A stretch of 45,109 nucleotides of DNA from contig NZ_JAQURE010000024.1 of NCBI RefSeq assembly GCF_028715765.1, forward strand, positions 1 to 45,109. The letters are read 5' to 3'. The translations under genes were made by a program, and so were the position numbers. Source of the DNA: Rhodoferax sp. GTDB lineage: Bacteria > Pseudomonadota > Gammaproteobacteria > Burkholderiales > Burkholderiaceae_C. Below are positions 1-45,109 of the stretch, piece by piece; position 1 is the stretch's first letter; every line of letters starts with the position of its first letter. The notes below the pieces were generated by a model. The model worked only from the letters and a program-made list of their open reading frames with translations, did no database searches and was not told the origin of the DNA.

Positions 1-42
1 CTCACCTCCAGACTGTTGGATAACCGTATGATTTCAAACGGA

Positions 43-67
43 ATTTCTAATGGTATCCATTAGAAAT
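43..67. promoter_or_regulatory. Perfect 11-bp inverted repeat upstream of the first gene
   Basis: ATTTCTAATGG (43-53) and CCATTAGAAAT (57-67) are exact reverse complements separated by 3 bases. No T-run follows, so it does not look like an intrinsic terminator. It lies about 80 bp before the first start codon and may be an operator or an mRNA hairpin for that gene. The role is inferred only from position. Confidence 0.5.
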
Positions 68-149
68 CTGCACTGGGAGGTTTGCACCACTTTTCTTTTG
101 AAAATCCTAATGGACTATCTGGGTTCACACTATTTCAAGGACTTTTCAC

Positions 150-386
150 ATGAACAAACTTCTCGCTGCCCTGATCGCTGGTCTTTTCGCTGCTGGTGCT
201 TTTGCTGCCGGCCCTGCTGCTGCAGTTGCACCCGCAGCTGTTGCTCCAGCAGCTGTTGCCCCTGTGGCTGCCGCGCCTGCTGCTGAAGCAACCGCACCTG
301 CTGCCACCAAAGCAGCACCTGCCAAGAAGGCAAAAAAAGCCAAAAAGGCCAAAAAAGCTGCAGCTAAAGCATCTGCTGCTCAGTAA
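150..386 (+). CDS. Small secreted Ala/Pro/Lys-rich protein
   Basis: 78 residues in three parts. Residues 1-20 are a signal peptide (MNKLLAALIAGLFAAGAFAA). Residues 21-55 are a low-complexity Ala/Pro/Val stretch with repeated VAPAA units. Residues 56-75 are a Lys/Ala tail of KKAKKAKK type resembling histone H1-like proteins. AAGGA at about 139-143 is a fitting ribosome binding site. A strong terminator follows, so it is probably monocistronic. I know similar short polycationic exported peptides from Comamonadaceae but none with an established role; binding to envelope polyanions is speculation. It has no enzymatic motif and no cysteine. Confidence 0.75.
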   Translation: MNKLLAALIAGLFAAGAFAAGPAAAVAPAAVAPAAVAPVAAAPAAEATAPAATKAAPAKKAKKAKKAKKAAAKASAAQ

Positions 387-410
387 TCAAGCCTTCGGTT
401 TGAAACAAAA

Positions 411-436
411 AAGTCCGCTCCGGCGGGCTTTTTTTT
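411..436 (+). terminator. Intrinsic terminator
   Basis: AAGTCCGC (411-418) pairs with GCGGGCTT (423-430), with one G-T pair and loop TCCG, and is followed by a run of T to 436. It ends the transcript of the small secreted protein. Confidence 0.85.
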
Positions 437-460
437 ACCTGTTTGCCGCAAAATCAATCC

Positions 461-913
461 ATGAACTTCTACAAATTTGCCCAACTTTTCGCCCTGTTGG
501 CCACTGCCTCATGGGGTTACGCGCAAGACAACCCACAAATGAACTTGCCGCGCACCCCCATCACGGCGGGCATGTATTTGATTGACGCCCAGGTGGCCGC
601 CACGCCCGAGCAGCGCTCAACCGGGCTGATGTTCCGCGCCAGCATGCCGCAAGCTGAAGGCATGCTGTTTGTGTTTGACTTTCCAAGCGAGCAATGTTTC
701 TGGATGAAAAACACCCGTTTGCCGCTGACCGCCGCTTTTGTGGCCGATGACGGCACCATCGTCAACTTGGCTGACATGAAACCGCAAACCACCGACTCGC
801 ATTGCTCCGAAAAACCGGTGCGGTTTGTGCTGGAAATGAACCAGGGCTGGTTCCAAAAGAAAGGCATCAAACCGGGCTTCAAGCTCTCTGGCAAGCCGTT
901 TGGCAGCCAATAA
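461..913 (+). CDS. DUF192 family secreted protein
   Basis: 150 residues from the ATG at 461. A TTG 18 bp upstream is in frame, but only the ATG places the signal peptide (MNFYKFAQLFALLATASWGYAQ) at the N terminus. The mature part has the DUF192 pattern: RSTGLMFR, MLFVFDF, the F.MKNT strand segment (CFWMKNTRLPLTAAFV), then IV.L..M.P and FVLEMNQGWFQKKGIKPG. DUF192 proteins are small periplasmic beta-barrels of unknown biochemical function. It stands alone between two terminators. Family assignment is firm; the function is unknown. Confidence 0.88.
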   Translation: MNFYKFAQLFALLATASWGYAQDNPQMNLPRTPITAGMYLIDAQVAATPEQRSTGLMFRASMPQAEGMLFVFDFPSEQCFWMKNTRLPLTAAFVADDGTIVNLADMKPQTTDSHCSEKPVRFVLEMNQGWFQKKGIKPGFKLSGKPFGSQ

Positions 914-970
914 TGCTACTTAATATATAGCTACTCACGCCCGTATTTATTGCTCTAGAAGCCATTTTTA
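914..970 (+). repeat. Dispersed repeat element, copy 1
   Basis: This is the first of at least eight copies of a 40-60 bp element with the core TAGCTRCTYRCGC, 8-14 variable bases, then GSGCTAGAGSC and an A/T-rich end. It begins at the stop codon of the DUF192 gene. Other copies are at about 2338-2402, 9021-9085, 18739-18790, 20869-20912, 28546-28602, 31400-31454 and 34861-34915. The two halves are imperfect inverted repeats (GCTnCTnGCGC / GCGCTAGAGC). Confidence 0.7.
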
Positions 971-975
971 TATAT

Positions 976-1004
976 AAAAAAAGCCACCGCAAGGTGGCTT
1001 TTTT
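976..1004. terminator. Bidirectional intrinsic terminator
   Basis: AAGCCACC (981-988) and GGTGGCTT (993-1000) form a perfect 8-bp stem with loop GCAA, with A residues before and T residues after. It serves the DUF192 gene on + and sodB on -, which converge here. Confidence 0.85.
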
Positions 1005-1025
1005 GTGGCCGGTGATGGCAGTTGA

Positions 1026-1607
1026 TCAAGCAAAATTGGCTTCGGCAAACTTCCAGTTCACCAGATTGCTCAGATACGTCTCCACATATTTGGGACGCAG
1101 GTTGCGGTAGTCGATGTAATAAGCGTGTTCCCACACGTCCACGGTCAGCAAGGCTTTGTCAGCGGTGGTCAGCGGTGTGCCAGCGGCGCCCATATTGACG
1201 ATGTCCAACGAGCCGTCGGCTTTTTTCACCAGCCAAGTCCAGCCAGAGCCAAAGTTACCCACGGCGCTTTTGACAAAGGCTTCCTTGAAGGCAGCATAGG
1301 AGCCCCATTTGGCGTTGATGGCAGCGGCCAGCGCACCGCTGGGCTCGCCACCACCGTTGGGAGTCAGGCAATTCCAGAAGAAGGTGTGGTTCCAGACTTG
1401 GGCCGCGTTGTTGTAAATGCCACCGCTGGCTTTTTTCACAATCGACTCCAGGTCCATGGCTTCAAACTCAGTGCCTTTTTGCAGGTTATTCAGGTTCACC
1501 ACATAGGCGTTGTGGTGCTTGCCATAGTGGTATTCCAGAGTTTCTTTGGAATAGTGGGGTGCCAGGGCATCCATTGCGAAAGGCAGAGCGGGCAAGGTGT
1601 GTTCCAT
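1026..1607 (-). CDS. sodB: Superoxide dismutase [Fe]
   Basis: 193 residues, normal length for Fe/Mn-SOD. It converts superoxide to hydrogen peroxide and oxygen in the cytoplasm. The N terminus [19 protein letters not shown] is typical. Metal ligands are visible: His in [12 protein letters not shown], His in [14 protein letters not shown], and Asp and His in [14 protein letters not shown]. The motifs [11 protein letters not shown] and FGSGWTWLV favour the iron form. The ATG at 1607 has GAGGA a few bases upstream. It is convergent with the DUF192 gene and 43 bp downstream of xseA. Confidence 0.97.
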
Positions 1608-1650
1608 GTAATCCTCGTTTGGGTGGTGAAAAAAATCATTGTAAAAACAT

Positions 1651-2982
1651 TCAAGATGCCGGGTCAGACACCGTCAAATCAACCGTGCCATCGACAAGGG
1701 TTGCCCGCAGCACCTGGCCCGCATGGGTTTGCTGCACCGAGCCAATGGCTTGCCCCTGTGCATCTTGCAGCCAGGCGTAGCCGCGCTCCAGCACCAGGTG
1801 CGGGTCCAGCAAGCCCAGCCGCATGGCCGCTTGTGCCAAGCGCTGTTGCTGACTTTGCACGCCCCGCTGCAGCGCCGGCAGCAGCCGCGCGGCCACATGA
1901 TCCAGGTGCTGATGCCGCACCGCCATGGTTTGGCGCAAGCCAGACTGCATGTGATGTGCTGTTTGCGCCAGCCGCAGCTGCTGCAGCGCCAAGCGGTTAG
2001 ACGGCCGCCCCAGCCGCTGGGCGGCGTGGTCTAAGCGCTGGTCGTGCCGGTCAAGCACGCGTTGCAGTGCATCCATCAGACGCTGCTGCTGGTGCGCCAG
2101 GGCATTGAGCCAGGCCTCCTGCGGCTGCGCCACCAGTTCAGCGGCTGCGGTGGGCGTGGGGGCGCGCACATCGGCCACAAAGTCGGCAATGGTGAAATCA
2201 GTCTCGTGACCCACCCCGCAGACCACTGGCACCGGGCTTTGCCGCAGCGCCTGCGCCAAGGCTTCGTCATTGAACGCCCACAGGTCTTCGATGGCTCCGC
2301 CGCCGCGCACCAGCAAAATCACATCCACCACAGGGGTTTTATTTTTAGATGCCAAATCAGGCTCTAGCCCTTTCTGTGATTGCGTGAGCAGATACAGTTT
2401 TGAGAGCGCACTGATCAGCTCTGCTGGCGCGCTGGCACCTTGCACCGACGCAGGAGCCAAGATCACCGGGATGTGCGGCACGCGCCGCTGCAAAGTGGTC
2501 ACCACATCATGCAGCGCCGCCGCCCCAAGCGAGGTAACCAAGCCAATGGCGCGCGGCATGGCCGGCAGCGGCCGCTTGCGTGCGGCGTCAAACCAGCCCA
2601 ATGCCTCTAGCTTGGCTTTGAGTTGCAAAAACTGCTCAAACAGATTGCCAAGGCCGGCGCGGCTCATGCGCTCCACAATCAACTGAAGGTCGCCGCGCGG
2701 CTCATACACCCCCAACCGGCCAGAGACCTCAACCAACTCGCCGTCGCGGGGCGAAAAATCCAACCCGGTTGCAGCACGCTTGAACATGGCGCAACGCAAC
2801 TGCCCGTTGGCATCTTTCAAGGCAAAGTAGCAGTGGCCGCTGGCCGCGCGTGAAAACCCAGTCAATTCACCTTGCACCTGCACCGGGTTAAAGCGTGCTT
2901 GCAGCGCGTCTGCAATGGCACGGCACAAAGCGCCCACTTGCCAAACCCGCGCCTTGGGTTCAGGTATTGAAGCATCAAACAT
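1651..2982 (-). CDS. xseA: Exodeoxyribonuclease VII large subunit
   Basis: 443 residues. With XseB it degrades single-stranded DNA in both directions. The N-terminal OB-fold (residues 10-100: [30 protein letters not shown]) is followed by the catalytic domain with [26 protein letters not shown] and [22 protein letters not shown], then a long coiled-coil region and a short C-terminal domain ([10 protein letters not shown]). I chose the ATG at 2982 over a TTG two codons upstream. Between the conserved blocks ending [11 protein letters not shown] and starting VDVILLV is an extra segment encoded by a dispersed repeat copy (2338-2402), which lengthens a loop without breaking the frame. xseB is not in this window. 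Confidence 0.95.
2338..2402 (-). repeat. Dispersed repeat element inside xseA
   Basis: On the minus strand it reads ATCTGCTCACGCAATCACAG then AAAGGGCTAGAGCCTGATTT, matching the element core. It encodes in frame the xseA segment around [18 protein letters not shown], which family members generally lack. Confidence 0.65.
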
Positions 2983-3317
2983 GCGCAAACCCTTGTTTCA
3001 CTGGGCTTGGCGTGCTCACTAATCCACAATTTCCAGGCACCGCAATAACCCCAAAATGGGTAGCGTTAAATCGCGAGTTTTCGATATAAGTTATTGATTT
3101 CATTAGTTATTTTAATTGCTTAAATTGTCATCAACCCACCACAACCCGCATTAAACCGTGCTTTGCGACGGTAGCCACGGGGGTTTTCCACAAAGTTATC
3201 CACAGAAAATGTGGACACTGTGCGGCGCCTTTGTCAGCAGCATGAAGTCCCACGGTCAACCACCCACGCTGCGCCATAATTGCAGAGCTCATTCTTCTTA
3301 CCGCGTGGAGTCTTCAT
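2983..3317. other. Intergenic region with AT-rich block and DnaA boxes
   Basis: This divergent region separates xseA from exbB. It contains an A/T-rich block (about 3075-3130) followed by the DnaA-box cluster listed separately. It should hold promoters for both genes, but I could not assign clear -35/-10 boxes. No small gene is convincing here. Confidence 0.5.
3184..3216. promoter_or_regulatory. DnaA-box cluster
   Basis: TTATCCACA at 3196-3204 is a perfect consensus DnaA box. TTTTCCACA (3184-3192) is a one-mismatch box just upstream, and a weaker inverted match (read on minus as GTGTCCACA) lies at about 3210-3218. The spacing resembles replication-origin or DnaA-regulated promoter clusters. 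No dnaA, dnaN or rnpA gene is near, so regulation or DnaA titration is more likely than an origin. Confidence 0.5.
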
Positions 3318-3944
3318 TTGTTTTCCATCATACAAGCCGCTGGCTGGCCGATTTGGCCTTTGGTAGCCTGCTCCATACTGGCGCTGGCCTTGGTCATTGA
3401 ACGCTTTTTGAGCCTGAAAACCGCCAAAATTGCCCCGCCCAAACTGCTTGAGGAAGTGATTGCCGTGACCCGGCAAAACGTGCCCGGCCCTGATGTGATC
3501 AACCAGCTTGAGCAAAATTCGGCGTTGGGCGAGGTGCTGGCCAGCGGGCTGCGGGCACTCAACACGCACCCGGGGTGCAGCCAAGAAGAGTTGCACGCCA
3601 GCATGGAAGCCACGGGCAGGCGCGTGGCGCACCGGCTGGAGCGTTATCTGAATGCGCTGGCCACCATTGCCTCGGCCGCGCCGCTGATGGGGCTGTTTGG
3701 TACGGTGGTGGGCATGATCGAGATTTTTGGCTCGCAACCTGCGGGCAGTGCCACCGGCGGCAACCCGGCGCAACTGGCTCATGGCATCTCGGTGGCGCTC
3801 TACAACACCGCGTTTGGTTTGATTGTGGCCATCCCTTCGCTGATTTTTTGGCGCTACTTTCGCGGCCGGGTCGATGAATTTTTGCTCACCCTGGAGCTCT
3901 CGGCCGAGCAGCTGGCACGCCACCTGAACCACCTGCGCAAATGA
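3318..3944 (+). CDS. exbB: ExbB/TolQ/MotA family proton-channel protein
   Basis: 208 residues with three membrane helices (about residues 10-30, 110-135, 155-178), the ExbB/TolQ layout. With ExbD it forms the inner-membrane motor that uses proton flow to energise TonB-dependent outer-membrane uptake. Conserved parts are the helix-2 region LATIASAAPLMGLFGTVVGMIEIF and the helix-3 region GISVALYNTAFGLIVAIPSLIFW. The start is a TTG at 3318: no in-frame ATG lies nearby and GGAG sits 7 bases upstream. exbD follows after 66 bp. No tonB gene is visible. Confidence 0.92.
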   Translation: MFSIIQAAGWPIWPLVACSILALALVIERFLSLKTAKIAPPKLLEEVIAVTRQNVPGPDVINQLEQNSALGEVLASGLRALNTHPGCSQEELHASMEATGRRVAHRLERYLNALATIASAAPLMGLFGTVVGMIEIFGSQPAGSATGGNPAQLAHGISVALYNTAFGLIVAIPSLIFWRYFRGRVDEFLLTLELSAEQLARHLNHLRK

Positions 3945-4010
3945 GGTCTTGCCCAGGCTTGGCACGGCAGCACGTGCGCTGCGTCTTAAGGGATTTGCTG
4001 TGAGGAATTT

Positions 4011-4433
4011 ATGAACTTTCGACCGCGCCAAAAAGAAGAGCCTGAGATCAACCTGATCCCGTTCATTGATGTGCTGCTGGTGATTTTGATTTTTTTGATG
4101 CTCTCCACCACCTACAGCAAGTTCACGGAAATGCAAATCAAATTGCCCGTGGCCGATGTCGATGCCCAGCGCGATTACCCCAAAGAGGTGCTGGTGTCGG
4201 TCAGCGCCGAGGGCAGCTACAGCGTCAACAAGCAAGCTGTGACTGGGCGCAGCGTGGCCGAGCTGGCGCAAGCCCTGGCCGAAGCCGCCAAAGCCGGCAA
4301 AGAGTCGGTGGTCATCATCAACGCCGACGCCGCAGCCAAACACCAGGCGGTCATCACCGTGATGGAATCTGCCCGCCGCGCTGGACTGACGCAAATCACC
4401 TTCGCCACCCAATCCACCTCCAACGGGTCTTAA
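4011..4433 (+). CDS. exbD: ExbD/TolR family biopolymer transport protein
   Basis: 140 residues. A short cytoplasmic N terminus ([27 protein letters not shown]) carries the conserved membrane Asp (FIDVLLVLL-type motif) thought to carry protons. The periplasmic domain ends with ALxxAxxAG and [27 protein letters not shown], typical of ExbD. It pairs with ExbB upstream. GAGGAA lies 8 bases before the ATG. lpxK starts 8 bp after the stop, suggesting one transcript exbB-exbD-lpxK-Trm112-kdsB. Confidence 0.94.
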
Positions 4434-4441
4434 CTAGTTCA

Positions 4442-5527
4442 ATGCGTTGGCAAACCACCCTGCAGCTGGCCTGGACGCGGCGCGGTCTGCTGGCTTGCGG
4501 TTTGTGGCCACTGTCGCTGCTGTATGGCGCTTTGGTAGGGCTGCGCACGGCGTTGTACCGGCTTCATGCGATCGCCACCCAGCGCGTGCCGGTACCGCTG
4601 GTGGTGGTGGGCAATGTGGTGACCGGTGGCGTGGGCAAAACCCCGGTGGTGATGGCCTTGGTGCAACACTGGCAAGCGCAGGGGCTGCAAGTGGGCGTGA
4701 TCTCACGTGGGTACGGGCGCCGCACCCAGGGCTGCTTTGAGGTGACTGCGCACACCCTTGCCACCGACGTGGGCGACGAGCCCAGCCTGATTCAGCGCCG
4801 CACACAGGCCCCAGTGTTTGTGGCCGAGCGTCGCATCGACGCTGCCCGCGCCCTGCTGGCCGCTTACCCAAGTACCCAGCTCATCGTCAGCGACGACGGC
4901 TTGCAACACCTGGCGCTGCACCGTGACCTCAACCTTGGCGTGTTTGATGACCGTGGCGTGGGCAATGGCTGGCTGCTGCCAGCAGGCCCGTTGCGCGAAC
5001 CCTGGCCACGCCCGCTGGACGCGGTGCTGCACACTGGCCAACACCCGGCCTTTGCGGGGTTCCAGGTTCAGCGCACACTGGCGCAGTGGGCCGTGCGCGC
5101 GGATGGCAGCTGTGTGGCCTTGGCGGATTTGGCGGCTCACGCTACCCAAGTCACGACGCCAAACACATCAGTAGAAGCCCAAGCACCGCTGCTGGCACTG
5201 GCAGGCATTGCCCAGCCCGAGGCTTTTTTTGCCATGTTGCGCACCCAAGGGGTGATCCCAGCACGCACCCTGGCACTGTCAGACCATGCTGATTTTGAGA
5301 GTGCCTTGCGCAATGAATACAAGGGCTACAGCCTGATTTGTACTGAAAAAGATGCCGTCAAATTGTGGCACTTGCGCCCCGATGCACTGGCCGTGCCGCT
5401 GCACTGCACACTTCCCACCCCCTTGACCCAGCTGCTCGACGCCCGCCTGGCCACGCTGCTGACCAAAACGCCACTTGCCTTCGGGCAGCCCTCACCCCTG
5501 TCCTCTCCCAAAGGGAGAGGGAGTTAA
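4442..5527 (+). CDS. lpxK: Tetraacyldisaccharide 4'-kinase
   Basis: 361 residues. It phosphorylates the 4' position of the lipid A disaccharide on the cytoplasmic side of the inner membrane. It has an N-terminal membrane-anchoring hydrophobic segment (residues 18-45), the P-loop [19 protein letters not shown] (about 55-73), SRGYGRR, and [20 protein letters not shown]; the conserved [14 protein letters not shown] lies near residue 155. The last dozen codons ([12 protein letters not shown]) are supplied by a GGGAGAGG palindromic repeat that also provides the region of the stop codon, so the natural C terminus has probably been replaced. The following genes kdsB and Trm112 fit an LPS cluster. 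Confidence 0.95.
5502..5520. repeat. CCTCTCCC/GGGAGAGG palindromic repeat at the lpxK 3' end
   Basis: CCTCTCCC (5502-5509) and GGGAGAGG (5513-5520) form a perfect 8-bp stem with loop AAA, inside the last codons of lpxK. The same core and a related 3' flank (CACATCAGTRTGAAT) recur at 28281-28333. Palindromes of this type are common intergenic repeats in Proteobacteria. Confidence 0.75.
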
Positions 5528-5582
5528 CCCCGCAGCATCACATCAGTATGAATTTCAAGGTGGCGCAGGCTATCATTCATAC

Positions 5583-5765
5583 ATGGACACACGACTACTT
5601 GAACTGCTGGTTTGCCCCGTCACCAAAGGGCCGCTTGAATATGACCGTGAAAAAAATGAACTCATTTCACGCAGCGCCCGCCTGGCCTACCCAGTGCACG
5701 ACGGCATTCCCGTGCTGCTGGAAAACGAAGCCCGCCCAATGACCGACGAAGAGCTGGGGCTCTGA
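5583..5765 (+). CDS. Trm112 family protein
   Basis: 60 residues from the ATG at 5583, normal for this family of small basic proteins between lpxK and kdsB in Proteobacteria. Motifs: [17 protein letters not shown] near the start, then [24 protein letters not shown]. The zinc-ribbon Cys pattern of Trm112 is largely lost (a single CP remains), as usual for the bacterial branch. Eukaryotic Trm112 activates methyltransferases; the bacterial role is not settled. It sits 17 bp before kdsB. Confidence 0.9.
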
Positions 5766-5782
5766 CACCGCTGGCGCAGGCA

Positions 5783-6541
5783 ATGCACTTCACCGTTTTG
5801 ATTCCAGCGCGGCTGGCCTCGACCCGGCTGCCCAACAAACCCCTGGCCGACATTGCCGGTGTGCCGATGGTGGTGCGGGTGGCACAGCGGGTGGCGCACC
5901 TGGGTGCAGACCAGGTGGTGGTGGCCGCTGACGACGCCTGCATTGTGCAAGCCTGCCAAGCGCACGGTGTGCAAGCGCTGTTGACGCGCACCGACCATGC
6001 CAGTGGCAGCGACCGCCTGGCCGAGGCCTGCCAGCTGCTGGCCTTGCCCGACGATGCCATGGTGGTCAATGTGCAGGGCGACGAGCCGCTGATTGACCCC
6101 CTACTGGTGCGCGCCGTGGCCGAGCTCCTAAATGCCTCGCCCGGCGTCAGCATCAGCACAGCGGCACACGCCATTGACAACGTGGCCGACTTTCACAACC
6201 CCAATGTGGTCAAAGTGGTGTGCAATGCAGCAGGTTTGGCACACTACTTCAGCCGTGCGCCGATGCCGTTCCCCAGAGACACACCTGCCCAACTGCCCCA
6301 CCCTGCGCCGCTGCGGCACATTGGCATTTATGGCTACCGGGTTGGGTTTTTGCGCCAATTCCCCAACCTGGCACAAGCGCCCACTGAGCTGACAGAGTGC
6401 TTGGAACAGCTTCGCGCGCTGTGGCATGGCCATCAAATTGCGGTGCACATCAGCCCACACGCCCCGCCAGCGGGGGTTGACACCCCCGAAGACTTGGCGC
6501 GGGTGCGGCACGCATTTTCTGAAGCGCCTGCGCAGGTGTAA
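5783..6541 (+). CDS. kdsB: 3-deoxy-manno-octulosonate cytidylyltransferase
   Basis: 252 residues. It activates Kdo with CTP to CMP-Kdo for LPS inner-core assembly in the cytoplasm. The N-terminal nucleotide-binding motif is [20 protein letters not shown]. Further conserved segments are [39 protein letters not shown] and the Kdo-binding [12 protein letters not shown]. The C terminus has the usual [12 protein letters not shown]. It is the last gene of the LPS-linked run. Confidence 0.97.
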
Positions 6542-6550
6542 GCCTTTCAA

Positions 6551-6590
6551 AAGCTCGTGCGTGCTATTCTTAAGCGCTATAAGCTGAGTT
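6551..6590 (+). repeat. Degenerate dispersed repeat element
   Basis: The stretch from AGCTCGTGCG through TTAAGCGCTATAAGCTGAGTT aligns with the dispersed element, but the first half is eroded. It lies in the adk leader. Confidence 0.35.
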
Positions 6591-6624
6591 CAGACGTCAC
6601 TTTGATATTTGGTCAGAGCGATGA

Positions 6625-7323
<699 letters not shown>

Positions 7324-7340
7324 GGTTCACCCGGTTCTGA

Positions 7341-7373
7341 AGCCCGATACCGCAGACGGTTCGGGCTTTTTTT
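7341..7373 (+). terminator. Intrinsic terminator of adk
   Basis: AGCCCGA (7341-7347) pairs with TCGGGCT (7361-7367). An inner ACCG/CGGT stem is separated by one bulged T. A T-run follows to about 7373. Confidence 0.9.
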
Positions 7374-7395
7374 GTTTGATCACACCAACCTCGCC

Positions 7396-7779
7396 ATGTG
7401 GAAACCCATCCTAGCCATTGCCATTGGCGCGGCCTTGGGCGCTTTGCTGCGCTGGCAACTGGGCATCAAACTCAACGCGCTGTTCAGCGCCCTCCCCCCC
7501 GGCACCCTGGTGGCCAACCTGGTGGGCGGCTACCTGATCGGGCTGGCCATGGCATTTTTTGCCCAAACCCCGCAGTTGGCACCTGAATGGCGCTTGCTTG
7601 TGATCACCGGGTTTTGCGGTGGGCTGACCACGTTTTCAACCTTTTCCGCCGAGGTGGTGACGCTGCTGCAAGACAAGCGCCTGCTGCTGGCCATGGCCAG
7701 CATTGCCACCCATGTGGTGGGCTCCTTGGCCATGACGCTGGCCGGCCTGGCCACCTGGCAGCTGATCAAACCCACCTGA
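7396..7779 (+). CDS. crcB: Fluoride channel CrcB/FluC
   Basis: 127 residues and four membrane helices, the normal FluC size; it works as a dual-topology dimer exporting fluoride. Conserved motifs: GALLRW near residue 15, [14 protein letters not shown] (about 35-48) and [16 protein letters not shown] (about 75-90), which includes the Phe/Thr residues lining the pore and the central sodium site. I chose the ATG at 7396 (MWKPIL); an upstream TTG would lie inside the adk terminator. No fluoride riboswitch was recognised upstream. The DUF190 gene 10 bp downstream is a common partner. Confidence 0.95.
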
Positions 7780-7789
7780 GGATCACGCC

Positions 7790-8107
7790 ATGAACGGCTT
7801 CCAACTGACTTTTTTCACCCAGCAAGATCGTCTGCACGGCACTACACCCCTGGGGCAATGGCTGCTGTTAGAGGCCAAAAAGCTGGGCTTGCGTGGTGCC
7901 ACACTGACTGCTGCAGGCGAAGGCTTTGGCCATGATGGCAAATTGCACAGCGCTCACTTTTTTGAATTGGCCGACCAACCCATTGAGGTCACGATGGCAC
8001 TCAGCGCTGCCGATGTACAGCGTCTGATGGATCGCCTGCACCAGGAAAATATCAAGGTGTTTTATGTCAAAACGCCCATCGAATTTGGCATGACGGGTGA
8101 CGCCTGA
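7790..8107 (+). CDS. DUF190 family protein
   Basis: 105 residues. The pattern fits DUF190: a ferredoxin-like/PII-like small protein with GQWLLLEAKKLGLRGATLTAAGEGFG and a second half AADVQRLMDRLHQENIKVFYVKTPIEFG. DUF190 genes often lie next to crcB and are thought to be regulatory, PII-like partners; direct evidence for a fluoride role is limited. GAGGAT lies 8 bases before the start. Cotranscription with crcB is likely. Confidence 0.88.
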   Translation: MNGFQLTFFTQQDRLHGTTPLGQWLLLEAKKLGLRGATLTAAGEGFGHDGKLHSAHFFELADQPIEVTMALSAADVQRLMDRLHQENIKVFYVKTPIEFGMTGDA

Positions 8108-8147
8108 ACCCCCACCAGAGTAGCCACACCGCCTGTCCACGACCGGC

Positions 8148-9059
8148 CTATGAACTTGCCTTCGCCCGGCTGGTGAAAACAAAAATACCCGCCAACACCA
8201 GCGCCGTGCCAGCGGCCACCCAGGCGGTGAAAGGCTCGCCCAACACCCACACGCCCATCAGCAAGGTTGACATCGGGCCGATCATGCCGGTTTGCGCCGC
8301 CAGCCCTGCGCCAATGCGCTCAATGGCCATCATCACCATTAACACCGGCGCCGCCGTGCACAGCGTGGCGTTCAGCACCGAGAGCCACACCACCTCGGGC
8401 ACCACCAGCGCGGCACTCCATGGCCGCAGCAGCACAAACTGGCCAATGCACAGCACGCAGGCCACGCTGGTGGCCCACCCCACCAGCCGCAGCGAGCCCA
8501 GCCGCTGCACCATTTCGCCACTGAAACTCAAATACAAGGCATAGCTCACGGCGCTGCCAAACACCAGCAACGCCCCCAGCGCGGCATCGGCACCGGCAAA
8601 GCTGATTTCGTGGCCAAACACCAGCAGCACACCAGCGTAGCTGATGGACATGCCCAGCGCTTGACGGCGGCTGATGTGGCGTTTGTAAAGCACCAGCCCC
8701 AACAGCAGCACCAGCGTGGGGTTGAGGTACAAAATCAACCGCTCCAGCGACGCGCTGATGTAGGCCAGCCCGGCAAAGTCCAGAAAACTGGCCAAGTAGT
8801 AGCCGCTGAACCCCAGCCCCACAATGCCCCAGCCCTGGCGGCGGGTCAGTGGCGGCTTGCCACGGCTGGACCACCAGGCCATCACCGCAAAAATGGGCAG
8901 CGCAAACAGCATGCGCAGCATGATCAGCGTGACCGCGTCCACCCCATGGCGGTAAGCCAGCTTGACGATGATCGCTTTGCCGCTGAAGGCGATGGCGCCA
9001 AAGGTCGCCAGCAGTAACCCAATTACTATATTTTTAGTAGCTAATTGCGCTTTATCCAT
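8148..9059 (-). CDS. DMT superfamily transporter (EamA type)
   Basis: 303 residues and about ten hydrophobic helices in two EamA repeats (residues 10-140 and 155-295). Typical motifs are GAIAFSGKAIIVKLAYRHG, LINxxxRMLFALP and, in the second half, MVMMAIERIGAGLAAQTGMIGPMSTLLMGVWVLGEPF. It is probably an inner-membrane exporter of small metabolites or amino acids; the substrate cannot be told. The start codon and first dozen codons (MDKAQLATKNIVIG) are encoded by a dispersed repeat copy at 9021-9085, so the repeat appears to have supplied the present N terminus. Confidence 0.9.
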   Translation of the reverse strand: MDKAQLATKNIVIGLLLATFGAIAFSGKAIIVKLAYRHGVDAVTLIMLRMLFALPIFAVMAWWSSRGKPPLTRRQGWGIVGLGFSGYYLASFLDFAGLAYISASLERLILYLNPTLVLLLGLVLYKRHISRRQALGMSISYAGVLLVFGHEISFAGADAALGALLVFGSAVSYALYLSFSGEMVQRLGSLRLVGWATSVACVLCIGQFVLLRPWSAALVVPEVVWLSVLNATLCTAAPVLMVMMAIERIGAGLAAQTGMIGPMSTLLMGVWVLGEPFTAWVAAGTALVLAGIFVFTSRAKASS

Positions 9060-9085
9060 AAGCTCTAGAGGCTAATTTCTTATAA
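9021..9085 (+). repeat. Dispersed repeat element over the transporter start codon
   Basis: TAGTAGCTAATTGCGC, then TTATCCATAAGCTCTAGAGG and CTAATTTCTTATA, is a clear copy of the dispersed element. The start codon of the minus-strand transporter (9057-9059) lies in its centre. Confidence 0.7.
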
Positions 9086-9128
9086 ATTTTTAAGGCATGA
9101 AACTGCCCCTCGGGGCAGGCCAGCGGCA

Positions 9129-10913
9129 TCAGCTCAGGGGCGGTGTGCTTGAGAGCACTTCTTCCAGCACGGTCACGCCTTCGGCCACGCGCAGGGCACC
9201 GGCCAGGCGCAGGGGGCGCATGCCATCGGCAATGGCCTGGCGTTTAAGGGCATCGGCATTGGGCTCGCGGGTGATTTTTTCTTTGAAGGCCTCAGTCACC
9301 ACCAGCAACTCATACAAACCCATGCGCCCCTGAAAGCCAGTCAAACGGCAGTCCACACACCCCACCGCTTTGAACGGCTTGTAGGTACCATTGAGCTGCC
9401 AGGGTTTCACAACCTCGGCCAATGCCTCGCGGGTGGCGGCTGGGTCGGGCAGCTTGCAATGCTTGCACAAGGTGCGCACCAGGCGCTGCGCCAGCACACC
9501 GAGCAGCGTGGCGTTGATCAGGTAGGCCGGCACACCCAGCTCCATCAGCCGTGTGATGGCACTGGGTGCGTCGTTGGTGTGCAGGGTGCTGAACACCAAG
9601 TGGCCGGTCAGCGCGGCCTGCACCGCCATCTCAGCGGTGGCCTGGTCACGGATTTCACCCACCATGATGATGTCGGGGTCTTGCCGCATCAGGGCACGCA
9701 GGCCTTCCGGAAAACCAAAGTCAAGCTGCAACTGCACCTGGGTTTGGTTGAACGATGGCTCAATCATCTCAATGGGGTCTTCCACCGTGCTCACGTTCAC
9801 TTCTTCCGTGGCCACCCGCTTCAAGGTGGAATACAGCGTGGTAGTTTTGCCCGAACCAGTGGGGCCGGTCACCAAAATGATGCCGTTGGGGCGCTTCACC
9901 AGTGCCTCCCAGCGTTGCGCGTCATGCAGTGAGAAACCCAGCGCGTCGAGGTCTTTGACGGTGGTGTCAGGGTCAAAAATCCGCATCACCATTTTTTCGC
10001 CAAAGGCGGTGGGCAGGGTTGAGATACGCATTTCAATCTCTGCGCCACTGGGGTTGCGGGTTTTGATGCGGCCGTCTTGCGGGCGGCGCTTTTCCACCAC
10101 GTCCATGCGACCCAGCAGTTTGATGCGCGCTGTCATGGCCACCAGCACACCTGTGGGCATTTGGTAGACCGGGTGCAACACGCCGTCAATGCGAAAACGG
10201 ATCACGCCCTGCTCGCGCCGTGGTTCCAGGTGAATGTCACTGGCGCGCTGGTCAAACGCGTACTGCCAGAGCCAGTCCACCACCTGCACCACGCTTTGGT
10301 CATTGGCGTCTAACTGCTTGTTGCTCTTGCCCAGCTCCACCAGTTGCTCAAAACTGCTGCCCGCGTTGTTGCCACTTTTGGCCGCTGCCCGCACCGACTT
10401 GGCCAAGGCAAAAAATTCCGCCGTGTAGCGGGTGATGTCTTGCGGGTTGGCCAGCACCCGGCGCACGCTGCGTCGGCTTTGGCGCTCGACTTCGGCCACC
10501 CAGTCGGTCAAAAACGGCTCTGACGTGGCCACCACCACCTCATGGGTAGTGACCTGCACTGGCAAAATTTTGTGCCGCTCGGCATAGACCGCGCTCATGG
10601 CGTCGGCCACCTTGCCCACGTCAACCTTGAGCGGGTCAATGCGCAAATAGCCCAAGCCGGTGCGCTTGGCCAGCCATTGGGTCAGTGACTCAAGGTCTAA
10701 CGGCTTGCCGTCTAGCGCGCGGTACACCACCACGCTGGCCAAGCGCACCAGCGGGTGCTGCACGCTCTCGGCCTGGGCACAGCGGGTGTGAATGCGTTGA
10801 CTTTCCTCGGTGCTGATCTCGCCATCTTGCTGCAGCCAGCGCACCAGTTTGCGCCAGTCCAGCGGGCCAGAGGCCTCTGCGCCATCGGGCTTGGCCGTGG
10901 CGGCGGCTCTCAT
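9129..10913 (-). CDS. GspE/PulE/PilB family secretion ATPase
   Basis: 594 residues. Order: an MshEN-type N-terminal region (residues 15-130), N2 (DIHLEPRREQGVIRFRIDGVLHPVY), Walker A GPTGSGKTTTLYS, the Asp box, Walker B PDIIMVGEIRD, His box, and the Cys-x2-Cys pairs CKHC and CVDC of the GspE/PilB zinc domain. It is a cytoplasmic hexameric ATPase for type II secretion or type IV pilus assembly. No other gsp or pil assembly gene is here, so its machine is unknown. The ATG (10913-10911) overlaps the stop of the upstream gene as ATGA, indicating translational coupling. Confidence 0.92.
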   Translation of the reverse strand: MRAAATAKPDGAEASGPLDWRKLVRWLQQDGEISTEESQRIHTRCAQAESVQHPLVRLASVVVYRALDGKPLDLESLTQWLAKRTGLGYLRIDPLKVDVGKVADAMSAVYAERHKILPVQVTTHEVVVATSEPFLTDWVAEVERQSRRSVRRVLANPQDITRYTAEFFALAKSVRAAAKSGNNAGSSFEQLVELGKSNKQLDANDQSVVQVVDWLWQYAFDQRASDIHLEPRREQGVIRFRIDGVLHPVYQMPTGVLVAMTARIKLLGRMDVVEKRRPQDGRIKTRNPSGAEIEMRISTLPTAFGEKMVMRIFDPDTTVKDLDALGFSLHDAQRWEALVKRPNGIILVTGPTGSGKTTTLYSTLKRVATEEVNVSTVEDPIEMIEPSFNQTQVQLQLDFGFPEGLRALMRQDPDIIMVGEIRDQATAEMAVQAALTGHLVFSTLHTNDAPSAITRLMELGVPAYLINATLLGVLAQRLVRTLCKHCKLPDPAATREALAEVVKPWQLNGTYKPFKAVGCVDCRLTGFQGRMGLYELLVVTEAFKEKITREPNADALKRQAIADGMRPLRLAGALRVAEGVTVLEEVLSSTPPLS

Positions 10914-11704
10914 GTCAGCATGGGTTTGAACACCCGTACCCACTTGCTGGCGGGCAAGCCCCATTGCGCCTCAATTTGGTCGGCGCGCGCCATCAGCACC
11001 TCACGTTTGGGGCGGCTGGGGGTGTGCTGCGCCAGCACCACGGTATTGCCCTCGCGCGTGGGTTTGAACGCCCAAATGGCGTCTTTGCCAAAGGCGGCTG
11101 ACATTTTTTCGACACTGCGGGCAAAGCTCGACGCCCGGCCAAACAGGTTCACCGTCATGCAGCCCTCAGGCGTGAGCAGGCGGCGGCAGTGGTTGTAAAA
11201 CGGCAAGCTGTCAAGCACCGGGGCGGCGGCTTCGTGGTCGTACAAATCCACTTGCAGCGCATCCACCGTGCCAAACCATGTGGGGTTTTGGATTTCTTGC
11301 GCGGCATCGGCCAGCACAATCTTCATGCGGGCGTTTTCAGCGGGCAGTTTGAACCAGCCCCGGCAGGCCACCAGCACTTGCGGGTTGAGCTCGATGGCGG
11401 TGGTTTTCATGCGCAGCTCTTTGGCGCAAAACTTGGTCAGCGAGCCCGCGCCCAAGCCCAGTTGCACCGCTTGCCGGTCTTTGACCGAGCTTGGCTCTAC
11501 AAACAGCAGCCAGGCCATCATGCGCTGGATGTATTCGTGTACCAGCGTGTTGGGCGAGTCTAGGTACATGGAGCCCTGAATCCATTCGGTACCCAGGTGC
11601 AAGTGGCGCACCGGGCCGTCATCAGAGAAATTAACTTCGGGGAGGGAGTGGGTATGTTTTTTCAAGATGCCCGAATTATCCGCGCTGACTTGGGTGAAAT
11701 TCAA
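10910..11704 (-). CDS. Spermidine synthase-like methyltransferase-fold protein
   Basis: About 264 residues from a TTG at 11704; the true start is uncertain. It has the Rossmann fold of the spermidine synthase family: VQLGLGAGSLTKFC (motif I), TTAIELNPQVL (motif II), KIVLADAAQEI and DALQVDLYDHEAAAPVL in place of the polyamine-family DVI..D..DP motif. Many such proteins in Burkholderiales are annotated spermidine synthase without biochemical proof. Its end overlaps the start of the GspE-like gene by four bases, linking their expression. It is divergent from the DUF2845 gene. Confidence 0.82.
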   Translation of the reverse strand: MNFTQVSADNSGILKKHTHSLPEVNFSDDGPVRHLHLGTEWIQGSMYLDSPNTLVHEYIQRMMAWLLFVEPSSVKDRQAVQLGLGAGSLTKFCAKELRMKTTAIELNPQVLVACRGWFKLPAENARMKIVLADAAQEIQNPTWFGTVDALQVDLYDHEAAAPVLDSLPFYNHCRRLLTPEGCMTVNLFGRASSFARSVEKMSAAFGKDAIWAFKPTREGNTVVLAQHTPSRPKREVLMARADQIEAQWGLPASKWVRVFKPMLT

Positions 11705-11769
11705 AGCGGTGCAGCCAGTGAATTCAGGTATTCTGCGCAGCAGCTCTTACCAACATCAGAGGTATCTAC

Positions 11770-12117
11770 ATGAACAAACAACGCAAGCCACTGCTAGCCC
11801 TCATCGCTGTGTTTCTGCTACTGCCGCATGTGGCGTCGGCCGAATACTTGCGCTGCAAGAACGAGTCAGTCAATGTGGGGGATTCGCGCGCTTCACTGCT
11901 CTTGCGCTGCGGTGAACCCGTGATCAAAGACACGTTTTGTAAACCCATTGAACCCACACAAAGTGCAGCGGCAGGTGCCAGCGTTGCGGTTGTGGTGCCC
12001 TCCTGCAGACATGTGGATGAGTGGACTTACAACCCAGGCCGCGGCCAATTCATGACCACGCTGCAAATCGACGCAGGCAAAGTTGTCTCCATCAAATATG
12101 GCGACCGGGTGCAATAA
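11770..12117 (+). CDS. DUF2845 family exported protein
   Basis: 115 residues with a signal peptide (MNKQRKPLLALIAVFLLLPHVASA). The mature part YLRCKNESVNVGDSRASLLLRCGEP, then DEWTYNPGRGQFMTTLQIDAGKVVSIKYGDR, matches DUF2845, a SmpA/OmlA-like periplasmic fold of unknown role. Four cysteines in the mature part may form disulfides. AGAGG lies 9 bases before the ATG. It is a single gene, convergent with the CoA-binding protein. Confidence 0.85.
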   Translation: MNKQRKPLLALIAVFLLLPHVASAEYLRCKNESVNVGDSRASLLLRCGEPVIKDTFCKPIEPTQSAAAGASVAVVVPSCRHVDEWTYNPGRGQFMTTLQIDAGKVVSIKYGDRVQ

Positions 12118-12164
12118 CCAGACGGCAAAGCCAGACATCACAGCCAGACATGCGCCCAGCGGAT

Positions 12165-12599
12165 TCATGGGTGGTTGTGGCGGGCGTGCTCAATCTTCAA
12201 ACAGCGGTCTTGCACCGCCCACACGCCAGCGGCTTGGGCAGATGCCAGCGCCGTGTCGTTGCACACACCCAGTTGCAACCAGACAGCAGGCAGCTGCAAG
12301 GCCATGGCTTCGGCCACCACTGGCGCCGCGTCTGCGCTGTTGCGAAACACGTCCACCAAGTCAATCTGAGCATGCTGCACTGCCTCGGTCAGGGTGGCAA
12401 ACACATGCTCACCCAGCAAGGTCTGCCCGGCCACCACCGGGTTCACCGGAATGATGCGCCAACCCTGCGCTTGCATGTAGTGCGCCACGCGGTAACTGTC
12501 GCGCTCGGGTTTGGGCGACATGCCCACCACCGCCACGGTGCGGCAGTGGGTCAGGATGTGGGTGATGGTTTGCAGTTCAGAAGGCGGCTTGGGGTTCAT
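12165..12599 (-). CDS. CoA-binding domain protein (YccU type)
   Basis: 144 residues from the ATG at 12599 (MNPKPPSELQ). It is a stand-alone CoA_binding Rossmann domain: TVAVVGMSPKPERDSYRVAHYMQAQG near the N terminus, then IIPVNPV, GEHVFATLTEA, DLVDVFRNSADAAPVVAEAM, VWLQLGVCND and the C-terminal CLKIEH. This matches the succinyl-CoA-synthetase-like single-domain proteins. Their exact ligand and role are unknown. It marks the left end of core-like composition before the accessory region. Confidence 0.92.
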   Translation of the reverse strand: MNPKPPSELQTITHILTHCRTVAVVGMSPKPERDSYRVAHYMQAQGWRIIPVNPVVAGQTLLGEHVFATLTEAVQHAQIDLVDVFRNSADAAPVVAEAMALQLPAVWLQLGVCNDTALASAQAAGVWAVQDRCLKIEHARHNHP

Positions 12600-13041
12600 G
12601 GCGGGTCGGTAAGAAAGTGATGTTGCATTGTGATGGATTCGCCTCGGGCGCAACCGCACTTCTGCACTTGGACTATTCTGAAACGAATCCCAACGGCTAT
12701 TCCAAACCTAGCTCAACAAAACAGAACCGACAAATGCTCGAAGGTTGCCTGTGGCATGTTGCCCGATAACACAACCGGATGGTTAAGGAATGTCCGGTTC
12801 ATTGTCATGTTCGGTCAGCAAAATGGTCGATTGCAGACAACCGCTTTTCGGAACCGGTCGCCTAATACCAGTCAGTCAAAAAGATTACGATATGCCAAAA
12901 ATAGTGACGTTGAATTGGATTGGTAAACGCACTAGATTGAAATTGATGGAATATCCTACTTCGGTAAACCAAAAGTCGTAAAATTAATCCTCTGAAATTG
13001 AACCTGCAAGAGTAGCTGAAGATGAAATAGAAATTCTTAGA
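12600..13041. other. Gene-free junction of the accessory region with a possible methylase remnant
   Basis: About 440 bp in which GC content drops sharply from left to right. I see no intact gene. From 12892 the + strand reads MPKIVTLNWIGKRTRLK before losing similarity, which resembles the start (TLNWIGK) of type III restriction methylases. Stops follow at about 12981. A second fragment (EIEPARVAEDEIEILRLKIA, about 12997-13056) is open but has no start. These look like decayed gene pieces. Confidence 0.35.
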
Positions 13042-13938
13042 CTAAAAATTGCTTAGAATATTTTTTTGTTGCGCCTCATATATATCTTTAGTAATAAGAC
13101 CTTTTTCAAATATTTTTTTCAAATATTTTAGACGTTCTTCTTTAGAAGGCAATTCACTAACAATTTCATTTACCTCAACCCTATTTCCAGTCAAAGATTC
13201 AGGATACATGAATGCAGGAATTGGAGCTACAGAACCTCCTGTCTCATACGCCAAATCGAGACTTTTTACTAAGCGTTCTGCATAATTCGTCAAGGCGCTA
13301 ATGAATTGAACTTTTGCTGGATCTGATGCGACATTTACAGGACTCCACGGTGATGTATTCATACTTCCAACAGTAGGATTTTCTAGGCCAAAAGTTGAAG
13401 GAAAAAGGTGAAATCTGATTCGCATAAATTTATCAGAATCACCATATCTTGTATAAGTTAAACGCAATGAATTAAAATCATTTTTAATTCCCCTACTCGC
13501 CAAGGAACTAAGTGCTGCCCGAGTAACGTCATTATTGTTCTGAAGGAATGTGATTGGCTCGATAACAAGACACCTTTGCTTCCAAAGACTCGTCCCATAA
13601 TTATTTTTATGCAAAGTGGGCTCAACCTTACAAGGTTCATCTGTCCATCGAGTGGTTGAACCATCAACTTTTATAGAGTATTCCGAAGCCAATTTTAATT
13701 TACCGCCCTCAAACTGCATGAGATTTATATTTCGGAAATTTGAATTACTATTGTTCCCGCGTATATCCGTATATTCAACCGACCATTGACCTTCGATCAA
13801 TGGAAAGTTTGCATAAACCTCAGTTCCATTTCTTCCATTGATTGAAATTGTATTTTGAACTTGCTGACCGACTTCTATTCCCGATGCAACCGTAGTTAAA
13901 TTAACTAATATTGCCAAGATAAGAGATTTATTATTCAT
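13042..13938 (-). CDS. Secreted protein of unknown function with SHOCT-like tail
   Basis: 298 residues with a short signal peptide (MNNKSLILAILVNLTTVASG). I do not recognise the central part (residues 25-260): it is rich in Asn/Ser, has two Cys (EPCKVEP, QRCLVIEP) and looks like beta structure. The last 34 residues (EERLKYLKKIFEKGLITKDIYEAQQKNIL) match the SHOCT pattern: a short helix, GLIT, then a second helix. Base composition is far more AT-rich than the flanking core genes, pointing to horizontal transfer. The next gene on the same strand has a similar C-terminal tail. Confidence 0.75.
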   Translation of the reverse strand: MNNKSLILAILVNLTTVASGIEVGQQVQNTISINGRNGTEVYANFPLIEGQWSVEYTDIRGNNSNSNFRNINLMQFEGGKLKLASEYSIKVDGSTTRWTDEPCKVEPTLHKNNYGTSLWKQRCLVIEPITFLQNNNDVTRAALSSLASRGIKNDFNSLRLTYTRYGDSDKFMRIRFHLFPSTFGLENPTVGSMNTSPWSPVNVASDPAKVQFISALTNYAERLVKSLDLAYETGGSVAPIPAFMYPESLTGNRVEVNEIVSELPSKEERLKYLKKIFEKGLITKDIYEAQQKNILSNF

Positions 13939-14057
13939 TTAATTGCCCATTGTTTAATGTGAATCTAGTATATTAATTTTCTAGAGTTACTAGGTTTATT
14001 TTGTAATAAACAACCAACTACCTGCAGAAAATTAGATTTGCTTACTTATAGTTTTGA

Positions 14058-14597
14058 CTATCCACCGAGAATTGCCGCTTGTTGGGCTGAATATACTTCA
14101 GTGCTAATCAGGCCTGCATCAAAAAGACGTTTTAATTCAATCAGTTTCTCTTCACTATTTTTTTCCGGTGAATTGACACCCTCATTTCTAGATTTGACTG
14201 ATGTTACGATCAAGGGCTTCTCCGTACGAACAGTTTTAGTCGCTGAATTAAAACATTTCTTATTGACTGACGATTGCTGAATTGCATCATATTCACCCTT
14301 TAGCCGTGCATATTCTGCTTCTTGCTGTTTTGTACCTCCGAGAGCAAATAGTGCTGGCCAAAATAAGATCATGCTGACCCCTGTAATCGTTTTGTCGTTA
14401 GACGCTGCCTCATCGAGTCGACCACCTAATTGGCTAACTCGTGATTGGATCCGTACAGCTTCGCTCTGGAGTTGATCACAGTCGTAAGACTGGAACTGAA
14501 TCGGTGAAACATAATTTGTTGCGATGTCTTTTGACGAGGTGGTACAACCAACAAGTGAAACCGAGACGCACAATATCGTCAATATTAGCTTTTTCAT
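14058..14597 (-). CDS. Lipoprotein with SHOCT-like tail
   Basis: 179 residues. The N terminus MKKLILTILCVSVSLVGCTTS is a lipoprotein signal with lipobox LVGC, so Cys17 should be acylated. The middle has CDQLQSEAVRIQSRVSQLGGRLDEAA, a hydrophobic stretch GVSMILFWPALFALGG, and a KQQEAEYARLKGEYDAIQ helix, a combination seen in small phage- and island-borne lipoproteins. The C terminus EEKLIELKRLFDAGLISTEVYSAQQAAIL is SHOCT-like and resembles the tail of the neighbouring secreted protein. AT-rich. Both may act together at the envelope; function unknown. Confidence 0.78.
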   Translation of the reverse strand: MKKLILTILCVSVSLVGCTTSSKDIATNYVSPIQFQSYDCDQLQSEAVRIQSRVSQLGGRLDEAASNDKTITGVSMILFWPALFALGGTKQQEAEYARLKGEYDAIQQSSVNKKCFNSATKTVRTEKPLIVTSVKSRNEGVNSPEKNSEEKLIELKRLFDAGLISTEVYSAQQAAILGG

Positions 14598-15002
14598 ACT
14601 TTTTCCCTATTTGCAATACCAATGTTGGTGGGTATTTTACAGATAAGCTGAAGCTAAAAAGCTTTCTACGCATGATTGTCAAAAAAAGTAGCGTTATTTA
14701 CATGCTGAGCGTCGGTTGTAGACGTGCCTCTTAAAATTTATGCGTAGAAAAGTGCTGATTAAACGCTTACAGCAGGGCTAATTGTGGTTGTCGGAATGCA
14801 TGGATGCCCAAGTCCATTTCTTGCACTGCCATTTCATTGGGGTAAAGCTCCACCAACGGTTAGCGCAGGATAACGAAATTCATTAAATTGGAATGCCAGT
14901 GACCAGCCATTCGTGGCTGTCAGTTATCGCTGCACAGGCGACATATCTGATGATTCACTCGCGTCGCACTTTTAGTTCCCATCCCGCAATATCTGCCACG
15001 CA
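14598..15002. other. Non-coding stretch in the accessory region
   Basis: About 400 bp without a convincing gene. GC content rises from left to right. A 6-bp stem with a TTCG loop (CAGCCA TTCG TGGCTG, 14904-14919) lies beyond the 3' end of the first PIN toxin gene, without a U-run. Promoters for the minus-strand lipoprotein should be near 14600-14680 but none is clear. Confidence 0.4.
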
Positions 15003-15431
15003 TCACTGCTGAGCCTCCCACGGATTGTGGATGGTCACCCCAGTGGGCTTGAAATCTGCGACGTTGCGAGTGACCACCGTCATGCCATGCACAAGCGCCG
15101 TTGCGGCGATGAGTGCATCTCGCTCGCCACGCTTGTCTGGTACGTGCAACCGGGCGCAGCGCTGTGCCACGGAGGTGTCTACGGGCAGCGTGCGCCCGGA
15201 AAACTCGGGCAATACCTGTTGCTCCAGCCACGCGCGCAGCATGGCCCCTTGGGTGGCATCCTTTCGCTCAATCGCAAGAACACCAAGCTCCAGTTCCATG
15301 ATGGTGATGGCCGAGACGAACAGGTCAGCGGCATCCACGCTTTGCGCCCATGCCGCAACGCTCAAATCAGCCTTGCCAAGCCGTACCTTGCGCAGTTCGG
15401 ACACCACGTTGGTATCAAGAACAAACATCAT
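15003..15431 (-). CDS. PIN-domain toxin (VapC/FitB type)
   Basis: 142 residues. Acidic PIN residues are visible: FVLDTNVVSEL (first Asp), TIMELELGV (Glu), KRGERDALIAATALVHGMTVVTRNVADF (Asp of RDALIAATA and the last Asp). These proteins are Mg-dependent ribonucleases that cut tRNA or rRNA and inhibit growth until bound by the antitoxin. The start at 15431 overlaps the antitoxin stop by four bases (ATGA), the normal antitoxin-first order. A second Met one codon on is also possible. Confidence 0.93.
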   Translation of the reverse strand: MMFVLDTNVVSELRKVRLGKADLSVAAWAQSVDAADLFVSAITIMELELGVLAIERKDATQGAMLRAWLEQQVLPEFSGRTLPVDTSVAQRCARLHVPDKRGERDALIAATALVHGMTVVTRNVADFKPTGVTIHNPWEAQQ

Positions 15432-15682
15432 GAGAAATCAGCAGGCCGGGGCTCAATGGTCACGCGCGGTGGCTCAAACTCGATGTCAGCCACACCCGGC
15501 ATGGCCAGTGCATCGGCAATGTTGCGCCGCTGCCTGGTGAGCCGCTGATAGTCCTCAAAGCGCATCAGCACATGAGCCAGTCTGCCTCGGTCTGTGATGA
15601 ATACCGGCCCGTTATTTGCTGCCCGCTTTGCCTCGCTCGCCCCTTGATTGAACTCGCGGCTGGATAGGGTTGTGATGGTCAT
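15428..15682 (-). CDS. Phd/YefM family antitoxin
   Basis: 84 residues. The N-terminal half TITTLSSREFNQGASEAKRAANNGPVFITDRGRLAHVLMRFEDYQRL is the Phd/YefM DNA-binding fold. The C-terminal part (DIEFEPPRVTIEPRPADFS) would wrap the PIN toxin. It is cotranslated with the toxin. A 16-bp perfect palindrome at 15709-15724 upstream is the probable autoregulatory operator. Confidence 0.93.
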   Translation of the reverse strand: MTITTLSSREFNQGASEAKRAANNGPVFITDRGRLAHVLMRFEDYQRLTRQRRNIADALAMPGVADIEFEPPRVTIEPRPADFS

Positions 15683-15708
15683 TGCGACGCCTCATATTGC
15701 TGATATAT

Positions 15709-15724
15709 GTAGTAATGTTACTAC
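15709..15724. promoter_or_regulatory. Probable antitoxin operator
   Basis: GTAGTAATGTTACTAC has perfect 7-bp inverted arms with TG between. It lies 27-42 bases upstream of the Phd-type antitoxin start, where the complex usually represses its own promoter. Confidence 0.55.
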
Positions 15725-15835
15725 AAAAAAAAGCAGACAAGTGTCTGTACCCAACGTCAGAACACGGTCGTTTTCTTGATGCCATCCGTACCATGCGCAG
15801 AACCCGCTCTCTTGGGGCAATGCCGGGTCAGCATC

Positions 15836-15965
15836 CTAGGGCTTATAAAGAGCGGCTTCAAGTTTGGGCAAAGCCAGCAAAGCGTTTTGGCAGGTGGCGG
15901 CGGCCAAGGCGGCGGGGCTGATGCCACGCAAGGCAGCCACTTCTGCACCAATGCGTGGCAGCTTG
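15836..15965 (-). pseudogene. Displaced 3' end of a tatD gene
   Basis: On the minus strand this encodes LPRIGAEVAALRGISPAAL, then AAATCQNALLALPKLEAALYKP, followed by a TAG at 15838-15836. It is the C-terminal ~42 residues of a TatD hydrolase with its own ending. Bases 15859-15963 match the 3' part of the intact tatD (17961-18065) at 101 of 105 positions. No start or upstream part of the gene is present. It is best read as the old gene end, displaced when the intervening TA-bearing DNA was acquired. Confidence 0.8.
15859..15963. repeat. 105-bp direct repeat, left copy
   Basis: 101 of 105 bases match 17961-18065; the copies are 2102 bp apart in the same orientation. They bracket the AbrB/PIN and MqsRA modules. 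The right copy is the 3' end of the intact tatD gene. Confidence 0.85.
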
Positions 15966-16048
15966 AGTACCGGCAAACGACCAGTAAGAGTCCGTCATCT
16001 GCGGCTGCATTTGGGTACCACAATGCAATCGCAATGCTCTGAGATTTT

Positions 16049-16459
16049 CTATTTCAATTTTTCTGAAAGCAATTTGGCACCATCCACTTTGGAGGCCGCC
16101 CGGTCAAAAGTCCACATAGGTGTCATTCCAGCTGAGTGACTTAAGGCGATGTGAACGCAATCCGAGAAATCTGCCTTGTTTTGCCTGAATAGTTCAAGCG
16201 CCACTTCCACCGATTTTTCAGACTCGAAAGACAGCTCAGATGCAGCGAGCAAGCTCGTCAGAGTCAAAATAATCTGTGCTTTGTCGAAGCCAAAATTTGA
16301 ACGCAGCACCCACTCCAACTCAAGCATCACCGTCACAGGAACAAAAAGTGGCTCACCTTTCGCCAAAGTTGATCGAATCAACTCCCTGGCCAGCAAGCCT
16401 TGTTTGGCATCGTCCTGAACCAGGAAGCGAACCAGAACGTTGGTATCAAGAGCCGCCAT
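16049..16459 (-). CDS. PIN-domain toxin (VapC type)
   Basis: 136 residues. The PIN signature is AALDTNVLVRFLVQDD at the N terminus, VTVMLELEWVLRSNFG (Glu) in the middle, and KADFSDCVHIALSHSAGMTPMWTFDRAASK (conserved Asp residues) near the end. It is a predicted ribonuclease toxin. It starts 12 bp after the AbrB-type antitoxin. Both lie between the two tatD 3'-end copies, so they probably moved with that DNA. Confidence 0.92.
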   Translation of the reverse strand: MAALDTNVLVRFLVQDDAKQGLLARELIRSTLAKGEPLFVPVTVMLELEWVLRSNFGFDKAQIILTLTSLLAASELSFESEKSVEVALELFRQNKADFSDCVHIALSHSAGMTPMWTFDRAASKVDGAKLLSEKLK

Positions 16460-16471
16460 ATTTTGAAACCC

Positions 16472-16693
16472 CTAACGCCACGGATTCATGCTTTCGATGC
16501 TAACCGTTATTCCCGGCGGGGCTTTGAGCATGCCAGCTAAATCGAGCACAGACTTGGTTTTTGCGCGAACAATGGCTGTCCCATCGGGCATCAGATTCCA
16601 AGTCAACCTGCTTCCAGGCTGTATGTGCATAGCTTCCCGTATCGGTTGTGGAACAGTGGTTTGCCCTTTGACAGTCATGGTGGATTCAGACAT
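16472..16693 (-). CDS. AbrB/SpoVT family antitoxin
   Basis: 73 residues. The swapped-hairpin AbrB motif is clear: STMTVKGQTTVPQPIREAMHIQPGSRLTWNLMPDGTAIVRA. The C-terminal tail (LDLAGMLKAPPGITVSIESMNPWR) is the toxin-binding part. AAGGAG lies 7 bases before the ATG. The short palindrome ACAATAATTGT (16711-16721) upstream is a possible operator. It is the antitoxin partner of the PIN gene that follows. Confidence 0.92.
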   Translation of the reverse strand: MSESTMTVKGQTTVPQPIREAMHIQPGSRLTWNLMPDGTAIVRAKTKSVLDLAGMLKAPPGITVSIESMNPWR

Positions 16694-17103
16694 TAAAACT
16701 CCTTACATAAACAATAATTGTAAGGATAATTGATTTTCGTTTTTTTGACAATGAAAGAATGTTGCCGTCAGGATTGATAACCTTGTCACAGGGGTTTCAA
16801 GGGCTGGTTTCAGGAAGGCATTTATGGAGTCTCATTGTCGGCAATGGGCACGTTGCCGAATGCCATGAACGCCTTCTGAAGGCGTGATGGGCTGGACCAC
16901 CAGATACCGGACTATCGTGTAAACCGGCTTTCAGCCTATTGCCGACCGACAAAAGCCAAATTCCATCCTGAAATTTTCGTCAACTAACGGTCGATTTACT
17001 CGCGCAATTGAACCTGAAACGTCTGCTGCACAAAATTGCAGCGTCACCTTCTGCGCGTTTTTAACCTAATTGGTAAATTAACGTATTAGGTTATGATGAC
17101 CCT
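16694..17103. other. Intergenic region between two divergent TA modules
   Basis: About 410 bp without a gene. It contains ACAATAATTGT (16711-16721), the hairpin CGGCAA/TTGCCG (16839-16858), the nearly loop-free palindrome ACGCCTTCTGAAGGCGT (16869-16885) and, at the right end, the mqsRA operator. The middle (about 16790-17040) looks like an intergenic repeat relic; I cannot assign it a function. Confidence 0.45.
17062..17093. promoter_or_regulatory. Probable MqsA operator
   Basis: TAACCTAAT (17062-17070) and ATTAGGTTA (17085-17093) are perfect 9-base inverted arms separated by 14 bases, ending 10 bases before the mqsR start. Each arm contains the AACCT/AGGTT half-site known for E. coli MqsA, though the spacing here is wider than in E. 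coli. Confidence 0.65.
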
Positions 17104-17406
17104 ATGGAGAAAAGCACCCCACACTGCAAGCTGCCAGTCGTCAAAGCCTTGATAGAGGCGGGGCAGGTCAGAGCCACAGCCAGCGCATTCAATGGAGCAC
17201 GTGAAATTGGCATCAACAACTTGGACGGGATGTGTGCCGTTGTCTTGGCGCTCAGCTCCACCGACTTCTACAAAAGCATGACGACCCATGCAGATCACCG
17301 AGTCTGGCAAGACGTTTACCGAGCCAAGACTGCCAACGGTGACGAGGTGTATCTCAAACTGACCGTCATTGATGACGTGTTGATCGTTTCCTTCAAGGAG
17401 CTATGA
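17104..17406 (+). CDS. mqsR: MqsR mRNA interferase toxin
   Basis: 100 residues, close in length and sequence to E. coli MqsR. Diagnostic segments are MEKSTPHCKLPVVKALIEAGQV, LDGMCAVVLALSSTDFYKSMTTHADHRVWQDVYRA and the C-terminal YLKLTVIDDVLIVSFKEL. MqsR is a RelE-fold ribonuclease that cuts mRNA at GCU sites. The toxin gene comes first, as is typical of mqsRA. It overlaps mqsA by four bases and is preceded by the probable MqsA operator. Confidence 0.96.
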   Translation: MEKSTPHCKLPVVKALIEAGQVRATASAFNGAREIGINNLDGMCAVVLALSSTDFYKSMTTHADHRVWQDVYRAKTANGDEVYLKLTVIDDVLIVSFKEL

Positions 17407-17810
17407 CCATGAAATGCCCATGTTGCGGCGCGGCGGAACTGATCCACGACACGCGCGATATGCCCTTTACCTACAAGGGCGAAAACACCACCATCCCAGC
17501 GGTAACAGGCGACTTTTGTCCAGCTTGCGGTGAAGCCATCTTGAACCGTGAACATGGTGACCGTTACAGCGAAATGGTTGGCTTGTTTCAACGGCAGGTC
17601 AATGCCGCCTATGTCGATCCAAGCTATATCGCCAAGGTGCGCAGGAAGCTCGATCTTGACCAACGGCAGGCTGCTGAACTCTTTGGCGGCGGCGTCAATG
17701 CGTTCTCGCGCTATGAAAACGGCAAGACCAAGCCACCGTTGGCCTTGGTCAAGTTATTCAAGCTGCTGGATCGACATCCAGATATGCTTACCGAAGTTAG
17801 AAATACCTGA
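17403..17810 (+). CDS. mqsA: MqsA antitoxin and regulator
   Basis: 135 residues. The N-terminal zinc domain has MKCPCCGAAELIHDTRDMPFTYKG and FCPACGEAIL (two CxxC pairs). The C-terminal helix-turn-helix domain has FIAKVRRKL-type sequence YIAKVRRKLDLDQRQAAELFGGGVNAFSRYENGK. The first domain binds MqsR; the second binds the palindromic operator and represses the operon. The first ATG overlaps the mqsR end; the second ATG two codons later (MKCP) matches the E. coli start better. Confidence 0.96.
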   Translation: MTMKCPCCGAAELIHDTRDMPFTYKGENTTIPAVTGDFCPACGEAILNREHGDRYSEMVGLFQRQVNAAYVDPSYIAKVRRKLDLDQRQAAELFGGGVNAFSRYENGKTKPPLALVKLFKLLDRHPDMLTEVRNT

Positions 17811-17940
17811 CCTGGTTGAAACTCGCCGCTCAGAACTGATTCAAGCAAGAACAGTTCTCAAAAACGCCCCAGCCACATTGGCAACTGCTGAAAAACCAAA
17901 ATTGCACCTCAATCAGCAGCCATGCGCAGCCAAAAAATAG

Positions 17941-18837
17941 CTAAACCGCATCAAGCAAGCCAAGTTTAGGCAAAGCCTGCAAAGCGTTTTGGCAGGTGGC
18001 GGCGGCCAAGGCGGCGGGGCTGATGCCACGCAAGGCGGCCACTTCTGCGCCAATGCGTGGCAGCTCGGCCGGGGTGTTGATGGCTTGCAACTGGCCTGCG
18101 GCACGTTGCGCCGCGGTTGTGTAAAGCCAATGCGGTGGCATGTCGGGCGCGTCGGTCTCCAGCACGATGGCATCGACCGGCAAAGTGGCGGCCAAATGGC
18201 GCAGTTGGTGAGCGCGCTCAAAGGTGCAGGCACCGCCAAAACCCAGCTTCAACCCCATGGCCAGCAAAGCGTGCGCTTGTTGGGCACTGCCGTTAAAGGC
18301 GTGGGCAATGCCATGCCACAGGGGTTGGTCAGGCAAAGCCTGTGAGACAACGGGGTTGCGCTGGGTCATGCGCCCCGCCTCTCGCAGCCCTTTCAGCACC
18401 TGATCCACCGATTTGCGCGAGTGCAGTACCACGGGCAAGCCGTGTTGGCGCGCCAGCTTGAGCTGCGCCATGTAAAAGTGCTGTTGCCGTTCGCGCAAGG
18501 GGCTCAGACAAAGCTCGGGCACAAAAAAATCCAGGCCAATTTCGCCCACCGCCACCAGCCGCGGGTCATGCTGGTAGCGGGTCAACGTGGCGTCCAACAC
18601 GTCCAGGTCATGGTCTTGGGCTTGCGCCACGTAAAGCGGGTGAATGCCCAGGCAATAGCTGCCGGCGTGCGCATGTGCCCAGTCGTGCACCGCCTCAAAA
18701 TTGCCCACATGCACTGCAGGCAGCACACAATTTACTCTGTTTTTTGTAGCCGCTTGCGCTTGTAAATAGGGCGCTAGAGCACTAAAACTTATGTAATCAA
18801 GATGGCAGTGGGTGTCGATCCAGCGCAGTGCAGACAT
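17941..18837 (-). CDS. TatD family metal-dependent hydrolase
   Basis: 298 residues, TIM-barrel. Metal-site motifs are WIDTHCHLD (residues 7-15), VAVGEIGLDFF (Glu), VVLHSRKS (His), GIAHAFNGS (His) and VLETDAPDMPP (Asp). Members are 3'-5' exonucleases or D-aminoacyl-tRNA deacylases; the exact activity is not predictable. Residues ~17-33 (ISFSALAPYLQAQAATK) are encoded by a dispersed repeat copy. The last 105 bp before the final codons are duplicated at 15859-15963, next to an older gene end, suggesting this 3' end was renewed by the integration event. Confidence 0.93.
   Translation of the reverse strand: MSALRWIDTHCHLDYISFSALAPYLQAQAATKNRVNCVLPAVHVGNFEAVHDWAHAHAGSYCLGIHPLYVAQAQDHDLDVLDATLTRYQHDPRLVAVGEIGLDFFVPELCLSPLRERQQHFYMAQLKLARQHGLPVVLHSRKSVDQVLKGLREAGRMTQRNPVVSQALPDQPLWHGIAHAFNGSAQQAHALLAMGLKLGFGGACTFERAHQLRHLAATLPVDAIVLETDAPDMPPHWLYTTAAQRAAGQLQAINTPAELPRIGAEVAALRGISPAALAAATCQNALQALPKLGLLDAV
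17961..18065. repeat. 105-bp direct repeat, right copy (within tatD)
   Basis: This is the partner of 15859-15963, with 4 mismatches in 105 bp. It begins 20 bp inside the 3' end of the intact tatD. Confidence 0.85.
18739..18790 (+). repeat. Dispersed repeat element inside tatD
   Basis: TGTAGCCGCTTGCGCTTGTA then AATAGGGCGCTAGAGCACTA matches the element core. It encodes part of the N-terminal region of TatD in frame on the opposite strand. Confidence 0.65.
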
Positions 18838-18852
18838 GAACGAAACCGGTGG

Positions 18853-20061
18853 CTATTTTTTGCGCTGCACAAACAGGTTTTTGGTTTTGTCTTGCGGGTA
18901 AGCAAAAGTGACAGTGCCATTTTTCACCATGCCCATGACCAGCATGTTCATGCTGACGGCGTCTTTGTCATCTTTGGCAAAAGGGTTCTGGTGGGTGGCC
19001 GTGACACCGTAATACACACGCTGCATATGCTCAAGCGCGGCTTTGATAGACACCCCCGACAAATCGCCGTTGCGAATGCCCAAAATGGCATAAGTCAAGA
19101 TGTACACCGTGTCGTAGGCTTGCGCAGCGGCCATGGGCACAGTGATTTTGTTGACCTGGTATTTGCGGGCATAGGCGCTCAAAAAAGCCCGGCGGCGTTC
19201 GTTGCTAGGCTCGGCAATGAAGGTTTGCGCCATCAAAGCGCCTTCAGCCGCATCTTTGGCGCCGTCAATGAAAAACGGAAAAGACAGCGGCCAGGCCCCA
19301 ACTTGTGGCACTTTCCAGCCCATGGCTTTGCGCCCCAGGGCAATCACCGCGTTTTCAGGCCCCACGGTGTAGCTGAACACCACGTCTGCGTTGGCCGCTT
19401 GCGCGGCTTTGAGTTCTTGGCTCAAGTCTTTCACCCCCAGCGCAAACCTGGCTATGTAAGCAGGTTTGAGGTTTTTGGCGGCCAGTGCTTTGATGACATC
19501 TTGCAAACCGGCTTCGCCATAACCGGTGGTGTCGGCAAACACCGCCACACGCGTCCAGCCGCGCGACACAATGTCTTCCACCACAAATGGCGCCTGGATG
19601 GCATCGCGCGCAGACGTGCGAAAGATGAAGCTCTCAGGCGCGGGGTATTTTTCTGTGATGGGCGTGCCCGTGGCGCAAGGCACGATCAAGGGCATTTTGG
19701 CGGTTTGAAACACCGGCAGTGCTTTCATGGCCACACCGGTGTTGCAAAAACCCACGGTAGCGGCCACTTTGTCGGTGATCAGCTCTTGGGCACGCGCCAA
19801 ACCCACATCGGGCACGCCGGTGTCGTCTTTGATGACCAGTTCAATCGGGCGCCCGAGGTAGCCGCCTGCCGCGTTGATTTCTTCGACTGCCAATTTGGCA
19901 CCGTTGAGCATGGGCACACCAAAATCAGCCGATGGCCCCGTCAAAGGCCCAATCCAGCCAATTCGCACTGGTGTGGCGGTTTGCGCTTGAGCCTGAGACA
20001 CCACAGCGCATAAACCAAGCACCGCACACCCCAGCCACTGATGAATCAAGGTCTTGTTCAT
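18853..20061 (-). CDS. Periplasmic substrate-binding protein, LivK/branched-chain type
   Basis: 402 residues with a signal peptide ending VVSQAQA. The mature part starts VRIGWIGPLTGPSADFGVPMLNGAKLAVEEINAAGG, the hallmark of Peripla_BP_6 binding proteins. Then come VIKDDTGVPDVGLARAQELI and a mid-region FGxxD-type YGEAGLQDVIKAL. It would deliver an amino acid or aromatic acid to an ABC importer, but no permease or ATPase gene is adjacent, so it is an orphan; the substrate is unknown. Confidence 0.9.
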   Translation of the reverse strand: MNKTLIHQWLGCAVLGLCAVVSQAQAQTATPVRIGWIGPLTGPSADFGVPMLNGAKLAVEEINAAGGYLGRPIELVIKDDTGVPDVGLARAQELITDKVAATVGFCNTGVAMKALPVFQTAKMPLIVPCATGTPITEKYPAPESFIFRTSARDAIQAPFVVEDIVSRGWTRVAVFADTTGYGEAGLQDVIKALAAKNLKPAYIARFALGVKDLSQELKAAQAANADVVFSYTVGPENAVIALGRKAMGWKVPQVGAWPLSFPFFIDGAKDAAEGALMAQTFIAEPSNERRRAFLSAYARKYQVNKITVPMAAAQAYDTVYILTYAILGIRNGDLSGVSIKAALEHMQRVYYGVTATHQNPFAKDDKDAVSMNMLVMGMVKNGTVTFAYPQDKTKNLFVQRKK

Positions 20062-20161
20062 TACCGCATCCGTTCAAAAAAATTTGAGAAAAATGAGAAT
20101 AGCACTGTCCTTGCCTTTAGTAGGGCGGCTTATTTCAGAACGCAATGCGTGTTCTTTCACG

Positions 20162-20539
20162 TTACCCAGCCAAAAACGCCGCCACAGCCGCATCCTCATG
20201 AGGCACGTGCTGACTGGCCCAGTGCTTCATCAACGCCGCAATCGCGGGCTTGTTCATGTGGCCTTTGCCCACGTCCATGCTGCGCGACATCAGCTGATCA
20301 AGCAACTGGCGGTGTTGCTCGGCATGGGCGGGCAGGTCAGGGTAATTGGCGCGCTGCATCAAGGCTTCTTCAAGCTCGAACTGCGCCCGGGCTTGCTTGT
20401 ACAAGGCCACGATCACCGGGCGCAGCACCATCAAGTCGTCTGAGGCCAAAAATTCATTGGTCAAAACAAACAGTTTTTGACGCAGGTCGTCCACCTCGGG
20501 CACGCCTAATTTGTAACTTTCCAACCACTCAATTTTCAT
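20162..20539 (-). CDS. Hemerythrin-like protein lacking two iron ligands
   Basis: 125 residues, bacteriohemerythrin size, with the WxxSYxLGVPEVDD start and four-helix pattern. Of the seven canonical diiron ligands, five are present: Glu57 (FELEE), His72 and His76 (AHAEQH), His111 and Asp116 (SQHVPHED). The other two are replaced: Arg20 in DDLRQKLF (canonical DDQHKKLF) and Gln53 in ARAQFELEE (canonical HFxxEE). In classical hemerythrin these two His bind only the second iron. A normal oxygen-binding diiron site is therefore unlikely. It lies alone between lolD and the binding-protein gene. Confidence 0.85.
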   Translation of the reverse strand: MKIEWLESYKLGVPEVDDLRQKLFVLTNEFLASDDLMVLRPVIVALYKQARAQFELEEALMQRANYPDLPAHAEQHRQLLDQLMSRSMDVGKGHMNKPAIAALMKHWASQHVPHEDAAVAAFLAG

Positions 20540-20554
20540 TCCAACCTTCTTTCA

Positions 20555-21280
20555 TCAACTGTTGCGAACACCTTGCTGCGGCGCAGACAAGAGCCCTTGC
20601 ACCAAAGTGTATGGGCGCGCGCAGCGTGCTGCCAAACTGGCGTCGTGGGTCACCATCACAAACGCGGTGCCTTGGCTGCTGGCCAGGTTCAGCATCAGGT
20701 CAAACACGCCGTGCGCCGTGCTGCGGTCCAGGTTACCGGTGGGCTCATCTGCCAACACACAGGCAGGCTGTGTGACCAGCGCCCGGGCAATGGCCACGCG
20801 CTGGCGCTCGCCGCCTGAGAGCTCTGCCGGGCGGTGGTGCAAGCGGTTTTGCAGCCCCACACTTGTTAGCATTTTTGTAGCTGCCAGCACAGCATCTGCG
20901 GGCGCTACACGCCGAATCCATAAGGGCATGGCAACATTGTCCAGGGCGCTGAATTCTGGCAACAAGTGGTGAAACTGGTAGACAAAACCCAGGTACTGGT
21001 TGCGCAGGCGCCCCTGCACTGCGGCCGTTTGCAGCGCCAAGTCTTGCCCCAACAGCTGCACCGAGCCACTGCTAGGGGCATCCAGCCCGCCCAACAAGTG
21101 CAGCAGTGTGCTTTTGCCAGATCCTGAAGCACCCACAATGGCCAGGGTGTCGCCAGCGCGCACGTCCAGGTCCACCCCTTGCAGCACGGTCACATCCAGC
21201 CGCCCCTCGGTAAAGCGTTTGGTCAAGCCACGGGCGCTGAGCACCAGCTGAGGCGCGACCGGCGTGTTAGCGTTACTCAT
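20555..21280 (-). CDS. lolD: Lipoprotein-releasing ABC transporter ATPase LolD
   Basis: 241 residues from the ATG at 21280, which overlaps the lolC stop by 8 bp. It has Walker [18 protein letters not shown]-loop [22 protein letters not shown] (a LolD-type FQ.HHLLPEF.A..NV motif), signature [15 protein letters not shown], Walker [13 protein letters not shown] and switch His VMVTHD. With LolC/E it extracts outer-membrane lipoproteins from the inner membrane for LolA. Part of the helical region (about [16 protein letters not shown]) is encoded by a dispersed repeat copy. Confidence 0.95.
20869..20912 (+). repeat. Dispersed repeat element inside lolD (variant)
   Basis: TTTTTGTAGCTGCCAGCACA then GCATCTGCGGGCGCTAC is a variant copy. 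The left half fits the core; the right half has GGCGCTACA in place of GCGCTAGAG. Confidence 0.45.
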
Positions 21281-22529
21281 AGCGCAGTGCCTCCGCTGGG
21301 TTGACACGGCTGGCACGCCAGCTGGGGTACAGCGTGGCAGCAAAAGCCAGCACCAGTGAAATAACGGCAATCGGGACAATGTCGCCCTGCTGCGGGTCGC
21401 TCGGCATGCGGCTGATCAGGTACACGTCGCGCGGCAAAAAGGTGGCGCCCAGAGCCTGCTCCAGGGCGGGCACGATGACGTCAATATTGAACGCCACGCC
21501 CAAGCCCAGTGCCAAACCTGCCAACGTGCCGATCACCCCCACCATGGCACCTTGCACCACAAAAATACCCATGATGCTGGCCGGGCTGGCGCCCAGCGTG
21601 CGCAAGATGGCAATGTCGGCACGCTTGTCGGTGACCGTCATCACCAGCGTGCTGACCAGGTTAAAGGCCGCCACCGCCACGATCAGCGTGAGGATGATGA
21701 ACATCATGCGTTTTTCCAGCTGCACAGCGGCAAACCAGGTGCGGTTTTGGCGCGTCCAGTCGCGAATCAACAGGCGGTCGGTCAGGCTGGCGGCCAAATC
21801 AGCCGCCACAGCGCGTGCCAGGTTCAGGTCGGTCAGTTTGACGCGTACCCCGGTGGCGCCTTCCAGCCGGAACACCCGGGCGGCATCGGCCATGTGCATC
21901 AGCACCAGCGCCGAGTCGTACTCAAAGTGACCCGAATCAAACGTGCCCACCACCGTCATTTGTTTCAGCCGCGGGATCACCCCAGCCGGGGTGATCTGCC
22001 CGCTGGGTGCCACCAGCGTGACTTTGTCGCCCTTGATCACGCCCAAGGCACGCGCCAGCTCAGCGCCCAACACCACGCCAAACTCCCCCGGCACCAGCTG
22101 CGTCAGCACCGATAGTTTGGCTTGGGCAAACACATCGCTCACGCTCGGCTCCAGGGTCGGCTCAATGCCCCGCACCATCACGCCTTTCATGTCCTCCCCC
22201 CTTGCCAGCAGTGCTTGAGTAGCTATGAAAGGTGCAGCACCCAGCACCTTGGGGTGGGCTTTGACTTGCGCCAGTGTGCGCTCTACATCGGGCAAGGCAG
22301 CGCCATTGGGGGCAAAAATCTCGATGTGCGACACCACCCCCAGCATGCGGTCGCGCACCTCTTTTTGAAAGCCGTTCATGACGCTGAGCACAATGATCAG
22401 CGCCGCCACCCCCAGCGCAATGCCCAGCATCGACACCCCTGAGATGAAGGAAATAAAGCCATTGCGCCGGGTGGCGCGGCCAGCGCGGGTGTAGCGCCAG
22501 CCCAGAAGGAGTTCAAACGGAAGGTTCAT
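21273..22529 (-). CDS. lolC: Lipoprotein-releasing ABC transporter permease LolC/LolE
   Basis: 418 residues from the ATG at 22529 ([17 protein letters not shown]). It has the MacB-like layout: one N-terminal helix ([39 protein letters not shown]), a large periplasmic domain (residues 50-265), and three C-terminal helices with [32 protein letters not shown]. Only one LolC/E gene is present, so it probably works as a homodimer with LolD. Its ATG overlaps the stop of an upstream PIN-toxin gene (ATGA), an unusual link between a TA module and an essential operon. Confidence 0.94.
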
Positions 22530-22951
22530 GAGTGTGTGGTTGGCCAATAGCGCTGAATGGGCAACCAACGCTGGTAGCTCACAAAATCACCATCGGTTGA
22601 AAAAATAGGCAGCGCATGGTGCAAAGCAGCCGCGCAAATCAAAAAATCCGTGTTGGAGCCCTGCACACCATGGGCTCGGCACACGTTAAAGGCCTGCGCT
22701 GCTGCCTCATAAACCACAGCCGGCAGAGTCAAATCGTCAAACGCCGCCAAGCTGCTGCGCAACAACTCAAATTGTGAAGCAGACTTGATGCCGCTCAACA
22801 CTTCTTGACGAATGGCCCCCATCAGCACCGCGCGACCGTCCCGCACCAAGTCAGCCAGGGCGTCGACCAAGACTTGATCAGCCACAAGCAACGCCCCCTT
22901 AGGCCGACGCAATGCCAGCGACCACACCGAGGTATCTACCAGCACTTTCAT
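22526..22951 (-). CDS. PIN-domain toxin (VapC type)
   Basis: 141 residues from the ATG at 22951. PIN residues: MKVLVDTSVWSLALRR (Asp), AIRQEVLSGIKS (Glu), CRAHGVQGSNTDFLICAAALHHALPIFSTDGDF (Asp residues). It is a predicted ribonuclease toxin. It begins on the last base of the antitoxin stop (TGATG) and its own stop overlaps the lolC start (ATGA), giving a chain vapB-vapC-lolC-lolD. Confidence 0.93.
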   Translation of the reverse strand: MKVLVDTSVWSLALRRPKGALLVADQVLVDALADLVRDGRAVLMGAIRQEVLSGIKSASQFELLRSSLAAFDDLTLPAVVYEAAAQAFNVCRAHGVQGSNTDFLICAAALHHALPIFSTDGDFVSYQRWLPIQRYWPTTHS

Positions 22952-23169
22952 CAATCAGCCAGGGGCGTGCGCGCCACGTGGCGCTGTGCTTTGGCATCCA
23001 ATGCATCATCAAACTCAATCGTGCCAAACAAGTCAATCAACCCCGCTTGGCGCCTGCGCTGCACGTATTCAAGCAGCGCCTGCGTGACCACCTCTTTTTT
23101 GGTGCGATGCCCCCCCAGTTGGCGCGCTTCTTCAATCAAATCGTCATTCAATGCCAAGTTGGTCGCCAT
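22951..23169 (-). CDS. VapB-type ribbon-helix-helix antitoxin
   Basis: 72 residues from the ATG at 23169. The N-terminal ATNLALNDDLIEEARQLGGHRTKKEVVTQALLEYVQRRRQ is a VapB/DUF2191-type RHH DNA-binding domain. The acidic tail (LIDLFGTIEFDDALDAKAQ) should bind the PIN toxin that starts on its stop codon. Being first in the chain, its autoregulation may influence downstream lolCD transcription. Confidence 0.92.
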   Translation of the reverse strand: MATNLALNDDLIEEARQLGGHRTKKEVVTQALLEYVQRRRQAGLIDLFGTIEFDDALDAKAQRHVARTPLAD

Positions 23170-23248
23170 GTGTGAACTCCTACACAAATCAGCAGGCAAG
23201 TATAGGCGGCAGCTGTGGCGCCCCGCCTTGCCAGCCAGGGTTTGGGGT

Positions 23249-24700
23249 TTACCGAATCAAAAACGACAACACCCGGTCGGCCAACTTGCCGTAGGGCGGC
23301 CACAGGAATTTGAGTGAGCTCCAACGTGCCTGGTAGAACACCGGGCGCATTTTGGAAAAAGTTTCAAAGCCTTCATGCCCGTGGTAGTGCCCCATGCCAG
23401 AGTCGCCCACGCCACCAAACGGCAAGTCGTGCTGGCCGACATGAAACAGCGCGTCGTTGACCGACACGCCGCCCGACATCACGTGGTCAATCAGGTGCTG
23501 CACCTGCGCCGCGTCATGGCTGAACGGGTAAATGGCCAGCGGCCGCGGTCCGGCATTGACTGCAGCCACCACCTCGGCCAAGTCGGTGTAACTGCGCAGC
23601 GGCAGAACAGGGCCAAAAATCTCGCGTTGCATCAGGTCACAGTCGGCGGGCGCGTTCAGCACAAGATGCGGGGCAATTTTGCGGCTGGCGGCATCAAAGG
23701 CGGGGCCATTCAGCAACGGAATCACCTCCGCACCCCGGGCACGCGCTTGCGCCAGCGCGGCCAGCAGCCGATCAAACGCGCGCTGGTCAATGATGCTGGT
23801 GTAGTCGGATGAGTCAAGCGTGGGGTAGCGCTGCGCCACGATGGCGCGTGCCAGGGTCACAAATTCGGCTACCTTGGCTGTGGGCAACCAGGCGTGGTCG
23901 ACCGTGGTGCATATCTGCCCGGCATTGAGCAGCTTGACAAACATGATGCGCTCTACCGCCGTGTGCAAAGGAAAACTGTCACACACAATGGCCGGGGCTT
24001 TGCCCCCCAGCTCAAGGGTGACCGGGCACAGGTTGCGCGCGGCCGCGGCCATGACGGCGCGACCGGTTTGCCCGGAGCCGGTGAACAACAGGTGGTCAAA
24101 CTTGAGCTGGGAAAATGCCACCCCCACACCGCCGGTTTCATCAAAAAACTGCAGCTTTTCTGGCGGAAAGTAGGCCGGCATGTGTGCAATGAGGTAGGCC
24201 GCCAGGTGGCGCGAGTTTTCGCTCATCTTGACCATGGCACGGTTGCCGGCGGCAAAGATGTAGGTCAGCGGGATCAGGCTCAAATTGAGCGGAAAGTTCC
24301 ACGGCACGATCACCCCCACCACGCCCAACGGCTGCGCCAGCACCCGGTTGCGGGCACCGAAAAAGTTGCGCCAGTCCACACTGCGGCGCTGCGGCTTCAT
24401 CCAGCTGCGCAGTTCGCCCAGCACATGATCCACGCCATCAACCACCGGAAACACCTCGGCCAGCAGCGTCTCGTGGCGGCTGCGGTGGCCATAGTCCGCA
24501 CTGATGGCCGCACACAGCGCGTCTTTGTGCTCACGCACAAAGCGCTGCAGCGTCAGCAAATCGGCCCGACGCTGGGCATAAGTGGGCACAGGGTGCGCCG
24601 CATAGGCCTGGCGCTGCAATGCCAGCACGCGCGCCAGCGGCTCTGTGACAGATTCAATGAGGGGGGAAGACATGGGGTCAGGTGAGATGCTGTTTGTCAT
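23249..24700 (-). CDS. calB: Coniferyl aldehyde dehydrogenase-like ALDH
   Basis: 483 residues, ALDH superfamily, class-3-like length. Motifs: GVVGVIVPWNFPLNLSLIPL (residues 126-145), KMSENSR, FTGSGQTGRAVM (cofactor), general base Glu230 in VTLELGGKAPAIV, catalytic Cys264 in NAGQICTTVDH, and EIFGPVLPL. The C terminus carries hydrophobic WSSLKFLWPPYGKLADRVLSFLIR, seen in the coniferyl aldehyde/fatty aldehyde group. It would oxidise an aromatic or long-chain aldehyde to the acid with NAD(P). There is no pathway neighbour, so substrate assignment is by similarity only. Confidence 0.88.
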   Translation of the reverse strand: MTNSISPDPMSSPLIESVTEPLARVLALQRQAYAAHPVPTYAQRRADLLTLQRFVREHKDALCAAISADYGHRSRHETLLAEVFPVVDGVDHVLGELRSWMKPQRRSVDWRNFFGARNRVLAQPLGVVGVIVPWNFPLNLSLIPLTYIFAAGNRAMVKMSENSRHLAAYLIAHMPAYFPPEKLQFFDETGGVGVAFSQLKFDHLLFTGSGQTGRAVMAAAARNLCPVTLELGGKAPAIVCDSFPLHTAVERIMFVKLLNAGQICTTVDHAWLPTAKVAEFVTLARAIVAQRYPTLDSSDYTSIIDQRAFDRLLAALAQARARGAEVIPLLNGPAFDAASRKIAPHLVLNAPADCDLMQREIFGPVLPLRSYTDLAEVVAAVNAGPRPLAIYPFSHDAAQVQHLIDHVMSGGVSVNDALFHVGQHDLPFGGVGDSGMGHYHGHEGFETFSKMRPVFYQARWSSLKFLWPPYGKLADRVLSFLIR

Positions 24701-24768
24701 GAAGGCAGTTTATGCCCAACCCATGCGCGCCGCAGCAACCCAGCGCCGTTTGAAACAGTCGCTCTAAA

Positions 24769-25425
24769 TTAGCCAGCCCTATACCAAAGCGGCTGCAGCA
24801 AACCGTCCACCAAACGCACGGCACGCGCGGCCATGGCTTGGGCTTCGGCCTCGTCGTGGGTGACCAGCAATGTGGGCATGCCAGCGGCTTGAATGCGGCT
24901 GCGAAACTCGTCACGCAAACTGCTGCGCAAGTCGGCATCGAGTGCCGAAAAAGGCTCATCCAGCAGCAAAGCGCGAGGCTGGGTGATCAAAGCGCGTGCC
25001 AGCGCCACGCGCTGCTGCTCGCCGCCAGAGAGCTGCCACACCTTGTGCTGCGCGTGGCTGGACAAGCCCATCAGCCCCAGCATGCCAAGCGCCTGGGCAC
25101 GCGCTTGGGGCTTGGGCAGGCGCTTCTCGATCAAGCCAAAAGCCACGTTGTCTTGCACGTTGAGGTGCGGGAACAGCGCAAAGTCTTGAAACATCAGGGC
25201 AAAGCGGCGCTGCTCGGGTGGCTGGGTGGTGATGTCGTGGCCATCAAACCAGACCTGCCCAGCACGCGGCGGCTGCAGCCCCGCCACGATGCTGAGCAAA
25301 GTGCTCTTGCCACTGCCCGACGCCCCCAGCAGCGCCACAATTTCCCCAGCCGACACGCGCAGATCAATGTCTTTGAGCAGCGCTCTGGCGGCATAGTTTT
25401 GACTGATGTGACGCAACTCAAGCAT
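24769..25425 (-). CDS. thiQ: Thiamine ABC transporter ATP-binding protein
   Basis: 218 residues from the ATG at 25425, which overlaps the thiP end by 8 bp. Walker [21 protein letters not shown]-loop LMFQDFALFPHLNVQDNVAFGL, signature LSGGEQQRVALARALI, Walker B ALLLDEPFSALD, switch LVTHDEAEAQAMAARAVRL. By sequence alone it could be a putrescine/iron-type ATPase; the TPP riboswitch and ThiB partner make thiamine uptake the better call. Confidence 0.92.
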   Translation of the reverse strand: MLELRHISQNYAARALLKDIDLRVSAGEIVALLGASGSGKSTLLSIVAGLQPPRAGQVWFDGHDITTQPPEQRRFALMFQDFALFPHLNVQDNVAFGLIEKRLPKPQARAQALGMLGLMGLSSHAQHKVWQLSGGEQQRVALARALITQPRALLLDEPFSALDADLRSSLRDEFRSRIQAAGMPTLLVTHDEAEAQAMAARAVRLVDGLLQPLWYRAG

Positions 25426-27040
25426 GGGACAGCTCCCTGGCAAGCGGCCGCGCCGCAGTGTTGGGGCGGGGCCATTCAATCACCAAAAAAGAGAGCAACG
25501 CAAGCAGCATCAGCAAGCATGAGAGCACAAAAACTTGATCCAAACTGGCCTGACCGGGGTGACCCAAGCGTTGGTAAATCAAGGTGGTGAGGGTGGCCCA
25601 CTCGGGGCGCGACAAAAACAGCGTCACCGCAAACTCGCCCAGCGCCGTGGCTGCCGCAAACGCCATGCCCCGGCGCAGCGCCGGGCGCAGCAGCGGCCAG
25701 GTGACTCGCCAAAAGCAGCGCCACGGGCCAGCGCCCAGAGTGCGCGCTGCTTGCAGCACATGGGGCGGCAAACCGTCCAGCCCAGCCGACATGGCTTTGG
25801 CCACAAACGGGTAAGCCAGCACCGCATAGGCCGCCAACAGCAGTGGCAAGCTGGCCGTCCAGCCGGGGTAGAGCAGCAGCAAGCCAAACGCCACCGTGAC
25901 CGGCGACACCACAAACGGCAAAAACGCCGCCGCCCGCCACAGCACCGAGCGCTGCGCTGCCAGCGCATGCAACACCCCCAGCAGCGTGGCCAGCACCAGT
26001 GCCACGGCTGAAAAACGCAAGGTGTTCCACAACGCAGCCAGCACTTCAGGCTCCACCAGTGCCGCCCAGGCGGCCTCGTCCACAGCCAGCGCCCGCCACA
26101 CAATGGCCACCAAGGGCAAGCCGCACAGCACCCCCAACACCGCCAGCGCAGCCAACAGCGCCAGCCACTGCCAAACGCCATGTGGCACATGGCGCAGCAC
26201 GGGCTGCACCCGCGCCGGTGCCGCCATGCGTTTTTCAAGCCAGGCATAGACCATCGCCACAGCGCCAGTGAGCAGCAGCATCCACAGCGCCAGCACGCTG
26301 GCTTGCCCCAACTGCAGCTCGTGCGCCACCAGGGTGTAAATCTCAACCTCTACCGTGGCATAACGCTGCCCACCCAGCACCAGCGCCAGGCCAAACCCGG
26401 CAAAACAATACAAAAACACCAAGCACAGTGCTGACATCAGCCACGGCGCAATGGCCGGCCACTCAATGCGCCAAAACGCCCGCCAGGGGGTAGCACCCAA
26501 AGACCGCGCGGCCGCCACCTGCGCGGCGTTGACCTGCCCCAGCGCGTCCGCCCCGGCGCGCACCACCAAACACAGGTTAAAAAACAGGTTGCCATACAGC
26601 AGCAGCCAGGGCGTGTCTTGCAAGTTCACACCCAGCCAGCCACTGAGCAAACCATGCGGCCCCCACAGCGCCAACACCCCCAAGCCCGCCACCAGCGTGG
26701 GCACCACAAACGGCAGCATCAACAAGCGCAGCACCAGCGCACGCCCGGTAAACTCAAAACGTGCCAGCACCCAGGCCAGCGGCAGGCCAATGGCCAAAGC
26801 CAAGCCGCAAGTGATGCCCGCCTGCGCCACCGACCAGCCCACGCGCCAGCGCAGGTAAGCGTCTTGCCAAGGCAGCCAAAGCGATGCGGGGGCGGGGGCC
26901 GCCAGCCACTGCCGTGCTTCACCGCTCCACCCCGCCCACAGCAAGCGCAGCAACGGGGCACACAGCAGCACCAGCAAGGCGGCGGCGGGCAACACGCCCA
27001 GCCAGAAACTGCGCAACGGGTTGCGGGTGGGCGTGCTCAA
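25418..27040 (-). CDS. thiP: Thiamine ABC transporter permease
   Basis: 540 residues and about twelve helices in two fused permease halves. Each half carries the EAA loop: QVAAARSLGATPWRAFWRIEWPAIAPWL (first) and VLQAARTLGAGPWRCFWRVTWPLLRPAL (second). This double-length form is typical of ThiP and Fe3+ permeases. It imports thiamine/TPP delivered by ThiB. The start is a TTG at 27040, 22 bp after thiB; I saw no better ATG. The gene is extremely Leu/Ala-rich with high GC. Confidence 0.93.
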   Translation of the reverse strand: MSTPTRNPLRSFWLGVLPAAALLVLLCAPLLRLLWAGWSGEARQWLAAPAPASLWLPWQDAYLRWRVGWSVAQAGITCGLALAIGLPLAWVLARFEFTGRALVLRLLMLPFVVPTLVAGLGVLALWGPHGLLSGWLGVNLQDTPWLLLYGNLFFNLCLVVRAGADALGQVNAAQVAAARSLGATPWRAFWRIEWPAIAPWLMSALCLVFLYCFAGFGLALVLGGQRYATVEVEIYTLVAHELQLGQASVLALWMLLLTGAVAMVYAWLEKRMAAPARVQPVLRHVPHGVWQWLALLAALAVLGVLCGLPLVAIVWRALAVDEAAWAALVEPEVLAALWNTLRFSAVALVLATLLGVLHALAAQRSVLWRAAAFLPFVVSPVTVAFGLLLLYPGWTASLPLLLAAYAVLAYPFVAKAMSAGLDGLPPHVLQAARTLGAGPWRCFWRVTWPLLRPALRRGMAFAAATALGEFAVTLFLSRPEWATLTTLIYQRLGHPGQASLDQVFVLSCLLMLLALLSFLVIEWPRPNTAARPLARELSHA

Positions 27041-27062
27041 AATTGAGGCATCTAGGTTCGCG

Positions 27063-28040
27063 CTACTTCAGCACCACCTGCGTCCAGCGTGCCACCCATT
27101 GCGACCCTTTGTCGGCCATGGTCTGCACCGGCAAGGTTTCAAACTGGGTGGGCTCAGTGGCGTGTTGCATCACAGGTGCCCGTGGCGTGCCAGGCAACAC
27201 CGGGTACATCCACATCTCGGTTTGCAGCGCTTGCTGCACCGGGCCTGAGCGCATGAAGTCGATGAACTTCAACGCCGCCGCACGCTGGCCGCCGCCTTTG
27301 AGCAGCGCCACGCCTTCGGTCTGCTTGAACACACCGCCCTTGAGGGTCAGGCTGCCAGTGGGCGACTGGGTGCGTTTTTCAGTGGCGTAAAACACTTCGG
27401 CGGCCGGGCTGGTGGCATAGCTCACCACCATGGGCTGGGCGCCGCCGCCACGGGTGAAGTCGGTGTAGTAAGCCTCGCTCCAGCCTTTGGCCACTTTCAA
27501 GCCGTTGGCACGCATCTGCGCCCACCAGGCAAAGGCCGGTTCTTCACCCAGCCCGGCAATGGTGGCCAGCAAAAACGCATAGCCGGTGCTGCTGGTGGCC
27601 GGGTTTGGCATCACCAGCGCAGCTTTGTAGGCGGGTTGGGTCAGTTGCTGCAGGGTGGTGGGCAGCACCAAGCCATTTTTGGCCATCGCGGTTTTATCAA
27701 AATTAAGAGTGACGTAGCCATAATCCACAGGCTGCAGCGCCCCATCAAGCACACCAGCTGCGTGCGCTTTGGCTTGCAGGGTGTTGTCAATGCCGTAAAC
27801 CACATCGGCCACCGGGTTGGCACGGGTCAAAATGAGTTTGTTGAGCATTTCACCGGCATCGCCGCCCTTGATCAGCGCCAGCTTGACCCCAGCCTGTTTT
27901 TCAAAATCGGCCAGCAGCGGTTTGGGCAGGGCAAATGAGCTGTGCACCATCACCCGCAGTTCATCGGCAGCAAGTGACAGGCTAGAAAAACTCAGTGCAG
28001 CCAGCGCAGTGGCGGCAAAAGCAAAGTGACGACGGTTCAT
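27063..28040 (-). CDS. thiB: Thiamine-binding periplasmic protein
   Basis: 325 residues with a signal peptide ending SSLSLA (about 24 residues). The mature part ELRVMVHSSFALPKPLLADFEKQAGVKLALIKGGDAGEMLNKLILTRANPVADVVYGIDN is characteristic of ThiB/TbpA. Further family segments are PNPATSSTGYAFLLATI and WSEAYYTDFTRGGGAQPMVVSYATSPAAEV. It binds thiamine, TMP and TPP in the periplasm and hands them to ThiP-ThiQ. A TPP riboswitch lies in its leader. Confidence 0.96.
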   Translation of the reverse strand: MNRRHFAFAATALAALSFSSLSLAADELRVMVHSSFALPKPLLADFEKQAGVKLALIKGGDAGEMLNKLILTRANPVADVVYGIDNTLQAKAHAAGVLDGALQPVDYGYVTLNFDKTAMAKNGLVLPTTLQQLTQPAYKAALVMPNPATSSTGYAFLLATIAGLGEEPAFAWWAQMRANGLKVAKGWSEAYYTDFTRGGGAQPMVVSYATSPAAEVFYATEKRTQSPTGSLTLKGGVFKQTEGVALLKGGGQRAAALKFIDFMRSGPVQQALQTEMWMYPVLPGTPRAPVMQHATEPTQFETLPVQTMADKGSQWVARWTQVVLK

Positions 28041-28057
28041 GGCAAGGCCTTTCAGTG

Positions 28058-28108
28058 CGCCAACATCAGAAGCGTTGGCGTGAAAGACAGCACCCCAAGG
28101 CGGGGCCC
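28058..28108 (-). promoter_or_regulatory. Hairpins in the thiB leader, likely riboswitch expression platform
   Basis: Reading on the minus strand after the aptamer, a GC-rich hairpin GCCCC-GCCTT-GGGG (about 28090-28107) is followed by a 7-bp stem CGCCAAC/GTTGGCG (28058-28080) about 18 bases before the thiB start. Neither has a long U-run, so control of translation initiation is more likely than termination. Confidence 0.45.
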
Positions 28109-28110
28109 GA

Positions 28111-28207
28111 CTCCAAAACCTTCACGCTCCCTACGCTGGCATGATCCAGATCAGGTATGGGGACTTTCTCAGCCCGGCTTGCGCCAGACACCCCCGGTGA
28201 GGTTTGG
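28111..28207 (-). ncRNA. TPP riboswitch (THI element)
   Basis: The minus strand carries the conserved TPP aptamer parts in order: CACCGGGGGTGTCTGG, GGCTGAGAAAGTCCCCATA, CCTGATCTGGATCATGCCA, GCGTAGGGAGCGTGAAGG. It sits about 70 bases before thiB and should shut down thiBPQ when thiamine pyrophosphate is abundant. This is the strongest argument that the transporter imports thiamine. Confidence 0.96.
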
Positions 28208-28248
28208 ATTGTAGTGACGCCGGGTTTCTGGCACAGCTGCTTTAGTGG

Positions 28249-28345
28249 CTCTGGGTGCGATTCAAACTGATGTGGATTTATTCCCTCTCCCAGAGGGAGA
28301 GGGAGTGAAACGCACAACACATCAGTGTGAATCGCACCCGGTGGC
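28249..28345. repeat. Long imperfect palindrome with CCCTCTCCC core
   Basis: The left arm GGGTGCGATTCAAACTGATG (from 28249) and right arm CATCAGTGTGAATCGCACCC (to about 28339) are near-perfect inverted repeats. Between them are further complementary segments and the central CCCTCTCCCAGAGGGAGAGGG. The core and right flank resemble the lpxK 3'-end repeat at 5502-5550. No gene fits; it may act as a hairpin behind the riboswitch region or be a mobile palindrome. Confidence 0.75.
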
Positions 28346-28384
28346 TCTGGTGCATTGCTGCTTTGGCGGCACTGGCACGGCGCG

Positions 28385-28505
28385 GCGGCTGGGTCAGGTG
28401 CGTGCGGTTTTGGGGGCAAAACACGCGCGGGGCTGAGGCCTCGGTTCGCCCTTCACCACTTGCGCGCGCCTTTGCCCCCAAAGCCCGGTCACCTGACCCA
28501 ACCAC
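28385..28505 (+). repeat. Structured ~122-nt repeat, copy A
   Basis: The unit is bounded by TGGGTCAGGTG and CACCTGACCCA (perfect inverted ends) and contains an inner pair TTTGGGGGCAAA / TTTGCCCCCAAA. A second, diverged copy lies inverted at 28628-28752. Differences between the copies include paired, compensatory changes in the stems, supporting a conserved hairpin. It does not code for protein. Confidence 0.7.
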
Positions 28506-28545
28506 CACGCCTTATCTGTGTGGCTGTTGTGCTGGCAGAAATAGC

Positions 28546-28602
28546 AAAATTAATAGCTGGTTACGCTTGTCATACATGGGCTACAGGCTGATTTCTTATA
28601 AA
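28546..28602 (+). repeat. Dispersed repeat element between the two structured repeats
   Basis: AATAGCTGGTTACGCTTGTC then ATACATGGGCTACAGGCTGA and TTTCTTATAAATA is a diverged copy of the dispersed element. It occupies the centre of the inverted pair. Confidence 0.55.
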
Positions 28603-28627
28603 TATTCGAGTCCAAACCAAGTGAGGC

Positions 28628-28752
28628 AGGGTGATTGGGTCAGGGGACCGGGCTACTGCGTGAAATGCGCGCGAAAGAGGAGCTGGCGTACCAAGGCGAT
28701 TAGCCCCGCGCGTGCTTTCACCCCAAAACCGCACGCCCCTGACCCAGTCGCC
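28628..28752 (-). repeat. Structured ~122-nt repeat, copy A' (inverted)
   Basis: The reverse complement starts GCGACTGGGTCAGGGGCGTG and ends TCCCCTGACCCAATCACC, aligning over its whole length with copy A. Its terminal pair is TGGGTCAGGGG / CCCCTGACCCA: T to G on one side and A to C on the other relative to copy A. The inner stem also changes C-G to G-C and G-C to T-A in matched positions. Confidence 0.7.
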
Positions 28753-28890
28753 CTGCCGGGTTAAAACTCCCCCCCGACCACACCCCAGTGAATGACATCC
28801 GCATTCAACAGAAAAAAAATGACCTTTTCTGAGCGAAAAAGTAGAATGAAAAAACAGTCGTTTTCATGCATCAAACCCACAGGAATCCTT

Positions 28891-29115
28891 ATGCCCCCGC
28901 AAGTACAAGAGTTAGCTGCAGAAGTGCTTGAACTCTCGGCACAAGATCGCGCCAAAATCCTCGAACTGCTGCTGAACAGTTTTGAACCCCAACCAGACCC
29001 TCAAAAAGCATGGATGAATCTGGCACTACAACGCCGCGAACAAATCAGAACGGGTGAAGTTGCCATGGTCAATGGTGCAGATGCCATGTTGCGCATCAAG
29101 GCAAGGATCGCTTGA
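28891..29115 (+). CDS. Addiction module antitoxin (RelB/StbD-like helper family)
   Basis: 74 residues from the ATG at 28891, chosen because AGGA lies 6-9 bases upstream and the family starts here. The sequence PQVQELAAEVLELSAQDRAKILELLLNSFEP matches the 'putative addiction module component' family of short acidic antitoxins paired with ParE/RelE toxins (repeated L..LS..ER..I...LL.SL pattern). The toxin starts one base before its stop codon ends. Confidence 0.85.
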   Translation: MPPQVQELAAEVLELSAQDRAKILELLLNSFEPQPDPQKAWMNLALQRREQIRTGEVAMVNGADAMLRIKARIA

Positions 29116-29408
29116 ATTACGGTATTCATCCCGATGCCGAAGCAGAACTTGGTGATGCGGCTGAGTTCTACGCCACCCACGCTAGCGCAAATATTGCTAA
29201 TGCGTTCCTTGCTGAATTCAAAAGAGTCGTTGAGTTGCTGATGAAAAATCAACAATGCGGCGCGCATGGCGAAGATGGGCTGCGCATCTACCACTTCAAC
29301 CGATTTCCCTTCACTGTGGTGTACGAAGAAAATCAAACGCTGGGTCCGCAGATATTTGCGGTGGCTCATCAAAGCCGTGAGCCTGGGTATTGGCATAGTC
29401 GTGTTTGA
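29112..29408 (+). CDS. RelE/ParE family toxin
   Basis: 98 residues from a TTG at 29112 overlapping the antitoxin stop (TTGA). The ParE/RelE fold is visible: IHPDAEAELGDAAEFYATHASANIANAFLAEFKRVVELLMKNQQCG, then LRIYHFNRFPFTVVYEENQ and the C-terminal IFAVAHQSREPGYWHSR, which carries the usual His and Arg residues. Targets may be ribosome-bound mRNA (RelE-like) or gyrase (ParE-like); sequence alone does not decide. Confidence 0.9.
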   Translation: MNYGIHPDAEAELGDAAEFYATHASANIANAFLAEFKRVVELLMKNQQCGAHGEDGLRIYHFNRFPFTVVYEENQTLGPQIFAVAHQSREPGYWHSRV

Positions 29409-29485
29409 TTCATGCCTCAGTCCTTCACAGCTTCAAAGCAACACCTGAAAGTTTGAGTTGACAGGGTTGGACTTGAGTCCGCCCA

Positions 29486-30022
29486 TCAATACAAAAGTGC
29501 CAACACAGCCGACACCGCGGCATCCCATCTGTCAGCGCCCTGCCCTTTGATGTCGATGCACGGGTAATGCCGGGTTTGCAACTGCTGCTGCAGCATGGCG
29601 TGCACGGCTTGGCGGGCAGAAGCTCCGTCGCGCTGCTGGCCGTCGGGCACCCAGGGCACATCTGGGTGCAGAACCAGGTGCAAGGCATAGCGACTCTGCA
29701 GCGCATGGGCACTGGCCAGCAACGCGTGGTCTGAGAAATAGTAGGCGCTGTAAACCGCGGTAGTCAGCGGCGTGGTGTCGCAAAACACCCAGGCACAACC
29801 GGCTTGCTTGGCTTGCGCTGTGATGCGTTCTTCTTGGTCAAATTGCGCCCGCATCAGGGCAGCTTGTTCATCTGCCCGCGGCGTGCGCTGCTGCTGTTGG
29901 CAAAATTCGCGCAATGCCTCAGGCACCCACAGCCCACCAAAATGTGCCGCCAGCGCCTGCGCCAGGGTGGTTTTGCCAGTGCACTCGGCACCCACCAAGG
30001 CAATCAACTGGGGCGCGGCCAT
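29486..30022 (-). CDS. NadR-like AAA ATPase / nucleoside kinase
   Basis: 178 residues. P-loop IALVGAECTGKTTLAQALAAHFGG at residues 6-29, then VPEALREFCQQQQRTPRADEQ and WVFCDTTPLTTAVYSAYYF. This is the AAA_28 layout of the NadR kinase domain (ribosylnicotinamide kinase) without the N-terminal NadR parts. It may phosphorylate nicotinamide riboside, but no NAD-pathway gene is near. It lies 42 bp downstream of serS on the same strand. Confidence 0.78.
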   Translation of the reverse strand: MAAPQLIALVGAECTGKTTLAQALAAHFGGLWVPEALREFCQQQQRTPRADEQAALMRAQFDQEERITAQAKQAGCAWVFCDTTPLTTAVYSAYYFSDHALLASAHALQSRYALHLVLHPDVPWVPDGQQRDGASARQAVHAMLQQQLQTRHYPCIDIKGQGADRWDAAVSAVLALLY

Positions 30023-30064
30023 CGCACAGCCGGTTATTGCTTTACAAGCCCTTAGTTCAGTCGC

Positions 30065-31396
<1,332 letters not shown>

Positions 31397-31399
31397 TTA

Positions 31400-31454
31400 T
31401 ATAAGAAATAAGGCTCTAGCGCCCGTTGATATTGCGTGAGTAGCTATGAATTTT
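31400..31454 (-). repeat. Dispersed repeat element between ispH and serS
   Basis: On the minus strand it reads TTCATAGCTACTCACGCAAT then ATCAACGGGCGCTAGAGCCT and TATTTCTTATA, one of the best copies. It starts at the ispH stop codon. Confidence 0.75.
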
Positions 31455-32445
31455 AAATTGATTCAAGGTCGTCTGTGGCGTCGATTCGCAGCCCTTTGGG
31501 CAAGGGGAACTTGACGTTCTCAGGGTCGCCTGGCAAGCGGCGCACCGACACTGCGCCCAGCGCTTTGAGGCGCTCGATGACTTGCGTGACCAAAATCTCA
31601 GGCGCCGAGGCCCCGGCAGTCAGCCCCACCCGCTGGCAGCCCTCAAACCACTTGGCTTGCAAATCAGCCGCGGTGTCGACCATGTAACCGGGGGTACCCA
31701 GCTTGCGCGCCACTTCGGCCAGGCGGTTGCTGTTGGAGCTGGTCGGGCTGCCCACCACCACCACCACATCCACCTGCGGGCTCATCAGCTTGACGGCATC
31801 CTGGCGGTTTTGCGTGGCGTAGCAAATGTCTTGCTGCTTGGGCTCGCGCACTTTGGGAAAACGTGCCTTGATGGCGGCGGCCATGTCGGCAGCATCGTCC
31901 ACACTCAGGGTGGTTTGGGTCACCACCGCCAGTTTGTCGGTCTGCGTGGGGGTGATGCGCGCCACATCGGCCACGCTGTCGACCAAATGGATGCCGCCGT
32001 CAAGCTGCCCCATGGTGCCCTCCACCTCGGGGTGGCCTTTGTGGCCGATCATGATGAACTCAAAGCCCTCTTTGGCCAGCTTGGCCACTTCCACATGCAC
32101 CTTGGTCACCAGTGGGCAGGTGGCATCAAAGATTTGAAAACCACGGCGGCTGGCTTCCTGCTGCACCGCACGGCTCACGCCATGGGCAGAAAAAACCAGC
32201 GTAGCGCCCGCAGGCACTGCTTCAAGCGCTTCTATAAAAATAGCGCCTTTGGCTTTCAGGTCGTTCACCACGGTGGTGTTGTGCACAATTTCATGGCGCA
32301 CGTAAATGGGCGCGCCAAACTTGGCCAGGGCTTTTTCCACAATCTCAATGGCGCGGTCTACCCCGGCGCAAAAGCCACGGGGCTCGGCCAGCAGCACGTC
32401 CAGCACGGGCGTGGCAGGCGTGAGGTGGGCAGGTGCTTGGGGCAT
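31453..32445 (-). CDS. ispH: 4-hydroxy-3-methylbut-2-enyl diphosphate reductase
   Basis: 330 residues from the ATG at 32445 (a GTG two codons upstream is possible). It is the last step of the MEP isoprenoid pathway, an iron-sulfur enzyme. The three cluster cysteines are seen in [29 protein letters not shown] and [10 protein letters not shown]. Other family motifs: [27 protein letters not shown] and [11 protein letters not shown]. It begins 2 bp after fkpB, the common fkpB-ispH arrangement. Confidence 0.97.
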
Positions 32446-32447
32446 GC

Positions 32448-32912
32448 TCACAGCACCCCAATCACCAGCACTTCAAACGTCACCGGCTGGCCAGCCAGCG
32501 GGTGGTTGAAGTCAAACAACACGGCTTCGCCCTTGGCGTCGGTGCGAAATTCTTTGATCACCCCGGCAAATTCGCCCTGGCCATCAGGCGTGGGGAACTT
32601 GACCACCTCGCCCACCGCAAACTGCTCACCCACGCCACCCAGGGCATTGAGCTCTTTGCGTGACAACCACTGCAGCATGTCGGGGCTGCGCGGGCCAAAC
32701 GCCTCGCCCGCGGGCAGCTCCAGCGTGGTGCGGGTGCCCTCGGCCAGCCCCATCAGGCGGGCTTCTACCGCCGGTGCCAGCTCGCCGGTGCCCAGCGTCA
32801 GGGTGGCAGGTGCGGCGTGAAAGGTGTTGACCACGTCGCCCGCAGGGCCGCTCAAGCGGTAGTGCAAGGTTAAAAACGAGCCGGGGGCAATGGTGGGAGG
32901 CGTTGTGGACAT
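32448..32912 (-). CDS. fkpB: FKBP-type peptidyl-prolyl isomerase, SlpA type
   Basis: 154 residues from the ATG at 32912 ([20 protein letters not shown]). The FKBP domain is interrupted by an insert-in-flap as in SlpA: residues [46 protein letters not shown] then a flap domain with [14 protein letters not shown] and ending [24 protein letters not shown]. It is a cytoplasmic proline isomerase/chaperone. It is directly upstream of ispH. Divergent from radC. Confidence 0.95.
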
Positions 32913-33009
32913 GGTGTGATGGTGTTGCGTTGAGACCCTACTTGGGCAGTTGGCCAAGTGGGGCGGCATAAACTGCACAGCATTGTAAAAGCCAGCCCAT
33001 TGCCCACAC

Positions 33010-33768
33010 ATGCCACTCAAAGACCTGCCCCCCGATGCCCGCCCGCGTGAAAAGCTGCTCGCGCGCGGCCCTGCCGCCTTGAGCGACGTGGAGCTGTTGG
33101 CACTGCTGCTGCGCACTGGCATCAAAGGCAAAGGCGTGCTGCAGATGGCGGCCGAGCTGCTCAAGCTCAAACCTGCGGCCGCCCCCAGCACCAAGCCTGG
33201 CGCAGTGCCCGGTGTTGCTGAAAACGCCACCCCCACGCCTGTTGCCACCGGTTTTGACGGGCTGGCCGGGCTGCTGGACGCTACCGCAGACGACCTCAAG
33301 CGCGTCAAAGGGCTGGGGCCGGCCAAGCGCTCTGAAATTGTGGCGGTGCTGGAGCTGGCACGCCGCGCCATGACGCAGCGGCTGCAAGAGCGCACGGTGT
33401 TTGACACCCCAGACGCCGTCAAGCACTACCTGCAGTTACAGCTGTCACAGCGCAAGCATGAGGTGTTTGCGGTGCTGTTTCTGGATGTGCAAAACCGCTT
33501 GATTGCGCTCGATGAAATGTTTCAGGGCACCCTGACCCAAACCAGCGTTTACCCGCGTGAAGTGGTGTTGCGCGCCCTGCACCACCAGGCCAGCGCCGTG
33601 GTGCTGTCGCACAACCACCCCAGCGGCAGCGTGCAGCCCAGCCGCGCCGATGAAATGCTCACGCAAACCCTGAAAACCACCCTGGCGCTGATTGACGTGC
33701 GGGTGTTAGACCACGTGATCGTGGCACCAGGCGAGGCCTTGAGCATGGCCGAGCGGGGCTTGCTGTGA
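33010..33768 (+). CDS. radC: RadC family (JAB/MPN) protein
   Basis: 252 residues. The N-terminal UPF0758/HhH part is [37 protein letters not shown] and [21 protein letters not shown]. The C-terminal JAB domain has the metalloprotease-like motif [21 protein letters not shown]. An Ala/Pro-rich linker of about 28 residues (55-82) splits the N-terminal domain, longer than usual. The historical repair role of RadC has been questioned; the actual activity is unknown. It overlaps the next gene (TGATG). Confidence 0.93.
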
Positions 33769-34442
33769 TGCCGCATGCGCCCAAGCCCACCGCAGCGGCA
33801 GTCAAAGTCACCGCCTTGAGCGACCTGAAAGTGGTCAAAAAAGCCATCGCCGCACAAGCCAAACAGCGCGCCCTGCAGATCAGCACACAGGCCAAGGCGG
33901 TCAAGCAAGCGGCCACCGACAAAGACCTCTTTGTCAAGGCCGCAGGCGCCGTCAAACCCTTGCCAGACAAGCGCAAGGTGCTCCACAAAACAGTGCGCAC
34001 CGTACCACTGACCATGCAGTACCAAAAAGATGAAAAAGCGGTGCTGAAAGAAGCCATCAGCGACGAGTTTGATGTCTCGACCCTGCTGGAAGTGGACGAA
34101 CACCTGAGCTTTCGCCGCCCCGGCATTGGCCCGGACGTGACGCGCAAGCTGCGCCGCGGCGACTGGAGCATTCAGCGCCAGCTTGACCTGCACGGCCTGC
34201 GCCGCGATGCGGCACGCGAGGCCTTGAGCCTCTTCATCCGCGAAGCGCATCAGCAAGGCATACGCTGCGTGCGCGTGGTGCATGGCAAGGGCTTGGGCTC
34301 ACCCGGCAAAGCGCCGGTGCTGAAAAGCCGGGTACACAGCTGGCTGGTGCAAAAAAACGAGGTGCTGGCCTTTGTGCAGGCCAAACCAGCCGATGGCGGC
34401 GCCGGTGCCCTGGTGGTGCTGCTGATGACCAGCCGGGCTTGA
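33768..34442 (+). CDS. Smr-domain protein
   Basis: 224 residues. The N-terminal half is basic and Ala/Lys-rich. The C-terminal Smr domain (about residues 140-224) has the LDLHGLRRDAAREALSLFI motif and VRVVHGKGLGSPGKAPVLKSRVHSWL, as in the E. coli YfcN/SmrB group. The Smr fold is an endonuclease/RNA-binding domain; SmrB acts on mRNA at collided ribosomes in E. coli, which may or may not apply here. The ATG shares a base with the radC stop; a GTG one codon earlier is also possible. Confidence 0.92.
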   Translation: MPHAPKPTAAAVKVTALSDLKVVKKAIAAQAKQRALQISTQAKAVKQAATDKDLFVKAAGAVKPLPDKRKVLHKTVRTVPLTMQYQKDEKAVLKEAISDEFDVSTLLEVDEHLSFRRPGIGPDVTRKLRRGDWSIQRQLDLHGLRRDAAREALSLFIREAHQQGIRCVRVVHGKGLGSPGKAPVLKSRVHSWLVQKNEVLAFVQAKPADGGAGALVVLLMTSRA

Positions 34443-34449
34443 GGGCAGG

Positions 34450-34854
34450 TTATCCGGGCTGGTTGCGCATCCAGTCTGCGGTCTGAAAAAATGCGGCTTT
34501 GAGCTTGTCTTGCAGCCCCTGCGGCAGCGCTTCTTCGGCCATGGCTTGCGCCATGCAAGCCAGCCACTGGTCGCGCTCAACCAAGCCAATTTTGAACGGC
34601 ATATGGCGCTGCTTCAGCCGGGGGTGGCCAAAGCGTTCAACAAAATACTGCGGCCCGCCGAGCCAGCCGCACAAAAACCAAAACAGCTTTTGCCGTGCGT
34701 CATCCAGCGTGTGGCCGTGCACCGAGCGCAGCTGGGCATAGGCAGGCTCCAGCGCCATCAGGTCGTAAAAGCGGTTGACCAAGGCTTGCACCCGCGCCTC
34801 GCCACCGATCCATTCAAACGGCGTGGTAAAGTCTGCTTTTTCTTCAATGTTCAT
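34450..34854 (-). CDS. Group II truncated haemoglobin (TrHbO type)
   Basis: 134 residues from the ATG at 34854. The 2/2 globin pattern: GGEARVQALVNRFYDLM with Tyr at B10, then HGHTLDDARQKLFWFLCGWLGGPQYFVERFG and the proximal His in HPRLKQRHMPFKIG; the conserved G8 Trp is in ERDQWLACM. Such proteins bind oxygen and other diatomic ligands and are linked to nitrosative and oxidative stress. Convergent with the Smr gene, 7 bp apart. Confidence 0.94.
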   Translation of the reverse strand: MNIEEKADFTTPFEWIGGEARVQALVNRFYDLMALEPAYAQLRSVHGHTLDDARQKLFWFLCGWLGGPQYFVERFGHPRLKQRHMPFKIGLVERDQWLACMAQAMAEEALPQGLQDKLKAAFFQTADWMRNQPG

Positions 34855-34860
34855 GGTCAA

Positions 34861-34915
34861 ATTGGCCTCTAGAGCTTATGGAATATGCGTGAGCAGCTAT
34901 AAAAATTAAGTCTAT
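34861..34915 (-). repeat. Dispersed repeat element upstream of the truncated haemoglobin
   Basis: On the minus strand: TTTTTATAGCTGCTCACGCA then TATTCCATAAGCTCTAGAGG and CCAAT, one of the closest matches to the consensus. It fills the gap between the haemoglobin start and the hybrid kinase end. Confidence 0.75.
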
Positions 34916-34951
34916 CATAACGAACTGAAGCCCATCCTACGGGGGTTCAGG

Positions 34952-36754
34952 TTACAAGTTAGGGCACGGGTTAGCGCTTTCATCCGCTGCAGCCAGGGGC
35001 GTTTGTGCACGCCCAGCATGGCGCAACACACTGCGCAACTTGGCGGGGCGCACCGGCTTTTGCAACAGCACCAGGCCAGCCGCTTGCACCTGTGCGCGCA
35101 CCTCAGATGCGGTGTCGCCGCTGATGATGCAGGCGGGCAGCATGTCCCCCAAGATTGGCCGCAGCATGCGCACGGCGTCCAGCCCGGTGTGCGGGCCGGG
35201 CAGGCGGTAGTCGCTGACCAGCACATCCACCGCACCACATTGGCGCGCCAGCTCGCAAGCGGCCGCAGCGCTCTCAGCACGGCTCACGCGGCAGCCCCAG
35301 TTTTGCAGCAATGCTACCAACGCGTCACCGCCCAAGACGTCGTCTTCCAACAGCAGCACATGCATGCCCTGCAAGTCAGACGCTGGCAGGCTTGAGGCGG
35401 CGGTGGTTGCAGCAGCGGCGGGTGTGGCCAGGGGTTCAGCAACATGTGCCAAGTCAGGGGCAAAAAAGGCCAGCGACTGCAGCGGCCAGCCAGGTGATGG
35501 CGGGGCTGCACTGGCAGCGGGTGACAACGCCCGAGGCACTTCCAGTGCAAAACACGAGCCCTTGCCAGGAACCGAGCGCAAAGTCAGGTTCAACTGCAGC
35601 ACCTCACAGGTGCGCCGCACAATGCTTAAGCCCAGCCCCAAACCCTTGGCCCGGTTGCGCTCACCGTTGCCCACCTGGTAGAACTCTTCAAAGACTTGGG
35701 ACTGTTCCTCAGGTGCAATGCCCAGACCGCTGTCCCAGACCTCGATGCGCACCGCTTGCCCGCCCTGCGCGCGCCTGCAGGCCACCAGCACGCCACCGGT
35801 TTCGGTGTAATTGACCGCGTTGCTGACCAGATTCAGCAGCACGCGCTGCAGCAGCACCGGGTCAGTCTGCAGCCACAGCGGGCTTGGGCGCAAGCGCAGA
35901 CGCAAGCCCTTGCCTGCTGCCACAGCGGCAAAGCTGTTGTGCAACTGCTCAAACAAGGGGTTGACGGGAAAGGCTTTGGGCGTCACGGCCAGTTGGGGCG
36001 CGTCGAGCCGGGAGTAGTCAAAAAAGGCGTTGAGCATGTCTTGCAGTGCACGCACTGAAGACTCCACCCCTTGCACCAGCTCGGTGCTTTGGGCGTCCAG
36101 TGGGCGCTGCTTCAAGGTGGCCACAAACAGCCCCAGAGCGTGCGCGGGTTGGCGCAGGTCGTGGCTGGCAGCCGCCAAAAAGCGCGATTTGGAGGCATAA
36201 GCTGCTTCGGCTTGTGCCTTGCCCTGCTGTAACTGCGTCTCGTACCGGCTGCGCACATGGTTAAACGCGGCAGCCACCAGGGTGTAAAACGCCAAAGACA
36301 GCACAAAGTGCAGCGCGACCACAGGCGGGTGCGGGTAAGCCGCAGACCAGGTGGGCTGCTGCACCCCAAAATAAAGCGCCACAGCCGCTAAAAAGGCCAA
36401 GCTGTAGACCCAGCCCAAGCGCTCGCCCTTCAAGAAAAAGGCCAAAAACGGCAGGGTGTAGACCCAAAACAAACCGGTGCCCTGAATGCCACCAGCCACA
36501 ATGAGTGCGCCAAAAATCACCGCGCTGGCCAGCAACAGCAAGGTCTCGGCCAAGGCCACCCGGCTAGACAGGCGGCTGAAAAAAAACGAGGGGGCAACCA
36601 GCAGCAGCACCGCAGCCAGCTCAATCAGCCCGAGCGTTCGCAGGTCTGGCTGCAGCAGGTTGAACACGGTAAAAAGCCCCCCCACCCACAGCCCAATGGT
36701 GCTGGCAGCGCGCACGTGGCGGGCACGATCTTGCAACCCAAATTCAGCGTTCAT
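34952..36754 (-). CDS. Hybrid sensor histidine kinase/response regulator
   Basis: 600 residues from the ATG at 36754, which follows an AGGGG site; a GTG 14 codons upstream is less likely. Six or seven hydrophobic helices (about residues 15-165) form the sensor part with no recognisable PAS. Then the H-box KSRFLAAASHDLRQP (His198), N-box LNLVSNAVNYTE, G-boxes DSGLGIAPEE and GLGLGLSIV, a linker, and a C-terminal receiver with LLLEDD, the phosphoacceptor in LVSDYRLPG and Lys in LLQKPVRP. It is probably transcribed with the second kinase and the LuxR-type regulator upstream. The signal is unknown. Confidence 0.92.
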   Translation of the reverse strand: MNAEFGLQDRARHVRAASTIGLWVGGLFTVFNLLQPDLRTLGLIELAAVLLLVAPSFFFSRLSSRVALAETLLLLASAVIFGALIVAGGIQGTGLFWVYTLPFLAFFLKGERLGWVYSLAFLAAVALYFGVQQPTWSAAYPHPPVVALHFVLSLAFYTLVAAAFNHVRSRYETQLQQGKAQAEAAYASKSRFLAAASHDLRQPAHALGLFVATLKQRPLDAQSTELVQGVESSVRALQDMLNAFFDYSRLDAPQLAVTPKAFPVNPLFEQLHNSFAAVAAGKGLRLRLRPSPLWLQTDPVLLQRVLLNLVSNAVNYTETGGVLVACRRAQGGQAVRIEVWDSGLGIAPEEQSQVFEEFYQVGNGERNRAKGLGLGLSIVRRTCEVLQLNLTLRSVPGKGSCFALEVPRALSPAASAAPPSPGWPLQSLAFFAPDLAHVAEPLATPAAAATTAASSLPASDLQGMHVLLLEDDVLGGDALVALLQNWGCRVSRAESAAAACELARQCGAVDVLVSDYRLPGPHTGLDAVRMLRPILGDMLPACIISGDTASEVRAQVQAAGLVLLQKPVRPAKLRSVLRHAGRAQTPLAAADESANPCPNL

Positions 36755-36868
36755 CCATCCCCTTGAGTGTTGTGAGTGCGCCAGCCCTTGGCTCACACCA
36801 CGATGCTAACAAAAGGAGATGCACACAACGCAGGGCGAATGTTTGCGCACGCCAAGTCTGGCGCTGCT

Positions 36869-38659
36869 TTACAGCTGCAGCTCGCTCACCAGCGCTCGGT
36901 ACAGCTGCCGGGGTGTCAGCGGTTTGTGCAGCAATGTGGTGCCGCTAGCCAAGGCTTCCCGCAACCTGTCAGGTGCGGTGTCTCCGGTAATGAGCAAGGC
37001 TGGCAAACCTGCCCCCAGCACTGCACGCAGGGCGGCAATGGCTTGCACCCCGGTGCGCTCCTCGCGCAGCCGGTAGTCACTGATGAGCACTTGTGGCATA
37101 AAGATCTGCACCCTTGCCAACGCCTCGTCCTGGTCTGGCGCTCCCTCGCACTGGCAACCCCAATCTCGCAGCAACTGCAGCATGCCGTGGCGAACGGCCT
37201 CATCATCTTCAAGCACCAGAACACGCACGTTGCGCAATTGGTCCATACCCAACTCAGGATTGATCACCTGGTCAGTCAAGGTTTCTGTGGCCAATGGCAA
37301 AGCCAGTTGAAATCGGCTACCCTGGTGCTCGGTGGACTTCAATGTGAGCGGGTGGCCCAGCGTGCGCGCCAATCCTTGCGCAATGGCCAGCCCCAAGCCC
37401 AAACCATTACGCTGGTCACGTTGTGGATTGCCCAACTGGTGAAATTCCCGAAAGACCTCTTGCTGCTGCGCCAACGGTATGCCGATTCCGGTGTCCCACA
37501 CCTCCAGCACTGCCTGCGCGCCGCGCGGGCGGCAGGTCACCAGCAAGCCCCCACGCTCGGTGTAACGGATGGCGTTAGAGACCAGGTTGCGCAAAATCAG
37601 CTCAACCAGGGCCGGGTCAGACTGCAGCACCAGCGCACTTTCGCACGATCGGTAGCGCAAGCCTTTGGCATCGGCCTGAGGCTCAAACTCGCGCTCTATC
37701 TTGTTGAGCAACGACTGCACTCGAAACGGAGCGAGCTGTGGCTCAATCACCCCGGCATCAATGCGCGAGAAATCCAGCAGTGTGTTGAGCATGTCAGACG
37801 ATGCGGCGGCGGCGGCATGGACACTGTCGAGCAGTTGGTGCTGGCGCGCATCCAGCGATGTGCGTGACAGCACATCCAGAAACAAGCCTTGCGCGTGTAT
37901 GGGCTGGCGCAAGTCGTGGCTGGCTGCGGCCAGGAATTTGGACTTGGCTGCGTTGGCGTGTTCGGCCTCGCGCTGGGCTTGCTCGGCTTGCGTGCGGGCA
38001 AGCTTGGCCAGCTCGGTTTCACGGCGCAGTTTGTCCAGTAGGTCGATGTTTTCAAAGCGCAACTCGATGGAAGTGCGGATGGTTTTTGCATTGCTTCGTG
38101 CCTGGCCAAGCAGGCCGAACATGTACAAAATGCAGGCTGCTCCCAACGCCACATACACCGGGTCGCGCTCCTCGATTTGCCACATTTTCAGCGCGGTCAG
38201 CAGCAGGTTTGGAACAATGTAGGCCGCAAATACTGGTAGCACGGGCGAACGCGAGGAAGCGCTGCCACTGGCCATGGCTGCAATCGCAACCAGCACCAAT
38301 AAATTGCCTGACAAGCCAACATTGCCCAATGCGATCCAGGCCAACCCAGCCCAAATGACCCCGCCAATGACGCTCAACAGCATCAAAATCCACACCGTTC
38401 GGTGCGTTTGATCAGCGGCAATGCCAGCTGCCATGCAGCGTCGTGTAAACAATTGAAAATTCAAGTGGCTCAGCAATGCCAGCACCGCCCACGCACTCAA
38501 AATCAAAGCATTGTTGGCATTGGACAAGCTCCAAACCAAAAATACAACCACGCCTGTGATAGGAATGCCGGTAGTGAGCGTGCCCAGCATCAACGCGCGC
38601 AGCTGCTCTACCAAAATACGCTCATCGGCAAGGCGTAGTGGGTTACTGCGGAGTCTCAT
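36869..38659 (-). CDS. Hybrid sensor histidine kinase/response regulator, second
   Basis: 596 residues. Membrane helices occupy about residues 28-185, followed by a coiled coil (ELRFENIDLLDKLRRETELAKLARTQAEQAQREAEHANAAK) and H-box KFLAAASHDLRQP (His248), N-box LRNLVSNAIRYTE, G-boxes DTGIGIPLAQQ and GLGLGLAIA, and a receiver with VLVLEDDE, VLISDYRL and LLHKPLTP. It shares its plan with the next kinase and is likely a paralogue. It starts 16 bp after the LuxR-type regulator, so phosphotransfer to that regulator is plausible. Confidence 0.92.
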   Translation of the reverse strand: MRLRSNPLRLADERILVEQLRALMLGTLTTGIPITGVVVFLVWSLSNANNALILSAWAVLALLSHLNFQLFTRRCMAAGIAADQTHRTVWILMLLSVIGGVIWAGLAWIALGNVGLSGNLLVLVAIAAMASGSASSRSPVLPVFAAYIVPNLLLTALKMWQIEERDPVYVALGAACILYMFGLLGQARSNAKTIRTSIELRFENIDLLDKLRRETELAKLARTQAEQAQREAEHANAAKSKFLAAASHDLRQPIHAQGLFLDVLSRTSLDARQHQLLDSVHAAAAASSDMLNTLLDFSRIDAGVIEPQLAPFRVQSLLNKIEREFEPQADAKGLRYRSCESALVLQSDPALVELILRNLVSNAIRYTERGGLLVTCRPRGAQAVLEVWDTGIGIPLAQQQEVFREFHQLGNPQRDQRNGLGLGLAIAQGLARTLGHPLTLKSTEHQGSRFQLALPLATETLTDQVINPELGMDQLRNVRVLVLEDDEAVRHGMLQLLRDWGCQCEGAPDQDEALARVQIFMPQVLISDYRLREERTGVQAIAALRAVLGAGLPALLITGDTAPDRLREALASGTTLLHKPLTPRQLYRALVSELQL

Positions 38660-38675
38660 TAGGCAACCAGATTTG

Positions 38676-39278
38676 TCAGCTCAACAAGCCCTGTTTGCGA
38701 GCCACAAACACGGCTTCCGAGCGGCTTAAAACACCCAGAAACTCCAGAATGTCTTGCACATGACGGCGCACAGTGTTGTCTGACAGCGCCAGTTGCCGCG
38801 CAATGAGTTTGTTTGACAGCCCCTGGTGCAGCAGGTCTAGCACCTCGCGCTGGCGTGGTGTCAGTTGGCGTGTTGGTGGGCTGTCATCTGGCAGTGTGGC
38901 TGCGGCCAATTCCCCGCGCAAGACCAACTCAATGGCGGCAATGATGTTGTCAGCCGCTTCGGCTTTCGACACAAAACCGGCGGCACCCCGAGCCAACGCC
39001 AGCCGCTGGGTGTGTGGCTCGTCTTGTGACGACAACATCAGCACCGGCATCTGCGGCCACTTGTGCTTGATCTGCTTCAAGCCTTCCAGGCCGCTTGTGC
39101 CTTTGAGCTGAATGTCGAGCAGCACCACATCAAGCGCATCGGGTGCGTTGCATAGGGCGGACTCTAGTGTGGCTGCTTCAAAGATGCACGCGCCAGGCAA
39201 GGCGCCGCCAATCACCATGCACAAGCCGGCGCGAAACATAGCGTGATCATCAATGAGCAGGATGCGTGGCGAAACCAT
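38676..39278 (-). CDS. LuxR/NarL-type response regulator
   Basis: 200 residues from the ATG at 39278 (MVSPRILLIDDHAMFRAGL). The receiver has acidic pair Asp10-Asp11, phosphoacceptor Asp55 (VVLLDIQLKG) and Lys105 (GFVSKAEAADN). The output domain (residues ~137-195) is LTPRQREVLDLLHQGLSNKLIARQLALSDNTVRRHVQDIL. It is first in a probable operon with the two hybrid kinases and divergent from the PEP-CTERM genes. The palindrome TGGTCTAAACAGACCA in the shared intergenic region is a reasonable binding site. Confidence 0.93.
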   Translation of the reverse strand: MVSPRILLIDDHAMFRAGLCMVIGGALPGACIFEAATLESALCNAPDALDVVLLDIQLKGTSGLEGLKQIKHKWPQMPVLMLSSQDEPHTQRLALARGAAGFVSKAEAADNIIAAIELVLRGELAAATLPDDSPPTRQLTPRQREVLDLLHQGLSNKLIARQLALSDNTVRRHVQDILEFLGVLSRSEAVFVARKQGLLS

Positions 39279-39300
39279 GGCGCGTATTAAACCACCCGAA

Positions 39301-39396
39301 AAACCTGTGCCCTCTGGTCTAAACAGACCATTTCCAAAAGCTGCTGCCCGGCCTAGCATCAACCCCCGAAATTTGCGCCTGCCCCACGCACGTTTG
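39301..39396. promoter_or_regulatory. Repeated promoter block with palindrome, copy 1
   Basis: 68 of the first 80 bases match 40107-40186 without gaps. It contains the perfect palindrome TGGTCT-AAAC-AGACCA at 39315-39330, then TTTCCAAAA, GCCTAGCATC and GAAATTTGC. It lies between the LuxR-type regulator and the first PEP-CTERM gene and may serve both directions. Confidence 0.7.
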
Positions 39397-39400
39397 CGAT

Positions 39401-40108
39401 ATGAAAAAGGGGACGCTACCCTTTCTTATTGCTCAAATGCTTGGTGCTGCACACATTTTGGAAATTGGTTTTCTACATTTATTTAAGACCACTTCAATGT
39501 CAACCAGTCTTTTTTTCGGCAGCTTGGCTCATGTACTTGCAACTTACAAGACATTCAACCTGACTTGGAGCGGCGCTTCATTTGGTAATGGTGCGTCTGC
39601 CACGGGCTACTTTACCGTTGATACGGCATGCCTCAATAACCCAGGTTTTACTTCTTTTTCTGGAATGTCGGCTTTGTCGGCATTGAGCATCACCGTCACT
39701 GGATCATCTGGCGGAAATGGTACGTTTGGCCTGTCGGATTTCAGTACTTTTTTCATCAACACAGCTGGCGGAATTTTGGATCTGAATCGTGAGTGGTTTG
39801 GACAGGCGAATCCGGAGGGGGCATGGGGTTCAGGTGCTTTTCCTTCGACCGTCGGGGACTTTAATGTGTTTAGCAATGGTTCATCAGCAAGTACACCCAC
39901 CGCCACAAGCGGCTTTACGCTTCGTACGGCTGGTGGAGACTCAATACTCTTGACCTCGGTAACGCCTGTACCAGAGCCGGTAACTTGCGCCATGCTGCTG
40001 ACTGGTTGGCATCACAGGGGCGGTTGTGGGTCGTCACAGGTACACCCCGGTTTGATTGATCCGACAACGTCTAGGCAATGGCATAAATGGGACGCTTCCC
40101 TTAATTAA
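39401..40108 (+). pseudogene. PEP-CTERM protein gene, frameshifted in the sorting signal
   Basis: The body (FNLTWSGASFGNGASATGYFTVDTACLNNPGF ... TSGFTLRTAGGDSILL) is a typical PEP-CTERM extracellular domain. The tail reads VTPVPEPVTCAMLLTGW and then leaves frame. Two bases appear lost near 40005-40009; with frame restored it would read GITGAVVGRHRYTPV and stop at 40055, a normal PEP-CTERM helix and basic end. The present 5' end (MKKGTLPF) lies in a short GGGACGCTACCC hairpin and lacks a convincing signal peptide. It is probably non-functional, or a sequence change should be checked. Confidence 0.7.
40086..40103. repeat. GGGACGCTWCCC hairpins flanking the first PEP-CTERM gene
   Basis: AAAGGG-GACGCTA-CCCTTT (39406-39424) at the 5' end and TGGGACGCTTCCCTTA (40088-40103) at the 3' end share the core GGGACGCTWCCCTT in the same orientation. 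They resemble short REP-like palindromes and provide the apparent start and stop of the damaged gene. Confidence 0.5.
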
Positions 40109-40202
40109 ACCTGTGCCACCTGGTCTAAACAGACCATTTCCAAAAACCGCTGTACTGCCTAGCATCGGCTCCTGAAATTTGCACCTAACCCGTTTACGTT
40201 TG
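40107..40202. promoter_or_regulatory. Repeated promoter block with palindrome, copy 2
   Basis: This is the counterpart of 39301-39396, with the same palindrome TGGTCTAAACAGACCA at 40121-40136, about 88 bases before the start of the second PEP-CTERM gene. The palindrome is identical while surrounding bases vary, as expected for a protected operator. Confidence 0.7.
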
Positions 40203-40223
40203 TTTGTTATGGAGAACTCCCGC

Positions 40224-40931
40224 ATGAAACTAACTTCGCTCTTTGGCACATCCACCTCAATGATCATCCTGTCACTGACCTGCATGCTGCCCGCACAGGC
40301 GGCTTTGCAAGCGCGTGACATTGGTAGCACTGGTGCTACCAACGCCTTTTACGACACCACACTGAACGTGACATGGCTTGATATGGCCAGTGGGGCATTG
40401 ACCTGGGATACAGCCAATGCCTGGGCCAGTGGCCTGAATGTGGGTGGTGTCACCGGCTGGCGCTTGCCTACCATGACGGTGGCCAACCCAAATACAAACA
40501 TAAGTAGCAACGGCACCACGGATTATGGTTACAACGTGCCCGGTAGTTCCAGCGAAATGGCCAGCCTGTTTTACAACACCCTGGGCAATAAGGCATATGT
40601 CAACACCAGTGGCGCAGTCCAAGCAGGTTATGGTTTGACCAATGCAGGTGGCTTCCAAAACTTGCAACCCAACGGCTACTGGCTCGGTACAGAGTTCGCG
40701 CCTAACCTTTCCAGACCTACTGCTTGGTACTTCAATAACGGCATTGGCACCCAGCTTGCCGCCTACAAGAGCGACTCGTTGTATGCCATGGCTGTTCATG
40801 CTGGTGATGTGATGGCCCCAGTGCCCGAGCCCGAAACCTACGCCATGTTGCTGCTTGGCCTGGGGGTGGTTGGTGCCATCAGCTGTCGCCGCTCAAGGGC
40901 GCATGGGTCTTTGGCGAATCAGGTCAATTGA
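40224..40931 (+). CDS. DUF1566-like PEP-CTERM protein
   Basis: 235 residues from the ATG at 40224, after GGAG. Signal peptide MKLTSLFGTSTSMIILSLTCMLPAQA. The domain (residues 27-195) has [60 protein letters not shown] and YAMAVHAGD, the DUF1566/C-type-lectin-like pattern. The end [18 protein letters not shown] plus Arg-rich tail is a PEP-CTERM signal (VPEP from residue 200) for exosortase sorting, usually linked to exopolysaccharide. No exosortase gene is in the window. The next gene is a close paralogue. Confidence 0.92.
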   Translation: MKLTSLFGTSTSMIILSLTCMLPAQAALQARDIGSTGATNAFYDTTLNVTWLDMASGALTWDTANAWASGLNVGGVTGWRLPTMTVANPNTNISSNGTTDYGYNVPGSSSEMASLFYNTLGNKAYVNTSGAVQAGYGLTNAGGFQNLQPNGYWLGTEFAPNLSRPTAWYFNNGIGTQLAAYKSDSLYAMAVHAGDVMAPVPEPETYAMLLLGLGVVGAISCRRSRAHGSLANQVN

Positions 40932-40976
40932 AAGTTGGCGCGTTTTAGTGGTTTGTTGTTTTTGGAGATCCTACGC

Positions 40977-42242
40977 ATGAAATTCACTTCGCTCTTTGGT
41001 ACGGCAGTCACCACCACTGTCCTGTCGCTGGCCTGTGTGTTGCCCGCAGAGGCTCAATCCGTGTCAGGTCAAGGTAGCTGGGAAACCACATTGTTAGGGC
41101 GTGACATCAACCGCAATGCCGTTGTTGCCACCGATGTCAGCGCGGTGTACTTGTATGACACCACGCTAGGGGTCACCTGGCTCCGCGATGCCAACGCCAA
41201 CAGGCAAATGACCTGGGACACTGCGACTGCTTGGGCCGCTAACCTGAGCACCGGCAGTGGTGGCAACACCATCAGCGGCTGGCGCTTGCCCACCATGACT
41301 GACACTGGCACGCCGGGGTGCAATTTGTCACCCGTCGGCACTGACTGTGGTTACAACTCCACCACATCCACCAGTGAAATGGCCAGCCTGTTTTACAACA
41401 CTCTGGGCAACAAGGCTTACTTCAATACCAGTGGTGCAGAGCAAGCGGGTTTCGGTCTGACCAACGCAGGTAGTTTTCAGAACATGCAGTCCAGCTACTA
41501 CTGGATCGGTACAGAGTACGCGCCTGATCCCAACCGCGCGTGGTACTTCAATACCTGGGATGGTGGCCAGGATGCCGCCGTTAAATCCCCTCAGATTTAT
41601 GCCTTGGCTGTGCATGCTGGTGATGTGATGGCCCCAGTGCCCGAGCCCGAAACCTACGCCATGTTGCTGCTTGGTTTAGGGGTGGTGGGAGCCATCAGCC
41701 GTCGCCGCTCAAGGGCAGCTGGCACCTTGGCAACAGCTGCGCACGCTGATGCGCACCCGGCCACCTTGGATGTCAATGCCACAAGTTCCAACACGTCTCC
41801 GCGCCGAAGGCAAGGCGGATTCACCTTGATCGAGCTGATGATTGTGGTGGCCATCATTGGCATTCTGGCTTCTGTTGCTTTGCCAAGTTATCAAGCCTAC
41901 ACAATCCGTTCAAAAGCTACAGAACTTATTTTGGCAGCAACCCCTGGGCGCATAGGAGTGGAGGAATGGGTTGCACTCAATAACAATGGGTTCGTTCCTT
42001 GTGATACATGCTATGTGGCTCCAGCACACTCATCAAAGTACGTTTCAAACGTGACTTGGCGTGGAAATAGCAATATTGGCTATTTGACAGTTACCGGTGC
42101 TGGTCATCCAGAACTGACCGATAAGTTTCTATCCTTGGTTGCCACGCTCAATAACGGACGTATCACCTGGACTTGTGTTTCAGGTGGTCCTGGGCTTTTC
42201 GCTAAGATTGATTCAAAATATTTGCCGAGTAACTGCAAATAA
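40977..42242 (+). CDS. PEP-CTERM protein fused to a type IV prepilin
   Basis: 421 residues in one uninterrupted frame. Residues 1-26: signal peptide [26 protein letters not shown]. Residues 27-218: DUF1566-like domain paralogous to the previous gene. Residues 221-245: PEP-CTERM helix ([20 protein letters not shown]) and Arg cluster. A 35-residue linker follows, then [20 protein letters not shown] with cleavage before Phe282, pilin Glu5 (Glu286), and a 140-residue mature pilin with a C-terminal Cys pair (TWTCVSG ... SNCK). No in-frame ATG lies in the linker; a TTG at 41766 could start a separate prepilin. Each half alone is ordinary; the fusion is not known to me. Confidence 0.85.
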
Positions 42243-42428
42243 CGCATCAGATCATTACCGGTCAAAAGTCAAATCAAACCACGAGGGGTATGCCGCTGCC
42301 GTCAAGCTGCCGTGGCTGAATGCGCGATTAGCACGCTTTGGCATTCGAGCAACACACCACCCCGCAGTTTGTCTTTGGAGCTGATGTGCAGCTTTGCCAT
42401 TCATTTGTGCCGCTGGTATGGGGCTGAC
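42243..42428. other. Intergenic region after the fusion gene
   Basis: 186 bp between converging genes. No terminator hairpin with T-run was found for the fusion gene. A short open stretch (AAGCTGCCGTGGCTGAATGC onward) reads like a gene fragment but I cannot name it. Confidence 0.35.
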
Positions 42429-42983
42429 TCAGCGCTTGAACTGGGCGGTGATTTGCGCCACGCGCTGGCCAAACAGGCGGGCGGTTTCCAGGTCGCCGGG
42501 CAACATGTCTTCGGCGGACGCGTCAGAGGGCGACTGCGCCATGGCACCAGCAAATGAGCCCACATAGTTGATGTCGTTGCGCTGGGCGGCCTTGCTGTTG
42601 CTGGGCATCAGGCCGGTGCCGACCCACACGCCGCTGTGCTGCATGGCCAGGGTAAACAGGTAATGTAGTGTGGAATGTTTGTCGCCGTTCATGGTGGCGC
42701 TGTTGGTAAAGCCAGCAAACACCTTGTCTTTCCAGGCTTGACCAAACCAGGGTTTGCTGGTGGCGTCGGCAAATTTTTTGAACTGCCAACTCACACTACC
42801 CATGTAGGTGGGGCTGCCCATGATGATGGCATCGGCCGCGTTGAGCGTGGCCCAGCCGTCGTCAGACACATTGCCGTCGCCGTCAATGGTGACCAAATCA
42901 GCATCCGCACCTGCGGCCACCGATTGCGCCATGCGCAGGGTGTGGCCGTAACCCGAATGACATACCACTGCTACTGTTGCCAT
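42429..42983 (-). CDS. Flavodoxin-family NAD(P)H:quinone oxidoreductase-like protein
   Basis: 184 residues from the ATG at 42983, with AAGGAG upstream. The FMN-binding pattern fits WrbA-like proteins: TVAVVCHSGYGHTLRMAQSVAAGA (phosphate loop), ADAIIMGSPTYMGSVSWQFKKFAD, and FAGFTNSATMNGDKHSTLHYLFTLAMQHSGVWVG. It likely reduces quinones in two-electron steps. It follows the pirin gene by 58 bp; the pair is divergent from a LysR regulator, an arrangement also common for quinone or electrophile stress genes. Confidence 0.9.
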   Translation of the reverse strand: MATVAVVCHSGYGHTLRMAQSVAAGADADLVTIDGDGNVSDDGWATLNAADAIIMGSPTYMGSVSWQFKKFADATSKPWFGQAWKDKVFAGFTNSATMNGDKHSTLHYLFTLAMQHSGVWVGTGLMPSNSKAAQRNDINYVGSFAGAMAQSPSDASAEDMLPGDLETARLFGQRVAQITAQFKR

Positions 42984-43041
42984 GAGAAAACTCCTTTTGA
43001 AATTGAAAATAAAACCAACACAGAAATAAACCAACCTTTTT

Positions 43042-43743
43042 TCAGGCGTGCAAATCAAACACCAGCACCTCGGCGGCATCCGCTTCTGACAGCACCACTT
43101 CAGACTCATCGGCCAGCAAGGCCGCGTCTCCCGTGGTCAGCGTCACACCATTGACCTGCAGCGCGCCACGCACTAGATGCACATAGGCTTTGCGCCCCGC
43201 TGGCAAAGACAGGTGCGCAGTTTGCCCGGCCTCAAAAAACCCCGCATAGAGCCAGGCATCGGCTTGGATTTTGACCGAGCCTTGCGCTGCGTCAGGCGAG
43301 GCCACCAGGCACAAGCGCCCCTGCTTGGCGGCGCTGGCAAAAGTGGTTTGCTCGTAGCTGGGGGGCACGCCGCGCTGGTTGGGCTCAATCCAGATTTGCA
43401 ACAAATGCGTGGTGCTGTCAGGGGCGTGGTTGAACTCGCTGTGCTGCACGCCGGTGCCCGCGCTCATGCGCTGTACGTCGCCCGGCGGAATGCCTTTGAC
43501 GTTGCCCATGCTGTCTTGGTGCGCCAGCTCGCCCGCGAGCACGTAGGTGATGATCTCCATGTCGCGGTGGCCGTGCGTGCCAAAGCCCATGCCGGGGGCG
43601 ATCCAGTCTTCGTTGATCACGCGCAAATTGCCCCAGCCCATGTGGGCAGGGTCGTAGTACCCGGCAAACGAGAAGCTGTGGTACGACTTGAGCCAGCCAT
43701 GGTCGGCATAGCCGCGCTCTTGAGAGGGTCGCAGGGTCAGCAT
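43042..43743 (-). CDS. Pirin family protein (YhhW type)
   Basis: 233 residues from the ATG at 43743, with GAAGGAGAA upstream. N-terminal cupin: RGYADHGWLKSYHSFSFAGYYDPAHMGWGNLRVINEDWIAPGMGFGTHGHRDMEIITYVLAGELAHQDSMGN. Metal ligands His (GTHGHRDMEI) and the later SAGTGVQHSEFN are as in YhhW. Some pirins have quercetinase activity; the natural substrate is uncertain. The second cupin half ends LADESEVVLSEADAAEVLVFDL. Probably cotranscribed with the flavodoxin gene. Confidence 0.95.
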   Translation of the reverse strand: MLTLRPSQERGYADHGWLKSYHSFSFAGYYDPAHMGWGNLRVINEDWIAPGMGFGTHGHRDMEIITYVLAGELAHQDSMGNVKGIPPGDVQRMSAGTGVQHSEFNHAPDSTTHLLQIWIEPNQRGVPPSYEQTTFASAAKQGRLCLVASPDAAQGSVKIQADAWLYAGFFEAGQTAHLSLPAGRKAYVHLVRGALQVNGVTLTTGDAALLADESEVVLSEADAAEVLVFDLHA

Positions 43744-43849
43744 GATGGGTTCTCCTTCAAACAATAGGCGGTTGGGTTCAGGGCGTGCGGTTCAAGCTGA
43801 ACATCGATGGCTGAATTTTCCGTGCCTCAACGCGCCATGTGGCACAGTG

Positions 43850-43872
43850 AAATTGATGGCATCATTCAATTT
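43850..43872. promoter_or_regulatory. Candidate LysR operator
   Basis: AAATTGATG-G-CATCATTCAATTT is an imperfect palindrome between the divergent pirin and LysR genes. TTGATGGCATCATTCAA fits a T-N11-A LysR box. It lies 24-46 bases before the LysR start. Confidence 0.5.
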
Positions 43873-43895
43873 ATTTGAAGCAAAGCGCCCACACC

Positions 43896-44831
43896 ATGCA
43901 AACTGCCAGCCAAGTCCTCACCCCTGATGCGTTGCAAATGCTGCAAACCATTGCCCGCACCGGCAGTTTTGCCGCTGCCGCGCGTGACCTGGGCATGGTG
44001 CCCAGCGCCCTGACCTACCGCGTGCGCCAGATGGAAGATGCGCTGGATGTGCTGCTGTTTGACCGCAGTGCCCGCCAGGCCAAACCCACCCCGGCCGGGC
44101 GGGAGCTGCTGCGCGAGAGCGAGCGCCTGCTGCAAGACCTGGAGGCCGTGGCCAACCGCGTCAAGCGCGTGGCCACCGGCTGGGAGCCGCAGTTCACCAT
44201 TGCCATCGACAGCATCATTGCCAAAGCCACCGTGATGGAGCTGTGCGACAGCTTTTTGGCCAGCCAGCCACCCACCCGCATTCGGCTGCGCGACGAAACC
44301 CTGTCAGGCACGCTGGAAGCCCTGACCAGCGGCCAGGCTGATTTGGCGCTGGGCGTGGCTGACCTGGTGTCCACCAGCACGCTGCAAGCGCTGCCGCTGG
44401 GCGATGTGCGCTTTGTCTACGCGGTGGCGCCGCACCACCCGCTGGCCAGCGCGCCCGAACCGTTGGCCGACGACCTGGTGCGCCAGCACCGCGCGGTGGC
44501 GGTGGCCGACACCATCAGCCGTGGCAACGGCGTCACCATTGGGCTGCTGGGCGGGCAAGACGTGTTGACCGTGGCCACCATGCAAGACAAGCTGGATGCC
44601 CAACTGCGTGGCCTGGGCTGTGGCTCGGTGCCCGAATGCATGGCCGGCCCCTACATCGACAGTGGCCGTCTGGTGGTGAAAACCACCCAGCAGCCAGCGC
44701 GCTCGGTGCGCGTCAACTACGCCTGGCGCGCCAGCAACCACGGCGCTGGCCGCGCCTTGCAGTGGTGGCTGGGTCAGCTGCAAAGCGCCACCACCCGCAG
44801 TGCGCTGCTGGAGCGGCACCGGGGCGTGTAA
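43896..44831 (+). CDS. LysR family transcriptional regulator
   Basis: 311 residues from the ATG at 43896 (a TTG 7 codons upstream is possible). Helix-turn-helix at residues 10-65: LTPDALQMLQTIARTGSFAAAARDLGMVPSALTYRVRQMEDALDVLLFDRS. The effector domain (about 90-300) has WEPQFTIAIDSII and LALGVADLVSTS. It probably controls the divergent pirin-flavodoxin pair, with its own repression at the shared operator. The inducer is unknown. Confidence 0.93.
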   Translation: MQTASQVLTPDALQMLQTIARTGSFAAAARDLGMVPSALTYRVRQMEDALDVLLFDRSARQAKPTPAGRELLRESERLLQDLEAVANRVKRVATGWEPQFTIAIDSIIAKATVMELCDSFLASQPPTRIRLRDETLSGTLEALTSGQADLALGVADLVSTSTLQALPLGDVRFVYAVAPHHPLASAPEPLADDLVRQHRAVAVADTISRGNGVTIGLLGGQDVLTVATMQDKLDAQLRGLGCGSVPECMAGPYIDSGRLVVKTTQQPARSVRVNYAWRASNHGAGRALQWWLGQLQSATTRSALLERHRGV

Positions 44832-44855
44832 AGTCGGTCACATTCACTGGAGTAA

Positions 44856-45109
<254 letters not shown>

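Follow-up and report, generated by a model that had tools for sequence, protein, structure and literature searches.

In-frame fusion of a PEP-CTERM protein to a type IV prepilin in Rhodoferax: a possible natural polyprotein

Organization of the locus

The window, by which we mean the whole stretch of 45 109 nucleotides that was analysed, is an entire contig of a Rhodoferax genome (3.4 Mb, 112 contigs, 98% complete). It contains three genes with PEP-CTERM features, here denoted A, B and C, next to a LuxR-type response regulator. The features discussed below are as follows.

38676–39278, − strand: LuxR-type response regulator next to the PEP-CTERM genes (start placed by eye at 39278; 38676–39272 scanned)
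39401–40108, + strand: gene A, a decayed PEP-CTERM gene whose tail runs on in another frame; homologue of the N-terminal part of P0003
40121–40138, + strand: inverted repeat TGGTCTAAACAGACCATT ahead of gene B, with an identical copy at 39315–39332 ahead of gene A
40224–40931, + strand: gene B, unfused paralogue of 235 aa with a Lcl_C-like region (30 bits, below the cut-off of 34.9) and a PEP-CTERM signal (over cut-off)
40797–40858, + strand: PEP-CTERM tail repeat, 62 bases identical to 41613–41674
40977–42242, + strand: gene C, the fused gene of 421 aa (signal, Lcl_C, PEP-CTERM, linker, prepilin), from Pfam and the relatives P0002 and P0003
41154–41612, + strand: Lcl_C domain, residues 60–212, C-type-lectin-like fold
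41634–41708, + strand: PEP-CTERM signal, residues 220–244 (PF07589)
41715–41801, + strand: linker, residues 247–275, without Met; 7 of 29 residues differ from P0002
41727–41743, + strand: weak sigma54-like site TTGGCAACAGCTGCGCA (score 10.1), 90 nt before the G(−1) codon, overlapping TTG codon 251
41766–41768, + strand: in-frame TTG, codon 264, a possible internal start that is not conserved
41802–41819, + strand: basic prepilin leader RRRQGG, G(−1) codon at 41817 (within N_methyl, residues 276–302)
41820–42239, + strand: mature type IVa pilin of 140 aa with F1, E5 and a C-terminal Cys pair (Pfam Pilin)
42429–42983, − strand: downstream gene, flavodoxin-like by eye

Elsewhere in the genome TGGTCTAAACAGACCATT has one weaker copy, with two mismatches, and beside the LuxR-type regulator the inverted repeat is likely to be a locus-specific operator. 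A search of 38500–43500 against Rfam at the gathering threshold gave no match.

One open frame carries two sorting signals

Gene C is read from ATG to TAA through 421 uninterrupted codons. All four Pfam matches to its product (P0001) lie above the curated cut-offs: Lcl_C at residues 60–212, PEP-CTERM at 220–244, N_methyl at 276–302 and Pilin at 311–421. Residues 6–22 are hydrophobic, and the putative Sec signal is judged from that stretch. A sequence-only reading of the same DNA had described a single frame with a Sec signal, a DUF1566-like domain (Lcl_C, formerly DUF1566), a PEP-CTERM signal, a linker and a pilin; the frame and the order of the Pfam matches agree with it, as do its VPEP at residues 221–224, its 35 residues (linker plus basic leader) between RRRSR and the prepilin cleavage site, and its 140-residue pilin with a C-terminal Cys pair.

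The Lcl_C assignment combines the Pfam match with a lectin-like fold. A full-length structure model shows this domain folded, followed by two helices (224–257 and 284–301) with an unstructured stretch between them; residues 259–281 are of low confidence, and so is the pilin head. Foldseek with the full model returned nothing at E ≤ 0.001, the top two rows being the Lcl C-terminal domain (E 0.031) and gonococcal pilin (E 0.047).

The PEP-CTERM signal scores 35.8 bits against PF07589 (cut-off 20.7) and 25.2 against TIGR02595 (cut-off 16), and has the PEP motif, transmembrane helix and basic cluster of the class. Instead of lying at the extreme C-terminus, as is normal in an exosortase substrate, RRRSR is followed by 175 residues, and we therefore do not file the product as an ordinary PEP-CTERM member. 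Passages of PMC1569441 give fewer than ten residues behind the signal in 87% of cases and propose that signals with very long tails are non-functional.

On the pilin side, the class III signal matches PF07963 with 38.5 bits (cut-off 21.2) and has G(−1) at residue 281, F(+1) at residue 282 and E5, but is internal (residues 276–302) rather than N-terminal. The head matches PF00114 with 47.7 bits (cut-off 22) and contains four Cys, of which the last two are near the C-terminus (positions 120 and 140, counting from G(−1)). Its closest solved structure is Neisseria PilE, with a sequence match over residues 282–401. When compared with 48 other pilins, drawn from 117 others among the matches listed with the pilin half as query, it retains 31 of the 32 columns conserved in at least 90% of them. 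No ATG is present near the pilin start, whereas 68 of the 72 distinct pilin-like sites in fetched loci (heads of 90–200 residues, the window's own loci excluded) are preceded by a Met no more than 35 residues away. Since a nearby ATG is missing and 31 of the 32 conserved positions are kept, the fused pilin is probably translated within the fusion protein and not separately.

A normal pilA (C5) lies elsewhere in the genome, so the fused pilin need not be the main pilin. A foreign origin of the pilin was considered from its composition, as GC3 of the head is 0.39 versus 0.57–0.78 in the remaining 40-codon windows; the genome's own pilA has 0.31, and the low value is thus no evidence of transfer. 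A recent copy of the genome's own pilA was also rejected, because the fused pilins form a separate group in a tree (few columns, bootstrap not settled, midpoint root).

Two relatives share the junction

The search for proteins with the same domain order, which the earlier reading had suggested, was successful. Among the best 120 of 933 matches to the whole protein are P0002 (421 aa, 90% identical), with all four domains in unchanged order, and P0003 (363 aa), in which PEP-CTERM, N_methyl and Pilin follow a body that is not Lcl_C. Both are predicted proteins from sources other than the window. The body of P0003 is a homologue of the window's decayed gene A; thus one tail–linker–pilin part is found behind two different bodies. 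We considered an assembly chimera of the window and ruled it out: P0002 and P0003 have the junction in common, which makes an assembly error in the window very unlikely. P0003 on its own could be a chimeric assembly. P0002 and P0058, a homologue of gene B, are both jgi entries from contigs of length 6651, and probably lie on one contig.

The PEP motif and the prepilin cleavage site are 59 residues apart in each of P0001, P0002 and P0003, with no Met between RRRSR and the site, and all three retain G(−1), F1 and E5. Residues 220–246, the PEP-CTERM part, are identical in P0001 and P0002 (27/27), and also versus P0003. P0001 and P0002 differ at 0 of 27 positions in this part, 7 of 29 in the linker, 12 of 146 in leader plus pilin, 18 of 192 in the lectin half and 6 of 27 in the signal. 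The linker differs more than leader plus pilin (Fisher p = 0.02), and the lectin half is no more constrained than the pilin. The linker contrast between P0002 and P0003 has the same direction but is not significant (p = 0.13).

The fusion is narrowly distributed in the genomes sampled

A PEP motif and a pilin in one stop-free match were found in the window's own genome only: among the matches listed, in which a fusion of this type should rank first, this is 1 of 89 genus genomes and 1 of 399 family genomes, and it is likewise 1 of 399 order, 1 of 369 class and 1 of 398 phylum genomes. These samples overlap, and because the cut-offs were strict (1e-12 to 1e-15) and scoring covered a part of the first-look candidates in most genomes, a diverged fusion could be missed. 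Marginal extra matches in the order sample (L108) and the phylum sample (L189) were dropped, as they have a leader with a nearby Met and no PEP-CTERM. A motif scan found no fusion in part of the genus matches that cross the junction with stops or run from the linker on (G053, locus L042; G032, G041, G027, G069 and G016). After the window's own, the row listed in the family search that reaches furthest toward the PEP-CTERM signal (G180) begins at query residue 13; the PEP motif is therefore missing from it. Genome contigs were also searched with the pilin half; 13 stretches matched, none of them a relative.

In protein-level searches, PF07589 occurs in three of the best 120 of 805 proteins found with the pilin half, all of the same lineage, and a motif scan of 261 proteins identified three fusions, P0001–P0003. 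Among 160 distinct pilin-like sites in fetched loci, a motif scan saw no independent fusion elsewhere, the one fusion being the window's own, nor did such a scan find a convincing PEP-CTERM adjoining pilins in relatives. The downstream gene is matched in 78 of 89 genus genomes; in the flanks of 29 other loci (30 fetched) the motif scan found no PEP-CTERM beside its homologues. As judged from these comparisons of sequence, the fusion is real, unusual and apparently very rare.

In 68 of the 120 listed matches to the pilin half, the prepilin motif lies at position 41 or beyond. The long N-terminal extensions of many of these pilins (P0121–P0237) are probably start-site misannotations, with a Met a few codons before the site; P0160 has a longer Met-free stretch ahead of it. 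Three tandem Lcl_C-like PEP-CTERM genes were observed in the beta-proteobacterium MAG Ja_bin-5366 (L047, 3171–5615, same contig as L089).

Origin of the fusion

The near-identical PEP-CTERM tail of the preceding gene, on which a duplication-fusion had been proposed, is present as the 62 identical bases of 40797–40858 and 41613–41674; both the duplicated tail and the in-frame fusion are borne out. The local alignment of genes B and C stops at 41731. The stop codon of gene B follows about 15 bases later, and gene C continues through the linker. A tandemly duplicated PEP-CTERM gene may have lost its stop and joined a divergent pilA whose start is gone. Recombination in the PEP-CTERM tail could have moved the tail–pilin cassette behind another surface protein.

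Genome G081 shares 85.5% identity over 2333 bases in the adjoining sensor kinase and regulator. At the matching locus it has a short PEP-CTERM remnant without a pilin, and an unfused pilin is found elsewhere in G081. Its scar (L056, 2900–3190) consists of the regulator, a variant of the inverted repeat and then the remnant PEP-CTERM tail.

The linker and possible internal starts

Two in-frame TTG codons are found in the linker. The one at 41766 had been named as a possible independent start of the pilin, which would argue against a fusion; the case for it is weak, as both P0002 and P0003 have Ala at codon 264 and nothing like a ribosome-binding stretch lies ahead of this TTG. The second, at 41727 (codon 251), may be a start and encodes a Leu that is conserved in P0002 and P0003, but it overlaps the sigma54-like site TTGGCAACAGCTGCGCA and so lies outside any transcript from that site.

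The spacing of this site is that of the sigma54-like sites before other pilins: 44 of 47 sites scoring at least 12 before relatives' pilins are located 73–102 nt before the G(−1) codon, and the genome's own pilA has a site at 88 nt. The chance of such a site at the spacing seen in gene C is 0.7–1.5% on the + strand and 0.6–1.1% on the − strand. The −12 element is poor, and the TTGGC of the site is also present in the tail of paralogue B. The linker as a former pilA 5′ region was rejected on DNA similarity, as 75 of 100 shuffles matched the upstream regions of other pilA genes equally well. With the site partly PEP-CTERM tail and the linker DNA unlike those regions, descent of the linker from a pilA promoter is a suggestion only. 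The window's top-scoring + strand sigma54-like site (40744–40760) is inside gene B, ∼230 nt upstream of gene C, and may be chance.

Proposed processing and its alternatives

PEP-CTERM and prepilin signals are both normally terminal. The proteases for both are encoded in the same genome, where the earlier reading had proposed to look for them: there is one exosortase match, XrtB (420 bits, cut-off 275), accompanied by EpsI type B, and a single prepilin peptidase match, PilD (A24_N_bact and Peptidase_A24). The predicted membrane topologies of the two signals are compatible, as the earlier reading had proposed. Sec would export the lectin-like domain, the PEP-CTERM helix would cross from outside to inside, the basic linker would be in the cytoplasm and the pilin helix would return from inside to outside. 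PilD most likely would act first, cutting after Gly281 at the cytoplasmic face to release the mature pilin. The remaining PEP-CTERM protein, with 35 residues still trailing in the cytoplasm, would then be cleaved by XrtB at the PEP motif on the outer face.

Processing into two proteins is the best candidate mechanism for gene C. That the product is one polypeptide with two opposite membrane-sorting signals, cut by PilD and then by XrtB, seems to us plausible, though somewhat short of probable. More tentatively, gene C would be a natural polyprotein from which PilD and the exosortase, two unrelated membrane proteases working on opposite faces, release a free pilus subunit and a lectin-like matrix protein in equal numbers, the tail–pilin part being a movable cassette. 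It counts against such processing that even after the PilD cut, RRRSR would still be trailed by 35 residues, and that among the genomes sampled the fusion is found in its own only.

The same narrow distribution would be expected of a lineage-specific fusion without selected function, produced by recombination in a repetitive PEP-CTERM cluster and tolerated or degraded as a protein. The locus is evidently unstable (gene A has decayed, G081 has a remnant only and P0003 has swapped its body), which is consistent with such an accident. We nevertheless consider it rather unlikely, because frame and spacing are preserved in three copies, the pilin hallmarks are intact, and between P0001 and P0002 the linker has diverged more than PEP-CTERM and pilin (the p = 0.02 above, for the pilin side).

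It is improbable that the product stays uncut as a two-helix hairpin anchor, which would place the lectin-like domain and the pilin head both in the periplasm and need neither protease. The predicted topology is consistent with this without cleavage, and the 175 residues past the PEP-CTERM signal could block exosortase; yet an uncut anchor does not need the G(−1), F1 and E5 kept in all three copies, and PilD is present in the genome. Very improbable is a pilin translated separately from TTG codon 251 or 264, perhaps behind a relic sigma54 promoter, with the fusion a mere gene overlap: the 90-nt spacing, inside the usual range, and the conserved Leu251 would fit, whereas the low-scoring site shared in part with paralogue B, the linker DNA unlike pilA upstream regions, the Ala at codon 264 and a codon 251 upstream of any transcript from that site do not.

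If the fusion is processed by both proteases as proposed, PilD can process a leader consisting of a secreted protein anchored in the membrane, and exosortase may not require the end of a chain. Gene C would then allow the order and topology of both cuts to be tested in a natural protein, and might connect pili with the exopolysaccharide matrix.

Comparison with known systems

In the collection of papers searched, none combined PEP-CTERM with prepilin and exosortase, or with polyprotein. Gene C resembles the PEP-CTERM/exosortase substrates (PF07589, TIGR02595) in its PEP motif, short helix, basic cluster and N-terminal hydrophobic signal and in the exosortase of the genome; it differs in that the signal is internal, with a whole pilin included in the residues behind it. 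The lectin-like domain can be compared with the C-terminal domain of Legionella Lcl (8q4e), a protein that, according to PMC11162425, recognises sulphated glycosaminoglycans; in gene C the domain is tied to a PEP-CTERM signal and a pilin.

With type IVa pilins (PF00114, PF07963; Neisseria PilE) gene C shares G(−1), F1, E5 and a head with a Cys pair, but carries its class III signal mid-protein, after a secreted domain and a membrane helix and with no ATG close by. Mitochondrial GspG pseudopilins, as described in passages of PMC8134430, also have long sequences ahead of the pseudopilin, likely for targeting; they are eukaryotic, and the extension as described there is not a secreted domain with its own sorting signal. 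Modular type IV pilins, in the excerpts of PMC8179133 and PMC10191384, have an N-terminal class III signal and an extra domain grafted onto the processed pilin. Gene C likewise has a further domain within a pilin gene, but falls outside that definition: its extra module is upstream of the cleavage site and would be removed from the pilin, so that the order of the modular pilins is reversed.
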